A DNA stretch of 64,000 nucleotides from Ignavibacteriales bacterium. Lineage in GTDB: Bacteria; Bacteroidota; Ignavibacteria; Ignavibacteriales; Ignavibacteriaceae. The notes below the pieces were generated by a model. The model ran no database searches. It saw only the letters and a program-made list of their open reading frames with translations, and was not told the DNA's origin. The position numbers were made by a program, and so were the translations under genes. Each line of letters starts with the position of its first letter. The first letter of the stretch is position 1. Shown here in pieces: positions 1 to 64,000 of this stretch. The stretch spans positions 1,033,448-1,097,447 of the forward strand of contig CP054182.1 of NCBI GenBank assembly GCA_015709675.1. The letters run 5' to 3'.

Positions 1-2425
1 CGTAATAAATCTGCACAAGACTGGTATTAGGCAGTGAATTTGGACTGGAAGTCACCAGAATGTCTGAATACCCGTCATTATTCTGATCACCGGCAGTTGA
101 AACCACCGAACCAAGCCTGGAACCACTTGTGCCGGTAAGAGTGACTGACGCCGAGGTGCTCATTGAAGATCCCCCATAATAAATATATGCCCTCCCCGTG
201 CTGGAAGAATAGGTAGAGGCTCCTACCACAATATCGCCATAGCCATCGCCGTTTACATCCCCTGCTGAAGCAAGTGAGATTCCAAGATTAGAGGATGCTT
301 CACCAGTAAGCGTAACATCGATAACGCTATCCATTGCTGCACCGCCGTAAAGTATATATACTCTGCCCTGGCTGTTATAGCCATACGAACTGAACATTGC
401 ATCAGCAAAACCATCGCCGTTTACATCCCCCGCACCGCTGATTCTCCTGCCCCAACTTAATCCGTTTGCGGCAGGACCTGTTGATTTTAAATCATAAACT
501 CCGTCGAGAACTGCGCCCCCGTAATAAAGATAAATCCTGCCTAAACCTCCTCCATAATTGTATGCACTGGCCATAAAGTCCCCGTAGCCATCACCGTTTA
601 CATCACCAATGTGGCCGACTGATACACCAAAATGATTCAAGGCTGCCTCGCCGTCTATCATTAAATCAGGAATTGTATCCATATTGCTTCCGCCAAGATA
701 GACCCATACGCGGCCTCTGTTCGTGTTGTTGGCAGTGCTGTACTGATTTCCTCCGACTATTAAATCTGCGAAGCCATCACCGTTCAGGTCGCCTGAGGAT
801 GACATTGAAACGCCGAAGTAGCTTAAATGCTGAGGTGTTTTTATGATTTTGTCAGCAACATTATCTAAGAGTGGCCCTCCGAAATAAATATAAATCTTTC
901 CGGTATCGGAAGATGTGAACAATGCTGAGACCACCGCAAAATCCGGATAACCGTCTCCGTTTAAATCGCCCTCACCCGAAATTGTCTCGGAATATTCAGC
1001 GTTAATCTTGCCGTCCGTAAAAATATAATCAGGTGAGTTGCCGGATACAGTCATGTTTTTATAAAAGTAAACCATTCCTTTTGCACTGAGGTAATTATGG
1101 GCACCGGCCATAAAGCTAGAGTAGCCGTCTCCGTCAAAGTTCCCCCCCATTGCAACAGAATAGCCAAAATACGAATTAGAATTTTCGCCGGTTATTTTCT
1201 CCCGCGGTGTAGGGCTTATATCTTTCGCTCCGGAAAAAACATATATCCTTCCTGTGTTCCCGCTGTAACCGTGAGCCCCGATAAGAATATCAGAGTACCC
1301 GCCTGATCTCATATCTCCCGCTGAACTTACCGCAAAGCCAAAATAATCCCCCGCTGTTTCTCCTGTGAAAGTGAAATCAGCTGTATTGTCCGGCTGGGAA
1401 GAACCCAGATATATATATGCACGGCCTCTGTTTGAGCTGTATCCGTATGCGCCAACAATAACATCAGCATAGTAATCACCGTTAACATCACCCGCCAGTG
1501 CAACTGCATGCCCAAAATAATCTCCGGCTGATTCTCCAAGCATAACAATATCTGCGGTGCTATTCATTGCTGCACCGCCGAAAAAGATTTCCGCCTTCCC
1601 CTGATTGCTGTTGTGTCCGGATGAGCCGACGATTACATCTTCGTATGTGTCACCGTTAATATCACCGGTCAGCGATACTGAGCAGCCAAAATTATCTCCG
1701 GCATTACTGCCGTTCAGTATAATGTCTGGTGTATTATTCATATTTGCACCACCGAGCAAAATATATGCTCTGCCAGCTGAGCTGTTATAACCACTCGAGC
1801 CGATAATCAGGTCGGTAAATGTATCCAGATTCACATCTCCGGCAGAGGAAACCGAGCATCCCAAAAGGTCACCGGCGGTCTGGCCTGTAACGGTTAAATC
1901 AGGAATCACATCAATATCTTCTCCGCCAAAGAGGATATATGTTTTCCCCGCGGAAGATCCGAACCCTTTCGCTCCGATCACGATATCGGCAAAGCCGTCT
2001 CTGTTCAGGTCACCGGCAATAGCTACAGCCGAGCCGAAAAGGTCACCGGCGTTTTCACCGTCAATAACATACGGAACTGATGCCGCTCTCACCGGACCAA
2101 GATAAATATAAACTCTCCCCTTATCCGAAGAAATGTTGGGAGCGCCGATGATAAAATCATCCAGCCCGTCTCCGTTGATATCCCCCGCTCCGCTGACTGA
2201 GGCGCCAAAACCGCCCCCGGGGATCTGGCCGATTATCTGCTTCCTGGATACTGCGTCAGGAGAGGGGGGCTCATGCCCGGTGCCAGCGGAACCAGTGAGC
2301 AACTCAGAAAAAGTATCTTGAGTGTTTCCGGATACATCCAGATCAATAGGGGGAAATGTTACAGCTGCCAGAGTTACAAAAGTTACTACTACATACAAGA
2401 ATATCAACCGTTTGAATAAACGCAA
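1..2425 (-). CDS. FG-GAP repeat (integrin alpha N-like) surface protein, partial
   Basis: The reading frame is open from the window edge to a TTG codon at 2425, preceded by GAGG five bases upstream; no ATG fits better. The protein begins with a hydrophobic signal-like segment (about residues 4-21). It then has about 13 repeats of roughly 60 residues, each with a calcium-loop-like core such as GDVNGDGYGD followed by an IVGA-type strand and an RAYIYLGG-like strand. This is the FG-GAP / integrin alpha beta-propeller pattern. More than 800 codons are visible and the C-terminus lies outside the window, so a T9SS tail is likely but unseen. It is probably a secreted or cell-surface, Ca-binding, adhesion-type protein; the ligand is unknown. 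The gene is divergent from the AraC-type regulator at 2572. The family call is secure and the role is inferred. Confidence 0.88.
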   Translation of the reverse strand, partial: MRLFKRLIFLYVVVTFVTLAAVTFPPIDLDVSGNTQDTFSELLTGSAGTGHEPPSPDAVSRKQIIGQIPGGGFGASVSGAGDINGDGLDDFIIGAPNISSDKGRVYIYLGPVRAASVPYVIDGENAGDLFGSAVAIAGDLNRDGFADIVIGAKGFGSSAGKTYILFGGEDIDVIPDLTVTGQTAGDLLGCSVSSAGDVNLDTFTDLIIGSSGYNSSAGRAYILLGGANMNNTPDIILNGSNAGDNFGCSVSLTGDINGDTYEDVIVGSSGHNSNQGKAEIFFGGAAMNSTADIVMLGESAGDYFGHAVALAGDVNGDYYADVIVGAYGYSSNRGRAYIYLGSSQPDNTADFTFTGETAGDYFGFAVSSAGDMRSGGYSDILIGAHGYSGNTGRIYVFSGAKDISPTPREKITGENSNSYFGYSVAMGGNFDGDGYSSFMAGAHNYLSAKGMVYFYKNMTVSGNSPDYIFTDGKINAEYSETISGEGDLNGDGYPDFAVVSALFTSSDTGKIYIYFGGPLLDNVADKIIKTPQHLSYFGVSMSSSGDLNGDGFADLIVGGNQYSTANNTNRGRVWVYLGGSNMDTIPDLMIDGEAALNHFGVSVGHIGDVNGDGYGDFMASAYNYGGGLGRIYLYYGGAVLDGVYDLKSTGPAANGLSWGRRISGAGDVNGDGFADAMFSSYGYNSQGRVYILYGGAAMDSVIDVTLTGEASSNLGISLASAGDVNGDGYGDIVVGASTYSSSTGRAYIYYGGSSMSTSASVTLTGTSGSRLGSVVSTAGDQNNDGYSDILVTSSPNSLPNTSLVQIYY

Positions 2426-2571
2426 CTTTGCCTCGATTTTTTTTGTGGTTTTTGGGAAGTAATACGGCTAACAAATAGCGGCGCAAAATAGAGCAGCAGG
2501 GCTGTTCTTAAAAGAATAAAGCCGTAAAAATTGATAAATCTTATCGAATTTTCTTTATAAAAAGAGGATTT

Positions 2572-4338
2572 TTGTTAATATTTGAACCCGGAATCAGGTC
2601 AACTGATAGTGTTTGGTTATGTTACATTTGCCGGTCTTATTTGATTACATTTTTTCTTCTTCTCTGTTTTTTATCCTCCGCGCTCTCCGGACAGAGCAGC
2701 TACAGTCCTGACAGCCTTCTTGTCCTGATAAAGAAATCTCCCCCTCAAAAGGCAGGAGAACTTGAAGAGCTTCTCATTGAGATCATGTACACCGCGCCTT
2801 ACGACTCTGCTAAATCGCTTAGTGAAAAGCTGCTGCGCGTTGTGCCGGGGATAAACAATAACTCGCTTTATATTAAAACGCTGATTCATTCCTACCGCTT
2901 CCATAGTTATAATGATAAGATACGGATGCTCAATAAGGCCCTGAGTCTGGCCTCAGATAAAGGGAATGCTTATCTGATGTCAGCAGCATATGAGTTTAAA
3001 GCGATCGCTTTCCGTGATAATTCAATGACGGATTCCGCTATGATCAACGCGCTGAAAGCAAAGGATCTTCTGGAAGAACTTGGGCCGGAATATAAAATGG
3101 GGGGTGTGCTGCAACTGATCGCGGACTTGCATTATTACGCCGGGCAGTATGATATTGCGGAGGAAACATACAGTAAGGTGCTTGCAGAAAATAATGAAGA
3201 CAAAAACTCCTGGCGATATATTACCCTTAATAACAATATCGGGCTTATCCGCATCAAACAAAACCGGTTTGCTGAGGCGGAACAACTATTCAGACATTCG
3301 CTTGCTGTTCTAAACTCAAGAAAGATGAATTATGCGGATTCGAGCGGACTGCCTTACCTGTACCGCAAAATGGCGGAGGTTGCATTATATCAAAAAAAAT
3401 TCGCTGAGGCAGAAAACCATTTTATTCTGGGTGAAATTTTCAGCATCCGGTTCAGACAAACAGCTGAATTGCCGGGGCTGTATATCGTGAAGGGATCGCT
3501 TTGTTATGAACAAGGTGAAGCAGATTCCGCTTTGTTTTATTTCAATAAAGCGAAACAGCTTGATGAGCAATACCCTGATTTCGGGAATCAGGTTACTCTG
3601 TACCACGGTCTGGCCGATACCTATGGATTGTTAAACGATAAGGCTAAAGCGAATGAATACCTTCACCTGCTTCTTGCCGCAAAAAACCGGGAGGATTCCG
3701 TTCGCTATCAGGCGAAGTATATGAATACGTTCGCGGAATATAATTATAAACACTACATACAGGAAATTGAACACTATAAGAATCAGCAAATTTTCCTTGT
3801 CATCATTATTTCCGGAATAACTCTTTCGCTGCTGATTACCGGATATTTTTATATAAAAATGATCAGGGCTAACAAAAAGCTTGTGGAAAAGAATATTGAA
3901 GCAGTCGAAGGCCCGGTTCACCACGAACTGTCTGCCGCAGACTTTTCCGATGAAGATACAAAGAACACCGGAGAAATTGATGAAGCGCGGCTGGAAAAAA
4001 ATATTGCCGATCTTGAGCGGCTGATGACACAAGATAAGCTGTATCTTGATAAGGATATCTCACTTGGCAAAGCGGCGGATATTCTCGGCACGAACAGGAC
4101 ATATCTCTCAAAAGCAATCAACCGCGTGTATAATAGTAATTTCAACTCATATGTTAATGAGTTGAGAGTCAGAGAGGCAATTCATCTGATAACTTCAGGT
4201 GAACTTCAGCATCTTAAGATTGATGGGATTGCGGAGAAATGCGGCTTCAGCAACAGGGTATCGTTCACCAAAGCATTCCAGAAATTTACGGGGGTTTCGC
4301 CGTCATTTTTTATTAAGAACGCAAAAAATATTACCTGA
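2572..4338 (+). CDS. TPR-transmembrane-AraC family transcriptional regulator
   Basis: The order is an N-terminal signal or membrane segment, TPR-like helices over about residues 100-390, one transmembrane helix near 405-425 (IFLVIIISGITLSLLITGY), a short acidic linker, and a C-terminal AraC double helix-turn-helix over about the last 100 residues (KAADILGTNRTYLSKAIN, then GIAEKCGFSNRVSFTKAF). This architecture is common in Bacteroidota, where a periplasmic TPR region is thought to sense a signal and the cytoplasmic HTH binds DNA. The TTG start at 2572 has GAGGA just upstream. An in-frame TTG at 2641 would place the hydrophobic segment at the very N-terminus, like a signal peptide, but has a poor ribosome site. 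The target is unknown; the divergent FG-GAP gene is a candidate. Confidence 0.87.
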   Translation: MLIFEPGIRSTDSVWLCYICRSYLITFFLLLCFLSSALSGQSSYSPDSLLVLIKKSPPQKAGELEELLIEIMYTAPYDSAKSLSEKLLRVVPGINNNSLYIKTLIHSYRFHSYNDKIRMLNKALSLASDKGNAYLMSAAYEFKAIAFRDNSMTDSAMINALKAKDLLEELGPEYKMGGVLQLIADLHYYAGQYDIAEETYSKVLAENNEDKNSWRYITLNNNIGLIRIKQNRFAEAEQLFRHSLAVLNSRKMNYADSSGLPYLYRKMAEVALYQKKFAEAENHFILGEIFSIRFRQTAELPGLYIVKGSLCYEQGEADSALFYFNKAKQLDEQYPDFGNQVTLYHGLADTYGLLNDKAKANEYLHLLLAAKNREDSVRYQAKYMNTFAEYNYKHYIQEIEHYKNQQIFLVIIISGITLSLLITGYFYIKMIRANKKLVEKNIEAVEGPVHHELSAADFSDEDTKNTGEIDEARLEKNIADLERLMTQDKLYLDKDISLGKAADILGTNRTYLSKAINRVYNSNFNSYVNELRVREAIHLITSGELQHLKIDGIAEKCGFSNRVSFTKAFQKFTGVSPSFFIKNAKNIT

Positions 4339-4401
4339 TAAATTCCCTGAAATTTAAGCGCATAAACCGGCGATACCGGTAACGCAAATTACCAATCAGA
4401 T

Positions 4402-4606
4402 TTCTACCAACATGTGACTCCACTGGAGTCGGCGTTCGACTGTGGGGCAATTCTGATTTCAACCAATATGCGACTCCTCTGGAGTCGGGATAGGATTGTG
4501 AGTTCATTTGGATTTCTACCAATGTTTGACTCCTTCGGAGTCGGGATGGGGTTGGAGGATGATTCGGAATTCTACCTATTTGCTTCCTCTTCCGTAGTCG
4601 GATTTG
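4402..4606. repeat. Cluster of four hairpin repeats upstream of the AbiE module
   Basis: Three clear copies and one degenerate copy (about 4402-4433, 4455-4490, 4511-4546, 4568-4606) follow the pattern TTTCTACCAATATGTGACTC, loop, GAGTCGGGA. The core GACTCC..GGAGTC is a perfect inverted repeat. Two more copies lie on the other side of the AbiE genes. The short open frame running through the repeats is not a believable gene. Confidence 0.75.
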
Positions 4607-4643
4607 GTCATTTTATGGGGGAAAACCTCAAAATGTTGAAATT

Positions 4644-4671
4644 TTGACAATATCTATTTCTTTATTATATT
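4644..4671 (+). promoter_or_regulatory. Candidate promoter of the AbiEi/AbiEii operon
   Basis: TTGACA at 4644-4649, a 16-base spacer, then TATATT at 4666-4671, ending 25 bases before the AbiEi start codon. The region is strongly AT-rich. AbiEi proteins normally repress their own promoter, so an operator probably overlaps here, but no clear palindrome was seen. Confidence 0.45.
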
Positions 4672-4696
4672 AGAAACAGTATAAAAAAGAAATACA

Positions 4697-5317
4697 ATGA
4701 ATTTTGTAGAATTTTCCAGAGAGCTGAAGGATTTCCCGGCGTTTAGTCTCCGTGATGTTGCCAAGCTCAGTTCAAAGGTTTATCACCACCGGCTGATTGA
4801 GTGGCAGAAGAAGGGCTATATTACCCGGGTTGCTAATGGTATCTATCTTTTTAGTGATGCCGGGGTGGACGAGCTGTATCTCTATTATCTTTCCGGCAGG
4901 GTTTATGAGCCATCATATATTTCGCTGGAGTCCGCTTTTGCTTTTTATGGTTTTATCCCGGAATCTGTTTACCGTATAACAGCTGTTTCTACCAGAAAGA
5001 CCTGGAAGACCAGTTTTACTGATATTATATTTTCTTACAGAACCGTTGGCCGAAGCTGTTTCTTTGGTTATACTTTACTGAACTGGAAGAATACAGTTAT
5101 TAAAATGGCGGAACCGGAGAAGGCAATCATTGATTACTTTTATCTTAACCCCGGACTTAATTCACCGGAAAAAATATCAGGAATGAGATTTAATGCCGGC
5201 GAGATCATGGAGAAAACGGACTGGAATAAGATGAAAGAGTACCTGCAGCTTTTCCGGAATAAGGCACTGGAAAAGAGAATTGATATATTAGAGAAGGTCA
5301 TCAGAGAGCATGATTAA
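4697..5317 (+). CDS. abiEi: Type IV toxin-antitoxin system antitoxin, AbiEi family
   Basis: 206 residues. The N-terminal winged helix-turn-helix (about 15-60) includes the family-typical HRLIEWQKKGYITRVANGIY stretch, in which a DNA-binding helix precedes the GIYLF strand. It is followed by the AbiEi C-terminal domain with SLESAFAFYGFIPE and the AEPEKAIIDYFYLNP motif. AbiEi is the antitoxin and autorepressor of type IV toxin-antitoxin systems, and counteracts the AbiEii nucleotidyltransferase without binding it. The stop overlaps the start of the toxin gene by eight bases, so the two are translationally coupled. The pair is flanked by hairpin repeats and tRNA-Ser fragments, which suggests mobile ancestry. 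It may act in phage abortive infection, plasmid-style maintenance, or both. Confidence 0.9.
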   Translation: MNFVEFSRELKDFPAFSLRDVAKLSSKVYHHRLIEWQKKGYITRVANGIYLFSDAGVDELYLYYLSGRVYEPSYISLESAFAFYGFIPESVYRITAVSTRKTWKTSFTDIIFSYRTVGRSCFFGYTLLNWKNTVIKMAEPEKAIIDYFYLNPGLNSPEKISGMRFNAGEIMEKTDWNKMKEYLQLFRNKALEKRIDILEKVIREHD

Positions 5318-6083
5318 GATTTCAGACATTGAACGTTACTATCCGGAACATCAAAAACCTTTCAAGAGAAATATCCTGCGTGAATATCTGCAGTATAAAA
5401 TCCTGAGCATCATTTTTAACACTGAATATGCTTCACGCCTCTGGTTTATGGGGGGAACCTGTCTGCGAATCGTTTTCGGAACAAACCGGTTTTCAGAGGA
5501 TCTTGATTTTGATAATACGGATCTTACAGCAGATGAGTTTGATTCTCTATCAGAGATAATTGCACAAAAGCTGGAAGACGAAGGATATCAGGCAGAGATA
5601 AAAACCGTACACAGAGCTGCCTTCCGCTGTTATATAAAGATGCCGGGTTTATTATACGGAAGCGGTCTTTCCGGCTTCAGGGAAGAAAAGATACTGATTC
5701 AGCTTGACACAGAACCGCAGCAATATGATTACCATCCGGAATCCTTTTTACTTAATAAGTTTGACGTTTTCACCCGTATATATTACACCCCGGTAAATAT
5801 TCTCCTGGCTCAAAAATTATGGGCAGTGCTGAACAGAAAAACACCAAAAGGCAGGGATTACTATGATGTTGTGTTCCTGTTTGGCCTGACTCTGCCGGAT
5901 TATGGATATCTTGACAAAAAAGCAGGAATAACCAATCTGCAGGAACTCAAAAAGCGGCTTATGCAAAAACTTGAGGCAACAGACGCGAGCAGTCTGGTCA
6001 AAGATGTTGAACCATTTTTAATTCAGCCGGAAGACAGCAAGAGAATAGAACTGTTCCCTGAATTTGTAAAGGGACTCAGGTGA
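5310..6083 (+). CDS. abiEii: Type IV toxin, AbiEii/AbiGii nucleotidyltransferase family
   Basis: 257 residues. The catalytic nucleotidyltransferase signature is present: FMGGTCLRIVFG (motif I, GG near residue 48) and RFSEDLDFDN (the DxD-type metal site). Downstream are the family-typical LLAQKLWAVLNRKTPKGRDY and YDVVFLF segments (about 170-195), with the conserved K, R, D and YD. These toxins transfer nucleotides to RNA acceptors (tRNA for characterised relatives) and arrest growth. All expected motifs are visible, so the gene appears intact. It overlaps the antitoxin gene by eight bases and is probably only expressed with it. The acceptor of this particular toxin cannot be told from sequence, though the surrounding tRNA-Ser fragments are a notable coincidence. 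Confidence 0.9.
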   Translation: MIKISDIERYYPEHQKPFKRNILREYLQYKILSIIFNTEYASRLWFMGGTCLRIVFGTNRFSEDLDFDNTDLTADEFDSLSEIIAQKLEDEGYQAEIKTVHRAAFRCYIKMPGLLYGSGLSGFREEKILIQLDTEPQQYDYHPESFLLNKFDVFTRIYYTPVNILLAQKLWAVLNRKTPKGRDYYDVVFLFGLTLPDYGYLDKKAGITNLQELKKRLMQKLEATDASSLVKDVEPFLIQPEDSKRIELFPEFVKGLR

Positions 6084-6119
6084 ATAATTATCCAACGCAA
6101 ATGATTATTTGCTGAACGA

Positions 6120-6209
6120 ATTCTACCAACATTTGACTCCTCCGGATTCTGGTTGGGTTGTGTGGGAAATTAAATTTCTACCAATCTGTGACTCCTCTGG
6201 AGTCGGGAG
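6120..6209. repeat. Two hairpin repeats downstream of the AbiE module
   Basis: Copies at about 6120-6150 (stem partly decayed) and 6174-6209 share the TTTCTACCAAT...GACTCCTCTGGAGTCGGGA pattern with the four copies at 4402-4606. The right end of the second copy runs directly into a tRNA-Ser T-arm remnant (ACCCCGGAAGGA). Confidence 0.7.
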
Positions 6210-6453
6210 GACCCCGGAAGGAAAACTATCCATGGCAATAAGAAACGAAAAAACCCGAACCGAAATTCGGTCTTAAACTCGCGGAGAGTCAGTCCCGACT
6301 CGTCGGGAGAACCCTGGAAGTCCGCCACGGCGGATAACACCCTCAAGTGATTTCAAGACTGCCGCACACATTAAAAAGAAAAAGCCCGACACAATGTATC
6401 GGGCTTAATTTTGACGGAGAGGCAGCACCAACTAGGGTCGGAAGAACCCCGGA
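6206..6453 (-). pseudogene. Degenerate tRNA-Ser 3'-half fragments (locus 1)
   Basis: Three pieces resemble the intact tRNA-Ser at 16616-16702. The piece at about 6206-6222 keeps only T-arm sequence. The piece at about 6281-6370 keeps the 3' acceptor, T-arm, variable arm and anticodon stem, with palindromes TCCCGACTCGTCGGGA in the T-loop and TCCGCCACGGCGGA in the variable arm. The piece at about 6414-6453 keeps acceptor and T-arm traces. Rho-independent-like hairpins sit between them (near 6248-6273 and 6379-6406). The D-arm and 5' acceptor strand are missing, so none can be a working tRNA. Confidence 0.7.
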
Positions 6454-6489
6454 AATTCATCGTGAATGCATGTGGAGATATCGGTTTGG

Positions 6490-6595
6490 AATAAGGGGCT
6501 GTCTCATAAGTCCTATTTTGAAAAAAATGTTGCGTTTTTTAATCAAAAACGAAACATCTTTCACACTTTTTTGACTAATGAGACAACCCCTTATT
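6490..6595. mobile_element. 106-bp full-length palindrome, MITE-like
   Basis: The terminal 23 bases (AATAAGGGGCTGTCTCATAA...) are inverted at the other end with two mismatches, and the complementarity continues inward, with small bulges, almost to the centre. The whole element can fold into one long hairpin. It has no coding capacity. TIRs with GGGGCTGTCTCAT are found on several DDE insertion sequence groups; a decayed transposase begins immediately to the right. No clear target-site duplication was identified. Confidence 0.7.
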
Positions 6596-6660
6596 AAACA
6601 GGTGATAGGAACTCGATCTTTTATTCAATAACCCACAGCTTCAGCTGGTGGTTAGTTAAA

Positions 6661-7654
6661 CAAGATCTTGCCATCCTGTTGTATGATGTCACTACGCTTT
6701 ATTTCGAGACATTCAAGGGAGATGAGCTGCGGTTACCGGGATTTTCTAAAGACAACAAGCCTCAAAAGCCCCAAATTGTTGTAGGATTGATAGTAACCAG
6801 AAGCGGGTTTCCCTTAAGTTATGAGATTTTCTCCGGAAACACATTCGAAGGGAAGACCATGTTAAAAGTACTGAAAAACTTCACTGAAATCAACTCTGTA
6901 AAACGTCCAATTGTCGTTGCCGATGCTGCAATGCTTGGCAATAGTAACATTCAATAATTGGTAAAGGAAGGATTTTCTTGTATCGTTGTGCACGACCTGG
7001 AAATATGTCGAGTGAGATGATTGAGTAAATTAACAGCAAGATACAGCGCCAGGACAGGAAGACTATGAGAGTGAAATCAGCAAAAGTGAATTAACTGTTC
7101 ATTACAGCCAGAAAAGATATCATAAGGACAAGCATGAGTTGGAGAAACAGATAGAGCGGGCAAATCAGTCAATCCAGAACTCCACATTAGCAAGAAATGT
7201 GAAGTTTGTAAAGCCGAAAAACAAGTGTAATGAATATATACTCAATGAACCGTTGGTGCAGAAGGCAAGAACATTGCTGGGGCTTAAGGGATACTATACG
7301 AATATTCCTAAAAAAGAACTGAGTGACCAACAAATCATTGAAAGATATCACGACTTAAGGCAAATCGAGAAATCATTCCGAATTGCCAAGAGTGATTTGG
7401 CTACTCGCCCGGTGTTCCACTTTAACAGCGACTCAGTAAAGTCACATATACTTATTTGCTTTACCGCGCTTATGATGAGCAAGTATCTGGAGATTTTAAC
7501 CGGGTATTCCATAAGAAGAATAACCGATGCATTGGGAGAAATCAAAGAGGTGATCCTGGAAGACAGTGTTACAGGTCAATCTTTTAGTGTAAAATCCAGC
7601 CCCAACCCGGATTCTGAGCCCATTTTCGAACTATTGAAAGAAAAATTGCCGTAA
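6661..7654 (+). pseudogene. Decayed IS1634-type (IS4-like DDE) transposase
   Basis: Two recognisable pieces lie in line. About 6676-6954 encodes LLYDVTTLYFET, GFSKDNKPQKPQIVVGL and a VVADAAML strand, the first catalytic segment of IS1634-group transposases. About 7139-7654 encodes the C-terminal part (ELSDQQIIERYHDLRQIEKSF, the YREK-like region). The N-terminal third is missing, an in-frame TAA stands at 6955, and the 6958-7138 stretch, though still alignable (EMIE, VHYSQKRYHKDKHELEK), is broken by a stop and frame changes. It cannot make an active enzyme. A matching right terminal repeat was not seen. Confidence 0.82.
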
Positions 7655-7805
7655 CAAATGGTATAAGTCAAAACTGTTATTTTTATTTCTTGTCTACAAG
7701 AAACAAAATAGATGCTATTAACTATCAGTAGAATTAAATCGAAGAATTTTCTGTGTGTCATGACCGACACTTCTAACACTTTCCTGATCAGTTTATTAAT
7801 TTTTC

Positions 7806-8447
7806 TCACCCCTTCATCACCTTTCCGGCAAGTTCAGCCATATTTTTGCTCTCATACTTAGTAAGCAGATTCCCACGGTATATATTCACTGTTTTTATGC
7901 TGATACCCAAATCCTCTGCCAGTTCCGCCGTTGTTTTTCCTGCAAGAACTCCTTTCAGAACCTCTCTTTCCCGGGCAGTTAAAAACACATCACCGTAAAA
8001 CTCCCGGCTTACGGTCACTTTCCCTCGGTAGCTTTGCAGCAATCTCTCCAATGCTTCTTCATCATATCCTTCAACGGCAAATCGGGCACCTTTTTCAATC
8101 CGGGCCACAATACGGTTTAAGTTACTCACCGCAGCCACTTTTTTCACATATCCGTTCGCTCCTGCCTGGTAGGATTTATAGATATATTCCTCTTCCTGAT
8201 GGAACGTCAGGACAACTATTTTGCCGTCAAATCCCTTTTGGCGCAGCTCCCGTATCACAACCAATCCATGCTTCTTGGGCAGGGATAAATCCATAAATAC
8301 ATAATCCGGGTTCTGCTCATCTGTTATTCGCAGTGCTTCTTCGCCTGTTTCGCACTCAAGAAACTCGGTGAAAAGTTCATTCTCCCGCAAGGTGGTTAAT
8401 ATCCCCGCACGTACAATTGCATGATCATCTGCAATTAATATCTTCAT
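7806..8447 (-). CDS. NarL/LuxR-family response regulator
   Basis: 213 residues. The receiver domain (1-120) has the acidic pair D7-D8, the phospho-acceptor D53 in YVFMDLSLP, the conserved T in VVLTFH and the K in GYVKK. The C-terminal LuxR-type HTH (about 150-210) reads LTAREREVLKGVLAGKTTAE followed by LGISIKTVNIYRGNLLTKY. All catalytic residues are present. The ATG overlaps the kinase stop by four bases (ATGA), so the two are coupled. It is the last gene of a four-gene operon. The regulator may bind the TAGG-N8-CCTA palindrome found upstream of its own operon and of the exported protease cluster at 15.3 kb; that link is inference from sequence identity of the two sites. Confidence 0.93.
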   Translation of the reverse strand: MKILIADDHAIVRAGILTTLRENELFTEFLECETGEEALRITDEQNPDYVFMDLSLPKKHGLVVIRELRQKGFDGKIVVLTFHQEEEYIYKSYQAGANGYVKKVAAVSNLNRIVARIEKGARFAVEGYDEEALERLLQSYRGKVTVSREFYGDVFLTAREREVLKGVLAGKTTAELAEDLGISIKTVNIYRGNLLTKYESKNMAELAGKVMKG

Positions 8448-9589
8448 GTTGATGCCTCATTTTTCTCCTTTGTTTCTGCAGGATACTCTATCAATATTTC
8501 TGTCCCGGACAACTTCCCTGTTACCACTTCAAAACGCCCCTCTCGTTGTCTTATCTGATGTTCGATATTAAACAAGCCCCATCCGCTCCCCTCCTTGCTG
8601 TTACGGTGTACCTCCGTCATTCCCTTCCCGTCATCTGATACAATGATATTTACCATGCCTTCATGACAGATAAGCTGCACACCAAAGTGCTTTGCATTTG
8701 AATATTTTACTATGTTATTGGTCAATTCCTGTATTATCCGGTATATACGCATCTCTTCATCAGCCGTCAGATAATCGTCAGGTATTTGGCTTACAAACTC
8801 CCCTTCTAATTCTGCTGTTTTAGCAACCTGGTTTACCAAAGATTGTAACGCTGTATTCAGTCCCAGTTCCCCCAGCAGTTTGGGCTTCAACTCATTAACC
8901 ATTTCATAGATTTCTTCAATACCCTGATCTGCTTCCCGTAATATCTCTGTTAATTCTCCGTCATACATTCCTGCTGTCTTCTTCTGCAGTCTTTCAGCCA
9001 ACATTCTGATACTCGTCAACGTCTGTCCGTGTCCGTCATGCAGTTCATTTGCCAGTCTCCTCCTTTCCCGTTCAATACTCTGCTGGAGCCGTTCATTAAA
9101 TTTTTGTATCTCCCTTTCTAAGGCCGTCCGGTCACTGATATCCACCAAACTAATATATGCAAACTTGTGTTCCTGCACACCTTGCAGCTTTATTATATAT
9201 ACCGTATTTCCCTGTTTATATTCACACTGCAGTTCTGCCCCCCTCTGTATGACCTGTTCAAAACTCTCTTCACCTAAAATCTGCAATATCAACCCTCCAA
9301 AGGAACTTCCTTTGGCCGCCTCGATACTTTGCACGATCCTCTTCCCTTCCCTGTTTTGGTAAACTATCAGGCCTGCATTATTCAACAATATAATAGGGAT
9401 CGGCGACATTTCATTAAACAACTTACCGTATTTTTCCTTTTCTTCCTTAATCTGTTTTTTTTCTGCCGTATGACGCAAATTATTCGGCACCAGTCCGTAT
9501 TTTGTCATAATCACAAAACTTCCGAATATCATAAGGACCATCACAGCAGAAAATACGATCGGGTTTAGTAGACTGAAATTATCGGTCAA
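8444..9589 (-). CDS. Membrane-anchored PAS sensor histidine kinase (NarL-type, HisKA_3)
   Basis: One N-terminal transmembrane helix (about residues 11-28), a PAS-like domain (about 54-153), then the HisKA_3 dimerisation domain with the phospho-acceptor in ANELHDGHGQTLTSIR (H184 counted from the TTG start) and a HATPase domain ending with DDGKGM and GSGWGLFNI. The start was set at TTG 9589. It has GAGGA upstream, and its TTGA overlaps the stop of the preceding gene by four bases. A longer frame reaching 9655 would overlap that gene by 70 bases and lacks a good ribosome site. No extracytoplasmic sensor domain is present, so the signal is probably cytoplasmic or comes from the two membrane or exported proteins encoded upstream in the operon. 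Confidence 0.9.
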   Translation of the reverse strand: MTDNFSLLNPIVFSAVMVLMIFGSFVIMTKYGLVPNNLRHTAEKKQIKEEKEKYGKLFNEMSPIPIILLNNAGLIVYQNREGKRIVQSIEAAKGSSFGGLILQILGEESFEQVIQRGAELQCEYKQGNTVYIIKLQGVQEHKFAYISLVDISDRTALEREIQKFNERLQQSIERERRRLANELHDGHGQTLTSIRMLAERLQKKTAGMYDGELTEILREADQGIEEIYEMVNELKPKLLGELGLNTALQSLVNQVAKTAELEGEFVSQIPDDYLTADEEMRIYRIIQELTNNIVKYSNAKHFGVQLICHEGMVNIIVSDDGKGMTEVHRNSKEGSGWGLFNIEHQIRQREGRFEVVTGKLSGTEILIEYPAETKEKNEAST

Positions 9590-10167
9590 TGGCGTAAATC
9601 CTCTTCTCGTGTTATCCGTAGTGTTAATTTCGGTTCCCCTGGACGGTAGTAGCAAAAGTAAAGATATAACAGTACATTAGTCCAGCCAGATATCAGAAAA
9701 TACTCCTTAAAAATTGGCACGCCTGCAAATCCTACAATAATTCTTGTTATTGTATTAAGTTCAGAGAACACAAATACCATATAGAAAAGATTTACAGCAC
9801 CGGTCTTTAATAAGTCCATAAAAGAATCTTTAAGCACAAGTATTGTTATCAACGAGTGCAATCCGGCGATTATGATTAATTGCAACTTCAAATCTGTCGG
9901 AGTAATAAAATACACCAAAACCATTAGCGCAACTATCACATAGTAATGTCTTTTTTCTCGCTTCTCAAAAAGCAAAAAATAAAGCACTGGCACACCAAGC
10001 AATATATACCAGTGGTTCCCTCGTATTCCGAGTCCAAATAAAAAAATATGCGCAATAATCTCACCTAACGCAAAAAGAAAAAATATCGGTCCGTATTTTT
10101 CACTTCTTTGTCTGTAAGCTGTAAAAATGCTTAGTATTAAAAATACATTAGGCAATAAATTGTCCAA
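9586..10167 (-). CDS. Multi-pass membrane protein of unknown family, in kinase operon
   Basis: 193 residues with about six predicted hydrophobic helices spread over the whole length (for example NVFLILSIFTAY, WYILLGVPVLYFLLF, YYVIVALMVLVYFIT). The C-terminus is short and charged. I do not recognise the family. The position directly before the kinase, with a four-base stop/start overlap, suggests it works with that kinase, either as a membrane sensor or as an anchor, since the kinase itself has only one membrane helix. This is inference from context. The start ATG at 10167 lies 11 bases after the stop of the upstream gene. Confidence 0.75.
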   Translation of the reverse strand: MDNLLPNVFLILSIFTAYRQRSEKYGPIFFLFALGEIIAHIFLFGLGIRGNHWYILLGVPVLYFLLFEKREKRHYYVIVALMVLVYFITPTDLKLQLIIIAGLHSLITILVLKDSFMDLLKTGAVNLFYMVFVFSELNTITRIIVGFAGVPIFKEYFLISGWTNVLLYLYFCYYRPGEPKLTLRITREEDLRH

Positions 10168-10178
10168 TTATTTTCCTG

Positions 10179-10649
10179 CTATTCCAAACAATATGGTGGA
10201 CACGGCGTTCCCACCTCTAGTATAAACTCCCCGCAACGCAAGGTAAATGCCTTTTCTCGCTGTTCTGCATAAACAATTTCTTCCCCGCCTCTCAAAAGCA
10301 ATTCCTCTATCCTTTCCCTGCTGTAAATCATCATTACCTTTTCATTTTGTAATTCAAATCCTTCCGGATATACAATTTTTCTCTCCTTATCGGCTACCAC
10401 CACCACTCCCCCCGCTATCCCGAACATTAAATATGGTCTGCTTTTTGCCTCATTCAGCAGAATTCTGCTTTCCATAGTGGCCCTCATGGTAACAGCCCCA
10501 AACTTCGCCTCCCCTTCGCTTCTGCTGAAAATCTCCCCGATTATTTGTCCATTTATTTCTCCCGCAAATAAGAGTAGAGCAAACAACACTGTGGTTAGTC
10601 TGATTCCTTTTGCTGCTAACCTTTCCCGTAAACAAGTACACCAATCCAT
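10179..10649 (-). CDS. Small exported or membrane-anchored protein, unknown
   Basis: 156 residues. A positively charged N-terminus (RERLAAKGIR) precedes a hydrophobic signal-like segment (LTTVLFALLLFAGEINGQ, ending near residue 35). The rest is a soluble beta-rich-looking region with a hydrophobic strand (YLMFGIAGGVVVVADKER) and a Cys-containing C-terminus (TPCPPYCLE). I do not recognise the family. It is the first gene of the operon with the membrane protein, kinase and response regulator; GGCGG lies just upstream of the ATG. It may be a periplasmic partner of the sensor, but nothing in the sequence proves it. The promoter and a candidate operator lie about 110-155 bases upstream. Confidence 0.68.
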   Translation of the reverse strand: MDWCTCLRERLAAKGIRLTTVLFALLLFAGEINGQIIGEIFSRSEGEAKFGAVTMRATMESRILLNEAKSRPYLMFGIAGGVVVVADKERKIVYPEGFELQNEKVMMIYSRERIEELLLRGGEEIVYAEQREKAFTLRCGEFILEVGTPCPPYCLE

Positions 10650-10758
10650 TTTTCCGCCTTTTTTTTATATTTATTGAATAAAAAGCCCTTTTACTTCTCA
10701 TTTCCCGGTTCCCCGGTTTTTTTTAATTCTACACAAAAAAAAACAACTGCTTTAGCCT

Positions 10759-10805
10759 ATATTACTACTTATCCCCCACTTCGTCAATAGGAGTAAATAC
10801 CTAGT
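10759..10805 (-). promoter_or_regulatory. Promoter plus palindromic operator of the two-component operon
   Basis: Read on the minus strand, TTGACG (10787-10782), a 17-base spacer and TAATAT (10764-10759) make a good sigma-70-like promoter, with a leader of about 100 bases to the first gene. Directly overlapping and upstream of the -35 box is TAGGTATTTACTCCTA, an imperfect inverted repeat with TAGG/CCTA ends. A 23-base block (10783-10805) containing it is repeated base for base at 15281-15303. The position fits an activator that contacts RNA polymerase at the -35 region. Confidence 0.6.
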
Positions 10806-10839
10806 TATTCTCTCTTTTGTTATTTTATGACCTTAAAAT

Positions 10840-10871
10840 GAGGGGCCGGCATAACTTTACACCGGCCTCTC
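10840..10871 (-). terminator. Hairpin downstream of the 10891-11778 gene
   Basis: Ten-base arms (GAGGGGCCGG at 10840-10849 and CCGGCCTCTC at 10862-10871) with one mismatch. On the minus strand the stem is followed by ATTTTAAGG. It lies 20 bases after the stop codon of the last T9SS gene of the cluster. Confidence 0.6.
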
Positions 10872-10890
10872 ATAGCTGGTTTCCCGTATT

Positions 10891-11778
10891 TTACTTCAAC
10901 AATGTCATTTTTCTGGTCAGGGTCATCCCTCTGCCATAGCTCAACTTGTACAAATAAACCCCGCTGGCTAAATGAGCACCGTCAAATATCACCCCATGGC
11001 TCCCTTGCTCATATTGCCCCTTTGCTAAAACTGCTACTCTGTTTCCGAGTATATCATACACCCCAAGCTCAATTTCACTGCTTTCAGGCAGGCGGAATCG
11101 TATCTCACTGCTCGGATTAAACGGATTCGGGTAATTCTGCTCAAGTCGGTAATCGGATTCCATCACCTCATCACGTACACTCACCCATGGGTAAAATGTC
11201 GTATCTCCGTACACTACCCCATTAATTACACAGCCCATTTGCCGGTCAGTTTCAAAATCAGCTGTATAGGAGAGTATCCCAAATTTTAAACTGTATAAAG
11301 CAAATAATTCATATGGATTTCCGTCTAAACTAATTCTAAGTCTATACAATGTGTCGGGCTGTCCATAAACTAGGTCTAAAAGTATTTCAGTAATCTTATA
11401 ACGCCACATGTAAATCGTTTTTTGATTAACCCATTCGTCACCTATTTGGGGATTTTCTTTCCAATGTATCCATTCATAATTTGGTGCAATTACGCTGCTG
11501 TCAACTCTTTCAACGTGATATCCATCGGGACGGACCCGTGTATAGTATTTATATACATGATGTATACTTCGACCTTCAAGTATAGTATAATCAAGTGAAT
11601 CAATTATAATTTTACCAGGTAAATATTCGAATCGTGCTTTCTCATTTCCATTCACAACGTCGGTCACCCACACATTACCCACGCCGTATGGCATCTGTAT
11701 TCTCGGTGTAGATTGTGCCTCAGCTCTTGCAATCAGAACTACTGCTGCAATCGTGATTAATATAAGATTCTTCTTCAC
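10891..11778 (-). CDS. T9SS-exported protein, paralogue A
   Basis: 295 residues. A signal peptide ends near residue 21 (VVLIARAEAQ). The central region of about 190 residues (GVGNVWVTDVVNG ... NYEWIHWKENPQIGDEW ... FALYSLKFGILSYTADFET) is of unknown function. It ends with a T9SS type A sorting domain (NYPNPFNPSSEIRF ... GVYLYKLSYGRGM, KMTLLK). The body is closely related to the neighbour at 11875-12762, but the sorting domain is a different subtype, closer to that of the trypsin-like protein at 39428. Secretion across the outer membrane through the T9SS is expected from the tail. The function of the body is unknown; it has no obvious catalytic motif. Confidence 0.82.
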   Translation of the reverse strand: MKKNLILITIAAVVLIARAEAQSTPRIQMPYGVGNVWVTDVVNGNEKARFEYLPGKIIIDSLDYTILEGRSIHHVYKYYTRVRPDGYHVERVDSSVIAPNYEWIHWKENPQIGDEWVNQKTIYMWRYKITEILLDLVYGQPDTLYRLRISLDGNPYELFALYSLKFGILSYTADFETDRQMGCVINGVVYGDTTFYPWVSVRDEVMESDYRLEQNYPNPFNPSSEIRFRLPESSEIELGVYDILGNRVAVLAKGQYEQGSHGVIFDGAHLASGVYLYKLSYGRGMTLTRKMTLLK

Positions 11779-11809
11779 ATCACATTCCTTTATTTTTCTT
11801 CAAACAAAT

Positions 11810-11865
11810 GGGGCTTCCTAAATATAACTTTTTTATTGCATGTATTTTCATATATAGAAAGCCCC
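11810..11865. repeat. Intergenic hairpin between paralogues A and B
   Basis: The arms GGGGCTTCCTAAATATA and (right arm read in reverse complement) GGGGCTTTCTATATATG pair around an AT-rich loop. A homologous hairpin occupies 12795-12850 between paralogue B and the metalloprotease gene, which shows that spacer and flanking tail were duplicated together. Confidence 0.65.
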
Positions 11866-11874
11866 GTGCATTTC

Positions 11875-12762
11875 CTATTTCAATAGAGTCAGCTTTTTAG
11901 AAAAAACTTTTCCATTCGTTTTCATCACATAAAAATATACCCCGCTGCTTAAACTGCTTGCATCCAGTTGTACCTCATAGTTTCCCGGTTCCCGGTATGT
12001 CCGCTCAATGGTCATAACTTCTTTCCCCAATATATCAAATAATCCAATACTTACTTCCCCCTTGCTTTCTATGCCGTATTGAATTGTGGTGCTCGGATTA
12101 AACGGATTTGGGTAATTTTGCTCAAGCCGGTAATCGGATTCCATCACCTCATCATGAACACTCACCCATGGGTAAAATGTCGTATCTCCATAAACTACTC
12201 CATTAATTACGCAGCCCAACTGAGACGTTGTTTCAAATTCCGCTGTATAGGATAGTATTCCAAATTTTAAACTGTATAAAGCAAATAATTCATATGGATT
12301 TCCATCTAAACTTATTCTTAGTCCATACAATGTATCAGGTTGTCCATAAATCGCTGCTGTAAAAATGTCAATAATCTGATATCTCCAAGTTTGGTGCAAC
12401 CATTGGTTAATCCATTGATCGCCTATCTGAGGATTTTCTTTCCAGTGTATCCATTCATAGTTTGGGGCAATCACATTGCTGTCCACACGTTCAACATGGT
12501 ATCCGTCGGGTCGGATACGTGCATATTTCAGGGACATGTACCCGTAGCTTCTGCGTTCCAAAACCCAATACGAAATTGAATCGATAATGAAGTTATCATC
12601 AATGTATTCAAAGCGATTTTTATCATTTCCGTCCACTATATCATCAATCCACACATTTCCTATACCGTATGGCATTTGAATTCTGGGTAAGGTTGGTTGT
12701 GCTACAGATTTTTCACTAAGTAATATGAATGTAATGGTAATTAACAAAATACTCTTCTTCAA
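11875..12762 (-). CDS. T9SS-exported protein, paralogue B
   Basis: 295 residues, the same length as paralogue A at 10891 and clearly homologous over the body (YHVERVDSNVIAPNYEWIHW, YGQPDTLYGLRISLDGNPYE). The signal peptide ends near residue 21. The sorting domain (NYPNPFNPSTTIQYGIESKG ... GVYFYVMKTNGKV, KLTLLK) is nearly identical, in protein and DNA, to that of the metalloprotease encoded next to it and unlike that of paralogue A. The gene therefore looks like a chimera: body from one lineage, tail from the other. A hairpin lies on each side. The function of the body is unknown. Confidence 0.82.
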   Translation of the reverse strand: MKKSILLITITFILLSEKSVAQPTLPRIQMPYGIGNVWIDDIVDGNDKNRFEYIDDNFIIDSISYWVLERRSYGYMSLKYARIRPDGYHVERVDSNVIAPNYEWIHWKENPQIGDQWINQWLHQTWRYQIIDIFTAAIYGQPDTLYGLRISLDGNPYELFALYSLKFGILSYTAEFETTSQLGCVINGVVYGDTTFYPWVSVHDEVMESDYRLEQNYPNPFNPSTTIQYGIESKGEVSIGLFDILGKEVMTIERTYREPGNYEVQLDASSLSSGVYFYVMKTNGKVFSKKLTLLK

Positions 12763-12794
12763 ATTGACTTCCTTAATTATTTTTCCAACAAATC

Positions 12795-12850
12795 AGGGCT
12801 TCCTAATGATAGCTTTTTTACTATTTGCACCTTTATATATAGAAAGCCCT
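12795..12850. repeat. Intergenic hairpin between paralogue B and the metalloprotease gene
   Basis: AGGGCTTCCTAATGATA pairs with the downstream TATATATAGAAAGCCCT. It has the same layout and similar sequence as the hairpin at 11810-11865. Confidence 0.65.
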
Positions 12851-12859
12851 GTGTAATTC

Positions 12860-14989
12860 TTATTTCAATATCGTCAGCTTTTTGGATAAAACTATTCCAT
12901 TAGTTTTCATCACGTAAAAATATACCCCGCTGCTTAAACTGCTTGCATCCAGTTGTACCTCATAGTTTCCCGGCTCCCGGTATGTCCGCTCAATGGTCAT
13001 AACTTCTTTCCCCAATATATCAAATAATCCAATACTCACTTCCCCCTTGCTTTCTATGCCGTATTGAATTGTGGTACTCGGATTAAACGGATTAGGGTAA
13101 TTTTGACTTAAATAATAAGTTTTCGGCACGCTGCTGGTTTCATTCTGTCCGTCCTTTTGTATGGTTAAATCAAAATAAATCCAGTCATACTGAGAATGCA
13201 TAGATTCCAAATTCGTGCTGTCAACCGCAGATATTTTATAGAACAATTTGTAATCCTCAACTTGCCCTGTAATATACGGATTAGGGTCAATCCACGAAGT
13301 CACAGGTGTATCAGGATGAGTATAAGCACTAATCGTTGCTATATGATTCCATGTTGTCGGTTCCGCTCCTGTTGTATATTTGCTGTAAATCTTATAACTC
13401 CCCCCTGCTTTAACATCCGGCTCTATATTTGCCGTCCACGCTAATTTGGGGCTTGTTCCAAATTTTTTAACTTGTAAAAACTGTGGCTTCGCTGGTGGTA
13501 GCGCCAATACAGAGGCATACGTATTAAATGTTTTTAAAGTTATATTTTCCCCGCTTTGGCTGTAAACCTGCATGGCCATCGTATATAAGGAGTCAATATA
13601 AGTGCTTGGTGCACTCCAGGGGCTGAATATCTCAGTATAATTATCATTCCACGCCTGCCCCTCTATCCCGAACACATTTCTCCGCAATGAGTCCGTTTTT
13701 ACCAAAGGTATGGTATCATGCCATTTCTCCCACCAGCTGCCGTTATAAAATACATTTTGCGGATGCCGGTCGCTCTTTCCGGTATTTCGGTTAACAGCAA
13801 CACGGCCGCTTAAAGGCATAGTGCTGGGCCAGCCGCTTGGCATACTTATCGTTCCGTTTTGTACCCAGTCCCAGGCGCCGTTTCCCGTTTTCAATTCAAT
13901 ATTTGGAGGCACACCGTTATTTCCGTATGCTGTGGCGCTGTATCCGGATATTTCCCAAACGTATATACCCTTCCCTTTCGTTGCGGTAGTATCATACCCT
14001 CCTGCAAGTTCATCCCCACGGGCAATAAAATCATAAATACTTTTCCTCTGATGGTTTTCTACGAGATAAAATTTTGTTCCGCCGTATCCCGCAGGTATTT
14101 TTAATACATCACCATCCTCCACATAGTCTCCCAACGTTGTTGTAAAATTATTCTGATCAGCTATGGTATAAGAAATGTAACCCAACTGATAACGCTCCCA
14201 TGCTCCTAACACATAGGTGCTCGTGTAGTAGTATCCGGTCATCAGTCCGCCGGCGCTTGAGTGATATCCCAACAAGTAGTGTCCTAATTCATGATTCAGC
14301 AACCCTAAAAAGCCAAAATGATTAATGTTGCTGCCGTCCCGCACCACAATACCGGACCCTAATCGGTTAAAAATGCCTCCTACACTAATCGAAGATGATA
14401 TCGCTTTATCTGAACCTAGTCCCAAACCAGCTATTCCTCCTGAAAAACCCCAATTATCTTTTTCTGCACCTCTGAATACAACTATCATCATATCAATATA
14501 ACCATCCCCTGCTTCCTCCTTAAACTCCCAGCTTGTTCCGTTCCATGCCCAGTTATCATATTTGGCGTAATTAATTTTATTGTATAATGAATCAATGGTA
14601 ACCGAAACAGCAGCGGAATAACTACCGGACCTGTATGAAAAAGGTATGGTAACCTGTGCCGGATACACTTCACCGATGATATGATAGTTATTATAAGACA
14701 TTTCTGACCAATAGTCAGACATCGTCCCGCTTCTGTACATGGTATGGACCGTACTGTCGGCAAAATTCCGGGCATACGTAGGCAGCTGGCCTAATGTCCA
14801 GTCACCAGCAGAGGTCACCGTATCATTCTCAAATCCTACATACACAAACAATATCCTGAAAAATTCACCCGGTGCTGTCATTGCGGGTTTTAAAAATCCA
14901 CCGGTTTGATTCTCAATAGACTCCTCTAAGCCGGCTGGTTCATCAGTACAGACATACCTTTCGTCATCTGCCCGTGGGCCATTGTACAA
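12860..14989 (-). CDS. M6-like zinc metalloprotease, T9SS-exported (frame-shifted at its N-terminus)
   Basis: About 709 residues from a TTG-like entry point. The metzincin-like zinc site LNHELGHYLLGYHSS (HExxH at about 233-237) lies in a domain resembling the M6 / immune inhibitor A group (FFRILFVYVGFENDTV, MSDYWSEMSYN at the front). An FN3-like region (about 510-610, PPAKPQFLQVKKFG ... YKLFYKISAVDS) follows, then a T9SS sorting domain (NYPNPFNPSTTIQYGIESKG). The frame itself has no signal peptide. The signal peptide lies immediately upstream in another frame (14926-15066), separated by a -1 shift in the overlap. As read, the product would stay in the cytoplasm, so the gene is disrupted, recoded, or carries a sequence error. 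Confidence 0.83.
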   Translation of the reverse strand: MYNGPRADDERYVCTDEPAGLEESIENQTGGFLKPAMTAPGEFFRILFVYVGFENDTVTSAGDWTLGQLPTYARNFADSTVHTMYRSGTMSDYWSEMSYNNYHIIGEVYPAQVTIPFSYRSGSYSAAVSVTIDSLYNKINYAKYDNWAWNGTSWEFKEEAGDGYIDMMIVVFRGAEKDNWGFSGGIAGLGLGSDKAISSSISVGGIFNRLGSGIVVRDGSNINHFGFLGLLNHELGHYLLGYHSSAGGLMTGYYYTSTYVLGAWERYQLGYISYTIADQNNFTTTLGDYVEDGDVLKIPAGYGGTKFYLVENHQRKSIYDFIARGDELAGGYDTTATKGKGIYVWEISGYSATAYGNNGVPPNIELKTGNGAWDWVQNGTISMPSGWPSTMPLSGRVAVNRNTGKSDRHPQNVFYNGSWWEKWHDTIPLVKTDSLRRNVFGIEGQAWNDNYTEIFSPWSAPSTYIDSLYTMAMQVYSQSGENITLKTFNTYASVLALPPAKPQFLQVKKFGTSPKLAWTANIEPDVKAGGSYKIYSKYTTGAEPTTWNHIATISAYTHPDTPVTSWIDPNPYITGQVEDYKLFYKISAVDSTNLESMHSQYDWIYFDLTIQKDGQNETSSVPKTYYLSQNYPNPFNPSTTIQYGIESKGEVSIGLFDILGKEVMTIERTYREPGNYEVQLDASSLSSGVYFYVMKTNGIVLSKKLTILK

Positions 14990-15066
14990 AATAAGAACAT
15001 GAAAAAGAACACTAATTTCCTGAATTTTGTAATGCCCTCAGGCCGGCATCTAAATAAGTTACTCAT
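14926..15066 (-). CDS. Signal-peptide leader of the metalloprotease, out of frame with the body
   Basis: The ATG at 15066 has a strong AAGGAG seven to eight bases upstream. It encodes MSNLFRCRPEGITKFRK, a hydrophobic core (LVFFFMFLFC) and a cleavage-like AHGQ, then 13 residues to a TAG at 14926-14928. The protease body opens at 14989 in the -1 frame, so the two frames overlap by about 60 bases. The full gene would run 15066-12860, whose length is not a multiple of three. The most likely single cause is a one-base indel near the run ACGAAAGG. Confidence 0.7.
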   Translation of the reverse strand: MSNLFRCRPEGITKFRKLVFFFMFLFCTMAHGQMTKGMSVLMNQPA

Positions 15067-15256
15067 AATGAGCTCCTTTATATTTAGTTTAAACGCGGTA
15101 GAATGATTATATTTCGGTGATGGTTGAAGCATTGTTAACGCATCCTTCTTCCATTTCCCTTGCGGCCTTTCTCTACCGGGAAAGGCCAATTTATTTCTTA
15201 TCTATGTTTCTTCTCATCCCCCATATCCCATCCTCAGACATTTTTTTTGTTTGTGC

Positions 15257-15303
15257 AAGTAAACTCTTATTTTTTTCAAAGTCAATAGGAGTAAATACCT
15301 AGT
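15257..15303 (-). promoter_or_regulatory. Second copy of the TAGG-N8-CCTA operator with a -35 box
   Basis: The 23 bases at 15281-15303 are identical to 10783-10805. On the minus strand they end in TTGACT (-35), and 17 bases on is TTACTT (15262-15257), a weaker -10. The site lies about 190 bases upstream of the metalloprotease leader ATG at 15066. Flanking sequence differs from the first copy, so only the operator and -35 element are conserved. Confidence 0.55.
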
Positions 15304-15326
15304 CCCGGATTTTAACATAAACTCAC

Positions 15327-15623
15327 ATGGCTGATTTTCCACCGTTAATTTTAACATTTTTTACATTGTTTAAGGGCTGCTATGTACAATTTATACTCAA
15401 AACTTTTTGTGGATATATGACCAATACTGATTTCAGGGTTTGGCAGAATGCTCTTGCACAGGAATGCTCAGAATTTCTCAAAACCGCTTATACTGCAAAA
15501 ATGGGTGAAGTAAAAATGGTCACAGAAATGGCAGGTCTCCTATCCAATAAATATTACAAAAATATTCGCCTTAGTGAAAAAAAATTCAAGGTAAAGCTTC
15601 ATCCGTGCAAAATAATCATTTAG
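15327..15623 (+). CDS. Hypothetical small ORF, doubtful
   Basis: 98 codons from an ATG at 15327, or 69 from an internal ATG at about 15414 (MTNTDFRVWQNALAQE). The product is Lys-rich at the C-terminus and has no recognisable domain. No convincing ribosome site precedes it. It overlaps the next ORF by 19 bases in another frame, which could mean two genes or one broken one. The region is AT-rich, lies next to degenerate repeats, and looks like an eroding stretch. Confidence 0.3.
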   Translation: MADFPPLILTFFTLFKGCYVQFILKTFCGYMTNTDFRVWQNALAQECSEFLKTAYTAKMGEVKMVTEMAGLLSNKYYKNIRLSEKKFKVKLHPCKIII

Positions 15624-16156
15624 GTCAGGATACCCCATCAGAACTGGCAGATCTTGTTATTATTTCGCTGATCACGCAAAACAGAAAAATTCTCCTAAAA
15701 AAAACCGCATTAATCCAATGCAAGAAAGAAACAGCAAAAGAATCTTGTGCAATTCAACAAAACCAGCTCAATCTGCTCCACAATTTCCCTTCCTTCATTG
15801 GTGTTCGCGGGTTGGAAAAACAAACTTTTAAAAATCCCGTTAACTGTTTCAATATTACAAGCAGTCTTTGCCAGTATTGTTCGCTTAAAGAGCCCGGGGA
15901 TCTCCTTCTTACCACATTTCGCTCCGTAGCTCTAAACCAAATTAATAACAGAGTATCCGCCAATGATACGTTTTCATCTGATCCGAAGCAAATTCATTCT
16001 CCCTATTCAATGAGTTTTCCCCTGGCCTTTATTGATCACCCTGATTGGGGAATGTTGTTATATGAATTTAATGGTCATTTAGACGCGGACGGTTTTTCCC
16101 GAAGGGACTACGACTTAGTAGGACCGCCGAAGCCAGATCAGAATTGTAAAGTATAA
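15605..16156 (+). CDS. Hypothetical ORF reading into tRNA-derived repeats, doubtful
   Basis: 183 codons with no recognised domain. It is rich in Asn, Lys, Gln and Leu, with scattered Cys (SSLCQYCSLKEPGD). The last 25 or so codons (about 16086-16135) are read through a degenerate tRNA-Ser anticodon-arm unit with its inserted palindrome, so the natural end of any original protein has been lost or replaced. It may be a remnant of an element that once sat at the tRNA. Confidence 0.28.
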   Translation: MQNNHLGQDTPSELADLVIISLITQNRKILLKKTALIQCKKETAKESCAIQQNQLNLLHNFPSFIGVRGLEKQTFKNPVNCFNITSSLCQYCSLKEPGDLLLTTFRSVALNQINNRVSANDTFSSDPKQIHSPYSMSFPLAFIDHPDWGMLLYEFNGHLDADGFSRRDYDLVGPPKPDQNCKV

Positions 16157-16199
16157 AAAGTCCTAAAACGAAAAAGGCCTGATTATCATCAGACCTTTC
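16086..16199 (-). pseudogene. tRNA-Ser-derived fragment (anticodon arm only) and a hairpin terminator
   Basis: About 16086-16135 reads GGACGGTTTTTCCCGAAGGG ... GGACCGCCG. The anticodon-stem halves (ACGGT/ACCG on the minus strand) are split by a palindrome-bearing insert like those in the units to the right. The hairpin AGGCCTGA..TCAGACCT at about 16171-16199 is the terminator of the neighbouring unit. Confidence 0.5.
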
Positions 16200-16206
16200 A
16201 TTCTTC

Positions 16207-16317
16207 GCGGAGAGTCAGTCCCGACTCGTCGGGAGAACCCCGGAAGTCCGAGACGGCGGAATATATCCTTAACGGTTTTTCCCGAAGGGACTCCTACAGA
16301 TCAAGACCGCCGCACAC
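16207..16317 (-). pseudogene. tRNA-Ser-derived unit 1 with three inserted palindromes
   Basis: It aligns to the 3' three-fifths of the intact tRNA-Ser: acceptor 3' strand, T-arm, variable arm, anticodon arm. TCCCGACTCGTCGGGA replaces part of the T-loop, TCCGAGACGGCGGA sits in the variable arm, and a 22-base insert beginning TCCCGAAGGGACTCC splits the anticodon. D-arm and 5' acceptor are absent. The unit is followed on the minus strand by the hairpin at 16171-16199. Confidence 0.75.
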
Positions 16318-16327
16318 CTTTAAAATG

Positions 16328-16470
16328 AAAAAGGCCTGACTTTCATCAGACCTCTTTTGCGGAGAGTCGGTCCCGACTCGTCGGGTGAACCCCGGAAGTC
16401 CGCCCGCGGCGGATTACATCCTTAATGGTTTTCCAGTAGGGACTCCTACAGAGCAAGACCGCCACACACC
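16328..16470 (-). pseudogene. tRNA-Ser-derived unit 2 with its own terminator
   Basis: tRNA-like part 16359-16470: the same truncation and the same three insertion points as unit 1, with TCCCGACTCGTCGGGT in the T-loop, TCCGCCCGCGGCGGA in the variable arm and CCAGTAGGGACTCCTACAGAG in the anticodon loop (start of the insert partly decayed). A hairpin AGGCCTGACTTTCATCAGACCT with flanking A and T runs (16328-16358) follows on the minus strand. Confidence 0.75.
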
Positions 16471-16479
16471 TTTAAAATG

Positions 16480-16557
16480 AAAAAGGCCTGACTTTCATCA
16501 GACCTCTTTTGCGGAGAGTCAGTCCCGACTTGTCGGGAGAACCCCGGAAGGACAATT
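16480..16557 (-). pseudogene. tRNA-Ser-derived unit 3 (T-arm half only) with its own terminator
   Basis: 16511-16557 retains the acceptor 3' strand and the T-arm with TCCCGACTTGTCGGGA in the loop, then diverges after GGAAGGAC. The AGGCCTGA..TCAGACCT hairpin at 16480-16510 is the same as that of unit 2. Confidence 0.7.
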
Positions 16558-16579
16558 ATACATATCAATTTAAAATGAT

Positions 16580-16606
16580 AAAGCCCGATCATTCAATCGG
16601 GCTTTT
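16580..16606 (-). terminator. Terminator of the intact tRNA-Ser
   Basis: AAGCCCGATCATTCAATCGGGCTTTT: an eight-base GC-rich stem with flanking A and T runs, starting ten bases after the tRNA 3' end on the minus strand. Confidence 0.75.
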
Positions 16607-16615
16607 CAAAGGTTG

Positions 16616-16702
16616 CGGAGAGTCAGGGATTCGAACCCCGGAAGGACTTACATCCTTAACGGTTTTCAAGACCGCCGCATTCAACCACTCTGCCAACTCT
16701 CC
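16616..16702 (-). tRNA. tRNA-Ser (anticodon UGA)
   Basis: The 87-base cloverleaf on the minus strand has acceptor GGAGAGT paired with ACTCTCC and discriminator G. The D-arm is present, the anticodon stem/loop is CGGT-CTTGAAA-ACCG (anticodon TGA), and the class II variable arm has an AAGGA/TCCTT stem. The T-arm is CGGGG-TTCGAAT-CCCTG. The CCA end is not encoded. It is the only complete tRNA in the window and the parent of the degenerate units beside it. Confidence 0.95.
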
Positions 16703-16710
16703 GTATTCAA

Positions 16711-16736
16711 TCCCGACTTGTCGGGACCAACTCTCC
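16711..16736. repeat. Palindrome and 10-bp duplicate at the 5' side of tRNA-Ser
   Basis: TCCCGACTTGTCGGGA (16711-16726) is followed by CCAACTCTCC (16727-16736), which repeats the tRNA 5'-end sequence at 16693-16702. The palindrome is therefore flanked by copies of the same tRNA decamer. Confidence 0.6.
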
Positions 16737-16846
16737 AATTAAGCAATTCTTGAGATTTTCAAAAATCACAGACTTCAAATATACGGAGTCCGGCCTGATT
16801 TTTAAAAGCCGGGGACCGGGATTTTACCGATTTTCTGCCAAATTCG

Positions 16847-18841
16847 CTATTTCAGCAGGGTGATTTTGCCCGATTTTGTGTTTTCTCCTGCCCGTATGGT
16901 GTAAAAATATGCTCCTGAGCCAAGTCCGGCCGCCTCAAGATTAAGCTGGCTCAGACCCGCGGGCCTCATTCCGAAATCCACTCTCCTTACCGCTTCTCCG
17001 CTAAGGGAGTAAAGGGTTAACACAACTCTGCTCTCCGATGGCAGCGATACGGTAAACTGCGTGGCGGGGTTAAAGGGGTTCGGATAATTGTCTGAAATGT
17101 AAAATTCATCAGGCAGTGCGAACTCAACTTCAATCTCCGGTGAAAAAGTTTCGGTGCCGTCAAAGTCAATCTGCCTCAGTCGGTAGTGATTTTTGCCGTT
17201 CAGGGGTGCGTTATCGGTATATATATAGGATGAAACATCAGCGGTCGTGCCATTTCCGCTGATGAATGAAATGGTTACCCAATCATTTGGTAAGGGGGTG
17301 GTGCGCTGTATTTCAAATCCGCGGTTGTTTTCCTCGGAGGCAGTTGACCATTTCAGTGTGATGCCGTTCTGATTTTGCACCCCGGTGAAAGATGTCAGTT
17401 CAACCGGTGAAAGAGGAATGGGGACTATCACATTCAGAATAGTACGGTTAAAGTTTGTAACGGTTATATTTGAGAAAGGTTGTGGTAAAGCGCCGGGGAA
17501 CAATGTATCCTGCGGAATAAATTGCAGAGTATAGGTTCCCGGTGCAAGCATTCTCACATAGTAACCACGACTGGCTGAATCTGCATATATATCAGAGTTG
17601 TCTGTATCAAGACCATTTATTTTTATATTAGTTCGTATAAGGTAATCAACAGGATGAGCCCCCGCTGAAACAAATCCGTGAATACCATACAGCGCGTTTT
17701 CAAGATAGTTCAGCAGCGAGCGCTTATTATACTCCCAGTGCGCGGGAAGCAGGGAGGCGCTTATCAGCTTGGTGTTTGATATCTCGATCGTTACTTCACG
17801 GCAGCGCATAAAGTAATTCATATAATCCTGCCTGCCTCCGGTGATGCGGTACCAGTCATAGCCGTTGGTGATGCCGTCGTTGAATCCGCGCATATAGGTA
17901 GAAGGAGAGTGTGCCTGCGCTGTATCAGCATACATGTGCGCAACAAACTGCCACCATTGGTCATCAGCAGCGCGGCGCACCCAGGTATCCCACGGATAGT
18001 TTACCACTTCTGCTCCGCCGTGAAAGTTTGCTGAAAGCACAAACTTGTTTGCTTTTGCGATATTCATCATCACGATGGTCTCGGGCTGCCAGGCGTTTCC
18101 GTCCGGATGTTCACCTGCTGCCGGATCAGGAAAGTTGCGGTTGATGTCTATATTATTATTGTTTCCTCTTCTTGCTCCGCTTACGGTGTGATTGCCTGTG
18201 CGGTAGGTGCCGTCAGGATTGGCAAGCGGGTTAATCCAGATTTCCGTCTGGTTAATCAGATTGGTAATTTTGGGATCAGTGCCGTATGAAGTCAGGAGTG
18301 AATCAATCAGACGGAGCATCAGTACATATCCGGTAATCTCATCGCCGTGCATTGAGGAAGTGTACATCAGCTGCGGTTCAGGTTCCCGTAATTGTACACT
18401 GGCTGAGATCACAACAAAATATATCTTCCGCCCCAGTATCGTATTCCCTGCATCAACAAGCCGGCAGATGGAAGGATAATTCTGAGCAAAACCCTGCATC
18501 ATGGCAACATAAGCATCATACGTCGGGTATGCATCCCATGCTTCCATCCCTTCCAGAGTATTGCTCATCCGTACGTCCTTCACATCACCCGGGTGGGGCA
18601 GTTGGCGGAATGGGATGGCGAATCTTCTGAAACGCTCAAACTCTTTCTCATTAGCATAAGCCCTTACCGAATCAGCGTCGGCGTAGTCGAGTGAAATGAC
18701 GGTGGTCAGTTCATCCAGCACGGCACGTCCGGGATTGGCAAAAGTGAAATACACCTCGCCATTAACGCGGAAGTACTCGCTGGTGATTTCCTGGGAAAAG
18801 AGAGAGGCGGTCAGGAGAAGGAAGAGGAAAATCTTTTTCAT
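16847..18841 (-). CDS. M14-family zinc carboxypeptidase, T9SS-exported
   Basis: 664 residues. The signal peptide is MKKIFLFLLLTASLFSQ. The peptidase M14 domain spans about 100-390, with zinc ligands H165 and E168 in SSMHGDEITGYV, the third ligand in SANFHGGAEVVNYPWDT (about 275) and the catalytic Glu in REVTIEISNTKL. A carboxypeptidase-like beta domain and a second beta domain (LTSFTGVQNQNGITLKWSTA, common in T9SS cargo) follow. A T9SS sorting domain (NYPNPFNPATQFTVSLPSES ... GKITLLK) ends the protein. Expected to be a secreted exo- or endo-acting carboxypeptidase in protein degradation. All catalytic residues are present. The gene stands alone between the tRNA-Ser region and a divergent gene. 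Confidence 0.92.
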   Translation of the reverse strand: MKKIFLFLLLTASLFSQEITSEYFRVNGEVYFTFANPGRAVLDELTTVISLDYADADSVRAYANEKEFERFRRFAIPFRQLPHPGDVKDVRMSNTLEGMEAWDAYPTYDAYVAMMQGFAQNYPSICRLVDAGNTILGRKIYFVVISASVQLREPEPQLMYTSSMHGDEITGYVLMLRLIDSLLTSYGTDPKITNLINQTEIWINPLANPDGTYRTGNHTVSGARRGNNNNIDINRNFPDPAAGEHPDGNAWQPETIVMMNIAKANKFVLSANFHGGAEVVNYPWDTWVRRAADDQWWQFVAHMYADTAQAHSPSTYMRGFNDGITNGYDWYRITGGRQDYMNYFMRCREVTIEISNTKLISASLLPAHWEYNKRSLLNYLENALYGIHGFVSAGAHPVDYLIRTNIKINGLDTDNSDIYADSASRGYYVRMLAPGTYTLQFIPQDTLFPGALPQPFSNITVTNFNRTILNVIVPIPLSPVELTSFTGVQNQNGITLKWSTASEENNRGFEIQRTTPLPNDWVTISFISGNGTTADVSSYIYTDNAPLNGKNHYRLRQIDFDGTETFSPEIEVEFALPDEFYISDNYPNPFNPATQFTVSLPSESRVVLTLYSLSGEAVRRVDFGMRPAGLSQLNLEAAGLGSGAYFYTIRAGENTKSGKITLLK

Positions 18842-19080
18842 GATGTGTATGCCGCAGCAGAAATTGTGTTAAAATGTAAAATTAAATTTACAAAAACGGC
18901 CTGGGAAAAGCTATCAGAGCACTCGAACAGGGAGGGACGCAGTGATGGAATTTCCGGCATTCCCGGGCAGAAAAGCGGATTTTATTCTCCGGGGTTTTGA
19001 ATCCGGCATGATTTCCCCTAATTTCAGACAGTATTTTTACATTTTTGGCTCAAAGTAACTGATAACGGATTAATAAAGCT

Positions 19081-19539
19081 ATGCTGACACTGTTTTACGA
19101 ATTTCTCACGGATGATGAACTGCTGCTGATTTCCTCAAAAATCAAAGAAATGGAAAAGAAAACCTCGGGAGAGATTGCCATATCCATTAAGGAGCAGAGG
19201 GGGATATTGCAGAAGGGGAAGCCGCTCAGCGCGCTGGCAGAGCAGGAGTTCCGCCGGCTGGGGATGTTCAACACAAAAGCCGCGACCGGAATTCTGATAT
19301 ATATAGTTCTTAAATCACGCGAGCTTTACATAATGGCCGATAAAGCAATTCACGGCAAAGCGCCGGAGGGAATCTGGGAAGAGATAAAAAACCGGCTGCT
19401 TGAGTCGATTAAAAACGGCGAGAGCTGCAGGGGTCTGCTTGATGCTGTAGAGGCCGTGGGTAAATTGTATGAAGAACATCTGCCTCCTCCTTCTGAAAAC
19501 CTAAACGAGGTAAGCAACCGCGTGGTGGTAATGCCCTGA
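19081..19539 (+). CDS. TPM-domain protein
   Basis: 152 residues. The sequence fits the TPM (Psb32/YgcG-like) domain: FLTDDELLLISSKIKEMEKK, TSGEIAISIKEQ, ATGILIYIVLKSRELYIMAD, HGKAPEGIWEEIKNRLLESI. It lacks the signal peptide and C-terminal membrane helix seen in many relatives and resembles the short cytoplasmic TPM proteins. The biochemical role is not settled; some members have been described as phosphatases or assembly factors. It is followed 37 bases later by the DUF5655 gene on the same strand. Confidence 0.82.
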   Translation: MLTLFYEFLTDDELLLISSKIKEMEKKTSGEIAISIKEQRGILQKGKPLSALAEQEFRRLGMFNTKAATGILIYIVLKSRELYIMADKAIHGKAPEGIWEEIKNRLLESIKNGESCRGLLDAVEAVGKLYEEHLPPPSENLNEVSNRVVVMP

Positions 19540-19576
19540 TGCGGGCTGATATATATACCGGCATAGAGGCGGTCCG

Positions 19577-20014
19577 TTGAGCTGGAGATGCCCCCGGTGC
19601 GGGCGCATCTTCCGGTGTGCTGACCAGTATCACTCATGCCAGACCATGGCGCCGGAGCAGCATTTTGAAAACCGTCCGGAAATTCTCTATCTCACTTTTC
19701 TTCAGCTTGTTAAACTGGTTGAATCATTCGGTGAGGTCAGCATAGAAGCAACCCCCAGTGCAATAAGTTTCAGAGCAGGTGCGGGGTTTCTTTCCGTGAA
19801 TGTTAAAAAGGACCGGCTTGATACGGAGTTTTATCTTGGCAGAATAGCAGAATCAGAACTCATCACAGCTCACCTTCATGTATCAGCAAACCGGATCGCA
19901 CACAAAGTCACGCTTCACTCGCCGGAGGATATATCACCTGAGCTCACCTGGCTGATACGGGAGTCGTATTTGCTGGTCTCAGGCGTTCAGGCGGAGAATA
20001 AATCCGGCTCCTGA
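19577..20014 (+). CDS. DUF5655 protein with N-terminal zinc-ribbon-like Cys cluster
   Basis: 145 residues from a TTG start at 19577, with GAGG about seven bases upstream. The N-terminus MSWRCPRCGRIFRCADQYHS has two CxxC-type cysteines plus a later Cys and His (YHSCQ), a likely metal site. The remainder (residues 30-135) matches DUF5655, a small domain often found in Bacteroidota and Actinobacteria and thought to be a transport- or nucleic-acid-associated fold, with no proven activity. The last 28 bases overlap the photolyase gene end on the opposite strand. Confidence 0.72.
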   Translation: MSWRCPRCGRIFRCADQYHSCQTMAPEQHFENRPEILYLTFLQLVKLVESFGEVSIEATPSAISFRAGAGFLSVNVKKDRLDTEFYLGRIAESELITAHLHVSANRIAHKVTLHSPEDISPELTWLIRESYLLVSGVQAENKSGS

Positions 20015-21351
20015 CCAAGATGCTTCTTTATATATGCTTCGGTGTCGAACTTCCGCTTGCAGCCGTTATAATTCATATAGCGTATTTTGCCAAAGACCGG
20101 ACGCTCGGTCCAGGCGCGGTCATGCACTCCGCCGATTGACCAGGCACACCCCACATAACCGTTAGGGTCCCGCCCGTCAAGCTGATATTTATCATTCAGC
20201 TTTATGGCAATCTTCAGTGCCTCTTCAGGGGACTCAGACCACTCCAGTATTTTCTTTGCCCAGTACATCCTCATATATCCGTGCATCTTTCCGGTGCGCA
20301 CCATCTGCATCTGAGCCGCGTTCCACAGATCTTCATGGGTGGCAGCTTTTTCAAACTGCCGGAGCGAGTATATATACTCCCGTTTGTCTTTCCGGTGTGC
20401 GTTGAGCGTGGTTTTTGCCCAGTCATGGAATCCGTCAAAGGAATCATACTTCGTGTTAAAATAGCAGAAGTTGTCGGTAAGCTCCCGTCTTACGATCAGT
20501 TCTTCAAGAAAAGACTCAGTCAGCTGAGGAGCTGAATAGCGCTTTACTTCAAAGGCAACGCGCTGGGCTGAAATCTGTCCGAAGTGGAGGTATGGGCTCA
20601 GGTTAGACTGACGGTCAAGCACCGGGTCGTTGCGTTCCTCATTATATTTCTGAAGCCCTCCGGTGAGAAATCCATCCAGCACCTCATGCGCTGCATCTTC
20701 CCCCGGCTTAAGCCAGGTAACTTCCGGCACGCTTTCATCCACCTTCAGCGAGGCGTATATACTTTTCCAGTTGTTTTTTGCCGCGGGAGCCCGTTTCTTC
20801 TGAACTTCAGGCGCGGGCAGATCAGTCAGGTAGTCACCAAGCAGCCGGATTATTTTCGGCCTGATGGTATAAGCGCCGAATTCCGTTTTATCTGAGACGA
20901 TCAGTGCCGGGACGATGTTATGAGCATCAACCTCGTAGAATGGTATATATATCTTTTTCGCCACATCGCGCTTCCAGACGCGTTTTATCCGGAGCGGGTC
21001 AAAGTCAGCCACCAGATACGAAACATTATGCTCGTGAATGAACTCGGGCAGAGTATCCGCCGGTGAACCCAGGAGCATATGAAACGGGATATTCAGCTCT
21101 TTCAGATGCTTTTCGGTCTCCTCAAGTCCTTTGAGCATAAAGCCATACTGCCGGCGGGTTGCCTGCAGGAACTCCGGCACCAGGGAAAAGGCGACCACCA
21201 GGGCCAGGTTGTTTTCCTGAGCAAGTTTTTGAGCAAAAAGAAGTGCCCAGTTATCGTACGCCCGCTGATCGCGGCTCATCCAGTAAAGCACCGGCCCCTT
21301 GCCCGGGGTGCCTTCCTGAAGTATTCTGAATCGGTCTGAAAGATTTTGCAT
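19987..21351 (-). CDS. phr: Class II CPD photolyase
   Basis: 454 residues, normal for class II photolyases. The N-terminal alpha/beta antenna domain (VLYWMSRDQRAYDNWALLFA) is followed by the FAD-binding helical domain with the class II hallmarks SNLSPYLHFGQISAQRVAFE, ELIVRRELTDNFCYFN, MHGYMRMYWAKKILEWS and LDGRDPNGYVGCAWSIGGVHDRAW. It uses blue light and reduced FAD to split cyclobutane pyrimidine dimers in DNA. The start ATG at 21351 is well placed. The gene overlaps the DUF5655 gene tail-to-tail by 28 bases. No other light-response gene is in the window. Confidence 0.95.
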   Translation of the reverse strand: MQNLSDRFRILQEGTPGKGPVLYWMSRDQRAYDNWALLFAQKLAQENNLALVVAFSLVPEFLQATRRQYGFMLKGLEETEKHLKELNIPFHMLLGSPADTLPEFIHEHNVSYLVADFDPLRIKRVWKRDVAKKIYIPFYEVDAHNIVPALIVSDKTEFGAYTIRPKIIRLLGDYLTDLPAPEVQKKRAPAAKNNWKSIYASLKVDESVPEVTWLKPGEDAAHEVLDGFLTGGLQKYNEERNDPVLDRQSNLSPYLHFGQISAQRVAFEVKRYSAPQLTESFLEELIVRRELTDNFCYFNTKYDSFDGFHDWAKTTLNAHRKDKREYIYSLRQFEKAATHEDLWNAAQMQMVRTGKMHGYMRMYWAKKILEWSESPEEALKIAIKLNDKYQLDGRDPNGYVGCAWSIGGVHDRAWTERPVFGKIRYMNYNGCKRKFDTEAYIKKHLGQEPDLFSA

Positions 21352-21404
21352 AGAAAAATTAATTTGTTACGTAATAATAACAATGGAGACTTTCTGAAAG
21401 TTTG

Positions 21405-21590
21405 ATTGCACTCGGTAAAACAGGCGATTAATGTAAAAAATGGGGGGATGGTACAAATCATTTTTCCCGCAGATTTCGCAGATTAACGCAAATGCAATGA
21501 GCATAAAATTGCACTCAGTAAAACCGGCGAATAATGTAAAGAATGGGGTGAGTGGTGTAAATTAGTTTTCCCCTCAGATTTGGCAGATCA
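21405..21590. repeat. Imperfect tandem duplication, period 103 bp
   Basis: ATTGCACTCGGTAAAACAGG at 21405 and the matching ATTGCACTCAGTAAAACCGG at 21508 start two copies of about 85 bases. Each continues through AATGTAAA.AATGGGG and TTTTCCC.CAGATTT.GCAGAT. The stretch between the photolyase start and PPK2 (21352-21818) holds no gene that I can support. Confidence 0.65.
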
Positions 21591-21818
21591 GTGCAGAAAA
21601 TAAGAAGGAGCAGCATAACGTTTCCTCAATTCAGGAGGGAAAGAAAGTGAAAGCTATGCTCCACTTAAGTGTGATCGCACATCACATCCGGCCAAATCGG
21701 CAAGATTCATATTGAATTTAACCGCGGGATTTCTTATTTATACCGGACACAAATACGGATTTTTCCCAATGTGTTCCAAATCGCTTTTTCCCCTTTATCA
21801 CATCCCACCGGAGGTTCT

Positions 21819-22685
21819 ATGAATATTGACAAGTACCGCGTTCCTTATGACGGCTCATTTAAGATAAGCAAAACAGATCCGGGCGACTCCGGAAAGTTTG
21901 AGTCCAAAGATGAGGCGGCCGAAAAGCTGAAGGAAAATGTAAAAAAAATGGCCGAACTTCAGGATAAAATGTATGCTCATGATAAATACGGACTGCTGTT
22001 AATTTTCCAGGCAATGGATGCAGCAGGAAAAGACGGCGCCATTAAGCATGTAATGAGCGGACTGAATCCTCAGGGAACCCAGGTATTTTCATTCAAGAAC
22101 CCCTCAGCCGAGGAACTTGATCATGACTATCTCTGGAGGATTAATAAATCACTCCCTGAAAGAGGCAGAATAGGCATATTTAACCGCAGTCACTATGAAG
22201 AGGTGCTGGTGGTAAAAGTCCATGATCTGCAGGGTAAGCAGAAACTTCCGCCTGAAATGGTTACCAACAAAATCTGGGATCACCGCTACCGTCAGATTAA
22301 AGATTTCGAGCGCTATCTTTATGAGAATGGTATCATAACCGTGAAGTTCTTCCTGAATGTCTCCAAGTCAGAACAGAAAAAAAGATTCCTGCAGCGTCTT
22401 GACGACCCGACAAAGAACTGGAAGTTCTCCTCCTCAGATCTTAAGGAAAGAGGTTTCTGGGATGAATACCAGAAAGCTTATGAGGAATGTCTGAACGGCA
22501 CCAGCACAAAATACGGCCCATGGTATGTAATTCCCGCGGACAAAAAATGGTATGCCCGCCTGCTGATTTCCGAGGTAATAACCCAGACTCTTGAAAGCTT
22601 CGAGATGGATTACCCGAAACTGAATGATGAGCAGATGAGAGCTCTTGAAGGATACCGCCAGCAGTTAATGGCTGAAAAGGATTAA
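21819..22685 (+). CDS. ppk2: Polyphosphate kinase 2 family phosphotransferase
   Basis: 288 residues from the ATG at 21819, which is preceded by GGAGG; a longer frame from 21771 adds residues outside the family and lacks a ribosome site. Walker A AMDAAGKDGAIKHVM (near 70-85), the FNRSHYEEV Walker B-like segment (near 128), the lid region with KKRFLQRLDDPTKNWKFSSSD and the C-terminal YGPWYVIPADKKWYARLL motif are all present. PPK2 enzymes transfer phosphate between polyphosphate and nucleoside mono- or diphosphates; the sequence resembles the group acting on AMP/ADP. It probably links energy storage to nucleotide recharging. The gene is monocistronic as far as can be seen. Confidence 0.93.
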   Translation: MNIDKYRVPYDGSFKISKTDPGDSGKFESKDEAAEKLKENVKKMAELQDKMYAHDKYGLLLIFQAMDAAGKDGAIKHVMSGLNPQGTQVFSFKNPSAEELDHDYLWRINKSLPERGRIGIFNRSHYEEVLVVKVHDLQGKQKLPPEMVTNKIWDHRYRQIKDFERYLYENGIITVKFFLNVSKSEQKKRFLQRLDDPTKNWKFSSSDLKERGFWDEYQKAYEECLNGTSTKYGPWYVIPADKKWYARLLISEVITQTLESFEMDYPKLNDEQMRALEGYRQQLMAEKD

Positions 22686-22762
22686 TTTCCGTAGCGGCAG
22701 CAGTTTTACCGGCAGGCGGAAAGCATCCGTCTGCCATACTGGAGGAAAAGGGGTGGAAGAAT

Positions 22763-23167
22763 GTGGTGCTTTTTGCTCCGGAACTTCCGCCGGCATTTGC
22801 ACGGATATATAAAGCGAAGGGAGCGGAGTTTGCTCCCTCCCGGTCGCACTGCACTTGTGTGCACTTTCAGGAGAATACAGGGAGATATGAGCCGTTTGAT
22901 CTGCGGCTCTTCTGCGCCCACTTACGCAACTTCTACAAACGAAATCTCAGCCTCAAAGATGACTCCATTCAGGCATTCCTGCTCCGCACCGGGCAGTGTT
23001 ATGCCGGCGGAGAATTTTATGAACGTGATGGTATATATGTGTTCACCAAAGGTCTGAATCCCTGGTGCGATGTTTACGCCCGTCAGCCGCACTGGATACG
23101 GTTCGGATACAATTTGAAAACTTCTAAATGGAGAAACGGGAGAGGAATTGTGAATGGTGAATGGTGA
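22763..23167 (+). CDS. Hypothetical protein, uncertain start, possibly truncated
   Basis: 134 codons from GTG 22763. The same frame is open upstream back into the PPK2 gene (SVAAAVLPAGGKHPSAILEE) without an ATG, GTG or TTG, while GGAGG lies at 22741-22745. The protein is balanced in composition and has plausible soluble features (FDLRLFCAHLRNFYKRNLSL, CYAGGEFYERDGIYVF), so it may be real, but I do not recognise it. The last dozen codons run into the simple GTGAATG repeat, which suggests the 3' end has been altered. Confidence 0.42.
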   Translation: MVLFAPELPPAFARIYKAKGAEFAPSRSHCTCVHFQENTGRYEPFDLRLFCAHLRNFYKRNLSLKDDSIQAFLLRTGQCYAGGEFYERDGIYVFTKGLNPWCDVYARQPHWIRFGYNLKTSKWRNGRGIVNGEW

Positions 23168-23182
23168 ATGGTGAATTGTGAA
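23150..23182. repeat. Simple GTGAATG repeat left of the four-helix-bundle gene
   Basis: Four tandem copies of a GTGAATG-like heptamer, ending GTGAATTGTGAA. Inverted counterparts (ATTCACAATTCACC) occur at 23660-23691, on the other side of the gene. Confidence 0.7.
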
Positions 23183-23234
23183 ACAGAATATATAAACAGT
23201 AATTTTAAAACCATCATTTGAAACAGAATAACAG

Positions 23235-23597
23235 ATGAGTAAAGAGAATATTGTAAAAAAGAAAAGTTTCAAATTTTCTGTGAGAATCGTTAAGCTATAT
23301 AAATATCTGATCGCAACTCATAAGGAATATGTTATACCGAAACAATTACTTCGCTGTGGAACATCGGTTGGGGCTCAGATTGTTGAATCAGAAAATGCAC
23401 AAAGTAGGGCTGATTTCATTCACAAACTTTCTATATCACAGAAAGAAATCGATGAAACAATGTACTGGCTTGATTTACTGAAAGAAACTGATTATTTAAG
23501 TGAAACAGAACATGCCAGTATTTACGAAGATGCAAATGAAATCAAGAAATTATTAACGGCTATACTTAAGAAACTAAAATCAAATTCGAAGGACTGA
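23235..23597 (+). CDS. Four helix bundle protein (23S rRNA intervening-sequence type)
   Basis: 120 residues with the family pattern FKFSVRIVKLYKYLIATHKE, VIPKQLLRCGTSVGAQIVES, IHKLSISQKEIDETMYWLDL. These small all-helical proteins (S23/TIGR02436 type) are found free-standing in many Bacteroidota genomes and inside rRNA intervening sequences elsewhere. Their function is unknown; a role with nucleic acid or with repeat DNA has been suggested. The gene is flanked by inverted AT-rich simple repeats (23150-23182 and 23660-23691), a typical setting for this family and a sign of mobility. Confidence 0.9.
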   Translation: MSKENIVKKKSFKFSVRIVKLYKYLIATHKEYVIPKQLLRCGTSVGAQIVESENAQSRADFIHKLSISQKEIDETMYWLDLLKETDYLSETEHASIYEDANEIKKLLTAILKKLKSNSKD

Positions 23598-23659
23598 CCG
23601 CAGTAATTTTTTTAAAATTATCATTTGCGGTGAAAATTTCCGGTGAATTATTAAAGAAT

Positions 23660-23691
23660 AATTCACAATTCACCATTTACAATTCACAATT
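23660..23691. repeat. Simple ATTCACAATTCACC repeat right of the four-helix-bundle gene
   Basis: ATTCACAATTCACCATTTAC followed by AATTCACAATT. It is the inverse of the GTGAATTGTGAA repeats at 23150-23182 and similar to the tract at 61355-61400. Confidence 0.65.
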
Positions 23692-23696
23692 GTTTT

Positions 23697-25478
23697 CTAC
23701 ATTTTCGTTATTTCGGACATCTGTTTTCTGTAGTGTGAGAAAAGGGTTGATTTGGAGATAAATCCGTCGTATTTGCCTTCGCGGGTGACGGGGATGTTCC
23801 AGACATTGTGTTTTTCAAACTTGTGAATCGCGTTCTGAACCGGTTCTGATATATCCCAGGTAACAAGCGAACGGGACATCATATCGGTCACAAACAGCGT
23901 GGAATATAAATCCTGATTAAACATGATTTCCCTGATATCATCAAGATAAACAATACCCATCAGTTTGCCGCTCTCATTCACGACCGGGAAGATGTTTCTT
24001 GTTGTGTGGGCAATCACTTCAACCAGTTCACCCAGTGATGCGTCCGGGCTGACCGGAGTAAAATTCCGCTCGATTATTTCCTCAATATTGATATTACTTA
24101 CGGCAGTTACTTCCTTGTTTTCAGGATCAATTACTCCGGCTTCAGCCAGTTTTTTAGTATATATCGAATATTTTTCAAAGTAGCGGATGAAAAAGAATGA
24201 TATGGCCGAGACAATCATAAGCGGAACGATGAGAGCGTATCCGCCGGTGATTTCAGCAATAAGAAAAATTGCCGTTAGCGGTGCCTGTATTACCCCGCTC
24301 AGAATGCCTGCCATGGCCACAGCAGTGAAGTTGACAACGTTCAGCTCAACCAGTCCGGTCAGATTAACCGCGTAGGCAAAAAAGTAACCGGTAACAGCTC
24401 CCGTAAAAAGAGACGGTGCAAAAATGCCGCCATTGCCCCCTGATGCCAGCGTAAGTGAAGTAGCTAAGATTTTTACCGCAATAATACCGGCCAGATAGAT
24501 AAGTATAACTGCCGGGACATATTTCCACTGGTGAAATAAGGAGTTGTCAAACAGGAGAACTGCTTTTTCCGAAAAAAGAAAATTAATAGAATCATATCCC
24601 TCGCCATAAAGGGGAGGGAAGATAAAGATAAGCGCGCCGAGGCTCAGCCCCCCGATTATTGCTTTGCGCCAGTAACTTTTAATTCCGGAGAATTTTTCCT
24701 CCAGGTAGAGCGTGGTGCGGGTCATATATAACGAGATAAGTCCGGTAAAAAGCCCGAGCAGTATATAAAACGGAATCGCCTGAACTTCCCATCCCGAGGT
24801 AATCAGATGGAAGGGCTGTCCTGAATAGAGAATTTTGGAAACAACCGCTGCGGTGGCGGCTGAAATAAGGAGCGGTACAAAGCTTGAAACGGTAACGCCA
24901 AAGAGAAGTGCCTCAACCGCAAAGAGCACTCCCGCAACAGGGGAGTTAAAAATAGCCGCAATACCTGCTGCCGCCCCGCAGGCGAGCATCAGGGTTTTTT
25001 GTTTATAAGAGAGCCGGAAATAATTCCCCACATTCGAACCGATTGCAGCGCCTGTTATAACAATCGGCGCCTCTAGACCAACCGAACCGCCAAAACCAAC
25101 AGTCACTCCGCTGGTGAGAAGATGTGAATAGGTTTTATGCCGCTCGATTTTTGATGCCTTTTTAAAGATGGCAAAAAGGATATTGCCCACTCCTTTATCA
25201 AACACTCCGCCGTGAAAGAATCTGATATATATAGCAGTAAGCAGGATTCCGGCGAGGGGATACAGCAGAAAGAGCCAGTAGCCGTAATCGGATTCCTTCC
25301 GTGAGATCAGGAGCGACTGAATGAAGTGTACGGTTGATTTCAGGACAACAGCCGCAAGCCCGCTTACGATCCCGATGATAATAGCCACAAAAATAACATT
25401 CCGGGCGTCATTTTTTACGATGGCGTGAAGCTGAGTCCGGATATACGCGGCTGAACGGAGGTACCAGGCGGAGAACAT
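23697..25478 (-). CDS. ClC-family chloride channel/antiporter with C-terminal CBS pair
   Basis: 593 residues from ATG 25478 (a TTG at 25496 would add six residues). About ten to twelve membrane helices span 25-440, with ClC selectivity segments: FGGSVGLEAPIVITGAAIGS (the GSxGxEGP-like loop; Glu present), GAVTGYFFAYAV and the late GVIQAPLTAIFLIAEITGGY. The cytoplasmic tail carries two CBS domains (about 475-590: FTPVSPDASLGELVEVIAHT, MMSRSLVTWDISEPVQNAIH), which probably bind adenine nucleotides. The gating Glu suggests H+/Cl- exchange or anion transport. The gene is monocistronic and converges on the four-helix-bundle gene. Confidence 0.92.
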   Translation of the reverse strand: MFSAWYLRSAAYIRTQLHAIVKNDARNVIFVAIIIGIVSGLAAVVLKSTVHFIQSLLISRKESDYGYWLFLLYPLAGILLTAIYIRFFHGGVFDKGVGNILFAIFKKASKIERHKTYSHLLTSGVTVGFGGSVGLEAPIVITGAAIGSNVGNYFRLSYKQKTLMLACGAAAGIAAIFNSPVAGVLFAVEALLFGVTVSSFVPLLISAATAAVVSKILYSGQPFHLITSGWEVQAIPFYILLGLFTGLISLYMTRTTLYLEEKFSGIKSYWRKAIIGGLSLGALIFIFPPLYGEGYDSINFLFSEKAVLLFDNSLFHQWKYVPAVILIYLAGIIAVKILATSLTLASGGNGGIFAPSLFTGAVTGYFFAYAVNLTGLVELNVVNFTAVAMAGILSGVIQAPLTAIFLIAEITGGYALIVPLMIVSAISFFFIRYFEKYSIYTKKLAEAGVIDPENKEVTAVSNINIEEIIERNFTPVSPDASLGELVEVIAHTTRNIFPVVNESGKLMGIVYLDDIREIMFNQDLYSTLFVTDMMSRSLVTWDISEPVQNAIHKFEKHNVWNIPVTREGKYDGFISKSTLFSHYRKQMSEITKM

Positions 25479-25494
25479 ATCAGTTGTATATAAC

Positions 25495-25529
25495 AAAAAA
25501 GCCCCTCACTCAAAAAGCGGGGGCTTTTT
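25495..25529 (-). terminator. Terminator after the aldolase gene
   Basis: AAAAAAGCCCC ... GGGGGCTTTTT, a stem with A and T runs on both sides, 15 bases after the aldolase stop on the minus strand. It lies just before the ClC gene start. Confidence 0.8.
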
Positions 25530-25543
25530 CAGTTTAAGTCATA

Positions 25544-26590
25544 TTATGCTATGGTAACTTCTTTTTCCAGATAGACATCCTGGATAGCATGCAGCAGTGA
25601 AGCACCTTCGTTCATCGGGCGCTGGAAAGCTTTGCGTCCGGAGATAAGGCCCATGCCGCCAGCGCGTTTATTGATAACCGCGGTTTTAACTGCTTCAGCA
25701 AAGTCATTATCGCCTGAAGCGCCGCCGCTGTTGATAAGGCCGGCTTTGCCCATGTAGCAGTTCATTACCTGATAGCGAACCAGATCTATCGGATGATCAG
25801 TTGAAAGTTCGCTGTAAACTTTCTTGTGAGTCTTGCCGAATTTAACCGCGTTATATCCGCCGTTGTTTTCCGCCATCTTCTGTTTGATAATATCCGCACC
25901 GATGGTAACACCGAGGTGGTTTGCCTGACCGGTAAGGTCGGCAGAAACATGGTAATCTTTATCAGCCTTAAATGCATTGTTTCTTGTGTAGCACCAGAGG
26001 ATGGTAGCCATACCGAGATCATGAGCGTAAGCAAAAGCTTCGCTGACTTCCTGAATCTGGCGGGTGCTTTCTTCCGAGCCGAAATAGATGGTGGCGCCTA
26101 TTGCTGCGCAGCCCATATCCCATGCCTGATTGATATTGGCGAACATCACCTGGTCAAATTTATTAGGGTAGGTGAGCAGTTCGTTGTGGTTAATTTTCAG
26201 AACGAAAGGAATCTTGTGGGCATATTTCCGGGCGACCATGCCGAGCACACCGAGTGTGGAAGCGACTGCGTTACAGCCTCCTTCAATAGCGAGTTTTACA
26301 ATGTTTTCGGGGTCAAAATAAATCGGGTTAGGCGCAAAGGATGCTCCTGCTGAGTGCTCAATTCCCTGGTCAACCGGGAGGATTGAAAGATATCCGCTGC
26401 CTGAAAGACGGCCGGTATTATAAAGAAGCTGCAGATTACGCAGAACATTGATGTTACGGTCTGAGGCTGCAAAGACGCGGTCTACAAAATCCGGTCCGGG
26501 CAGGGTCAGGGTTTCTTTTGGGACAATTGCTTTGTGGGAAAGAAGTGCATCGGCTTCAGCGCCGAGGTATTGCTGGATTTTATCTATCAT
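25544..26590 (-). CDS. fbaB: Class I fructose-bisphosphate aldolase (FbaB / DhnA type)
   Basis: 348 residues from ATG 26590, which has CGGAGA about eight bases upstream; a TTG at 26608 is less likely. The sequence matches the bacterial FbaB group across its length: [75 protein letters not shown] and [12 protein letters not shown]. It is a TIM-barrel Schiff-base aldolase that interconverts fructose 1,6-bisphosphate with dihydroxyacetone phosphate and glyceraldehyde 3-phosphate in glycolysis or gluconeogenesis. It stands alone, with its own terminator. Confidence 0.94.
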
Positions 26591-26608
26591 TATCGGTTCT
26601 CCGTTCAA

Positions 26609-26944
26609 GTTTTCTTATAAACTACATGCCCAAAATAGGGGAAAAATGAGAGACTTCAAAGGAAGTATGAGTTGTGAATTATGAGGTATGAATTCCGGGG
26701 TTCCGGATTGCCCTTACTATGTCCTGGATTCTTAACGCACTAAGGCGGATAAATTTCCAGATATTGGGAGTAATTCATATCACATTCATCTGAAGAAAAA
26801 CCTTTAATGCTTTGGATTGATCAGCCGGCTTTATGATGAGTCAAAAAGTTTTCGGGTGTGTGAATTGGGTCACAGGAGGACAGTTTAAGATTAAACCTCT
26901 CGTATGATATTTTGTCTTAAGCTGATAATCATAAAGGAGAAAAA
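26609..26944. other. Intergenic stretch, no gene seen
   Basis: About 340 bases between the aldolase start and the BNR protein. It contains no convincing ORF or strong repeat. It probably holds the divergent promoters; TAAAGGAGAAAAAATG at the right end is the ribosome site of the next gene. Confidence 0.5.
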
Positions 26945-28495
26945 ATGCAGAAAATTATTGTTGGTTTAATTTTAGTTTTAACATTGGGAGAAATATCTGG
27001 TCAGAATCACGGGATAAACGGAAATTGGTATCAATCACCCAAATCAGTTCCGCCTACTGTGGCGGGTGCAAAAATGGGCGGGGCTGTGGCAAATTCAATG
27101 GTAGTTACAAGAGATGGCGCCGTCATAATTTTTTATAAGGAAAACGGAAAAATTTTTATGGCAGGATCATCAGACAACGGAAATAGCTGGCTGGCGCCCG
27201 CACCCCGCCAGATATCTGTGACCGCCGGTATGCTGCAGACTGGAACAGCATCTGCTGAAAGTGATACATCAGGAAATATTCACATAGTGTGGAAAGCATC
27301 TGAACCTCTGGGGCTTTTTCATAGTATATATTACCCACTAACACAAAACTGGTCTGAGGTCACTTCCATCAACACTCAGATTACAAGCTCGATCGGGTTT
27401 TATCAGATAACTGTTGACAGAAAAAACAGACTGCACGTTATGTGGCAGGATGGTAATCACGAATCAGCAAATGATACTGCTGAAGTTTACTACTCTTGTT
27501 CCATTGATGGCGGCTTAAACTGGAGCACACGATTGCGGCTAAGTTCATTTGACGGAAAACCGGACGCCTTTCCTGTCGCTGATTTTTCAGGCACTGAATC
27601 AGATACATTACTTATACCCTGGAGGGAAAATAGTAAATCTGCTTCGGGGTGGGATGTTTACGGAGCCCGTTCAACAAATGGCGGCGCTAATTGGCAGACG
27701 CAACAACTTTTAGCCGGAGGGCAGGGTAACCAATGGGACCCTAATCTGGTGATTGACAAGTATGGCAGAATGCATCTTTTCTTTCACGTATATCCAAACC
27801 CTAATCCTGCATATACTGCATCGGTGCTCTATATATATTCACTCGACGGAGGGAATACCTGGTCTGAACAGCGTACCATTTCGCAGCCGTTAATAAGAAG
27901 TCACCTTGTTAAAACCGCCTATGATTTTACTAATAACCGTGTCTGGTGTTTCTGGAAGGATGAACGGGATTTTAATTTTTCAACCGGAAATCCGGAAGCA
28001 GATATTATAGGACTCTACACCCAGTTAGCAGGTGATAACCTCTATCTGTCAGAGCCAGAATTTATTTCAGACGGAGATTCAACAGAATATGGATATCACA
28101 ATTTTAAGGCGGGCGATGACGGAATTATGCGGGCTCACTTTTTTTTGATGGTTAACGGAGAAGGTGATTCATTGTACTATACGCAGCGTTCAACAGTTTC
28201 ATCTGCTAAAGAAGCAGATGGTTTAAGCAATAGATTTTTTCTTTTACTTAATAACTACCCCAACCCATTTAATCCGGAAACAACAATTGAGTACTATATT
28301 CCCGAACGAGAAATTGTTACCATTCAGATATATAATTCACTTGGTCAAAAAGTCAGAAATCTTTTACAGGAAGAAAAACCGGCGGGCAGTCACAAAATCC
28401 GATTTAATGCTGAAGCCCTGGCCTCGGGTGTTTATTATGCAAGGATATCAGCGGGAAAACACTTCGGATTTGTAAAGATGTTGTTGCTGAGGTGA
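26945..28495 (+). CDS. BNR/Asp-box repeat (sialidase-like fold) protein, T9SS-exported
   Basis: 516 residues with a strong GGAGA ribosome site. The signal peptide is MQKIIVGLILVLTLGEISGQ. At least four Asp-box motifs (SSDNGNSW, SIDGGLNWS, STNGGANWQ, SLDGGNTWSE) are spaced as in a six-bladed beta-propeller, as in sialidases and other BNR proteins. A T9SS sorting domain (NYPNPFNPETTIEYYIPERE ... GFVKMLLL) ends it. The catalytic residues of true sialidases (Arg triad, Tyr/Glu) cannot be assigned with confidence, so it may be a glycosidase or a binding protein. It is likely secreted or attached to the surface. Confidence 0.85.
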   Translation: MQKIIVGLILVLTLGEISGQNHGINGNWYQSPKSVPPTVAGAKMGGAVANSMVVTRDGAVIIFYKENGKIFMAGSSDNGNSWLAPAPRQISVTAGMLQTGTASAESDTSGNIHIVWKASEPLGLFHSIYYPLTQNWSEVTSINTQITSSIGFYQITVDRKNRLHVMWQDGNHESANDTAEVYYSCSIDGGLNWSTRLRLSSFDGKPDAFPVADFSGTESDTLLIPWRENSKSASGWDVYGARSTNGGANWQTQQLLAGGQGNQWDPNLVIDKYGRMHLFFHVYPNPNPAYTASVLYIYSLDGGNTWSEQRTISQPLIRSHLVKTAYDFTNNRVWCFWKDERDFNFSTGNPEADIIGLYTQLAGDNLYLSEPEFISDGDSTEYGYHNFKAGDDGIMRAHFFLMVNGEGDSLYYTQRSTVSSAKEADGLSNRFFLLLNNYPNPFNPETTIEYYIPEREIVTIQIYNSLGQKVRNLLQEEKPAGSHKIRFNAEALASGVYYARISAGKHFGFVKMLLLR

Positions 28496-28630
28496 TAGAT
28501 TGTTGCTGATTACATCCAGAAAAGAAAGAGTTCCTGTTCGACTGCCCCGTCTTATCAGTTCGCGCAAAGACGCTTAGGCGCAAAGGGTAGACACAGAGTT
28601 TCAGACCGGTTCTTCATTATTAATTCTTCA

Positions 28631-30760
28631 TTACTTCATTAAAACCATCTGTATGGTTTGTTTGAAGCCGCCGCTTACAAGGGAGCAGAAATATACTCCG
28701 GTGGGAAGATTGGATGCGTCAAATGAAACGGTGTGTGAACCGGCTGTCTGCGGTTGGTTTACCAGAACTGCGGTTTGCTGCCCCATACTGTTATATATTC
28801 TCAGGCGTATATATCCGCTTTCAGGAAGCTGATATCTGATGGTGGTTGAAGGGTTAAAAGGATTTGGATAGTTCTGAAATAACCGGAAATCAGAAACCGC
28901 ATCCTGGCTCTCCTCAGCGCCGGTTGCTGCGGTTATGGTAAATGATGCAGGGGAGACCGCACTCAGAGATGAATTCAAGCGGTCAACAATCATCACTTTG
29001 CAGTTATTTGATGGAACAGAGGGAACCTGAAATCTGATAACTCCAAAGACTGCGGGGTAATCATTATTCACCGGAGCCCAGGTAGCTCCATCGTTGGTCG
29101 TAAGGCCAACGGCAACGTCTGAAAATCCGGCGCTTTCCCATGTGATTTCCTGAACACTGCCTGCCGTATATACTTCACCGCCGGCAGGGGAAGTGAGCCG
29201 CAGGAAGACGGGAGTTTCGGTCAGAAGGATATCAGCATAATTGATATTGTATTCTCCGGATGCAATAAAGATTTTGAGAGTATGGTTACCCTGTGTAAGC
29301 GGGATGTTTGGCTTGGAAACGTTGGCCCAGGTCTGCCAGTTACCGGTGAGTGGTACGGTAAGGAGCCCGCTCACGTCAATATCATCTATATATACCCGCA
29401 TGGTGCCTGTTGCCGCGGCTGCGGAAGCGGTACGGAGCGTAAAGGTATAGTTGCCGGCCTCAGCAGCGTAGATGCTGTATTCAAGCCATTCACCTGCTGA
29501 GACCCAGCCGATATTATATCCGCCTCCCGCATCGGTACAATTTTGAATATCCACAGCATCAAGAGCGCGGTAAACACCGCCGGTATTGCCCGCGGTTGCG
29601 TCATAATAAGCAACACCATTGCCCCCGAGATCAAAGTTTTCTGCTTCAATGCGTCCGGGTACTTTTTGGCGGTATCCTCTGAACGAAGCCTGCACACACT
29701 GGTCACCTACTTTAAGCGTTACAGGATCAGTTTCACTGCTTCCGCCGGAGATGGTGGTGGCGACTGCCTTTACCCGGTAGCATCCGGGCTGCACATTTCG
29801 CCAGGGGAGTGTATACGGAGCCACTGATGTTTCACCAATTTTTACTGCATCCTGAAAAAACTCAACTTTGCGGATAGCTGTTGCTGATGTTACATTTGCT
29901 GTGAGATTGATTGTTTCACCCGGAGAAAAGATGGAGCCGTCACCGGGACTGAGCATATTGATAGAGGGAAGCCCGAGAGTATCTTTATATACCCGGACAT
30001 AATCAACCTCCATTGTCTGCGGGAAAACCGTTGATGCATTCGGGTTGCCCGGCCAGTTGCCCCCGACGGCGACATTAAGAATAATAAAGTGATTTTCCTT
30101 AAACTCGCTCAGGAAAGCCGGTGTGATTGACATGGTGCAGTATTTTATGTTGTCTATATACCACTCAATTTTCTGCTGATCCCAGGTTACGGTATATAAA
30201 TGAAACGCATCGGAGAGATTTCCTGCAGGCAGAGTGTAACTGAGGCCGTAGCTTTGGTGGCCGTTGTTATCCCAGTGAGCGGTACCGTGGACGGTGTTAT
30301 CGCGTCCCGGGCCGCCGCCAATCATTTCCATAATGTCAATTTCTCCGCAGGCAGGCCAGCCGACCTGAGAGATGCTTTCTCCCAGCATCCAGAATGCCGG
30401 CCAGATGCCCTGACCATAGGGGAGTTTTATATATGCTTCTATTTTGCCGTATTTGAAAAACCGCTTCCCCTGTGTTTTAAGACGGGCTGAAGTATAGTTT
30501 CTTCCGCCGAAACTTTCCTGCATTGCCTTAATGGTCAGTTTGCCGTTGGAAACAAAAGAATTAACCTCGCGGTCGGTGTAGTATTGCAGTTCGTTATTGC
30601 CCCAGCCTCCTCCGCCGGTCTCGCGGGTCCAGTTGGAAGGGTCAAGCGTAGTGCCTTCGAACTCATCAGACCAGACAAGTTTCCAGCCTTGCGCAAAATT
30701 ATCATAAGGCATTATTAAAATAATAATAGCAAAAAGCATCATCATGCGAATTTTCATCAT
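28631..30760 (-). CDS. GH16 endo-beta-glucanase (laminarinase-like) with Ig, CBM6 and T9SS tail
   Basis: 709 residues. The signal peptide ends near residue 24. The GH16 catalytic domain (about 25-260) has the signature ACGEIDIMEMIGG (nucleophile E140, assisting D142, acid/base E145) and YGQGIWPAFWMLGE. An Ig-like domain (about 270-350), a CBM6 domain (about 365-515, GRIEAENFDLGGNGVAYYD ... GEWLEYSIYA) and another beta domain precede the T9SS sorting domain (NYPNPFNPSTTIRYQLPESG). EIDIME with a beta-bulge Met is typical of beta-1,3(4)-glucanases, so laminarin or lichenan is the likely substrate. It is secreted; the CBM6 probably targets it to beta-glucan. All catalytic residues are present. 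Confidence 0.94.
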   Translation of the reverse strand: MMKIRMMMLFAIIILIMPYDNFAQGWKLVWSDEFEGTTLDPSNWTRETGGGGWGNNELQYYTDREVNSFVSNGKLTIKAMQESFGGRNYTSARLKTQGKRFFKYGKIEAYIKLPYGQGIWPAFWMLGESISQVGWPACGEIDIMEMIGGGPGRDNTVHGTAHWDNNGHQSYGLSYTLPAGNLSDAFHLYTVTWDQQKIEWYIDNIKYCTMSITPAFLSEFKENHFIILNVAVGGNWPGNPNASTVFPQTMEVDYVRVYKDTLGLPSINMLSPGDGSIFSPGETINLTANVTSATAIRKVEFFQDAVKIGETSVAPYTLPWRNVQPGCYRVKAVATTISGGSSETDPVTLKVGDQCVQASFRGYRQKVPGRIEAENFDLGGNGVAYYDATAGNTGGVYRALDAVDIQNCTDAGGGYNIGWVSAGEWLEYSIYAAEAGNYTFTLRTASAAAATGTMRVYIDDIDVSGLLTVPLTGNWQTWANVSKPNIPLTQGNHTLKIFIASGEYNINYADILLTETPVFLRLTSPAGGEVYTAGSVQEITWESAGFSDVAVGLTTNDGATWAPVNNDYPAVFGVIRFQVPSVPSNNCKVMIVDRLNSSLSAVSPASFTITAATGAEESQDAVSDFRLFQNYPNPFNPSTTIRYQLPESGYIRLRIYNSMGQQTAVLVNQPQTAGSHTVSFDASNLPTGVYFCSLVSGGFKQTIQMVLMK

Positions 30761-30827
30761 ATTACCACTCTGTTAATAAATATCTCCTTATTATTGCACT
30801 TTTTATGCCAGAAAATACTTAATTCAG

Positions 30828-31355
30828 ATGCTTTCTTCCATTGAGAAAAAATTGCCCGGCCCAATGAGAAAAACGATTAACTGGCTTTCCAGGTTCCTGG
30901 AGCGTTATCCCAAAGTTAAGGCGCAAATAAGGTATCTCATTCATTTCCCCGGCGGGGCAGGAGAAATGGCGTGGAGCTCTGCCATTGGGGCATTTATTGG
31001 TGTTGCGGTTCCGGAAGGGTTGCAGACGATCACCTCGCTTGGTTCCTCGTATCTTTTCCGGATGAATTTTTTGGTGATAACATTTTTCACTCTGATCACC
31101 AATCCTCTGACCGTTATTCCGATTTATCTGGCATCCTTCAGACTCGGGGAGATAATTACGGAAATGGAAATCACGGCCGGACAGATTGAGCAGCTGTTTC
31201 GTGAACCGGGTATCACTGCCGCGCTTGAACTTGGTACAAACGGTGCGATTATTTTTCTTTCCGGATCAGCGGTGCATGGGTTATTCTGGGGAGGGGTTTG
31301 GTATATATTGATGTTTGCACTTTACCCAAAACTGAAGCGGTTAATGAAAAAATGA
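30828..31355 (+). CDS. DUF2062 membrane protein
   Basis: 175 residues; a second ATG at 30864 (MRKTINWL) is an alternative start. The family pattern is visible: YLIHFPGGAGEMAWSSAIG, FIGVAVPEGLQTIT, and FTLITNPLTVIPIYLASFRL with the conserved NP, followed by two further hydrophobic helices (AIIFLSGSAVHGLFWGGVWY). DUF2062 proteins are inner-membrane proteins of unknown function, often near glycosyltransferases. The gene is divergent from the GH16 gene, with 67 bases between starts. Confidence 0.84.
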   Translation: MLSSIEKKLPGPMRKTINWLSRFLERYPKVKAQIRYLIHFPGGAGEMAWSSAIGAFIGVAVPEGLQTITSLGSSYLFRMNFLVITFFTLITNPLTVIPIYLASFRLGEIITEMEITAGQIEQLFREPGITAALELGTNGAIIFLSGSAVHGLFWGGVWYILMFALYPKLKRLMKK

Positions 31356-31380
31356 AGAATTTGATTATTGCATTAGGATT

Positions 31381-31859
31381 GTAGAGACGATGCAAATGCT
31401 TCCCGGATGCCGCGCCTTGACGTAATTATTGCATTTGCGTCGTCTCAGGGAAGTATGAGTAAAAACGCCTGAAATATATGCAAAATTAACCACGAAATCA
31501 CCTTGTCAAGACTCAGTAATCATAAAACCAGATACCTTTGCGAAACGATGCAATCGAACAACCAGACACCGCGGCGAGACGACGCAATCGCAGGAGTTTT
31601 TTATATATATGGAATTTGTACAAGCGATTGCATCGTCTTTACGAAAAAGGGCGGATTGTATTTGTAAAGACGATGCAAATGCTAACCGGATACCGCGCTT
31701 TGACGTAATTATTGTATTTGCGTCGTCTCAGAAGGATGGTAGTAAAGCCGGACTTATGTAAGCAGTAATGCTATCACTCCGGGTGTGCGGGCGAGACGAC
31801 GCAATCGCAGGAGTTTTGTGTATATAAAGAGTTTGTACAAGCGATTGCATCGTCTTTAC
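31381..31859. repeat. REPIN-like array, two A-B hairpin pairs (locus 1)
   Basis: Hairpin A at 31381-31447 and 31664-31730 has arms GACGATGCAAATGC and GCATTTGCGTCGTC (one arm of the second copy has a T change). Hairpin B at 31576-31642 and 31793-31859 has arms GACGACGCAATCGC and GCGATTGCATCGTC. A and B alternate, giving a composite of about 280 bases present twice. The same array occurs at 55225-55714. The rest of 31356-31985 holds no gene. Confidence 0.82.
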
Positions 31860-31985
31860 AGAACCAACCACCAGATAAATCTGGTGGTTATTGAAGGGTG
31901 TGTTTTTTCATTTTAATAACACCCGGATTTATCAGGGCGTTGGTGCTTGTACATTGATTACTAAATACTAATTCATAACTACTAA

Positions 31986-33698
31986 TTAAAGTAGCCCGCG
32001 TTTTTCCAGACGCATGCGGATAGCGGTGGGGGTGCGGCCAAGGATGCGCGCAATCGCTTCTATCTCGTGATCGTCTTCAAAGAGCTCAATCATCCGGTAT
32101 TCTTCTTCCTCATCCCAGGGCTGGCCGCGGTGCGGGAGCGCGGGATTTTTCTGGCTCTGACGCTGCTGCTGTTTCCGTTCTGAGGGCTCGGGGGGCATTG
32201 GTTTAGCATCCGCACCCTGAAAATCCGGGTGGATTTCACGCGGGATAACAATCTCATTCATGGCGCGGGTAATCCCCACATAAAGGATATTTATCTCTTC
32301 GTTTATGGCGTCAAAATCAGGCGGTGTTTTTTCCAGTTCGGCTTCCTCAAGCTGGCTTTTAATTTTCTTTTCGTTGATGAAGTCTCTTACCAGAGATACT
32401 TTCGGATACTCCAGCCCCTTGCTTTTATGCACTGTTGTATATATCATATCTGCTTTGTGGCGGTTCTCATCGGGGAGACATTTCCCCCGCAATGATTTCA
32501 GATAGCCGGGGAGGTCATCCCGGTATTTTTTTACCACATCCACCAGCGAGGTCAGCAGATAGTCGCCTGTGAGCTTTGCGTATTCTTCAAGTTCGTCGAT
32601 ATCCTTCATCCCCTTGATGAGCTCATCCTTAATGCGGGACTTATCTTCGTTATACAGGTTATATACATCATAAATTGAACCACCTTCTTCATTGCGCAGA
32701 TAACTGTGCATTCCCCCCTCAAAATAGATATTTTTATGGAGGCGTTTTTCGATGACGTTTTCAATAGCGGAAATAAGGAGCATCAGATTAGTGCGGGCTA
32801 TGGTTGCCGCTACTCCGGTGCCCTTCCCCTTGCCGCGCCCCTGTATGGTAACGGGGGAATGACGGTCAATCAGGTTTTTATATTTCAGCGCGCTGATGGC
32901 TATATCGGCAATCTTTTGCGGAAAACGGAAGCTTTGCGTGAGATGAAGCGTTGGGAACTGCGCAAGCTCCATCGAGTTCACAGCATAGCGCCAGCTGTAT
33001 ATCTGCTGATGGGAGTCGCCGACGATTACTTTTGTTCCCCTCTGTTTAAGAAAAACGTCCAGCATGGCCGCGGAAGCATCCTGCCCTTCGTCAAAGAGTA
33101 TATATTCATACGGAAGAGACGGGGCTTCAAGCTGAAACTTTTTCAGATAGAAATCATGCGTAATGTCAATTTCACCAGCATCCATTTTAGCCAGATATGC
33201 GCGTGCATAGCTGATAATTTTGTCGTAATGCTGTTCCACGAATGTGTACTGCTCATCATGACCAATATGTGCCAGGTAATTCAGATCCCGCACTTTCTGA
33301 GCAGAACTGTTGCAGAAATAGGAGGCCAGGGAGAGTGTATGGTATGCTATTGCAAGCATATCTTTGTATGATTTTCCCCCTCTGATGCTGAGCATGCCTA
33401 TCAGGTCCGAAGGACGCGGTATTTCTCCGATTTTGTATCCGTACTTCGGAACTATATGTGAATAAGCCAGTGAATGCGCTGTGGAAACTCGGACATTTTC
33501 CATTCCCATTTTTTCGAAGCGGAGGGTTGCTTCATTTTTTACCGATTTATTAAACGCAAGATAAAGAATACGTTTGCCTGAGGGGCGTGCTTTTGCGTAA
33601 TGGGTGATGGTTGTAGTTTTCCCCGATCCCGCAACGGCATTTATTTTGATATCCCCTTCGGTTTCAATGATATGTTTCTGTTCGTCAGTGAGTTTCAT
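31986..33698 (-). CDS. UvrD-like SF1 helicase with C-terminal Myb-like helix domain
   Basis: 570 residues from ATG 33698. Helicase motifs in order: Q motif and Walker A (LTDEQKHIIETEGDIKINAV, AGSGKTTT), motif Ia (LAFNKSVKNEA), motif II (YILFDEGQDAS), motif III (VIVGDSHQQIYSWR), motif IV (LTQSFRFP), motif V (TVHKSKGLEYPKV) and motif VI (EEINILYVGITRAMNEI). It is closer to the FBH1/UvrD-like group of short SF1 helicases than to full-length UvrD, which is some 150 residues longer. The last 45 residues (WDEEEEYRMIELFEDDHEIE ... RTPTAIRMRLEKRG) look like a Myb/SANT helix domain, a possible DNA-binding addition. It is probably a 3'-5' DNA helicase in repair or defence. Confidence 0.85.
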   Translation of the reverse strand: MKLTDEQKHIIETEGDIKINAVAGSGKTTTITHYAKARPSGKRILYLAFNKSVKNEATLRFEKMGMENVRVSTAHSLAYSHIVPKYGYKIGEIPRPSDLIGMLSIRGGKSYKDMLAIAYHTLSLASYFCNSSAQKVRDLNYLAHIGHDEQYTFVEQHYDKIISYARAYLAKMDAGEIDITHDFYLKKFQLEAPSLPYEYILFDEGQDASAAMLDVFLKQRGTKVIVGDSHQQIYSWRYAVNSMELAQFPTLHLTQSFRFPQKIADIAISALKYKNLIDRHSPVTIQGRGKGKGTGVAATIARTNLMLLISAIENVIEKRLHKNIYFEGGMHSYLRNEEGGSIYDVYNLYNEDKSRIKDELIKGMKDIDELEEYAKLTGDYLLTSLVDVVKKYRDDLPGYLKSLRGKCLPDENRHKADMIYTTVHKSKGLEYPKVSLVRDFINEKKIKSQLEEAELEKTPPDFDAINEEINILYVGITRAMNEIVIPREIHPDFQGADAKPMPPEPSERKQQQRQSQKNPALPHRGQPWDEEEEYRMIELFEDDHEIEAIARILGRTPTAIRMRLEKRGLL

Positions 33699-33856
33699 AA
33701 TTCGCAATAATCTGACTTTCAATTTACAACCAGTGGGCCGAGTTATGAAGGAAGAAGGCGAATTTCAATGTACAATTAATACTGTGCAATGAGAATAGAT
33801 TTTGGAGGGCTTTGGTCTTCTCTGCCCGGGGTATTCATCCCAAATTCCGGAAAAGT

Positions 33857-34074
33857 GGGACCCGGATTGTAAACGGATGCCGCAGCAGCGCGGATTTTTA
33901 CGGATTCTGGGCAGAAAATCTTTCGTACAGACAGATGAAAATCTGTCTCAAAGGCAGGAGATCAAATTTTGATCCCGGAAATGGGACCCGGATTGTAAAC
34001 GTATGCCTGGGGAACGCGGATTTTACGGATTCTAAGCAGAAAATCTTTCGTACAGACAGATGACCATCTGTCTT
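33857..34074. repeat. Tandem duplication of about 127 bp carrying CAGACAGAT hairpins
   Basis: GGGACCCGGATTGTAAACG at 33857 and again at 33984 starts two copies that run through GCGGATTTT.ACGGATTCT and AGAAAATCTTTCGTACAGA. Each copy ends in the hairpin GACAGATGANNATCTGTC. Related hairpins lie at 48160-48267. The region 33723-34190 has no gene; open frames through the repeats are artefacts. Confidence 0.7.
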
Positions 34075-34192
34075 TTGGGGAGGTATTTCAGAATTCAATC
34101 ATGTTTTTTCATGATAATGGACATTCCTTGTGGGCTGACCGAGACCCGTTTCCACGTATTTGAGGAGGGGTAAGTTTTGCTTGTTTAATTAC

Positions 34193-34204
34193 ATGTAGCT
34201 ACAT
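34193..34204. promoter_or_regulatory. Candidate MarR operator, perfect palindrome
   Basis: ATGTAGCTACAT, 27 bases before the MarR start. Perfect 12-base palindromes with TGTAGCTACA cores are typical MarR-family sites in Bacteroidota, so autoregulation is likely. Confidence 0.6.
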
Positions 34205-34231
34205 ATATTGTAATAGTAAATAATCAGAATT

Positions 34232-34681
34232 ATGGAACTCGAAAAAGAAATAAAGCAGACAACATTTAGCAGCATTTATCACAAAATGGCGCTGAATATT
34301 CTTTTTACTGCTCACTGGATCGAGTACAGGAATGCCTGTTTTATGAAGCCCTGGGGAATCACCCCCCAGCAATATAATATTCTGCGAATCCTGCGGGGTC
34401 AGTATCCGAAGCCAGCTTCAGTAAATCTGCTGATTGACCGGATGCTGGATAAAATGTCCAATGCCAGCCGCCTTGTTGAAAAACTGCGGGTTAAAGGGCT
34501 GGTAAGCCGTCATGAATGCGCGGAGGACAGGCGTCAGGTGGATGTTCTTATCACTGAACACGGGCTGTCGCTTCTTAAAGAAATTGACAAGGAGATGGAT
34601 GAACAGCAGAAGTTCTCGGAAATGCTTACGGAAGCCGAAGCGGCTGAACTAAACCGTCTGCTTGAAAAACTGAGAGGATAG
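34232..34681 (+). CDS. MarR-family transcriptional regulator
   Basis: 149 residues. The winged helix-turn-helix covers about 40-115: ITPQQYNILRILRGQYPKPA, VNLLIDRMLDKMSNASRLVE (recognition helix) and GLVSRHECAEDRRQVDVLIT (wing with the DRR-type turn). The flanking helices form the dimer interface. The palindrome just upstream suggests it represses itself. It has no co-transcribed gene: a terminator-like region follows and the next gene runs the other way. The ligand and other targets are unknown. The sequence resembles the group controlling YceI-like or stress genes in Bacteroidota, but that is only a resemblance. Confidence 0.9.
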   Translation: MELEKEIKQTTFSSIYHKMALNILFTAHWIEYRNACFMKPWGITPQQYNILRILRGQYPKPASVNLLIDRMLDKMSNASRLVEKLRVKGLVSRHECAEDRRQVDVLITEHGLSLLKEIDKEMDEQQKFSEMLTEAEAAELNRLLEKLRG

Positions 34682-34901
34682 AAGTTCTGAGGGGAAAATC
34701 CTGATCTCAAAAAAAAATTAAAATAATTTGAAAAAAATATCCGGCTCCGTGAACTTTTTTTCAGGGGGCCGGGTTGTCTTAAATGTCCGGAAAATCTGTC
34801 AGGAACGGAAACAACGTGATGAAGAGAGGCAGGGACCTTGAAGAGGGGGTTCCTGCAAGATGAAGAGAAACAAAGTTCCTGATTGGTTGATGATGTGTTA
34901 G

Positions 34902-34932
34902 GAGGCGGTGTAACTACCGCCTCTTATTTTTT
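34902..34932 (+). terminator. Rho-independent terminator
   Basis: GAGGCGGTGTAACTACCGCCTC followed by TTATTTTTTT: an eight-base stem and a T-run. It is 220 bases after the MarR stop. The stretch 34682-34900 contains no gene I can support. Confidence 0.8.
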
Positions 34933-34968
34933 TACCGGGAAGATTTCCCTTGATTAGTGACAGAATAC

Positions 34969-35010
34969 AAAAAAGCCCCGCTGGTAGCTGCCGGCGGGGC
35001 TTTTGTTTTT
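34969..35010. terminator. Bidirectional terminator by the OLD nuclease gene
   Basis: AAAAAAGCCCCG ... CGGGGCTTTTG with A and T runs on both sides, 14 bases past the OLD gene stop on the minus strand. Confidence 0.8.
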
Positions 35011-35023
35011 TAACTGATAGATT

Positions 35024-36757
35024 TTAATTTTTACTACTTAGTATTTTATTAATAAGGTTAAAAATAGCCTTAAATGAATCAAAATCTTTCTTATCAAAAT
35101 TCTTTACATTATCTGCAAATTTTTTCTTCTTTTTACTATCTTTAATTTTGTAAACCTTGCCATTTCCAGGTAATTCACATAACACACAAAAATCTTTAAT
35201 TAGCTCGTCCTTAAACATCGTTTCTATGCAATGAACTGAATCGTCCTTGAAATCCTTTCTCGCATAATCTTTACGAAAACTGGGCACAGGTAAAAGACTC
35301 AGAAAACCTCTACCATTACTATGGCTTAAAGTTAATCCATTAAGTTCTTCTTCAACAAAATTTTTATATACCAAAACCTGCTTATCTTGTTTTTTGATAC
35401 TTAATTGTAAAACTCTCTCCCATTCTTTGAAGGCACTATCAAAATCAAGCAAGCCAATAAAGATTTTTTTAGGATTATTCTTAAAAATATCACCTCTTCT
35501 AAACATATTACCTATAAAATAACAATCGAAAGCAGGAGTAATTTTAAAGGGCATCGGTTTAGTGTTATATAGTTTTGCCCAAGCAGTTGATAATATCATA
35601 GCGTCTGTCTCCCCTTCGACAAACACGACAGGTAGATCATCCTTTTTAATCTCAGCCAATATTGCTTCGTAAGAACTTATCTGATCTCGATAATTTTTTA
35701 CATGTGGTTCCAAAAAAGTTAGCATTCCAAGTTCTTTGTCAATTATATCGAATTTCTCATCATCTATTTGTTGAAAATCTGTTGTAATTCCAGAATCGTC
35801 TTTGTTTACAAAGTAAGTGCTGATCCCGACATCATTCTTTGCTAATGAATAAAATACAGGAGAGTGGGTGGTTACTAATATCTGAATATCTTTACTATAT
35901 TCCTTAAAGTGATCAGCTAATTCAATTGCACGTGCAAATTCAAGACTATTCTCGGGTTCCTCATAGCCCCAAATAGTATTACGCATAACGGATCCTCTTG
36001 TGTAGTGCATATTGCTTTTTTTTGAGATAAATTTCAAGATAATAGGTATATGCTTAGATTTTATACCATCACCTCTAGATTTTAAAGGTACTTTACTTGA
36101 AGCTATATCGGTCTCAAAGTCTAATGTTGAAAACAACCCTGATAAATCAGAGGGTAACTGAATTGCGCTTTGAAAATTTAACTTATCAGACAATTCTTTA
36201 GTTAATTCAGTCGTGTGGGAGCGAATATTCTTTATGAAGTTATCTCCTGCGATGATTAAGTCTTCATTTATATTAGTGTAAAGAGTATCATATAATGTGG
36301 CAAGTAATTTGCCGAAATGATTATCATCTTTTATTGCAGGAACATATTGAAATTTGAGATTTCGAACCCATGACTCCATTTTTGAATTTTGGGGAATACT
36401 CCTATTATCGGCCGTTCTTAAGGTTTCTTTTCCAGACTGTAGCCCCGATTCTCTCCACCTTTTTGTCCAAACAACTTTCTTTTCATGACCTTTATAAGAA
36501 GAGGGCGGAGAAAATATCACTTTAATTACAACTTCTTTTGCCTTTTTGAGACTCGTTTTATGATCTTTTGCAAAATCATTGACAAAATTAAAAGGCATTC
36601 CAACTTCTGTTTCTTGATTGAAAAAAAGGTTAAGCGCCTTTAATATATTTGACTTCCCCACGTCATTTTGGCCCACAAAAACAACAAATGACGTGAGCTT
36701 GACATTGGCATATTTAAGTGAGCGAAAATTCCAAACCTCAACTCTTTCAATGTACAA
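35024..36757 (-). CDS. OLD-family AAA ATPase / TOPRIM endonuclease
   Basis: 577 residues from TTG 36757, with AGAGG seven bases upstream. N-terminal ABC-type ATPase: IERVEVWNFRSLKYANVKLT, Walker A VGQNDVGKSN (29-37), signature-like SRGDGIKSKHIPII, Walker B IWGYEEPENSLE, H-loop ILVTTHSPVFYS. The C-terminal TOPRIM domain begins at PVVFVEGETDAMIL (about 380) and includes IFIGLLDFDSAF. This is the class of OLD nucleases, which cut DNA and in several cases defend against phage (P2 Old, GajA). No partner gene adjoins it, so it is read as a stand-alone OLD protein. It is AT-rich and uses AAA/ATT codons more than its neighbours, a sign of transfer. Confidence 0.9.
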   Translation of the reverse strand: MYIERVEVWNFRSLKYANVKLTSFVVFVGQNDVGKSNILKALNLFFNQETEVGMPFNFVNDFAKDHKTSLKKAKEVVIKVIFSPPSSYKGHEKKVVWTKRWRESGLQSGKETLRTADNRSIPQNSKMESWVRNLKFQYVPAIKDDNHFGKLLATLYDTLYTNINEDLIIAGDNFIKNIRSHTTELTKELSDKLNFQSAIQLPSDLSGLFSTLDFETDIASSKVPLKSRGDGIKSKHIPIILKFISKKSNMHYTRGSVMRNTIWGYEEPENSLEFARAIELADHFKEYSKDIQILVTTHSPVFYSLAKNDVGISTYFVNKDDSGITTDFQQIDDEKFDIIDKELGMLTFLEPHVKNYRDQISSYEAILAEIKKDDLPVVFVEGETDAMILSTAWAKLYNTKPMPFKITPAFDCYFIGNMFRRGDIFKNNPKKIFIGLLDFDSAFKEWERVLQLSIKKQDKQVLVYKNFVEEELNGLTLSHSNGRGFLSLLPVPSFRKDYARKDFKDDSVHCIETMFKDELIKDFCVLCELPGNGKVYKIKDSKKKKKFADNVKNFDKKDFDSFKAIFNLINKILSSKN

Positions 36758-36833
36758 AGTAAACCTCTATGATTTTATTGTAAAATATAATGATTAAAAG
36801 AAGCAAACACCAGTAGCAAAGATTTAAAAGTTA

Positions 36834-36859
36834 GGGAGCCACACGATTGTATGGCTCCT
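36834..36859 (-). terminator. Hairpin after the DPP III gene
   Basis: GGAGCCACACGATTGTATGGCTCC: a seven-base stem, about 40 bases after the M49 stop on the minus strand. There is no good T-run, so termination is likely but not certain. Confidence 0.5.
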
Positions 36860-36900
36860 AGAAACTTTCCCTACAAACAATTCAATAGTTGAGTAAGGGT

Positions 36901-38955
36901 TTAATTCATACTTGGCAGATACGAATACTTCTTTGCGTAGTACATCATCTGCTCAGTGAAGTCTTCCGGATATTCAACTTTCACATCCTTAAGGACAGTA
37001 CCTTCATAGACAGGTATGAGTACCGGATTGATAAAGCCCTTATAAGGAGCGATGTTCAGTTTTTGATAGCGCTCCAGGACTTCCTTATGCAGTGTATAGT
37101 CAATCTTAACGCCGTAGGTTTCAACTAACTTCTGCGCGGCTTTATAGTCGCCTTCTGAAGTGATGCGCTGAACTTCGCGCAGCAGCTGTCCAAAAAGTGC
37201 ACGCAGTTTCTGATGGTCGTTTACAACAAAAAAGATTTTTCCGTCGCGGACTTTCTTTTCAATGACATTTTCAGCTTTTCCTTTTTCATAAGCCCACGCA
37301 GCCACTATCTGCCGGTTGCGCATGTGATCCTGTTCAACATTGTCACCCAGTTTAATGCGGGTGAGCTGCGTCATCAGTCCGTTGCGGATATATTTTTCAT
37401 ATTCGGCTTTTCCGGTTTCGAGTTCGGGCATAACGCCGATATCAATCAGCTTCTGGTCAAGTATATACCAGAGCGCTACCAGGTCGGCACGGGTTTCTTC
37501 TATGGTGGAAGCGAAACTCTTTAGTGACTCACGAGGTGTGCCAACGCCAGGGTTAATCTGACCGCTTGCGTGGCCGATTACTTCGTGCATATCGGTGTGC
37601 AGGTCATCAGAAAGCGCGCCGTATTTTTTCTGCCGTTCTATTTCTTCCGGTGAGTAACAGAACTCCTGCAGCATTCCTTCTGAAGCAGCCATGTTATAAG
37701 CATGAACTATGTTGCCAAGGTTTACTGATTTTGAACCGTGCTCTTTGCGGATCCAGTTTGCGTTCGGCAGATTGATTCCGATCGGGGTTGAGGGGGATGC
37801 ATCTCCGCTTTCAACCACTACGGTTATAACTTTGGCTGAGATTCCGACAACGGTATCTTTTTTATGATTATCCATAATTGGGGAGTTATCTTCAAACCAC
37901 TGTGCGTTATCGCTGATGGCTTTAATGCGTTTGGTAGCTTCAAGATCCTTGAATGAAACCACCGCTTCATAGTTGGCACGCATGCTCATCGGGTCGTTAT
38001 AGGTTTCGATAAAGCCGTTTATTGCATCAACGGAGGCCTCGGTATCCTTCACCCACTCGATGTTATATTCATCAAAGGTGCGGAGATTTCCGGTTTTGTA
38101 AAACTCAATCAGTTTTTCGAATGCTTTCTTTTGTATTCCGGTTTCAGCAACGGTTACAGCTTTCTCAAGCCAGTAAACAATCCGTTCAATAGCAGGGGAG
38201 TACATTCCGCCAACCTTCCAGACCTTCTCTGATATTACACCGTTATCTTTAACTAATTTGCTGTTCAGTCCGTAAGAAACGGGGCGTTCATCTTTTGGAT
38301 CAATTATTTTCTTGTAATAGGCATCAACTTCTTTTTCGGTAACACCTTCATAGAAGTTGACTGCTGAGGTCTGCACAAGATCTTTGCCCGGATCTTTGTT
38401 CACTTTTGCCGGTGCAGTATTCGGATCAAAGATAACCTTCTCAAGCAGTTTAAGCAGATCGGCCGCGGACTGGTTTTTAGGGATGGGGAGGGAGTCAGCC
38501 GGCATGCTGTTAACTAATGATGAGAAATACTCAAAACTGAAATCGGGCATAATCTTCGCATTAGAGTAGTGATGATGAATGCCGTTTGAGAACCATACCC
38601 GCTTGGTATAAATCATAAAGTTGTTCCAGTCAGCGGAGGTTTTATCTCCCTGATAGCCGGCGACTATTGCCTCAAGAGTTCTTCTTACGGTAAGGTTATA
38701 TTTATAATTCTGATCATAGATGATATCCCTTCCGGCAAGGGCAGCTTCATAGAGATAATAAACAAGTTCTTTCTGCTTCGGGGTGAGCTCCTCAAAGCCG
38801 GGGACACGGTAACGGAGAATGGCCAGATCGGCAAACTGCTCGGTCTGGACCTTGAAATTTTTATCATCGGTCATATTGGGTTGAGTATCCTCTTTCTGGC
38901 CGCAGCCGGAGAAAATAATAAGAAAAAGAAACGAGGTCAGTAACAACGGTTTCAT
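36901..38955 (-). CDS. Dipeptidyl-peptidase III (M49), lipoprotein
   Basis: 684 residues. The lipoprotein signal is MKPLLLTSFLFLIIFSGCGQ, with the lipid-attached Cys at 19. The M49 zinc site is DMHEVIGHASGQ (HExxxH, about 458), and the second motif EETRADLVALWY with the third ligand Glu is at about 490. Dipeptidyl-peptidase III removes dipeptides from the N-terminus of short peptides. Here the signal suggests a periplasmic, membrane-anchored location, as in other Bacteroidota, where it would work downstream of the secreted proteases. Length and motifs fit the bacterial family. The gene is monocistronic. Confidence 0.93.
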   Translation of the reverse strand: MKPLLLTSFLFLIIFSGCGQKEDTQPNMTDDKNFKVQTEQFADLAILRYRVPGFEELTPKQKELVYYLYEAALAGRDIIYDQNYKYNLTVRRTLEAIVAGYQGDKTSADWNNFMIYTKRVWFSNGIHHHYSNAKIMPDFSFEYFSSLVNSMPADSLPIPKNQSAADLLKLLEKVIFDPNTAPAKVNKDPGKDLVQTSAVNFYEGVTEKEVDAYYKKIIDPKDERPVSYGLNSKLVKDNGVISEKVWKVGGMYSPAIERIVYWLEKAVTVAETGIQKKAFEKLIEFYKTGNLRTFDEYNIEWVKDTEASVDAINGFIETYNDPMSMRANYEAVVSFKDLEATKRIKAISDNAQWFEDNSPIMDNHKKDTVVGISAKVITVVVESGDASPSTPIGINLPNANWIRKEHGSKSVNLGNIVHAYNMAASEGMLQEFCYSPEEIERQKKYGALSDDLHTDMHEVIGHASGQINPGVGTPRESLKSFASTIEETRADLVALWYILDQKLIDIGVMPELETGKAEYEKYIRNGLMTQLTRIKLGDNVEQDHMRNRQIVAAWAYEKGKAENVIEKKVRDGKIFFVVNDHQKLRALFGQLLREVQRITSEGDYKAAQKLVETYGVKIDYTLHKEVLERYQKLNIAPYKGFINPVLIPVYEGTVLKDVKVEYPEDFTEQMMYYAKKYSYLPSMN

Positions 38956-39080
38956 GATGTTTGCCTTAAATTAATGGTTCAGTCAGTTAAAATCTTCCTG
39001 ATTAAGGAAAAAGAAAAACCGGCTATGTAAAAATAGGGACGATTATCATAATAAACAGCATGCCGGGGCCAAAGAAAATC

Positions 39081-39128
39081 TTAACGCAAAGGAAAGCGAA
39101 GTTAAGCGCCGAGTAACGCAGAGTTAAA
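39081..39128. repeat. 48-bp repeat also at 48281-48328
   Basis: Both copies read TTAACGCAAAGGA(A)AGCGAAG, then TTAAGCGC.GAGTAACGCAG or a close form, ending in GAGTTAAAT. The left copy abuts the PLP-enzyme fragment; the right copy lies upstream of the Lrp gene. The two copies therefore bracket the whole duplicated PLP region. Confidence 0.65.
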
Positions 39129-39330
39129 TTAACCCGACCTCTTCCAGTCCTTTCTTTATGCGGCTGAAACTTAATTCGATATTATTGTCAAGCCCGATGG
39201 AGAATCGCACAAGTCCGTCACTTAAGCCCATTGCATCGCGTTCCTCCGGCGGAATCTCAGATGAGGTGCTGTGACCTGGTGAGCTGAAAAGTGTTTTGAA
39301 ATATCCAAGTGAAACAGCCAGATAGCCAAC
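39124..39330 (-). pseudogene. Truncated 3' end of a Cys/Met PLP-dependent enzyme gene
   Basis: The 207 bases align without gaps to 46353-46559, the 3' end of the complete PLP enzyme gene in the same orientation, at roughly 85-90% identity by eye. They encode about the last 68 residues (GYLAVSLGYFKTLFSSPGHS ...) and the same stop. To the right the similarity stops abruptly after GCCAAC. The fragment lacks the active-site lysine and a start, so it is a remnant. Confidence 0.85.
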
Positions 39331-39345
39331 AAAATGTCTTATAAC

Positions 39346-39377
39346 AAAAAGCCCCGGCTGCGAACCAGGGCTTTTTT
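39346..39377 (-). terminator. Terminator of the trypsin-like protein gene
   Basis: AAAAAGCCCCGGCTGCGAACC and GGGCTTTTTT form a stem with A and T runs, about 50 bases past the stop at 39428 on the minus strand. Confidence 0.7.
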
Positions 39378-39427
39378 AATTAAAAGTTATGAGTTAAAAG
39401 TGAAAATTCACAATTTAGAATTCCTAA

Positions 39428-42400
39428 TTATTTGAGCAGTGTCATCTTCCTCGTAATGCTCTGCCCTTTGCCGTAGCTGAGTTTATAGATATATACTCCG
39501 CTTGCGTGGCTTGTGCCGTCAAAAGGAACAGTATATCTGCCTGCTGAATAACTTCCTGAAGCAAGGGTTGCTATCTCTTTGCCGAGGATATCATATACTT
39601 TTAGAGTTATATCACTTTGCTCAGGGAGGGCGAACTCTATCTCAGTTATCGGGTTGAAGGGGTTGGGGTAGTTTTGGGAGAGTAAGTATTCAGTTACAAT
39701 CAACGGACTGGCAACTGCTATGGTTTTTGTACTGCTCTTCTCAACAACATCACCTACATTTACTCTTCTTGCCAGTGAACTGATATGTTCAAAATTACTC
39801 TGCACTGTCAGTTTTAACTTAACCGGTGTCTCTGGCATTCCTTCCATAGTTGCCCGGAACGCAATATTGCCATAATTGCCCAGTGCATTTTTGGTATAGG
39901 TAACCTCATCCAGCAGAGCAACCTGCTGACCGCTTTCAGCATCGTTTATCGTGAGGGTGAATTTTATTTCGTCACCTTCATTCAGTTCTTCTGCCCCAAG
40001 CACAGAATCGGAGACCATAAAGCCGACTGAGTATAACAACTCTGTATTGCTGTTGACTGTAAACGGCTCTGTTTCAAGATATGAATTGATTATGCCAAGG
40101 GAATTTAGATTAATGGTGTCTGGTATCGCCTTAAATGTTATCTCCTGCCCGTTACGGCTGATATCACCTACCAGGTATTTGAAGATAACATCTCCCTTTC
40201 TGATAATTCCCTCTCTCCCTGAGCCGATTCTCAGATTCTGTTCCTTCATAAATGTTGAAAGACCGTTTGAGGAAGTAAAGAAATATGGCTGCTGTGTGGT
40301 TTTGTAGCTGTTTGCAACCATTGTGCTCTTGTCTGTGCCGTTTGAAATCTGAACATCAAACCCTTGAAGGCCTGTCACAGTTGAAATAGTGCTCAGGGTT
40401 GTGTTATTTGCAAAATAAATACCCTGACCGCCATTCTGGCTCCAGCCAAAAATGTAGCCGTTCTCTGCATCGTGACGGTTGATATTCGGTTTGTGAACAT
40501 TATAACCAAACTGCCAGTACTGCCACCAGTCCGTGCTTTTGAATATTATTCTGGACTCTTCCATTTCATCAGCCCCGGTTTTATTCATACCATCCTCTAT
40601 AAAGCCGACATAACCCTGCCAGGCAACACGGGCTGAGTTGCCAATTGAGGTGATGGTGGGGTAACGGTTCCAGGGATAGCCGCTTCCTCCTGACATCATT
40701 CCGCCATACTGAGTGAATGAGCCGTTTGAGTGAACAGTAACCTGCTTATAATATATATCAGAGGAACTGCCGGACGGGGAGTTTTGCTGCCAGGCAATCC
40801 AGTAAACTGGTTCATTAGCCGCGGTTTTGGATACACTGATGGTAGGGTTAACTGAGTACTGATTGGTACCGTGTATATACCAGGGATAGCCGGAGCTATC
40901 GGCATAGGAAACAGTGCTTCCATTTATGGTACCTGGGAAGAAGAAGAGACCTTTCTTATCAGAGTCCACTCTTCTGAAGACTATCATAAACTTTATGCTT
41001 CCGTTAACCGCTACAATTGGTTGTAACTCAGAAGGTGTGTGCATATTGTCACTCTGCCAGATAGCAAAATCATTCAGAAGAACTGCATCTGTGTAACCAT
41101 TGAGAAGCAGTGTGCCAATCACCGGGTATCCTGAATTTTGTGATGTATAGGCAAGCAGCAGTTTATCATCTTCGTTAGTTCCGTTATTAACAAAATCCAA
41201 TGAAGAAGAAAACACCTGTTCCTGGATAATCGGTTTCCCATTGTTCATAAGGGTCCACGCACCGTTTGGCATCTTTTCTTCGATGAAAAGTTTACCCATA
41301 GACTCATAAGCAGAATAGAGATAACTGTTCTTAACCCTTACAAAGTGCTGCTGTCCGTTGTTGGTATAGGTTTCGGGGTTATTGGAAAGTTGTATGCCCT
41401 TGTATAAAGCACTGACAGTGGTATTGTCCTGCTTGAATGAAACAGCAGTCTCCAAATTTTCAGGATATTGAAACTCGGCACCCACAGACGGGTTTGATAT
41501 CCAATTCAAAAAATGAAAGTAGTGAGTGCGTCCAGAAGAAGGTACTGTAAAACTACCTGATGCAGAAGCTCTGATCGAGTAATTTGGAGGGAGCCAATCA
41601 GGTGAACCACTTTGATTAAGAAATACTCCTTTATAATAACTTCCAATATCCGAACCCGAAGATTTTGGATTAAACGGCGATGGGCGGGAATGAAAAACAG
41701 CATTTAATCCTAAATTTGAATACCCGTATGGCGGGGTTAAATAGGGGGAGCTATTTGCTGCAAACCACGGATCCTTAAATTCAATCTGTCCAGCATTATA
41801 CCCTGCCGTGCTTTCGAATTGGTTGTTGATTACAATGCTATTCTTAACATCTACTAAAAGTGATTTGTATTCTGTGTTTTGCGGAGGAGTGTTTTCATTG
41901 AGCACCCTTTGAATTGTGGTATTTTCGAATTCTTTAAACTTAAAGTTTTCAATGAGGTTTGTATCCGCTGCGAGAATTATATTTGAATTTTCTTTTAAAC
42001 TAAGTGTTTTTCTGGTAGTGTAGGATAAATATCCGTTATTCCACCACCGTTTCAGAACTCCGCTAAAAATAGAACTATTGTATTTAGTCTGTTCCAAATA
42101 AACAGTTTTATAACCCCAATCTGAATTGTATATTAGAGAAAACCCCTCCGCATTAAGCAATGTGCCAAAATTCTGGCATTGCCCCCCTGAATAATAACCT
42201 TCACGATGAATAGCTCTTACCACCCCATTCTGAATAACAGGCCCGCCAGATGAACCACCTTTGGTATCTATCTCATATTTTACATCAGATTCAGAACTAC
42301 CAATCCAGGTAACTTGACCTGATGAGGACTGAAGTGCAAAGTTTAATGAACTACTAAGTTTCGCACCATATCCATAAATGGTAGCATTCGAATTCAGCGC

Positions 42401-42895
42401 CATTTGTCCGTTTAGATCAAGAGTCAGTGAAGTACCTTGCTTTCTTAACGGATGTTCCCCTGTTACCGAGTTAAGTTCAACATCAAATATCCAGTAGTCT
42501 AATGTTCCTAATTTCGATGGCGGATCTGTTATTATTGTATATATATGTTCTGCGGCCGGGTGATTGATCTGACCTGAGCTTGAAGATGCGGGTACATTAA
42601 ATTCAATTACCCAGTGTACGGCTGGATTGCTATGATTTGCGCCATCACTATAAACATGCCTGGCAGAAATTAATTTTCCGTTTGGTGCTATAAAGCCCGT
42701 ACCTATTTGTACGATTTCACCATTTGCTGCATAACCTAATATTCTTCCGACCGCATTATGGGTTGCAGAAACCCGGCTATCTTCCCCGCATACTACCCCC
42801 GGTGTCATTCCGCCTCCGGCAGTTGTTATTTGCTGTGAAAATAATTCCAGTGTTCCGAACAAGACAAAAATTAATGAAACAATATACTGTCTCAT
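39428..42895 (-). CDS. Trypsin-like serine protease with large C-terminal region, T9SS-exported
   Basis: 1155 residues. The signal peptide is MRQYIVSLIFVLFGTLELFS. The S1/V8-like protease domain (about 45-260) has His80 in ISARHVYSDG, Asp133 in GTLDYWIFDV and Ser216 in TKGGSSGGPVI. A long beta-rich region with repeated WQ/SG segments (a propeller-like part around 600-850) and an Ig-like region follow. The T9SS sorting domain (NYPNPFNPITEIEFALPEQS ... RKMTLLK) ends it. All three catalytic residues are visible, so activity is expected. It is exported and probably degrades protein or processes surface proteins. A partial copy of its 5' end lies at 44338-44517. Confidence 0.88.
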   Translation of the reverse strand: MRQYIVSLIFVLFGTLELFSQQITTAGGGMTPGVVCGEDSRVSATHNAVGRILGYAANGEIVQIGTGFIAPNGKLISARHVYSDGANHSNPAVHWVIEFNVPASSSSGQINHPAAEHIYTIITDPPSKLGTLDYWIFDVELNSVTGEHPLRKQGTSLTLDLNGQMALNSNATIYGYGAKLSSSLNFALQSSSGQVTWIGSSESDVKYEIDTKGGSSGGPVIQNGVVRAIHREGYYSGGQCQNFGTLLNAEGFSLIYNSDWGYKTVYLEQTKYNSSIFSGVLKRWWNNGYLSYTTRKTLSLKENSNIILAADTNLIENFKFKEFENTTIQRVLNENTPPQNTEYKSLLVDVKNSIVINNQFESTAGYNAGQIEFKDPWFAANSSPYLTPPYGYSNLGLNAVFHSRPSPFNPKSSGSDIGSYYKGVFLNQSGSPDWLPPNYSIRASASGSFTVPSSGRTHYFHFLNWISNPSVGAEFQYPENLETAVSFKQDNTTVSALYKGIQLSNNPETYTNNGQQHFVRVKNSYLYSAYESMGKLFIEEKMPNGAWTLMNNGKPIIQEQVFSSSLDFVNNGTNEDDKLLLAYTSQNSGYPVIGTLLLNGYTDAVLLNDFAIWQSDNMHTPSELQPIVAVNGSIKFMIVFRRVDSDKKGLFFFPGTINGSTVSYADSSGYPWYIHGTNQYSVNPTISVSKTAANEPVYWIAWQQNSPSGSSSDIYYKQVTVHSNGSFTQYGGMMSGGSGYPWNRYPTITSIGNSARVAWQGYVGFIEDGMNKTGADEMEESRIIFKSTDWWQYWQFGYNVHKPNINRHDAENGYIFGWSQNGGQGIYFANNTTLSTISTVTGLQGFDVQISNGTDKSTMVANSYKTTQQPYFFTSSNGLSTFMKEQNLRIGSGREGIIRKGDVIFKYLVGDISRNGQEITFKAIPDTINLNSLGIINSYLETEPFTVNSNTELLYSVGFMVSDSVLGAEELNEGDEIKFTLTINDAESGQQVALLDEVTYTKNALGNYGNIAFRATMEGMPETPVKLKLTVQSNFEHISSLARRVNVGDVVEKSSTKTIAVASPLIVTEYLLSQNYPNPFNPITEIEFALPEQSDITLKVYDILGKEIATLASGSYSAGRYTVPFDGTSHASGVYIYKLSYGKGQSITRKMTLLK

Positions 42896-42941
42896 AATTC
42901 CTCCGTTTATTTTGTTGTTGTATTGTTGTTTAATTCGGATG

Positions 42942-44285
42942 TTATCCGATTTTTCCTCTTAAAATTATTGCTTTGTTGTTTTCCGTGGCCATGCCAATTA
43001 AAATCACCTCATTGGTATTGATTGCTATAGATTTCCAAATAGTTCTTGGAATCTCAGGAAATCCAATTTCGCTTTTGTCTTGCCATCTTACTCCATTAAA
43101 ATAAAGAAAAGATGAAAAATGCCCGGCTATTGCTATCTGATTGTGAGAATTTGCCCTTACCACACTTGAATATGAATTGCTAATTAAAAGTTCTTTCCAG
43201 TTTGCAAGATTATCATTGCTTTGAAAAATTCCCGCTCCAACAGTCAGAGTCTTGAATTTGCCAATCGGAGCTATACTCATTACTTCTTTTGATTCGGGAA
43301 AGGTTAGAACTTTTTCAAACACAGTACCATTCTTTTTTAATATTATACCTCCGATGTTTCTTAAGTAAAATCCACCAGCTATCAATACCCGGCCTTCGCT
43401 ATTACTGTTTATATCGTGTAGGTCAAATTCGGTACCGCTTGGAATAATCTCCCAAGAATATCCGCTATGTTTTGCAATACGACCCCCACCTCCAACTATA
43501 TACACTTCAGTTGAGGATGCTGCCCAAATACCATTTACTAATGCAGGAAAACTAATATTTAGATTTAACGAGTTGATTGCACCATTCTTAAATTGAACAA
43601 AATTTCCGAACCATATTTCATCTTTGTTGATTGCATAGAGTGAATGGATAGGTCGAAATGAAGGACCAGCAGTTGTTTTATAAAACATCTGCTTCCTTTC
43701 CCATTTTAACCCATCCCAATGAACTGCATTATAAGGCTGAATATAATTACCTAATGTGTCATAGGTATAAGTATCATTAAAATATATTTCACCAACAACC
43801 CATATATCATTTTCAGAGATATAAGCAATATCATAAAAAGCACTGGAAGCCAGCCCTTCGCCAAACTCAAAAACCTCCCACGTAAAACTATGATTAGTGG
43901 TATCCATAGTTCTTACTTCTGCGGTATTGCTTATTTTATCATCCTTCCCTTCATGACGGATTATTGCACAGAATGAGTAATTGGTGGAGGGTTCAAGGTC
44001 TTCAAAAACCAAGAGGGTGTCACGGTTGAGGGAAAGCAGCCGGAGGTAATCTTTGCCATCTTTCTGGATAGCCACATCTGCCGGTTGAGAAAGGTTGCTG
44101 AACTTAAGCTCAAGCCATACCTCGGTGCAGGAGGCATCAAGTGCGCTCAGAGTAATATCGGTCTGCCCAAACGGGCTGGCTGGCTCTGAGCAGGAGTAGG
44201 TGGAGAGGGCAATAAGCGAGAGTGCTGCCCAGAAGAGTAGTTTGTAAAGTAAAATACTATATATATTCTTTAAATGATTTTTCAT
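42942..44285 (-). CDS. FN3 plus beta-propeller-like lipoprotein, copy 2
   Basis: 447 residues. A lipoprotein signal ends at STYSC (Cys about 32). An FN3-like domain (about 40-125, ITLSALDASCTEVWLELKFS ... NYSFCAIIRHEGKDD) is followed by a beta-propeller-like region with repeated SENDIWVVGEI, NKDEIWFGNF and SSTEVYIVGGGG segments. It is homologous along its length to the protein at 44564-45892. Annotation pipelines sometimes label this family glucosyltransferase; I see no support for that. It is probably a surface or periplasmic binding protein. The shared flanking DNA shows the two genes arose by tandem duplication. Confidence 0.82.
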   Translation of the reverse strand: MKNHLKNIYSILLYKLLFWAALSLIALSTYSCSEPASPFGQTDITLSALDASCTEVWLELKFSNLSQPADVAIQKDGKDYLRLLSLNRDTLLVFEDLEPSTNYSFCAIIRHEGKDDKISNTAEVRTMDTTNHSFTWEVFEFGEGLASSAFYDIAYISENDIWVVGEIYFNDTYTYDTLGNYIQPYNAVHWDGLKWERKQMFYKTTAGPSFRPIHSLYAINKDEIWFGNFVQFKNGAINSLNLNISFPALVNGIWAASSTEVYIVGGGGRIAKHSGYSWEIIPSGTEFDLHDINSNSEGRVLIAGGFYLRNIGGIILKKNGTVFEKVLTFPESKEVMSIAPIGKFKTLTVGAGIFQSNDNLANWKELLISNSYSSVVRANSHNQIAIAGHFSSFLYFNGVRWQDKSEIGFPEIPRTIWKSIAINTNEVILIGMATENNKAIILRGKIG

Positions 44286-44337
44286 TTCTGGCCAACAAGA
44301 TTAAAAAAGTAATCAACAGTTTCAGGTTCCTAACTAA

Positions 44338-44517
44338 TCACTTATTTGCGACATATCCAAGTATTCTTCCGACTGCATTATGGGTTGCAGAAACCCGGCT
44401 ATCTTCCCCGCATACTACCCCCGGTGTCATTCCGCCTCCGGCAGTTGTTATTTGCTGTGAAAATAATTCCAGTGTTCCGAACAAGACAAAAATTAATGAA
44501 ACAACATAGTGTCTCAT
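44338..44517 (-). pseudogene. Truncated duplicate of the 5' end of the trypsin-like gene
   Basis: 59 codons with the same ATG context and almost the same first 55 residues as the protease gene at 42895 (MRHYVVSLIFVLFGTLELFS ..., then VGRILGYVANK and stop). The upstream flank (ATTCCTCCGTTTATTTTGTT) is also shared. Only the signal peptide and pre-domain are kept; no catalytic residue remains. It might still be translated as a short exported peptide. Confidence 0.85.
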
Positions 44518-44563
44518 AATTCCTCCGTTTATTTTGTTGTTGTATTGTTGTTTAATTCGGATG

Positions 44564-45892
44564 TTATCCGATTTTTCCTCTTAAAATTATTGCTTTGTCA
44601 TTAAAATTTGAAAACCCTACTAATATTAAGCCATCATCGTTAATGGATATTGATTGCCAAACTATTCTTGGCAATTCCGGAATCCCCAGCTCATTTTTGT
44701 CAATCCACCTAACACCATTGAAATAGAAAACAGAAGAAAAATGACCTGCTACGACTATCTGATTGTGTGCCCGGGCTCTTATAATTTCAGTATATGAAGT
44801 TCCTACCTGCAATAATTTCCAGGTAGCCATATTATCCAGACTCTGATATACACCTTCTCCGGCAGTCAGAGTTTTAATCTTACCTACAGGGGCAACACTT
44901 ACTGCCTCAACTGTTGCTGGAAATGTTGTAATTTTTTGAAATTGAGTTCCATTCTTTTGAAGAATTACACTCCCTATGTTTTGAAGCGCGAGTGAGCCAG
45001 ATATCAATACCCGGCCTTCGCTATTACTGTTTATATCGTGTAGGTCAAATTCGGTACCGCTCGGAATAATCTCCCAAGAATATCCGCTATGTTTTGCAAT
45101 ACGACCCCCACCTCCAACTATATACACTTCAGTTGAGGATGCTGCCCAAATACCCAGAACTTCTGTCGGGAAACTGATATTTACATTTATTGATTTAATT
45201 AAGCCATTTTCTAATTTTACCAAGTTACCAAACAATATTAAAGAATCACTAAGTGTAAAGACAGAGTGTATGGGGCTAAAACTAGGCCCAACAGATGTAT
45301 TATAAAATATCTGTTTCCTATTCCATTTATAGCCATCCCAATGAACTGCATTATACGGTTGAATATAATTACCTAATGAATCAAATGTGTTAGTATCATT
45401 GAAGTAGAGTTCACCAACAACCCAGATATCGTTTTCAGAGATATAAGCAATATCATAAAAAGCACTGGAAGCCAACCCCTCTCCAAACTCAAAAACTTCC
45501 CAGGTAAAATTGTGGCTGGTGGTATCCATGGTTCTTACAGGGATGGTATTGCTTATTTTATCATCCTTCCCCTCATGGCGGATAATTGCACGGAATGAGT
45601 AATTGGTGGAGGGTTCCAGGTCTTCAAAAACCAAGAGTGTATCATGGTTGAGTGAGAGTATCCGGTGGTAGTCTTTGCCATCCTTCTGGATTGCCACATC
45701 TGCCGGCTGGGTAAGGTTGCTGAACTTAAGCTCAAGCCATACCTCCGTGCAGGAGGCATCATGTGCAGTCAGGGTAATATCCGTTTGCCCGAAGGGGCTG
45801 GCTGGTTCAGAGCATGAATAGGCGGAGAGGGCAAAAAGCGAGAGTGCTGACCAAGAGAGTAGTTTGTAAAAGTACCTATTTTTAGTAGCCAT
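44564..45892 (-). CDS. FN3 plus beta-propeller-like lipoprotein, copy 1
   Basis: 442 residues, with the same architecture as 42942-44285. The lipobox is in LSAYSC (Cys about 27), with an FN3-like domain and a propeller-like region with SENDIWVVGEL and SSTEVYIVGGGGRIAKHSGY. Long identical stretches (for example around the GGGGRIAKHSGYSWEIIPSG block) alternate with clearly diverged ones, a pattern of duplication followed by divergence or partial gene conversion. No catalytic motif is visible. It is the first gene, in transcription order, of the block lipoprotein / protease fragment / lipoprotein / protease. Confidence 0.82.
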   Translation of the reverse strand: MATKNRYFYKLLSWSALSLFALSAYSCSEPASPFGQTDITLTAHDASCTEVWLELKFSNLTQPADVAIQKDGKDYHRILSLNHDTLLVFEDLEPSTNYSFRAIIRHEGKDDKISNTIPVRTMDTTSHNFTWEVFEFGEGLASSAFYDIAYISENDIWVVGELYFNDTNTFDSLGNYIQPYNAVHWDGYKWNRKQIFYNTSVGPSFSPIHSVFTLSDSLILFGNLVKLENGLIKSINVNISFPTEVLGIWAASSTEVYIVGGGGRIAKHSGYSWEIIPSGTEFDLHDINSNSEGRVLISGSLALQNIGSVILQKNGTQFQKITTFPATVEAVSVAPVGKIKTLTAGEGVYQSLDNMATWKLLQVGTSYTEIIRARAHNQIVVAGHFSSVFYFNGVRWIDKNELGIPELPRIVWQSISINDDGLILVGFSNFNDKAIILRGKIG

Positions 45893-46352
45893 TCGTTCAC
45901 TCCAGTCGATTGGAATAAGAAAATAGTAAATACGAACGGGACAGTTTAGATCAATATTATTGACTTAAACTGTATCAAAAAACAAAAACAACAGAAATCA
46001 ATCTAAAAAGCAGGATTGTAATCGGAGAAAGTTTTTCCCTGAAGAACCCAGAATTTACTTCCCAAATGTTCTCTCACCTGGGGAGTTAATTAATTTCTTT
46101 TAGAACTCAGGTAAAAATAGCAAAAAAAAAAGATTAAAAAGCAAGAGAAAAATGAATTTTTTTCGAAAAACATTCATTTGCACCAAAATGTTTGGAATTT
46201 GTGTTAAAACAAAGATTTATCATGTGATGAGGATAAAAAAATCATGAACTATGGTACGCTGCTGCAGGGTGCACAGTCAGCCGCGGCGGATAGCGCGGAG
46301 TGAATATATATACGTCAGGCAATTTTCAACTTTTAACTTTTAATTCTTAACT
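45893..46352. other. Intergenic stretch with an AT-rich hairpin
   Basis: 460 bases without a gene. AATGAATTTTTTTCGAAAAA followed by CATTCATT (46151-46178) is a near-perfect inverted repeat. The stretch probably carries the promoter of the lipoprotein/protease block on the left and the terminator region of the PLP enzyme on the right. No clear -35/-10 pair stands out. Confidence 0.45.
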
Positions 46353-47576
46353 TTAAATTAACCCGACCTCTTCCAGCCCTTTCTTTATTCTGCTGAAACT
46401 TAATTCGATATTATTGTCAAGACCGATGGAGAATCTGACCAGTCCGTCACTTAAGCCCATTGCATCGCGTTCTTCTGGGGGAATTTCTGATGAAGTGCTG
46501 TGTCCGGGTGAACTGAACAATGTTTTGAAATAACCAAGTGATACTGCAAGGTAGCCAACTTTGTTATTCTGCATGGCTACCATAAGCTCATCTGCTTTTT
46601 CAGGAGTGCCGCAATCAAGAGCAAGCATTCCGCCAAAACCATACTTTTTGTTCATGATTGCAGTCATAAGATTATAATGCTTGTAAGATTTGAGTCCGGG
46701 ATAAAACACTTTAAGCCCGAGATTTTCTAACTGCTGAGCGATATATAAAGCATTTGCTGAATGCTGTGTTACGCGCAGATGCAATGAATGAAGATTTTTC
46801 AGAATTGATGCAGCGCGGTAACTGTCTAACACCGGCCCGAGCAGCATTGATGCACCAGAGTTGATATTGGTTAGTGCTTCCACATTTTCGTGAGAGGTGC
46901 AGATGCAGCCGGCAACGCAGTCGCTTGTTCCGTTTATGAATTTGGTGAGGGAGTGAACGATGATATCAGCACCATGCACGGCGGGGGAGATCATCAGCGG
47001 GCTGAAGGTATTGTCAACAATCAGTTTAAGGTTGTGAGAATGAGCGAGCTTGCTGAGTTTAGGCAGATTTACAACTTCAAGCAGCGGATTGCTCACCGAC
47101 TCGCAGTATATAATCTTTGTGTTTGCATTTATAGCAGACTTCACTGCATCCAGATCAGTCATGTTTACGAATCTGACGGTGATACCAAGTTTTGGCAGAA
47201 AGTTTTTAAAGAGCGCGTAGGTGCCGCCGTATATAGTCCGGCTTGCAACAACTTCATCACCCGATGAGCAGAACTGTAATATACTGCAGCTTATTGCCGC
47301 CATACCGGAGGAGGTAACAATTGCGCTTTCAGTACTTTCCATACCTGCCAGTGCCTGTGAGAGATAGCGGTTGATCGGGTTCCAGTGGCGTGAGTAGAGG
47401 AAGCATCCTTCAATCTCATGCTCAAAAAGTTCTTCCATCTTTTCTGCCGAGAGAAATGTGTAGGTGGAGGAGTCGGTAATGGAAGGATTAACATCGCCGA
47501 ACTCGCCAAAGACCAGGAAATCCTGAATCGGTTGTGCGGGGTCAAACTGACCATGAATTTTTTTTGTGTCACTCAT
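46353..47576 (-). CDS. Cys/Met metabolism PLP-dependent enzyme (trans-sulfuration / methionine gamma-lyase-like)
   Basis: 407 residues from ATG 47576 (a TTG at 47591 adds five). It is a fold-type I PLP enzyme: the PLP-binding Lys212 is in IIVHSLTKFINGTSDC, with Asp188 in LIVDNTFSPL and the SSGMAAIS loop, and SVSNPLLEV is typical of the family. It could be methionine gamma-lyase, cystathionine synthase/lyase or O-acetylhomoserine sulfhydrylase; sequence alone does not decide. The start overlaps the end of the Lrp-type regulator gene by eight bases, so the two form an operon and the regulator probably controls it in response to an amino acid. The 3' end has a truncated copy 7.2 kb away. Confidence 0.88.
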   Translation of the reverse strand: MSDTKKIHGQFDPAQPIQDFLVFGEFGDVNPSITDSSTYTFLSAEKMEELFEHEIEGCFLYSRHWNPINRYLSQALAGMESTESAIVTSSGMAAISCSILQFCSSGDEVVASRTIYGGTYALFKNFLPKLGITVRFVNMTDLDAVKSAINANTKIIYCESVSNPLLEVVNLPKLSKLAHSHNLKLIVDNTFSPLMISPAVHGADIIVHSLTKFINGTSDCVAGCICTSHENVEALTNINSGASMLLGPVLDSYRAASILKNLHSLHLRVTQHSANALYIAQQLENLGLKVFYPGLKSYKHYNLMTAIMNKKYGFGGMLALDCGTPEKADELMVAMQNNKVGYLAVSLGYFKTLFSSPGHSTSSEIPPEERDAMGLSDGLVRFSIGLDNNIELSFSRIKKGLEEVGLI

Positions 47577-48045
47577 TGTCGTCTCTTTCAATTGTAAGTT
47601 TTGTTTCGTGTTTAAATACCGAGAGGCAGAAATTTGTTTTTACTTTGCTTACTCCTTTGAGCATGGAAAGTTTTTCCAGAACAAACCGCTCATACTCCTT
47701 AATGCTCCGGACGGTCACCTTAAGCAGAAAATCATCTTCCCCGCTGATATGGTAACACTCCAGCACTTCATCAAGATTGTCGATACTCCGACGGAACTCA
47801 TCCACAGAGTTCATCTGATGCACCGCCAGGGAAACCTGCACAAAGGCAGTGATATTCTGCCCCACTTTTTCAGCATCAATAAGAGCGATATATTTTTTGA
47901 TGATGCCGCTGCTCTCAAGCCGCCGGACGCGTTCGAGCATGGTGGGGGGTGAGATGCCGACTTCTTTTGACAGGTTGAGATTGGTGATGTGGGCATCGGT
48001 TTGCAGGATGTTGAGGATTTTGATGTCGGTCTGATCGAGTTTCAT
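47569..48045 (-). CDS. Lrp/AsnC-family transcriptional regulator
   Basis: 158 residues from ATG 48045; a longer frame to 48129 adds residues not typical of the family. N-terminal HTH: LDQTDIKILNILQTDAHITN, LSKEVGISPPTMLERVRRLE. C-terminal RAM/AsnC ligand domain: GQNITAFVQVSLAVHQMNSV, VLECYHISGEDDFLLKVTVR. Lrp-type proteins form octamers, bind amino acids and regulate amino acid metabolism. It is coupled to the PLP enzyme gene by an eight-base overlap, so methionine, homocysteine or a related amino acid is a reasonable effector (inference). Confidence 0.93.
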   Translation of the reverse strand: MKLDQTDIKILNILQTDAHITNLNLSKEVGISPPTMLERVRRLESSGIIKKYIALIDAEKVGQNITAFVQVSLAVHQMNSVDEFRRSIDNLDEVLECYHISGEDDFLLKVTVRSIKEYERFVLEKLSMLKGVSKVKTNFCLSVFKHETKLTIERDDNE

Positions 48046-48159
48046 GTATGTCTGAACATTATTTGCCGAATGGAAAGTTATGCTAAATAAAATTAGCTTT
48101 ACCTGATAAAATACAGAATGAATGACCAATTTACAATTTTTAAAAAGGGTTTGGCTTTC

Positions 48160-48267
48160 TTACAGAAAGATGACAATCTGTCTTCAGCGTGGAAATCCCC
48201 CGCAGATTACGCAGATGACCGCAGATAAAAGGATCGTTCGTACAGACAGACGACAATCTGTCTTCAG
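48160..48267. repeat. Two CAGACAGAT-type hairpins
   Basis: 48160-48187 (ACAGAAAGATGACAATCTGT) and 48239-48267 (ACAGACAGACGACAATCTGT) belong to the same family as the hairpins at 33924-33948 and 34049-34074. GCAGATTACGCAGAT-like sequence lies between them. The stretch 48046-48592 has no gene. Confidence 0.6.
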
Positions 48268-48280
48268 CAGCGGAGTTTTT

Positions 48281-48328
48281 TTAACGCAAAGGAAGCGAAG
48301 TTAAGCGCGAAGTAACGCAGAGTTAAAT
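48281..48328. repeat. 48-bp repeat, partner of 39081-39128
   Basis: TTAACGCAAAGGAAGCGAAG followed by TTAAGCGCGAAGTAACGCAG and AGTTAAAT; one base shorter than the left copy, with a few changes. Confidence 0.65.
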
Positions 48329-48556
48329 CCAGGCAATGGGACGCGGAAGCAATGTACAATGAACGATGTACAGGTTTTGACCACGTGAAGGGTTCGGCTG
48401 AGTCATGGCACGCAGATTTTACGGATGCTTCGCAACGCGGATATTCATGGATCGAAAAAATAATTAGTAATAGGGGAGGGAGCCGGAAAACTCTGCGGAA
48501 CTTTGCTTTTCTGAAGTGATTAATTACATCACCTATACGGCAACCCTCATCCCCAG

Positions 48557-48582
48557 CCCTTCTCCCTGAAAAGGGAGAAGGG
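48557..48582. terminator. Hairpin past the nosY stop
   Basis: CCCTTCTCCCTGAAAAGGGAGAAGGG: a ten-base perfect stem 11 bases beyond the end of nosY. There is no T-run. The flanking ACCCTCATCCCCAGCCCTTC is a widespread genomic repeat, so it may be a mobile hairpin used as a terminator. Confidence 0.5.
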
Positions 48583-48592
48583 AGCCGGAAGA

Positions 48593-49378
48593 TTAAAAGT
48601 CGCGGCGGTTAAAGACTCTCATTCCGCCAAGGAACGGCACTGTGAACCAAACCAATAATAAAAAAAATGCCGCACCCATGCCAAGCGTGCCTGAGAAAAC
48701 TGATTTATACAGAGCACCGGTGTAGCCCATCAAAGCACTGTGGTCAATATGCAGGAGCAGAATTACGCGCGCCAGGTCAAGCGGGTTAAGTGCTGAGAAG
48801 ATGAGCACGGGGATTTCAATCGGGTACTCATAAAAGTAAACGGTTATGAATAAAATTATTCCATCATACATTACCGCAAAAAAGAGCCAGATAAAAATTA
48901 CAAAGGTGAGTGCGCGCACTTTATCCTGTGAAACCGCGCCGGCAAAAAACGCTATATTGGAAAACACCGCTGTAACAAGCACAGAAGTAAAAATAATAAG
49001 CAGTGTAAGGGGAATCATGCTTACCGTACCAAAAATGAGTGAGGGAAGCCCCAGTCCGATCAGCAATGAGACTGAAAGAATAAGTGAAACCGCTGTATTC
49101 ATTGCTATATATACACTCCGCCGCTCAACGGGCTGAGTAATCATAAAAAGGATAAAATCGGATGAGTTGTAATAGACCAGAGTTCCGAAAATAAGACTCA
49201 CCAGCGGTATGACGGCGGTAACCACATGAATAAGACTGATGCTCACTTTTGTTGCGTCATTGGTGAAGTAAAAAAGCCCTGCCCATAAGAGCATAAAGAA
49301 AAGAGTATAGAGTATCAGAATCCGCGAACGGAAAAGATCACGCGCGGTATATTTTAAGATTTTGACGGTTTGATTCAT
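48593..49378 (-). CDS. nosY: NosY-type ABC transporter permease
   Basis: 261 residues with six membrane helices (ILILYTLFFMLLWAGLFYF, VTAVIPLVSLIFGTLVYYNS, SVSLLIGLGLPSLIFGTVSM, LLIIFTSVLVTAVFSNIAFF and two more). Gene order (after nosF) and length fit NosY, the permease of the NosDFY complex needed to assemble the CuZ sulfide-containing cluster of N2O reductase. It overlaps nosF by 41 bases. Confidence 0.85.
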   Translation of the reverse strand: MNQTVKILKYTARDLFRSRILILYTLFFMLLWAGLFYFTNDATKVSISLIHVVTAVIPLVSLIFGTLVYYNSSDFILFMITQPVERRSVYIAMNTAVSLILSVSLLIGLGLPSLIFGTVSMIPLTLLIIFTSVLVTAVFSNIAFFAGAVSQDKVRALTFVIFIWLFFAVMYDGIILFITVYFYEYPIEIPVLIFSALNPLDLARVILLLHIDHSALMGYTGALYKSVFSGTLGMGAAFFLLLVWFTVPFLGGMRVFNRRDF

Positions 49379-50081
49379 AGTGATTTTTTAATACATGAGA
49401 TAAAGCTGATTCGAGTGTGGCGGTGCCGTGGTGCTCCATAAGTTGAACCGGCGAGCCGCTGAAGTGTATGCGTCCTTCAAGGATATATATAAGCTGTCCG
49501 GCTATTTCCTCAATTTCGTGCATGTTGTGTGAGGAAAGCAGTACCGTGCATCCGTTTTCCTTCATGCGCAGCAGCTCTTCTTTAACCACAACTGATGTTG
49601 CCGGATCGAGATACGAAAGAGGTTCATCCAGAATGAGTACAGACGGATGAAAGAGCATGCCGAGCAGAAGACCCGCCTTCTGCTTTGTACCTCCTGAAAG
49701 GGAAGATGATTTCTTTTGAGTCTGGCCTTCAAGGTGAAGGAGAGAAACAAGCTCTTCATAACGGGAGTAAGCTGCGCTGCGGAGCTCCATCAGCATGGAA
49801 ACCATATCCTCAACTGAGAGATTTGGCGGTAATGCCGACTGCTGAGGCACATATCCGGTCTCCTTTTTATACAGAGAAGACCTGGAGATGTCATGCCCGT
49901 TGATGGCTATCTCCCCTGATTCATAACGGAGAAGCCCCAACAGGCACTTCATCAGAGTTGTTTTACCGCTGCCGTTCGGACCTGCAATGGCAGTAATGGT
50001 TCCGGGTTCTATCCGGGCAGATATATCTTTTAGAATATGATTTTTGGCAAAGGATTTATTAAGATGAGATATGCTAATCAT
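49338..50081 (-). CDS. nosF: NosF-type ABC transporter ATPase
   Basis: 247 residues. Walker A GPNGSGKTTLMK (about 34-45), Q-loop YVPQQSALPP, signature LSGGTKQKAGLLLG, Walker B VLILDEPLSYLDP and H-loop LLSSHNMHEIEE are all intact. With NosD and NosY it forms the maturation transporter for N2O reductase. The ATG overlaps the nosD stop by four bases. Confidence 0.9.
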   Translation of the reverse strand: MISISHLNKSFAKNHILKDISARIEPGTITAIAGPNGSGKTTLMKCLLGLLRYESGEIAINGHDISRSSLYKKETGYVPQQSALPPNLSVEDMVSMLMELRSAAYSRYEELVSLLHLEGQTQKKSSSLSGGTKQKAGLLLGMLFHPSVLILDEPLSYLDPATSVVVKEELLRMKENGCTVLLSSHNMHEIEEIAGQLIYILEGRIHFSGSPVQLMEHHGTATLESALSHVLKNHYESNRQNLKIYRA

Positions 50082-51325
50082 AATGCTCTCCTCATAAGAG
50101 GTTCAGTATCGGTTAAATCAGACGGAGTGAACGCGGGGAAGATTTTTTCCGTCATGTCAATAATCCCCATAAAAAAGCTCCGCATCAGTATGATTGATGA
50201 AGGATATTTGGCCGTGATTACTGAAGAAAGCCGCACCGGTGAGTGGGGCACATCTCCGACGCCGTCTTTATTCAGATCATAACCGGAATAGGTATCCCAG
50301 TAGTTGCGTTTATATTCGTTATAATTCTGGCGGCTGTTTGAAGCAACATCAAAACTGTTATTCAAAAAACTGTTGCTGAGAAACGAATTGGACTCAGAGT
50401 TTGCCATGATTTTTATCGCTGTACCGTTGCCTTGTAATATATTACCGGTGAAGTGAATTCTGGAAGAGGCCTCTATATACACGGCTATGGTGTTTCTGAG
50501 GAACTGATTGTCAGCAATGATGCTCTGGCGGATATCTTTAAGGAGAAGACCGTACGATGTAGTCCCGTTATTCTCGGAAAAAGAGTTTTTAGTCATTTCA
50601 ATGTTGGTTGAATACATCACGGCAACTCCGGCGCCGTTTTTGTTAAAAGTATTTGCTGTGTAACGGCAGGAGTCTGAAAACATAAAATGAAGTCCGTATC
50701 GCAGATTACCGAAACTTTTGTTTCTTTTAATTCTGGTTTCTTTGGTGAATTCCAGATAGATTCCGTCGCGGTGGTTTGAGACAGTATTGCCCTCTACGGT
50801 AATGTTCCGGCAGTTCCATAGATGAATTCCGTTTCCCGAACTTGATTCTTTTTTGCCCGATCCGGTCAGTGTATTGTTTGTTACAACCGAGCCGGATGAG
50901 TTTGAGAAATATATCGCAAAAAAATTATTTTCGAAGGTGCAGCCGCTTATGGTTACCTGATTGCTGAGTTCTACCTTTATCGCGGCATAATCTTTCATAA
51001 AACTGGTTTGTGTTCCTCTGAAGGTGAGATTCTTGATGGTCACACGGTCATGCTGAACCGAGAGGATATCTCCGGGAGCATCTGCCAGCAGCACGGCCCT
51101 TCCTCTTCCGATCAGGGTAATCTCTTTATCAATCCGAAGCCCGGTAACAGGATAGATGCCCTCGTTAATATATACAGTATCTCCTCTGCCTGCCCGTTGT
51201 ACCGAAGCAGCGAGGTCTGCTCCGGCATAGAGCGTGTGTGTGTTAGCTGCCGGGATGGCCTGGAGGATGAGCAGGCAGAAAAGAATTATGAAGATACTGT
51301 ATTCTGTAACTAAAAACTGTTTCAT
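50078..51325 (-). CDS. nosD: NosD, periplasmic copper-site maturation protein
   Basis: 415 residues. A signal peptide (about 1-30) is followed by a right-handed parallel beta-helix with many NN/GN-turn repeats (VTISGCTFENNFFAIYFSNS, ITVEGNTVSNHRDGIYLEFT, YTANTFNKNGAGVAVMYSTN), the NosD/CASH pattern. NosD delivers sulfur or copper components to N2O reductase together with NosFY. The C-terminal YKRNYWDTYSGYDLNKDGVG segment is typical. It starts two bases after the nosL-like gene. Confidence 0.9.
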   Translation of the reverse strand: MKQFLVTEYSIFIILFCLLILQAIPAANTHTLYAGADLAASVQRAGRGDTVYINEGIYPVTGLRIDKEITLIGRGRAVLLADAPGDILSVQHDRVTIKNLTFRGTQTSFMKDYAAIKVELSNQVTISGCTFENNFFAIYFSNSSGSVVTNNTLTGSGKKESSSGNGIHLWNCRNITVEGNTVSNHRDGIYLEFTKETRIKRNKSFGNLRYGLHFMFSDSCRYTANTFNKNGAGVAVMYSTNIEMTKNSFSENNGTTSYGLLLKDIRQSIIADNQFLRNTIAVYIEASSRIHFTGNILQGNGTAIKIMANSESNSFLSNSFLNNSFDVASNSRQNYNEYKRNYWDTYSGYDLNKDGVGDVPHSPVRLSSVITAKYPSSIILMRSFFMGIIDMTEKIFPAFTPSDLTDTEPLMRRAL

Positions 51326-51326
51326 A

Positions 51327-52340
51327 TCAGTCGGAGTTTAGCTGGATTACTTCCTGCCAGGCAAGGATCTTGCCCTGCTCTTTGCTAAATACACTGCTGA
51401 TAGCAGACTCCTGTTCAAAAGCAGCAAGATTGCCTCCCATTGGGCTGTTAACTTCAGGAGAAGTGAAAAAAACGGCTGTTGCAGCGGGGATAAGCGCTCC
51501 GGTTATCATATCGGTAACATACAACCGAGCTCCCTGATCAGCCCCGGGATTTTCGGCTATATATGCTGCAAGGCACTCAGCCGAATCAAAAAAGTGGACT
51601 TTGCCTTTTGCGGTAATCATTTCCGCGCCGAATTTCTGATCCATTACGGTCATTTCGCAGAGGAGGCAGTTTGCGTTTCCGTAATCAATCGGCTTAGGTC
51701 CGTCACTGCAGTTAAGTGAAAGGAAGGCAGGTATCAGCAGCATTGCAAGATTAAGTCCTCCGGTAGTGCTTTTCTGTTTCCCGCTGCGTATATAGATAAA
51801 AAGTCCAAGAAGGAAAGCTGCGCCGATAAACGCGCTTCCGGTATAGGGAAGCGATGTGGTGGTCATATTTAAAAGCTGTTTGGTTCCTATGAGCGGCGGC
51901 TGATACGAAAGGCCCGGTACTTTTATCGGGGCATTGGGGTCAAGGTTATGGCCGTAGTCGTAACCCCAGAGATAAAAATCATAAATTCCTATACCGCCAA
52001 CAATAACCAGAAGGGCAAGCCAGCCGAGAACAAGTTTCCTTTTGCCGGCAAGTGCGGTAAGAATACCCAGCAGCGCAAATCCCATAATGATATAAGGCAT
52101 GATTTTTAATTCGGGGATGCTGTCATTATCAATCACCTTCATGCCGATATAGTGATTAAGACCGTTAAGAGTATTCAGGTCGTTTGGCCTGATGCCGGTA
52201 ACCTGATCAGCCCAGATATATATTCCGAGCCCCTCCGGATACTGAGGTGCATCAAGGTCAATGATCCAGATAGGAAGGAAAAGAGAGGGCACTACTAAGA
52301 GTGCGGCTAATAACATCAGAAGTCTTGATTGCTTATTCAT
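51327..52340 (-). CDS. nosL: NosL domain fused to an N-terminal four-helix membrane domain
   Basis: 337 residues. The N-terminal half has four to five hydrophobic helices (LLMLLAALLVVPSLFLPIWI, PYIIMGFALLGILTALA, LVLGWLALLVIVGGIGIYDF, GSAFIGAAFLLGLFIYI). The C-terminal half begins with a lipobox-like LLIPAFLSLNCSDG and carries the NosL core NCLLCEMTVMDQKFGAEMIT and KVHFFDSAECL, with conserved Cys and Met residues that bind Cu(I). Free NosL is a lipoprotein copper chaperone for N2O reductase. Here it is joined to a membrane domain, which may be a fused transporter-like or anchoring partner. It lies between nosZ and nosD. Confidence 0.85.
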   Translation of the reverse strand: MNKQSRLLMLLAALLVVPSLFLPIWIIDLDAPQYPEGLGIYIWADQVTGIRPNDLNTLNGLNHYIGMKVIDNDSIPELKIMPYIIMGFALLGILTALAGKRKLVLGWLALLVIVGGIGIYDFYLWGYDYGHNLDPNAPIKVPGLSYQPPLIGTKQLLNMTTTSLPYTGSAFIGAAFLLGLFIYIRSGKQKSTTGGLNLAMLLIPAFLSLNCSDGPKPIDYGNANCLLCEMTVMDQKFGAEMITAKGKVHFFDSAECLAAYIAENPGADQGARLYVTDMITGALIPAATAVFFTSPEVNSPMGGNLAAFEQESAISSVFSKEQGKILAWQEVIQLNSD

Positions 52341-52377
52341 GGTAATTTCTGTAATATCGTCAATAAAAGAAAAACGA

Positions 52378-52492
52378 GAAAGACCCGGCAGCCATCAAAG
52401 GGATTTTACCGCCATATCTGACTGTCAGTTCAGCAGGCCTGAGAATGCTCACAAGGGTAATGAGCGCTGGTAAAAAAGCCGCCGGGTCTTTC
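52378..52492. repeat. Distant inverted repeat between nosZ and nosL
   Basis: GAAAGACCCGGC (52378-52389) and GCCGGGTCTTTC (52481-52492) are exact complements 91 bases apart and would close a long stem in the nos transcript. It may stabilise the mRNA or reduce read-through from nosZ into the accessory genes. Confidence 0.6.
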
Positions 52493-52507
52493 ATCATCAT
52501 TATCCGG

Positions 52508-54451
52508 TTACTTGCCGGTTCCGTAGGTTAACGGAATATTCTGTCTGGAAACGCGGATATATCCCTGCATTTCCTGGTGAAGCGCAGAACAGAAGTCTGA
52601 GCAGTAGAACGGGTATATACCCTGTGCTTTTGGCTCCCAGAGTATGGTTCTGGTTTCGCCCGGCATAATCAGTATTTCGGCATTATTCATGCCTTTTACC
52701 GCGAAGCCGTGCGGAACATCCCAGTCCTGCTCAAGATTAGTAATGTGGAAATATACTTTATCGCCGGGACGGATGCCTTCGATATTGTCAGGCGAGAAAT
52801 GGCTGCGGCTTGCAGTCATATAGACGTGTACGGTATTGCCGCTCCGCTCAACGCGGCTTTCTTTTTCCGAACGTGTTATATAAGGATGCTTATTTTTTTC
52901 AATCGGATAAACTTTCATGAAATCCTTGGTGAGCAGATCCGCGCGGATACCCTGCGCATAGTGAGGTTCACCAATGGTAGGGAAGTCCAGCAGAAGCTTC
53001 ATCTTTTCACCGCTGATATCAATAAGCTGTGCTGACTGCGTAAGAGCAGGTCCGGTGGGCAGATAACGGTCTTTGGTGATTTTATTAAGAGCGACAAGAT
53101 ATTTGCCGTCTGGTTTGCGGGTATCTCCGCCCATAACCATAAGGTGACCGATTGAGTAATATACTGGAATACGGTCAACCACTTCCCAGGTGCCGATTTT
53201 CCATTTTACCACTTCTGAAGAAATAAATGCGGATGTATACGCGTATCCTTTGTCATCAAACTCGGTGTGAAGAGGTCCGAGACCCGGATCTTTTACTTCG
53301 CCTGCAATAATTTCGTTGTATTTAAGAACAGGAATTCCGTTTACGTTACCCTCAAAAGATTCTTTTTCTATTGCGGATTTGATTTTTGAAAATGAGTGGA
53401 CCGGAATCAGTGATGCAAGTTTACCGCCTGCTGCTATATATTCACCTGACGGATCAACGTCAACGCCGTGGGGTGATTTAGGGGTCGGAAGGAAGTAGAT
53501 AAGTCCGGGGCAGTCTTTCGGGTCAAGCATTTTAACCGTGGTAATCTTCTGGCTGACCGCTGACTGTGTGCTGTGGTCCATATAGTTGTGATAGTAGGTG
53601 CCGGGGAAGTCTTTAGCTTTTCCTTTAGCAACATATTCTTCCGCGAGTTTCCAGTTAACAGCGGCGATAAAATCTTTATCATTCTTTGATGCATTAATTT
53701 CAAGCAGAGTATTTGCCTGCTCGGAGTTATATGAAGTAAAGAACGCCCAGCCGTGTGAAGCGCCTTTGCCTGAACGGGCGAGATCATAGTGGAAGCCCGG
53801 CATCATTATCTGGAAAGCAAGATTCATTCTTCCGGTTTCTTTATCAACTTTAATAAAGGAAATAGTGCCGTGGAAGTTTTCTTTATAGGTTGCAATTGAA
53901 GGGTCAGCATCACCGAAGGGAACGCTGAATCTGGTTGAAGCAACCACATATTCAGAATTTTCAGTGGTGAAAGGGGAGCCGTGGTTGCCGGCTGAGTTTG
54001 GAATTTCAATAATTTCCGCAGTTTCAAACTCTTTAAGATCAATGCGTGCAATACGGGGAGTGTTGTTTCCGTTTATGAATATCCATTTGCCGTCTGCAAC
54101 GCCATCGGTCTGGGAAAGTGAAGGATGATGAGCATCATCCCAGGGCACAAAGCCGTGAGAAGTATTGAGCATTGGTTTGGTTTCTTCAGAATAACCGTAA
54201 CCGGTTTCAGGATTCTGTGAGAAAACAGAAATTACCTTAAAGAGACGGCCTGAAGGGAGACCATAGACAGAAAGCTGTCCGCTGAATCCGCCGCTCATGA
54301 ATCCGTAGAACTCATCCTGTGAGCCGGGTTTAACATATACCTTTGCGGCAGCATCACCGGTATCGAGTGATGAGTTTGAGTTGCCACAGCCGTACCAGGT
54401 AAGCAGCAGTGAAGCCGCAAAAAGAAATAGAATAACAGAACCTTTTTTCAT
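52508..54451 (-). CDS. nosZ: Nitrous oxide reductase, clade II (Sec-exported)
   Basis: 647 residues. The Sec-type N-terminus MKKGSVILFLFAASLLLTWY lacks the twin-arginine motif of clade I enzymes. The seven-bladed propeller carries CuZ-site His residues: DDAHHPSLSQTDG, SPHGVDVDPSGEYI, LGPLHTEFDDKGYAYTSAFI and SIGHLMVMGGD. The C-terminal cupredoxin domain carries the CuA site FYCSDFCSALHQEMQGYIRV. It reduces N2O to N2 in the periplasm, using electrons from a cytochrome such as the one encoded just upstream. All metal ligands I can check are present. The Cys near residue 22 (WYGC) is not a convincing lipobox. Confidence 0.96.
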   Translation of the reverse strand: MKKGSVILFLFAASLLLTWYGCGNSNSSLDTGDAAAKVYVKPGSQDEFYGFMSGGFSGQLSVYGLPSGRLFKVISVFSQNPETGYGYSEETKPMLNTSHGFVPWDDAHHPSLSQTDGVADGKWIFINGNNTPRIARIDLKEFETAEIIEIPNSAGNHGSPFTTENSEYVVASTRFSVPFGDADPSIATYKENFHGTISFIKVDKETGRMNLAFQIMMPGFHYDLARSGKGASHGWAFFTSYNSEQANTLLEINASKNDKDFIAAVNWKLAEEYVAKGKAKDFPGTYYHNYMDHSTQSAVSQKITTVKMLDPKDCPGLIYFLPTPKSPHGVDVDPSGEYIAAGGKLASLIPVHSFSKIKSAIEKESFEGNVNGIPVLKYNEIIAGEVKDPGLGPLHTEFDDKGYAYTSAFISSEVVKWKIGTWEVVDRIPVYYSIGHLMVMGGDTRKPDGKYLVALNKITKDRYLPTGPALTQSAQLIDISGEKMKLLLDFPTIGEPHYAQGIRADLLTKDFMKVYPIEKNKHPYITRSEKESRVERSGNTVHVYMTASRSHFSPDNIEGIRPGDKVYFHITNLEQDWDVPHGFAVKGMNNAEILIMPGETRTILWEPKAQGIYPFYCSDFCSALHQEMQGYIRVSRQNIPLTYGTGK

Positions 54452-54465
54452 GGATCAGCTCCTGA

Positions 54466-54945
54466 TTATTTTTTGATTTGTGATGATGTGTGTCTGAAAT
54501 ATTCGAGCAGTTTGAGTGCATCTTCCATAGTTACATTCTGAAATGGCATGGGCGTCATATATTCGGCGAGCATCTTTTTTGCTTCGGGGTGTTTCTGCAG
54601 CATGCCTTCGGGGTTCATAATCATATTGACGACGTATTCAGGTGACCGTCTGATGAGAACATCTGCCTGTGCGGGTCCGACATAGCGCTCGTCAAGTTTA
54701 TGGCAGGCGGAGCACTTTTCGGTAAAGATTTTTTCGCCGTCTTTTACTTTCATCATGTCAAGTTCAGCCAGGGAAAGTTTGGTTTTGATCGGGCCGACGC
54801 CGTTTTCCATTTCGAATTCGGTCAGGCCGTATTCGTTGGTCTTGTTGGGGTCCTCAGCGGCCGGTTCGGGAGTATCTTTTTTATCAGAGCATGCAGCCAG
54901 CAGAAATGCCATTGCCAGCAGGGTCAGCAGGGAGAGTTTTTTCAT
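54466..54945 (-). CDS. c-type cytochrome lipoprotein, first gene of the nos operon
   Basis: 159 residues. The lipoprotein signal is MKKLSLLTLLAMAFLLAACS, with Cys at 19. A linker rich in Asp, Glu and Pro follows, then a single haem c motif CSACH (about 80-84) with a likely axial Met near the C-terminus (MTPMPFQNVTMEDA). It starts the nos operon 14 bases before nosZ and probably brings electrons to the CuA site. It resembles the small cytochromes found with clade II nosZ. Confidence 0.9.
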   Translation of the reverse strand: MKKLSLLTLLAMAFLLAACSDKKDTPEPAAEDPNKTNEYGLTEFEMENGVGPIKTKLSLAELDMMKVKDGEKIFTEKCSACHKLDERYVGPAQADVLIRRSPEYVVNMIMNPEGMLQKHPEAKKMLAEYMTPMPFQNVTMEDALKLLEYFRHTSSQIKK

Positions 54946-54964
54946 GTTGTATTCCTTATGTACT

Positions 54965-55058
54965 AATCGGATAAAATTGTCTGATTCATCTTGTTAAAAA
55001 AATCCGTTTTCTTCTGAGGGATACGCAGCTTAGAAATCGGATAAAATTATCTGATTCA
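54965..55058. promoter_or_regulatory. Two copies of a candidate nos operator
   Basis: AATCGGATAAAATTGTCTGA (54965) and AATCGGATAAAATTATCTGA (55035) are each followed by TTCA. The copies differ by one base in 24 and lie 70 bases apart. Each is an imperfect palindrome (ATCGGA...TCTGAT). The first lies 20 bases before the cytochrome c start. The pattern is not the FNR/DNR TTGAT-N4-ATCAA type; the regulator is unknown. Confidence 0.6.
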
Positions 55059-55224
55059 AAATTACGGTTTTCTTTTGATACTGTCAAGTAAAATCGGAAG
55101 GGAGTAAAATCGAAATTTGGGGGGATGTGCGAAAATTGGCAAAAATGGATGATTAAACCGGAGAACCGGAAAAATTCGCCCGGAACTTAGACTTTCCGCG
55201 GATTTTGGTCGAAAAATTATTTCG

Positions 55225-55714
55225 GTAGAGACAATGCAAATGCTAACCGGATGTTTTATTGATAACGGTCCTCTGCATTTGCGTCGTCTCAGGGAAGAAC
55301 GGGAGGACGAAGATTCGGGAAAACGCAGATACGCGATGGGATAATTCAAGGTATGTTACACGCAGACACGCGATGAGACGATGCGAGGTATGTTACACAC
55401 AGATACGCGATGAGACGACGCAATCGCAAAAATCTTTCGTATATAGTTGTCTATCCTGGCGATTGCATCGTCTTTACGAAAAAATGGAATGAATTGCTGT
55501 AGAGACGATGCAAATGCTAACCGGATGTTTTATTGATGACGGTCCTCTGCATTTGCGTCGTCTCAGGGAAGAACGGGAGGGCGAAGATTTGGTAAAACAC
55601 AGATACGCGATGGGGAGATGATAGTTATGTTAAACGCAGATACGCGATGAGACGACGCAATCGCAAAAATCTTTCGTATATAATTGTCTATCCTGGCGAT
55701 TGCATCGTCTCTAC
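55225..55714. repeat. REPIN-like array, two A-B hairpin pairs (locus 2)
   Basis: Hairpin A at 55225-55290 and 55499-55564, hairpin B at 55412-55478 and 55649-55714, with the same arms and alternation as at 31381-31859. The loops differ between loci but agree within a locus (GCTAACCGGATGTTTTATTG in A; AAAATCTTTCGTATATA in B), so each array was amplified locally. No gene lies in 55059-55756. Confidence 0.82.
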
Positions 55715-55756
55715 GATTGCATCGTCACAACGGGGATGCATCGTCTGATGGAAGAT

Positions 55757-56905
55757 TTACACAACCAGATTTTCTTTGAGTTCGGGCGCTGCTTTGGGAA
55801 TTTCGATATATACGGTTGTGCCATCCGGGGCATGGCTGGTAAGGGTTACCGTGCCGTGCAGGAAGTTTTCCGTAAAGAGCTTTACGCTGTAGGTGCCGAG
55901 TCCGTGGCCCGGTTCTTTCTTGGTGGTGAATGAACGCTGGAAAAGCTGACTTTTAATCCTTTGCGGAAGCACTTTGGGATTGTTTACGCTGAAGACGACC
56001 GTGTTTTCCAGAACCGTATATCCGGCGGTTATCCGTTCCCCGGGAAGGCTTGCTTCCAGCGCGTTTTTGATAAGATTGCCAACCACTCGGGAAAGCAGGA
56101 CTTTGTCAGCATAGATATCTGCATTTTCATCTTCATCAAGAAGCAGTTCTTTCCCCTCAGCGGCTTTGTGCCCGGCATAGAGTGATTTCATCTCACGCAT
56201 GAAAGGAGTTATCTTAAACCAGGATGGCTGCGCAAAAAGCTCCCCTTTTTCAGCCGAGAGGAGATCGCGGTGCAGTTTAATTTCATCAATCAGCCGTTCG
56301 GTCAGATTCATCATCATGGTAACTTCTTCGGTGGTGGCATCAGTTTCCATGGCAATAAGACTGGCAAGTCCCTGAAGCCCGCCGGCAGTATTCAGCACAT
56401 CGTGAAAGAAAACCCGCTCAAGAATTTTCTTTCTTTTTTCGGCACTTATATCGCGCAGAGAGAGAATCAGAAAATCATACGGCCCAAGCTGCAGCGGAGT
56501 GGCCATTACCTCAAACTCAGCGGCATCCGAAGCTTTAAGAGTCAGGTGACATTCATTCACAGATTTGGAGTTGGTTTCAGCACAGTTAACGATGGAGTTA
56601 ACCGCGCCGCAGGTACGACAGTTGATGGAGGTGCCGCAGCCATTGGGAGCATTTTTGGCATTAACGCATTCAACAGCATCGCCGAATCTCTTACCCCGGA
56701 CATCCTCCATGGAATCAAATCCGAAAGTACGGAGGAATTTTTCATTCCCCCCGATTATTTCGCGGTTTTTATTAAGGATCAGGATAAACTCAGGCATCGC
56801 CTCGAGACAGGCAAGAAGAAGACGGTTTCCGGCAATGAACTCACTTTCAGTGTAGATCAATTCGTCAGGTGTTTTCTCTGCCGGTAAAAATTCAGTCGCT
56901 AGCAT
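55757..56905 (-). CDS. PAS-domain histidine kinase with a Cys cluster
   Basis: 382 residues from ATG 56905 (with GAAGGGAAG upstream; a longer frame to 56935 is less likely). It has no membrane helix. The PAS domain (about 30-160) contains the cysteine cluster VECVNAKNAPNGCGTSINC and RTCG, in a C-x10-CG-x5-C-x2-C pattern seen in PAS proteins that may bind an Fe-S or other redox-active centre. The histidine kinase core starts at KILERVFFHDVLNTAGGLQG, and the HATPase domain carries RVVGNLIKNALEASLPGERI and PGHGLGTYSVKLF. Next to the nos operon, a cytoplasmic redox or gas sensor is a reasonable reading; no partner response regulator is adjacent. Confidence 0.88.
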   Translation of the reverse strand: MLATEFLPAEKTPDELIYTESEFIAGNRLLLACLEAMPEFILILNKNREIIGGNEKFLRTFGFDSMEDVRGKRFGDAVECVNAKNAPNGCGTSINCRTCGAVNSIVNCAETNSKSVNECHLTLKASDAAEFEVMATPLQLGPYDFLILSLRDISAEKRKKILERVFFHDVLNTAGGLQGLASLIAMETDATTEEVTMMMNLTERLIDEIKLHRDLLSAEKGELFAQPSWFKITPFMREMKSLYAGHKAAEGKELLLDEDENADIYADKVLLSRVVGNLIKNALEASLPGERITAGYTVLENTVVFSVNNPKVLPQRIKSQLFQRSFTTKKEPGHGLGTYSVKLFTENFLHGTVTLTSHAPDGTTVYIEIPKAAPELKENLVV

Positions 56906-57006
56906 ATTTGCTTCCCTTCTCCTGGAAAATATCATATAATTGTAATACAGCTTGTCCTGGGTTTTGAAAATTCCTGCAAATTTTGTGCCGGAGAGAACAC
57001 CGGGTG

Positions 57007-57162
57007 CTAAAAGAAAAAGAAGAAGTAGAGAAAAACAGAAATGAGGATTATTTCAACAATTATCAGAAGCGGCGGCAATGATAGTATAGTATCAATAAGT
57101 GAAACAGGAGCTTTTTTCCCTGGCTGCCGCGGATTTTGCTGATCATGATCCTGATTGCTCAT
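57007..57162 (-). CDS. 51-residue single-pass membrane peptide
   Basis: An ATG at 57162 with GGCGGTG just before it opens a 51-codon frame. The product begins MSNQDHDQQNPRQPGKKAP (charged and polar) and has a hydrophobic C-terminal segment (LLIIVEIILISVFLYFFFFF) ending at the stop. It looks like a tail-anchored peptide. No family is recognised. It lies in the gap between the PAS kinase and the divergent Crp/Fnr gene, in the direction of the kinase. Confidence 0.5.
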   Translation of the reverse strand: MSNQDHDQQNPRQPGKKAPVSLIDTILSLPPLLIIVEIILISVFLYFFFFF

Positions 57163-57277
57163 AATTCACCGCCGGGATGAAATGTAAGTTTTCTCAACAT
57201 TGAGAGAAATTTTTTCATTTGCAGTACTCTACCATAGTTTGTCATTGCCAGTTCAATTAGCGAGGAAATGTTACCTG

Positions 57278-57868
57278 ATGAATTTTACTAAAATACGTGC
57301 TTTTTATGAAAGATTTATACCGCTCACTGAGGGAATGTGGAGAGAACTTGAAAGCTGTCTGACGGTCAGAGAGTTAAAAAAAGGTGAGATTTTTATCCGA
57401 GAGGGAGAACGCTGTGATTACGTGAGTTTTTTGGAGGAAGGCCTGCTTCGTATGTACTATCTTAAGGAGGGGAAGGAGGTATCTGCCGCGTTTTTCTTTT
57501 CAGGTATTTATCTTTCGGTCTATGACAGTTTTGTAACCCGCTCCCCTTCACGGGTTTGTGTAGATGCCCTGACTGACTCGGTATTAATTAATCTGGATTA
57601 TGATTCCGTGCAGACACTTTACCGGATGAATCCGGAATTTGAAAAATTCGGACGGCTGATTGCAGAAGCGATTCTGGTATCCACCAATAAAAGAATGATG
57701 TCCCTTATGCTTGATGATCCGGAAACCCGGTATAAAAATCTTCTTAAAGAACGTCCTAAAGTAATCCAGCATATACCGCAATATATGATAGCTTCCTACC
57801 TTGGAGTGACCCCTGAAGGACTGAGCAGAATTAAAAAAAGAATCCACACAAATGTTCAGGATGGTTAA
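57278..57868 (+). CDS. Crp/Fnr-family transcriptional regulator
   Basis: 196 residues from ATG 57278; an earlier in-frame start is not convincing. A cNMP-like effector domain (about 20-120: KGEIFIREGERCDYVSFLEE, GKEVSAAFFFSGIYLSVYDS) is followed by a long dimer helix and a winged HTH (IPQYMIASYLGVTPEGLSRI). No Fe-S cysteines of the FNR type are visible at the N-terminus. The pattern is the common Bacteroidota Crp/Fnr type. It precedes the TonB-dependent receptor gene by about 100 bases and may control it; a role in nos control is possible but the nos operator is not a Crp/FNR site. Confidence 0.88.
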   Translation: MNFTKIRAFYERFIPLTEGMWRELESCLTVRELKKGEIFIREGERCDYVSFLEEGLLRMYYLKEGKEVSAAFFFSGIYLSVYDSFVTRSPSRVCVDALTDSVLINLDYDSVQTLYRMNPEFEKFGRLIAEAILVSTNKRMMSLMLDDPETRYKNLLKERPKVIQHIPQYMIASYLGVTPEGLSRIKKRIHTNVQDG

Positions 57869-57970
57869 AAATAGCCTGACGGCAGATTTCTTAACCTGAA
57901 TCAATGCCCCTGCATGCGCCGGTTAGTAAGTTATGGGAGTAAATATAATTTATTCAGAGGGCAAAAAATC

Positions 57971-60274
57971 ATGAAAGTACCAGTTTATCTCACAGCACTG
58001 CTGTTTCTTTTTGCGCAGGCGGTTTTTCCGGCGGAAGGACCGTCAGGTTCAGTTACAGGAAGAATAACGGATGCAGTAACCCGCCAGCCGCTGCCGGGGG
58101 TTAATATCCTTGTGACGGGAACTACCTATGGTGCCGCGACCGATGCACAGGGAAAGTTTGAAATTACCGGTCTTCCTGTGGGGACGTATATCCTGCGCAT
58201 CTCTTTTCTGGGCTATGAGCCGGTATATATATCTGATGTTGTAGTACGCAGCAGCAGAGCAACGGTCGTGGAACATGCCCTGCGTGAAGCAGCGGTAGAG
58301 ACTGGCGAGATTCTGGTTGAAGGGGGGAAATACTTTGAAACAACCGCGGGAACCACGGTAAGCACACAGACGATGGGTTATGAGGAAATACGTAGAAGTG
58401 CCGGAGCCGCGGGGGATGTTCTCAGACTCGTGCAGGTAATGCCGGGTGTGGTTATTGCAAACGATACACGGAACGATCTGATTGTCCGCGGAGGCACGCC
58501 GGCGGAAAATCTTATTATAATAGATAATATTGAATTCCCCTCAATTAATCATTACGCTTCCCAGAACAGCAGCGGCGGGCCGATAAGTATGTTGAACACT
58601 GAGTTTATCAATGAGGCGAACTTTCTCTCCGGAGGATTTAACGCGCAGTATGGCGACCGGCTCTCCTCGGTGCTGGATATATCACTCAGGGAAGGGAGCA
58701 GGCAGAATCATGCTTTTGATCTGGAGATGGGACTCGCCGGATTTGGAGCAATGGCTGAAGGGCCGCTTGCCGGCAAGGGATCATATATATTCTCACTCAG
58801 AAGAAGCTATCTTGAACTGCTGAAGGATGCCATCGCGCTCACCGCGGTTCCAGAATACTGGAATTATAATACAAAATTTGTCTTTGAACCGGATAACAGC
58901 AATAAACTCTGGCTGGTGAGCATGGGGGGTATTGATGAAATAGACTTTAACGTGGATCCGAATGACCCCGAAGACCCAAGCATGAACGGTGTTAAGGATG
59001 AGGGCTGGCAGTCAGTGACCGGACTCAACTGGCAGCATCTCTACGGAAATTCAGGATTCGGTGTTCTGGGATTATCAGACGGTATATACTTTGACAAATC
59101 ACTGGTAACCGATGAGCAGAATGGCGGTATAACCATCCTGAGCCAGAACAGTTACGACGGAGTTACCAATCTGCGGTATGATGCAACTCTGAACTTCAGA
59201 AAGACCGGCATCCTGAAAGCAGGCGCCATGCTCAAACGAATCAGGGCACGGTATGATCTTTCTCAGCCCTTCGGTCTGGAGAACTCATTTTCTTCCGACA
59301 CCGCAAGAGTAAACGCAGTGTTTATTTCGGAGAATTATACATCCTATCTGCCATCGGTATATGCAGAGTTCTCGCCTGAACTTGGCGGGTTATTAGAAGT
59401 GACCGCCGGACTCAGGTATGACCGGTTTTCAGTACTGGGTGAATCGGAAATCAGTCCGCGTATTTCTGCACGCTTTCATGCAACCGACAAACTATCATTT
59501 TCGGGGGCTTACGGCATCTACTATCAGTCTCCGTCACTTATCTATATAAAAGCAGATCCGCTGAATGAGCAGCTAAAGCCTATCCGGTCAAGACAGGCAG
59601 TCATCGGATCGAATTACTTTCCCGTACCAGATATCAGGATAAGTCTGGAAGGGTATTATAAAGTATATGACCGGTACCCTGTTAGTACTGAATATACCGC
59701 GCTCACTCTTGCAAATACGGGAGACAGTTTTGGGGCGGGGGGTCTGCTCTTCCCGATGGTGAGTGAAGGAACGGGAACATCATACGGGCTTGAACTGTAT
59801 CTGCAGAAAAAACTGACAGATAATCTTTACGGTCAGGTAAGCTATTCGTTCTCAAACACAAAGCACAAGGCGCTTGACGGCATTGAACGGAGAGCCAGTT
59901 TTGATATACCTCATATCTTTACAATAGTCGGGGGATATAAATCGGGCGAATGGGAATTATCGGCAAAATTTGCCTACTCAAAAGGAAGACCATACACACC
60001 GTTTGATCAGGCAGTATCATTCGCGCAGAACAGAGGAGTACTTGATATGACAAAACTGAACGGCGCCAGACTGCCGGATTATCAGCGGCTTGATCTTCGC
60101 ATGGATAAACGCTTCAACTATGAAGGATGGAGCATGGTATTCTTCGTAGAGATTCTGAATGTATATAATCATAAGAATATACAGAACTATATTTGGAATC
60201 CTAAAACCCGGAGGCAGGCATCCCTGAATCAGTATTCGTTTCTTCCCGCTGCCGGATTCAATCTGAAATTTTAA
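57971..60274 (+). CDS. TonB-dependent receptor with carboxypeptidase-regulatory N-terminal domain
   Basis: 767 residues from ATG 57971; a GTG/ATG further upstream would extend past the signal. The signal peptide (about 1-20) is followed by a CarboxypepD_reg-like domain (SVTGRITDAVTRQPLPGVNI ... GLPVGTYILRISFLGYEPVY). Next come a plug domain (RSAGAAGDVLRLVQVMPGVV, NDLIVRGGTPAENLIIIDNI) and the 22-stranded barrel (for example GLELYLQKKLTDNLYGQVSY, SFSNTKHK). The C-terminus ends with the aromatic residue expected for outer-membrane insertion (AAGFNLKF). It probably imports an unknown ligand using TonB. No SusD-like partner follows, so it is not a typical polysaccharide locus. Confidence 0.93.
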   Translation: MKVPVYLTALLFLFAQAVFPAEGPSGSVTGRITDAVTRQPLPGVNILVTGTTYGAATDAQGKFEITGLPVGTYILRISFLGYEPVYISDVVVRSSRATVVEHALREAAVETGEILVEGGKYFETTAGTTVSTQTMGYEEIRRSAGAAGDVLRLVQVMPGVVIANDTRNDLIVRGGTPAENLIIIDNIEFPSINHYASQNSSGGPISMLNTEFINEANFLSGGFNAQYGDRLSSVLDISLREGSRQNHAFDLEMGLAGFGAMAEGPLAGKGSYIFSLRRSYLELLKDAIALTAVPEYWNYNTKFVFEPDNSNKLWLVSMGGIDEIDFNVDPNDPEDPSMNGVKDEGWQSVTGLNWQHLYGNSGFGVLGLSDGIYFDKSLVTDEQNGGITILSQNSYDGVTNLRYDATLNFRKTGILKAGAMLKRIRARYDLSQPFGLENSFSSDTARVNAVFISENYTSYLPSVYAEFSPELGGLLEVTAGLRYDRFSVLGESEISPRISARFHATDKLSFSGAYGIYYQSPSLIYIKADPLNEQLKPIRSRQAVIGSNYFPVPDIRISLEGYYKVYDRYPVSTEYTALTLANTGDSFGAGGLLFPMVSEGTGTSYGLELYLQKKLTDNLYGQVSYSFSNTKHKALDGIERRASFDIPHIFTIVGGYKSGEWELSAKFAYSKGRPYTPFDQAVSFAQNRGVLDMTKLNGARLPDYQRLDLRMDKRFNYEGWSMVFFVEILNVYNHKNIQNYIWNPKTRRQASLNQYSFLPAAGFNLKF

Positions 60275-60310
60275 TGTTTTTTATGAATGGTCAAACCAGG
60301 ACGGTAAGTG

Positions 60311-60328
60311 GTACATACAAAATTGTAC
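60311..60328. promoter_or_regulatory. Small inverted repeat upstream of the NAD(P)-binding protein
   Basis: GTACATACAAAATTGTAC: five-base arms around eight bases, about 105 bases before the next gene. It may be an operator, for example of a MarR/HxlR-type regulator; evidence is weak. Confidence 0.25.
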
Positions 60329-60432
60329 GTTTGACTTTAGCTGCTGATATTACTTATCCTGTTTTGTTCAAATTATGCACGGAACAGGAAGAATTGTATG
60401 AGTGAATCGAAAAAATGTAATGGAAATCCAGC

Positions 60433-61362
60433 ATGCAGACTATACTAGGCGCTAACGGTACTATTGGCAGACCGCTTGCGAAAGAATTGTTACACTATAC
60501 GGATAAAGTCAGATTAGTCAGCCGGAATCCGAAAAAGATAAATGAAACAGATGAACTTTTTCCGGCTGATCTGAGTGATCCCTCTCAGATTGATGCAGCC
60601 GTTGCGGGTTCTGAAGTTGTTTATGTTCTGATAGGATTTGAATACAGCGCTAAAATCTGGGAAGAAAAATGGCCGCGGCTGATTAAAGCGGTCATTGATT
60701 CCTGTGAAAGACATAATGCAAGGCTTGTCTTTTTTGATAATATGTATGCGTATGATGCTGCCTCACTAGGAAATATGACGGAAGATGCACCGCTTAACCC
60801 GCCGAGCCGCAAAGGTGCGGTAAGAAAGCAATTGATCGAAATGATTACTATGGCCATCAGTCATGGGAGAATAAATGCGCTGATTGCACGGGCGGCGGAT
60901 TTCTACGGTCCGGATAATGAGAGAAGCTTTCTTATAGAAGTAACGGTTAAGAATTTTCTTAAAGGGAAAAAAGCAAACTGGTTTTGCAATCCAGACAAAA
61001 AACACTCATTCACCTATACCCCCGATGCTGCCAGAGCAACAGCACTGCTGGGGAACACAGATGATGCATATAATCAGGCCTGGCATCTTCCTACTCATCC
61101 GGATGCTCTTACCGGCAGAGAAATGATCAGACTGATCGCCAAAGAGATGCATGCCAAGGATGATATTATGGTGGTCGGCAGGTTTCTGACCGGACTGCTC
61201 GGACTTTTTATGCCGGTTATGAAGGAAACAAAAGAAATGCTCTACCAGTACGAAGGGGATTATATATTCAGGTCGGATAAGTTTGAAAAGCGTTTCGGGG
61301 TTAAGCCAACAAGCTATGAAGAGGGAGTGCGGGAGACGGTGAAAAGTTTTTTACAATTGTGA
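60433..61362 (+). CDS. NAD(P)-binding Rossmann-fold protein (epimerase / NmrA-like)
   Basis: 309 residues. The Rossmann motif TILGANGTIGRPLAKELLHY (GxxGxxG) is at the N-terminus, followed by VRLVSRNPKKIN and the acidic FPADLSDPSQIDAAVAG. Further on are RLVFFDNMYAYD and RAADFYGPDNERSFL. It looks like an extended SDR or NmrA-type reductase of unknown substrate. The YxxxK dyad is not obvious, so it may be a reductase or a regulator-like member of the family. It is monocistronic. Confidence 0.8.
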   Translation: MQTILGANGTIGRPLAKELLHYTDKVRLVSRNPKKINETDELFPADLSDPSQIDAAVAGSEVVYVLIGFEYSAKIWEEKWPRLIKAVIDSCERHNARLVFFDNMYAYDAASLGNMTEDAPLNPPSRKGAVRKQLIEMITMAISHGRINALIARAADFYGPDNERSFLIEVTVKNFLKGKKANWFCNPDKKHSFTYTPDAARATALLGNTDDAYNQAWHLPTHPDALTGREMIRLIAKEMHAKDDIMVVGRFLTGLLGLFMPVMKETKEMLYQYEGDYIFRSDKFEKRFGVKPTSYEEGVRETVKSFLQL

Positions 61363-61400
61363 ATTGTGAATTGTGAACTGTGAATTGTGAACTGTGAATT
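61355..61400. repeat. Simple GTGAATT repeat
   Basis: Several tandem TGTGAATTGTGAACTGTGAA units directly after the SDR gene stop, similar to the tracts at 23150-23182 and 23660-23691. Confidence 0.7.
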
Positions 61401-61415
61401 AAATTTTTGCACTCG

Positions 61416-62774
61416 TTAAAAGTTATAACTTATACTAAGGTTAAACCAGCGGCCTCCGTCTGATTGTACTTTAACTCCCGGGCCGGAGGGCGGCGCACCG
61501 GGGCCGGCGGCATCACGCTTGGTGATATATACAGGGATGAACTGTCCCAGTCCCGCGCTGAATTTCCAGGACCGGTAATCAAATAGGAAATCTGACGCAA
61601 TGAGCAGCAGTCCCGAGCGGGTAATCAGCAGTTCATTTCTTCTGTAGTCTCTTACTCCAAAGACCAGAAACGCCGGCTGCCAGGTCTCCGAGGTGAATGA
61701 GGGGCGAATATCAAAATACTGCACGCGTGGAATAATTCTCATGCTCTCCGTAAGAATATCGTCCTTAACACTTAGGGTAAGCAGTTCAGCGCTGCCCTGC
61801 AGAATAGCGTTCACCCTGTTGCCAAATACGGAAATAAGAAAGGAAGAAAAAGGCCAGGTCTGAATATTCCCCGATGCTCTTCCCCGCGCGGAGTAATGAC
61901 TCAATTCAGCAGAAAGCCGGTGCCGTTTACCGGCTAGAAATGAAGAAAAGAGAGACCAGCTTTTGTAATAAGCCCTGGAAAGTGTAATGCTGCTGAAACT
62001 TTGTCTTGTATAATACGCATCAATTTTTCCTTCTCCTCTGAATTCACTGAATCGTATTCCCGCCTTCCAGTTTTTACCCTTTTTTATAAGAGCGGCATCA
62101 TACTGTTCTGAAGAGAGAGCAAGAACTCCCCTGTAGTCATCATCTTCCGCTGTTTTTTCGGGATATCCTCTGCGGTATATACCCTCAAGAGAGAAGTTCC
62201 CCGGTAAGAGAAGAGTACCTCCGGCATGAGAGCCGCTTTCGGCAAAAACATACGGTACCGAAATAAACTGCTCCGCAGCAACTGCTTCTATAAGAGCAGG
62301 ATCATTGCGGGTAAATATATGCATCCAGAGAGGGGGAGACGGCATATCCCTTTCAGCACGGAGTGACGCGGTAAAAGAATAAGAATAATAATAGGAGTTC
62401 TTCTGTTCATGTACCGAAAAAGAGGGCTGCATCAAAAATCCCCCGAGAGAAAATGCCGCATCAGCGGTAACGCTCCGGCGGTCAGTTACTGCTTTTGCCG
62501 AAGAGATATCTCCTTCTTTATCAATTGAGGTGATTAATCCACTGCGCGAAACTGATATTCTGCTGCTAAAGCGTTCATGCAGAGGAACTGCAAACCGGAG
62601 AGCAAAGGAGTGAACAGATGAAGAGAACCGGCTCAGCGGTGAAGTTTCCCGGTAAAGATCGGCAAACTCAGCCTCAGCTGTTATAATTGCCGAGGTGTCA
62701 GGTATATAAAAAACCGGCTGTGCGGTTAACAACCGCACAGCCAGCAAGAGGGAGAGAAAGAGATAAAACCGCAA
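61416..62774 (-). CDS. Outer-membrane beta-barrel-like protein, unknown
   Basis: 452 residues. The signal peptide is MRFYLFLSLLLAVRLLTA. The rest is rich in alternating aromatic and polar residues in strand-like pairs (for example SSVHSFALRFAVPLHERFSS, RISVSRSGLIT), and it ends in WFNLSISYNF, the C-terminal aromatic signature of outer-membrane barrels. No family is recognised. It starts four bases from the stop of the FN3-type protein, so the two form an operon and may work together at the outer membrane. Confidence 0.65.
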   Translation of the reverse strand: MRFYLFLSLLLAVRLLTAQPVFYIPDTSAIITAEAEFADLYRETSPLSRFSSSVHSFALRFAVPLHERFSSRISVSRSGLITSIDKEGDISSAKAVTDRRSVTADAAFSLGGFLMQPSFSVHEQKNSYYYSYSFTASLRAERDMPSPPLWMHIFTRNDPALIEAVAAEQFISVPYVFAESGSHAGGTLLLPGNFSLEGIYRRGYPEKTAEDDDYRGVLALSSEQYDAALIKKGKNWKAGIRFSEFRGEGKIDAYYTRQSFSSITLSRAYYKSWSLFSSFLAGKRHRLSAELSHYSARGRASGNIQTWPFSSFLISVFGNRVNAILQGSAELLTLSVKDDILTESMRIIPRVQYFDIRPSFTSETWQPAFLVFGVRDYRRNELLITRSGLLLIASDFLFDYRSWKFSAGLGQFIPVYITKRDAAGPGAPPSGPGVKVQSDGGRWFNLSISYNF

Positions 62775-62778
62775 CCGG

Positions 62779-64000
62779 TTACGGAGTTATGGTTACCTGA
62801 TTGCTGAAATACTCATAGGCAGCGACCAGGGCCGGATGACCGTGATACTCATTATTAATCCGGTTGGATATCTTGTAGGTATAACTTACTCCGGCGTTTA
62901 CATTCCAGTCCTGGTACTGCATGCCGAAATAACCTGAAGAGTTCAGTTCAAAATTACCGCTCCCGGTTTTTTTGTATATATTGAACTCACCCCACGGCAC
63001 AGACGGTTTACCCTGCCAGTTCAGAATGATGTTATTCTGTCCGGCAGCGAATCCTTCCAGGTTTTGCGGATATACAGGGAGACGGATTTCAACCCAGTCG
63101 CGCTCCTGCGATTTAATATAAAACCGGTCATTAGGATTAACCATTGCCAGTTCAAACTCTTCACCGCTTATCAGAAGAGCGTAGTGGACGATTTCAACCG
63201 GAGTATCGGTCGCATCACGCACAGAGAGTTCAAATACGCCGTATGGTTCAAGGTCAATTATATAATCACGGCTGCCAGTGCTTAGCTTAAGCTGCACATC
63301 ATTAAACCAGCCGCCGGAAAAATTTACAAACCCTTCAAGCCTGTAAGCATATTCTTTGTCTATATTCAGAAGCCGTTTCAGAACGTTATTCGTCATGCCG
63401 GGGAACAGACCGCCGAATGTTGGATCGGGGAAAACAAATTCATCGTAGGTTGTTGCATTAAATCTGAAATCGATATCATCAGTTCCCCGCGGTTCAACCG
63501 TATAAGCAGGTATAAAGGCTGATTTCGGATTCTGAACAGGATTATCAAAGAAATTACCCAGATTGATCTGGATATCATAATTGTTGCCTTCACTGTCAGC
63601 ATCTTTAAGATGAACCGTTACCGTCTGCGTTATGGCATCCTTAAACTTGTTGAGATACTTCTTGGTGGTGTCAAGATCATTCTGTTTGATACCGTTATTG
63701 CCAATTTTGATAACAGCGTCAGCTTTGCTGCCCGAGAGGGTTTCCAGGGAAGTAATTCCGCTGAGCAGTTTGGTTGCGACAAGATTAAGATCATTCTTAG
63801 CCATGGTTGCACGGGATGCGCCATCGGCGGCAAGATAGAAGAAGTTCGTGCTGTTCTGGTTAAGCGCTGCAAGGAGTGTTGACTGATTATAATTTGGAAT
63901 GTCAAATTTATACACCAGGAACGCATCCACATTAAACTTCAGAATGTGCATCATGGCATCCATGATGTAGATTTCAGCAGGGTAAAGGGCCACAGCTTCC
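62779..64000 (-). CDS. Surface protein with FN3-like C-terminal domain, partial
   Basis: At least 404 residues; the frame is open to the right edge of the window, so the true start lies outside. The visible part has a domain of unknown function (about 30-170, AVIKIGNNGIKQNDLDTTKK) and beta-rich regions. A C-terminal FN3-like domain (YPQNLEGFAAGQNNIILNWQ ... GVSYTYKISNR) ends VTITP, with no T9SS tail. I do not recognise the N-terminal family. The gene is followed by the barrel-like protein. Confidence 0.65.
   Translation of the reverse strand, partial: EAVALYPAEIYIMDAMMHILKFNVDAFLVYKFDIPNYNQSTLLAALNQNSTNFFYLAADGASRATMAKNDLNLVATKLLSGITSLETLSGSKADAVIKIGNNGIKQNDLDTTKKYLNKFKDAITQTVTVHLKDADSEGNNYDIQINLGNFFDNPVQNPKSAFIPAYTVEPRGTDDIDFRFNATTYDEFVFPDPTFGGLFPGMTNNVLKRLLNIDKEYAYRLEGFVNFSGGWFNDVQLKLSTGSRDYIIDLEPYGVFELSVRDATDTPVEIVHYALLISGEEFELAMVNPNDRFYIKSQERDWVEIRLPVYPQNLEGFAAGQNNIILNWQGKPSVPWGEFNIYKKTGSGNFELNSSGYFGMQYQDWNVNAGVSYTYKISNRINNEYHGHPALVAAYEYFSNQVTITP

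Follow-up and report, generated by a model that had tools for sequence, protein, structure and literature searches.

The broken copies of tRNA-Ser beside the intact tRNA-Ser(UGA) gene in the 64,000-nucleotide stretch of Ignavibacteriales DNA analysed here (the window) look like scars left by a selfish gene of a kind not recognised before, one that settles next to a particular tRNA gene without disabling it; probably they are relics, now without a GIY-YIG gene, of a homing-type selfish element living on tRNA genes. Complete elements in relatives consist of an intact tRNA, a terminator, a gene for a GIY-YIG protein of about 80–90 aa (UPF0213/SLX1-like) and a displaced 3′ tRNA part in which an arm or loop has given way to a palindromic hairpin; in the mirror form a displaced 5′ tRNA part is followed by the GIY-YIG gene and then by the intact tRNA. 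The anatomy, its recurrence, the association with GIY-YIG genes, the tracking of tRNA isotype and the recurrent loss of a tRNA segment (Asp, Asn and Pro) were established by comparison of sequences.

Partial tRNA-Ser copies with palindromes do lie beside tRNA-Ser(UGA), as the original prediction held; ARAGORN and Rfam searches located the intact tRNA, and three tandem units, situated downstream in the tRNA sense with a start spacing of 152 bp, their hairpins, and an anticodon-arm scrap were borne out (Table 1). Missed at that stage were a 5′ remnant directly upstream of the tRNA and two units of a split-off part of the array (6281–6462), about 10 kb (~9.6 kb) from the main array.

Table 1. Features of the tRNA-Ser array in the window (positions within the window; T-arm PAL, see text).
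Feature	Position	Strand	Remark
Second, more decayed remnant of the split-off array	6411..6462	-	
Separate tRNA-Ser(UGA) remnant, split-off part of the array	6281..6370	-	T-arm PAL 6293-6308; variable-arm palindrome 6321-6334
Anticodon-arm remnant	16086..16130	-	Insert ending GTCCCTTCGGGA
Terminator-like hairpin after unit 1	16170..16199	-	Accepted by terminator scan
Unit 1, 3′ remnant	16208..16314	-	Anticodon insert 16280-16301; variable-arm palindrome 16247-16260; T-arm PAL 16219-16234
T-tailed hairpin after unit 2	16328..16356	-	Not accepted by terminator scan; counterpart in sister species G001 is followed by a GIY-YIG gene
Unit 2, 3′ remnant	16360..16466	-	Anticodon insert 16433-16453; variable-arm palindrome 16399-16413; T-arm PAL 16371-16386 (one mismatch)
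T-tailed hairpin after unit 3	16480..16506	-	Not accepted by terminator scan
Unit 3, 3′ remnant (variable-arm end, T-arm, acceptor 3′ strand)	16512..16553	-	T-arm PAL 16523-16538
Terminator-like hairpin of the intact tRNA-Ser(UGA)	16580..16606	-	Accepted by terminator scan
Intact tRNA-Ser(UGA), host gene	16615..16702	-	ARAGORN; Rfam RF00005, 57.8 bits
5′ tRNA-Ser remnant upstream of the tRNA	16703..16736	-	PAL (16711-16726) in place of D-loop bases; same structure at the G001 locus

The main short palindrome of the remnants, TCCCGACNNGTCGGGA (PAL), was found five times in the window with two mismatches or fewer, against 0.06 expected in shuffles; TCCGCCNNNGGCGGA matched once exactly and six times with two mismatches (1.6 expected; 1 of 100 shuffles reached six). 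Read on the tRNA strand, unit 1 has PAL in place of GAATCC in the T-arm, a TCCGCC..GGA-type palindrome in place of GTC in the variable arm, and an anticodon split by the 22-nt insert ATCTGTAGGAGTCCCTTCGGGA; unit 2 carries variants of all three. The 5′ remnant reads GGAGAGTTGG-PAL-TTGAATAC, with the D-loop bases CAGAGTGG replaced. The palindromes described earlier as loop inserts are present, but the PALs take the place of tRNA bases and are not mere insertions. Likewise the inserts do stand at the same places in units 1 and 2, but this agreement is not independent: because the two units are 94% identical over 122 nt, the shared placement represents tandem duplication, and separate insertions at the shared sites were rejected. 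A T-tailed hairpin copy follows each of the three units, as had been noted, but among the units only the hairpin of unit 1 was accepted as a terminator; the scan passed two of the four hairpins (that of the tRNA itself and that of unit 1), which is no excess over shuffles (1.4 expected).

The original prediction offered two readings of the units, a new tRNA-derived small-RNA family or scars of repeated insertion, and the results came down nearer to the second. A small-RNA family is most improbable and was rejected on the folding tests and the promoter scan; recurrence of the units beside many tRNA genes, with their hairpins kept, speaks for it, but the two full units had no significant folding advantage over shuffles (z −1.66 and −0.46, as against −2.78 for the intact tRNA), a scan of the unit strand for sigma-70-type promoters found none within the units and placed them only upstream of the tRNA, different arrays keep different tRNA parts and have different palindromes, and the array of a sister species contains GIY-YIG genes. 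Scars of insertion type and a decay that is not random, both proposed beforehand, are supported by the same replacements recurring at many tRNA genes in many genomes, so that the units are not peculiar to this locus.

Within the genome that holds the window, 28 of 29 exact PALs lie inside dead copies of seven tRNA genes and of 5S rRNA, and 11 of the 43 tRNA genes are flanked by dead copies that contain PAL or another insert. The same array architecture was seen in other Ignavibacteria, Chlorobia, Cyclobacterium, Labilibaculum and Neomarinimicrobiota. Remnants in different phyla share the positions of their boundaries within the tRNA, palindromes of other sequence filling the same places (the junction comparison comprised 121 rows, which include near-identical copies and are not independent). 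A further locus, L024, has a fragment of the 3′ part of tRNA-Ser(CGA), with small genes in between. PAL was also met in dispersed DNA, of REP type or other, within full-length RNase P RNA, and as the variable arm of an intact tRNA-Ser; 15 of 30 PAL loci examined in relatives were in tRNA context and 15 outside it, and the contexts from the PAL-plus-GGTTC scan, taken among the matches listed, are not rates.

These wider occurrences bear on an account in which tandem tRNA duplicates simply decay, a REP-like palindrome enters them, mobilised by a transposase of Y1/RAYT type, and the GIY-YIG gene settles there secondarily. PAL in dispersed DNA, including half of the relatives' loci, PAL in RNase P RNA and in the intact tRNA-Ser, and the presence of four Y1_Tnp genes in the genome would all agree with it. 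In REP systems the Y1 transposase gene has REP copies on its flanks, and these share a constant short head. The palindromes listed for the surroundings of the four Y1_Tnp genes did not include PAL, and one of these genes has its own repeats of a different palindrome; the flanks of PAL vary, with no fixed head sequence in the contexts examined. A Y1/RAYT enzyme as the mover of PAL was rejected on these grounds. The concentration of PAL in tRNA and 5S remnants, and tRNA boundaries shared across phyla with other palindromes at the same places, also count against passive decay, which we regard as unlikely.

Less-decayed relatives have a small stand-alone GIY-YIG nuclease gene within the array. The array of the sister species G001, at tRNA-Ser(UGA), has the same remnants as the window and two GIY-YIG genes (neighbouring DNA 85% identical over 1444 bp, array segments 73–100%). 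The window itself gave no GIY-YIG trace by tblastn with E up to 0.01, and elsewhere in its genome only two of the arrays have an intact GIY-YIG gene; the best reading is that the window holds a decayed array of a GIY-YIG tRNA element, from which the nuclease would have been lost. All ten proteins tested, nine from tRNA arrays and one from a copy among repeats in the window's own genome, passed the Pfam cut-off for GIY-YIG, and the Y, Y, G, R, H and E positions are conserved in a consensus of 89 proteins; the closest solved relatives of the one array protein searched were UPF0213 and the DNA endonuclease SLX1. As for a free-standing GIY-YIG homing endonuclease, a GIY-YIG domain with conserved catalytic positions is encoded beside its presumed target. 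Among the matches listed, PF01541 was found 1 to 20 times per genome in 31 genomes, UvrC-like proteins included, and one GIY-YIG clade without tRNA neighbours is often flanked by repeated DNA.

The link to tRNA genes was assessed on 40 GIY-YIG loci of relatives, picked by hand from among the matches listed with their context unseen, and with long UvrC-like proteins and the known tRNA-Asp array of G002 excluded; a same-strand tRNA lay within 800 nt at 22 of them, where chance would give about 1%. Of 53 tRNA-adjacent GIY-YIG proteins, 49 had a remnant matching the tRNA on the opposite side of their gene (chain score at least 12); this method found none at the other four, some of which have a remnant elsewhere. 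The chain score had a median of 32.5 for the cognate tRNA and 10.5 in 1666 non-cognate tests, and the cognate tRNA scored best at 45 of the 53 loci; since 311 of the 1666 non-cognate tests reached 14, a weak single match is not proof. Counted from the PAL side, GIY-YIG genes occurred at 11 of 22 loci in tRNA context and at none of 58 others, in a table to whose tRNA-context group nine loci were added by hand after their contexts had been examined; the remaining 11 of the 22 had no GIY-YIG gene within 600 nt, several of these lying near the end of the available sequence. An earlier version of the table (7 of 13 against 4 of 67) was distorted by the removal of duplicates.

Tandem amplification of units with open reading frames was seen at tRNA-Asp (5 × 315 bp, G002) and at tRNA-Pro (3 × 317 bp, G026), such compact units holding the GIY-YIG gene alone. 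Searches with one array protein found no plasmid or phage vehicle among the best 12 matches of each, which were weak nuclease matches (about 35–42% identity) or matches to tRNA parts. Leftover attachment sites of tRNA-targeting integrative elements (islands or phages with a tyrosine integrase) would also account for displaced tRNA fragments: 3′ tRNA fragments are known as attR scars in the available text of PMC9897764, and the arrangement at L024 and the splitting of the window array by extra DNA would fit. Such scars are not known to come with PAL-bearing 5′ fragments, replacement of arms at helix boundaries, or GIY-YIG tandem units, and no Pfam integrase match was obtained among the ten window proteins scanned; we think this origin very unlikely.

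Lineages of the GIY-YIG proteins follow tRNA identity across phyla, with 25 label changes on the tree against a shuffled mean of 49.9, and none of 200 shuffles as low; the tree, built on 79 columns, has weak deep forks. Members of the Asn lineage occur in Chlorobia, Ignavibacteria and BMS3Bbin03. Dead copies that belong to the Asp, Asn and Pro lineages are without a tRNA segment typical of the lineage and have differing hairpins in its place. Among the Asp members of one lineage in the relatives the same 8 nt (CGAGTTCG) are gone from all five remnants, replaced by four different hairpins; the Asp remnant of Cyclobacterium, which goes with another nuclease lineage, is without anticodon-arm bases; and Ser and some other isotypes have no single constant missing segment. 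The segment absent from the dead copy is retained in the intact tRNA, as with tRNA-Asp in G002.

A hairpin kept while its sequence changes, isotype fidelity and repeated units could also be read at the level of RNA, the GIY-YIG protein cutting the cognate tRNA itself and the hairpin-swapped dead copies serving as RNA decoys or antitoxins; in type III toxin-antitoxin systems tandem repeats act as RNA antitoxins. Chlorobial 5′ copies are probably transcribed, because they lie between a promoter-like sequence (recognised by eye) and the tRNA. The fusion of a GIY-YIG domain with an RNA methyltransferase of TrmH type, for which a role in RNA metabolism is suggested in the accessible part of PMC1564403, points the same way. 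Against this stand the want of a sigma-70-type promoter on the unit strand inside the window units, the T-tailed hairpins that separate the downstream units in the window and in G002 (two of four passing the scan in the window), folding no better than shuffles, the resemblance of the protein to UPF0213 and to a DNA endonuclease, and the GIY-YIG clade found between repeated DNA away from tRNA genes; we regard an RNA target as quite unlikely.

The best reading remains that these are homing-type GIY-YIG elements which sit beside tRNA genes on the chromosome, are specific to a tRNA isotype, and have their nearest parallel in phage SegB. Their presence is patchy. We infer that the nuclease would cut its cognate tRNA gene on a chromosome free of the element, and that repair off an element-bearing template would copy the element in. 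Repair would leave one functional tRNA, made partly of the recipient's own sequence, with the dead half displaced; with a hairpin in place of an arm, the dead copy may no longer offer a cut site. Further rounds of cutting and recombination could then amplify the unit of nuclease, dead tRNA and terminator in tandem, and later loss of the nuclease genes would give solo arrays such as that of the window. How the element-bearing chromosome escapes cutting is unexplained by this scheme, the intact tRNA keeping the segment that the dead copy lacks, and simple immunity would not require the replacement to be a hairpin.

If this is true, it would explain a recurrent type of tRNA gene fragment together with a common palindrome, assign a function to many of the small GIY-YIG genes that stand alone in this clade, and extend the recent findings on phage SegB to bacterial chromosomes; the target arm of a nuclease would be predictable from the arm its dead copies lack, and the nucleases would be ready-made cutters of tRNA-arm sequences. 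A broader proposal, to which we give somewhat less than an even chance, is that of a distinct class of cellular mobile element, in which isotype-specific GIY-YIG nucleases parasitise chromosomal tRNA genes, and probably tmRNA, 5S rRNA and REP hairpins, across several phyla, the host gene being kept working while the dead half is displaced and shielded by the swap of the targeted stem-loop for a different hairpin. Solo dead arrays would then be the fossils of this class, and related GIY-YIG enzymes may move some REP-like hairpins. No description of chromosomal GIY-YIG elements tied to dead tRNA copies was found among the best-matching titles and abstract openings listed from the open-licence literature.

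Several known systems share parts of this anatomy. REP sequences with their RAYT (Y1) gene also combine multicopy short palindromes with a small nuclease gene, but the nuclease here is GIY-YIG rather than Y1, PAL replaces arms of tRNA copies, and no fixed head was seen. Rickettsia palindromic elements and similar sequences insert in genes and stable RNAs, and so likewise place palindromes inside RNA genes, whereas PAL takes the place of arms already present in the dead copies of tRNAs and has a link to nuclease genes. Integrative elements that target tRNA genes (attL/attR) also keep a functional host tRNA and leave a displaced tRNA fragment; in contrast, the units here are as small as about 315 bp, contain a GIY-YIG gene, stand in tandem, and include 5′ as well as 3′ fragments with arms turned to hairpins. 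Nearest are the free-standing GIY-YIG genes of T-even phages and their intronless homing (covered in the T4 overview PMC2988022, as far as its accessible text goes), which resemble the present elements in having a small GIY-YIG gene beside tRNA genes. A precedent is SegB of phage T6, a GIY-YIG homing endonuclease that makes its cuts within tRNA genes and, in a further resemblance to the present arrays, drives the amplification of tRNA plus nuclease in tandem, with no isotype preference reported in the available text (PMC13096335); its motif RAWTSGAAC appears to resemble the T-loop on the other strand. The elements described here differ from SegB in lying in bacterial chromosomes, in the resemblance of the one array protein searched to UPF0213/SLX1, in the tendency of each lineage toward one tRNA isotype, and in their tie to dead tRNA halves with hairpin-swapped arms.

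Read in the sense of the tRNA, the array at tRNA-Ser(UGA) runs from the intact gene through a terminator-like hairpin and three tandem partial copies to an anticodon-arm scrap. Compared with the intact tRNA, unit 1 carries TCCCGACGAGTCGGGA in place of the T-arm GAATCC and a TCCGCC-type palindrome in place of the variable-arm GTC, and its anticodon carries a 22-nt insertion; the 5' remnant has the same palindrome as the unit 1 T-arm (TCCCGA...TCGGGA; hereafter PAL) in place of the D-loop bases CAGAGTGG. PAL sites in the window numbered 5 versus 0.06 expected (≤2 mismatches), and this type was very common among the replacement hairpins. The original prediction gave each tandem unit its own rho-independent-like hairpin; a T-tailed hairpin does follow every one of the three, but the terminator scan accepted only 2 of 4 (the intact tRNA's and the three unit hairpins), a yield not above that of shuffles.

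Features of the window's tRNA-Ser array, of its surroundings and of related loci (G001, sister species; G002 and G026, other relatives)
Feature	Position	Strand	Source
Intact tRNA-Ser(UGA)	window 16615-16702	minus	ARAGORN + Rfam
5' remnant of tRNA-Ser, other side of intact tRNA	window 16703-16736		
Two further units, away from main array	window 6281-6370 and 6411-6462		
AbiEii-type nucleotidyltransferase gene and small upstream gene, adjoining array; syntenic in G001	window 4697-6083		Pfam
DNA between the two parts of the array, gap absent in G001	window 6463-16085		
Long direct repeats (89%, up to 300 nt) due to similar genes lying side by side	window 11109-13105		
Three partial 5S rRNA copies with PAL, downstream of rRNA operon	own genome C1:3411647-3411904 (L030)		
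Full-length RNase P RNA (258.7 bits), PAL hairpin near 3' end	969-1391 of L115, a relative	minus	
tmRNA gene, GIY-YIG gene, tmRNA 3' remnant with T-loop insert	836-1560 of L312		
5' remnant with PAL, tRNA-Asp, terminator, GIY-YIG, PAL-bearing remnant	Cyclobacterium lianum		
Same layout, with tRNA-Asn	BMS3Bbin03		
tRNA-Asp, then five 315-bp repeats (GIY-YIG, remnant, T-tailed hairpin)	G002		
Three 317-bp repeats (tRNA-Pro 5' remnant, GIY-YIG), then intact tRNA-Pro	G026		

Confinement of such units to the window, which the original prediction had named as counting against it, was not what we found: partial tRNA copies with inserts occurred in relatives and beside 11 of 43 tRNA genes of the own genome (ten of 42 listed genes plus Ser-UGA, added to that list; its 43rd entry, a Thr-derived copy, was left out of the count). 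In the own genome, exact TCCCGACNNGTCGGGA sites numbered 29 (reversed control, 0). Going by their surroundings, 28 belong to partial copies of 5S rRNA and of seven tRNA genes (Ser-UGA, Ser-CGA, Lys-UUU, Asn-GUU, Thr-UGU, Val-UAC and Pro-UGG), and the remaining site is part of a REP-type repeat. Next to Ser-GGA, two Met-CAU genes and Asp-GUC there were dead copies as well, whose inserts were of related or other kinds. PAL was present in 28 of 59 genomes searched, the own genome included; of 30 relatives' PAL loci whose surroundings were read, 15 had a tRNA context and the rest were in dispersed DNA, with one in RNase P RNA. Of the phylum's 395 genomes, 11 showed the tRNA-plus-PAL pattern; nine of these come from one other family, and all nine carry tRNA-Asn copies with the junction CTGTTA-PAL, matching Chlorobiaceae records. 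Among the matches listed, an ARAGORN tRNA lay within 1 kb of 34 of 97 PAL-plus-GGTTC matches in named genomes (Chlorobiaceae, Melioribacteraceae, Cyclobacterium lianum, Labilibaculum manganireducens, Neomarinimicrobiota and others).

Judged from the junction table (121 rows, many of them near-copies), REPLACEMENTS follow tRNA structure. The 17-nt anticodon stem-loop gives way as a whole to PAL in Pro-CGG, Lys-CUU and several Val, Asp and Arg copies. Many Asn copies, Thr copy L170 and further Arg copies have PAL instead of the anticodon stem's 3' strand and about four more bases, and in yet other copies it stands in for part of the D- or T-arm; in Neomarinimicrobiota it forms the variable arm of an intact tRNA-Ser(CGA). 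Perfect stems of 5 bp or more were present in 27 of 39 distinct inserts versus 7% of shuffles, and several of the other inserts consist of two mini-hairpins within 22 nt, as does the anticodon insert of the window.

The relatives' complete arrays contain a small GIY-YIG gene, and 10 of 10 proteins tested passed the Pfam cut-off. The own genome has six PF01541 matches: two long proteins, two in the Asn and Met arrays, a decayed copy some 3 kb away from the Asn array, and a sixth among REP-type repeats. In G001, of the same genus, the tRNA-Ser(UGA) locus holds the window's remnants together with two GIY-YIG genes, and the adjoining block corresponds to window 4642-6085 at 85%. A search of the window with 89 GIY-YIG proteins gave 0 matches (E up to 0.01), and we infer that the nuclease genes were lost from its array; the L030 stretch likewise gave no GIY-YIG match. 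Extra DNA probably entered the window's array, because about 9.6 kb splits it in the own genome and not in G001; Pfam found there a response regulator, a histidine kinase and a Por-sorted protein. IS-type inverted ends were seen by eye near 6.49-6.60 kb. Some relatives of AbiEii-type toxins act on tRNA.

A same-strand tRNA lay within 800 nt of 22 of 40 GIY-YIG loci, picked among the matches listed and blind to genomic context, versus about 1% expected; a further two lie next to tRNA-Leu or tmRNA remnants. At 39 tRNA loci of the own genome, GIY-YIG occurred at the Asn and Met arrays only. Among 80 named PAL loci from the matches listed, nine of them placed by hand, GIY-YIG lay ≤600 nt away in 11 of 22 in tRNA context versus 0 of 58 outside (Fisher p 7e-8), the figures before hand placement being 7/13 and 4/67. 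For 49 of 53 proteins whose gene has a tRNA no more than 700 nt away, a tRNA remnant was found beyond the gene, on the side away from that tRNA, and non-cognate tRNAs scored far lower on the same flanks (score ≥14: cognate 48/53, non-cognate 311/1666); a weak single match is no proof, because so many non-cognate tests still reach 14.

Nearest-tRNA labels changed 25 times on the GIY-YIG tree versus 49.9 when shuffled (0 of 200 shuffles as low), a result to which near-copies contribute on a tree of 89 domains and 79 columns with weak deep forks. The main Asn lineage (support 86) unites Chlorobia, Ignavibacteria and BMS3Bbin03, beside two other Asn lineages, and the main Pro group (support 82) unites Ignavibacteria and Neomarinimicrobiota; Val, Cys and Met labels were scattered or nearly so. 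In one lineage 5 of 5 Asp remnants lacked exactly CGAGTTCG, with four different hairpins in its place, and the Cyclobacterium Asp remnant, of another nuclease lineage, lacked anticodon-arm bases instead. Pro remnants also lacked anticodon-arm bases, main-lineage Asn remnants the 3' side of that arm, and in Ser remnants the missing part was not uniform. Such a pattern would be expected if the nuclease recognised a specific sequence that the displaced copies had to lose, a purpose that we infer; the intact tRNA keeps the segment proposed as target.

Were the hairpin-swapped copies RNA decoys, their hairpins would be explained, but this sits badly with the nuclease's affinity to SLX1/UPF0213 and with the promoter scan, which found a sigma-70-like site upstream of tRNA-Ser(UGA) and none inside the window's units on the tRNA strand. 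We propose instead that a GIY-YIG element homes into its cognate tRNA gene, whereupon the tRNA would be restored and a dead half displaced, with an arm swapped; tandem amplification and later loss of the nuclease gene would follow.

Where no intact tRNA was close by, GIY-YIG genes often lay between repeated REP-like hairpin DNA (L302, L304, L308, L318, L332 and L266, in relatives and the own genome). Of 35 such genes, 22 were flanked by repeats of 12 bp or longer (tRNA or tmRNA remnants in some cases), versus 1 of 35 in shuffles, and GIY-YIG may serve the REP-like repeats around it in the manner of a RAYT. At locus L001 a Y1 (RAYT-type) transposase gene has its own palindromes (ACCCGCATCGCGGGT and relatives) arrayed on its flanks.

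Among the top-listed results of searches in open-licence papers there was no account of chromosomal GIY-YIG elements tied to dead, hairpin-swapped tRNA copies. According to a paper on tRNA gene fragments, integrative elements are a widespread source of them; "GIY-YIG" occurs 0 times in that paper (PMC9897764). We file the tRNA-array elements as a new variant among free-standing GIY-YIG homing elements; there is a real possibility that they form a class of their own. The nearest demonstrated system is SegB of phage T6, a GIY-YIG homing endonuclease described as cutting inside tRNA genes, with tandem amplification via recombination as the outcome (PMC13096335).
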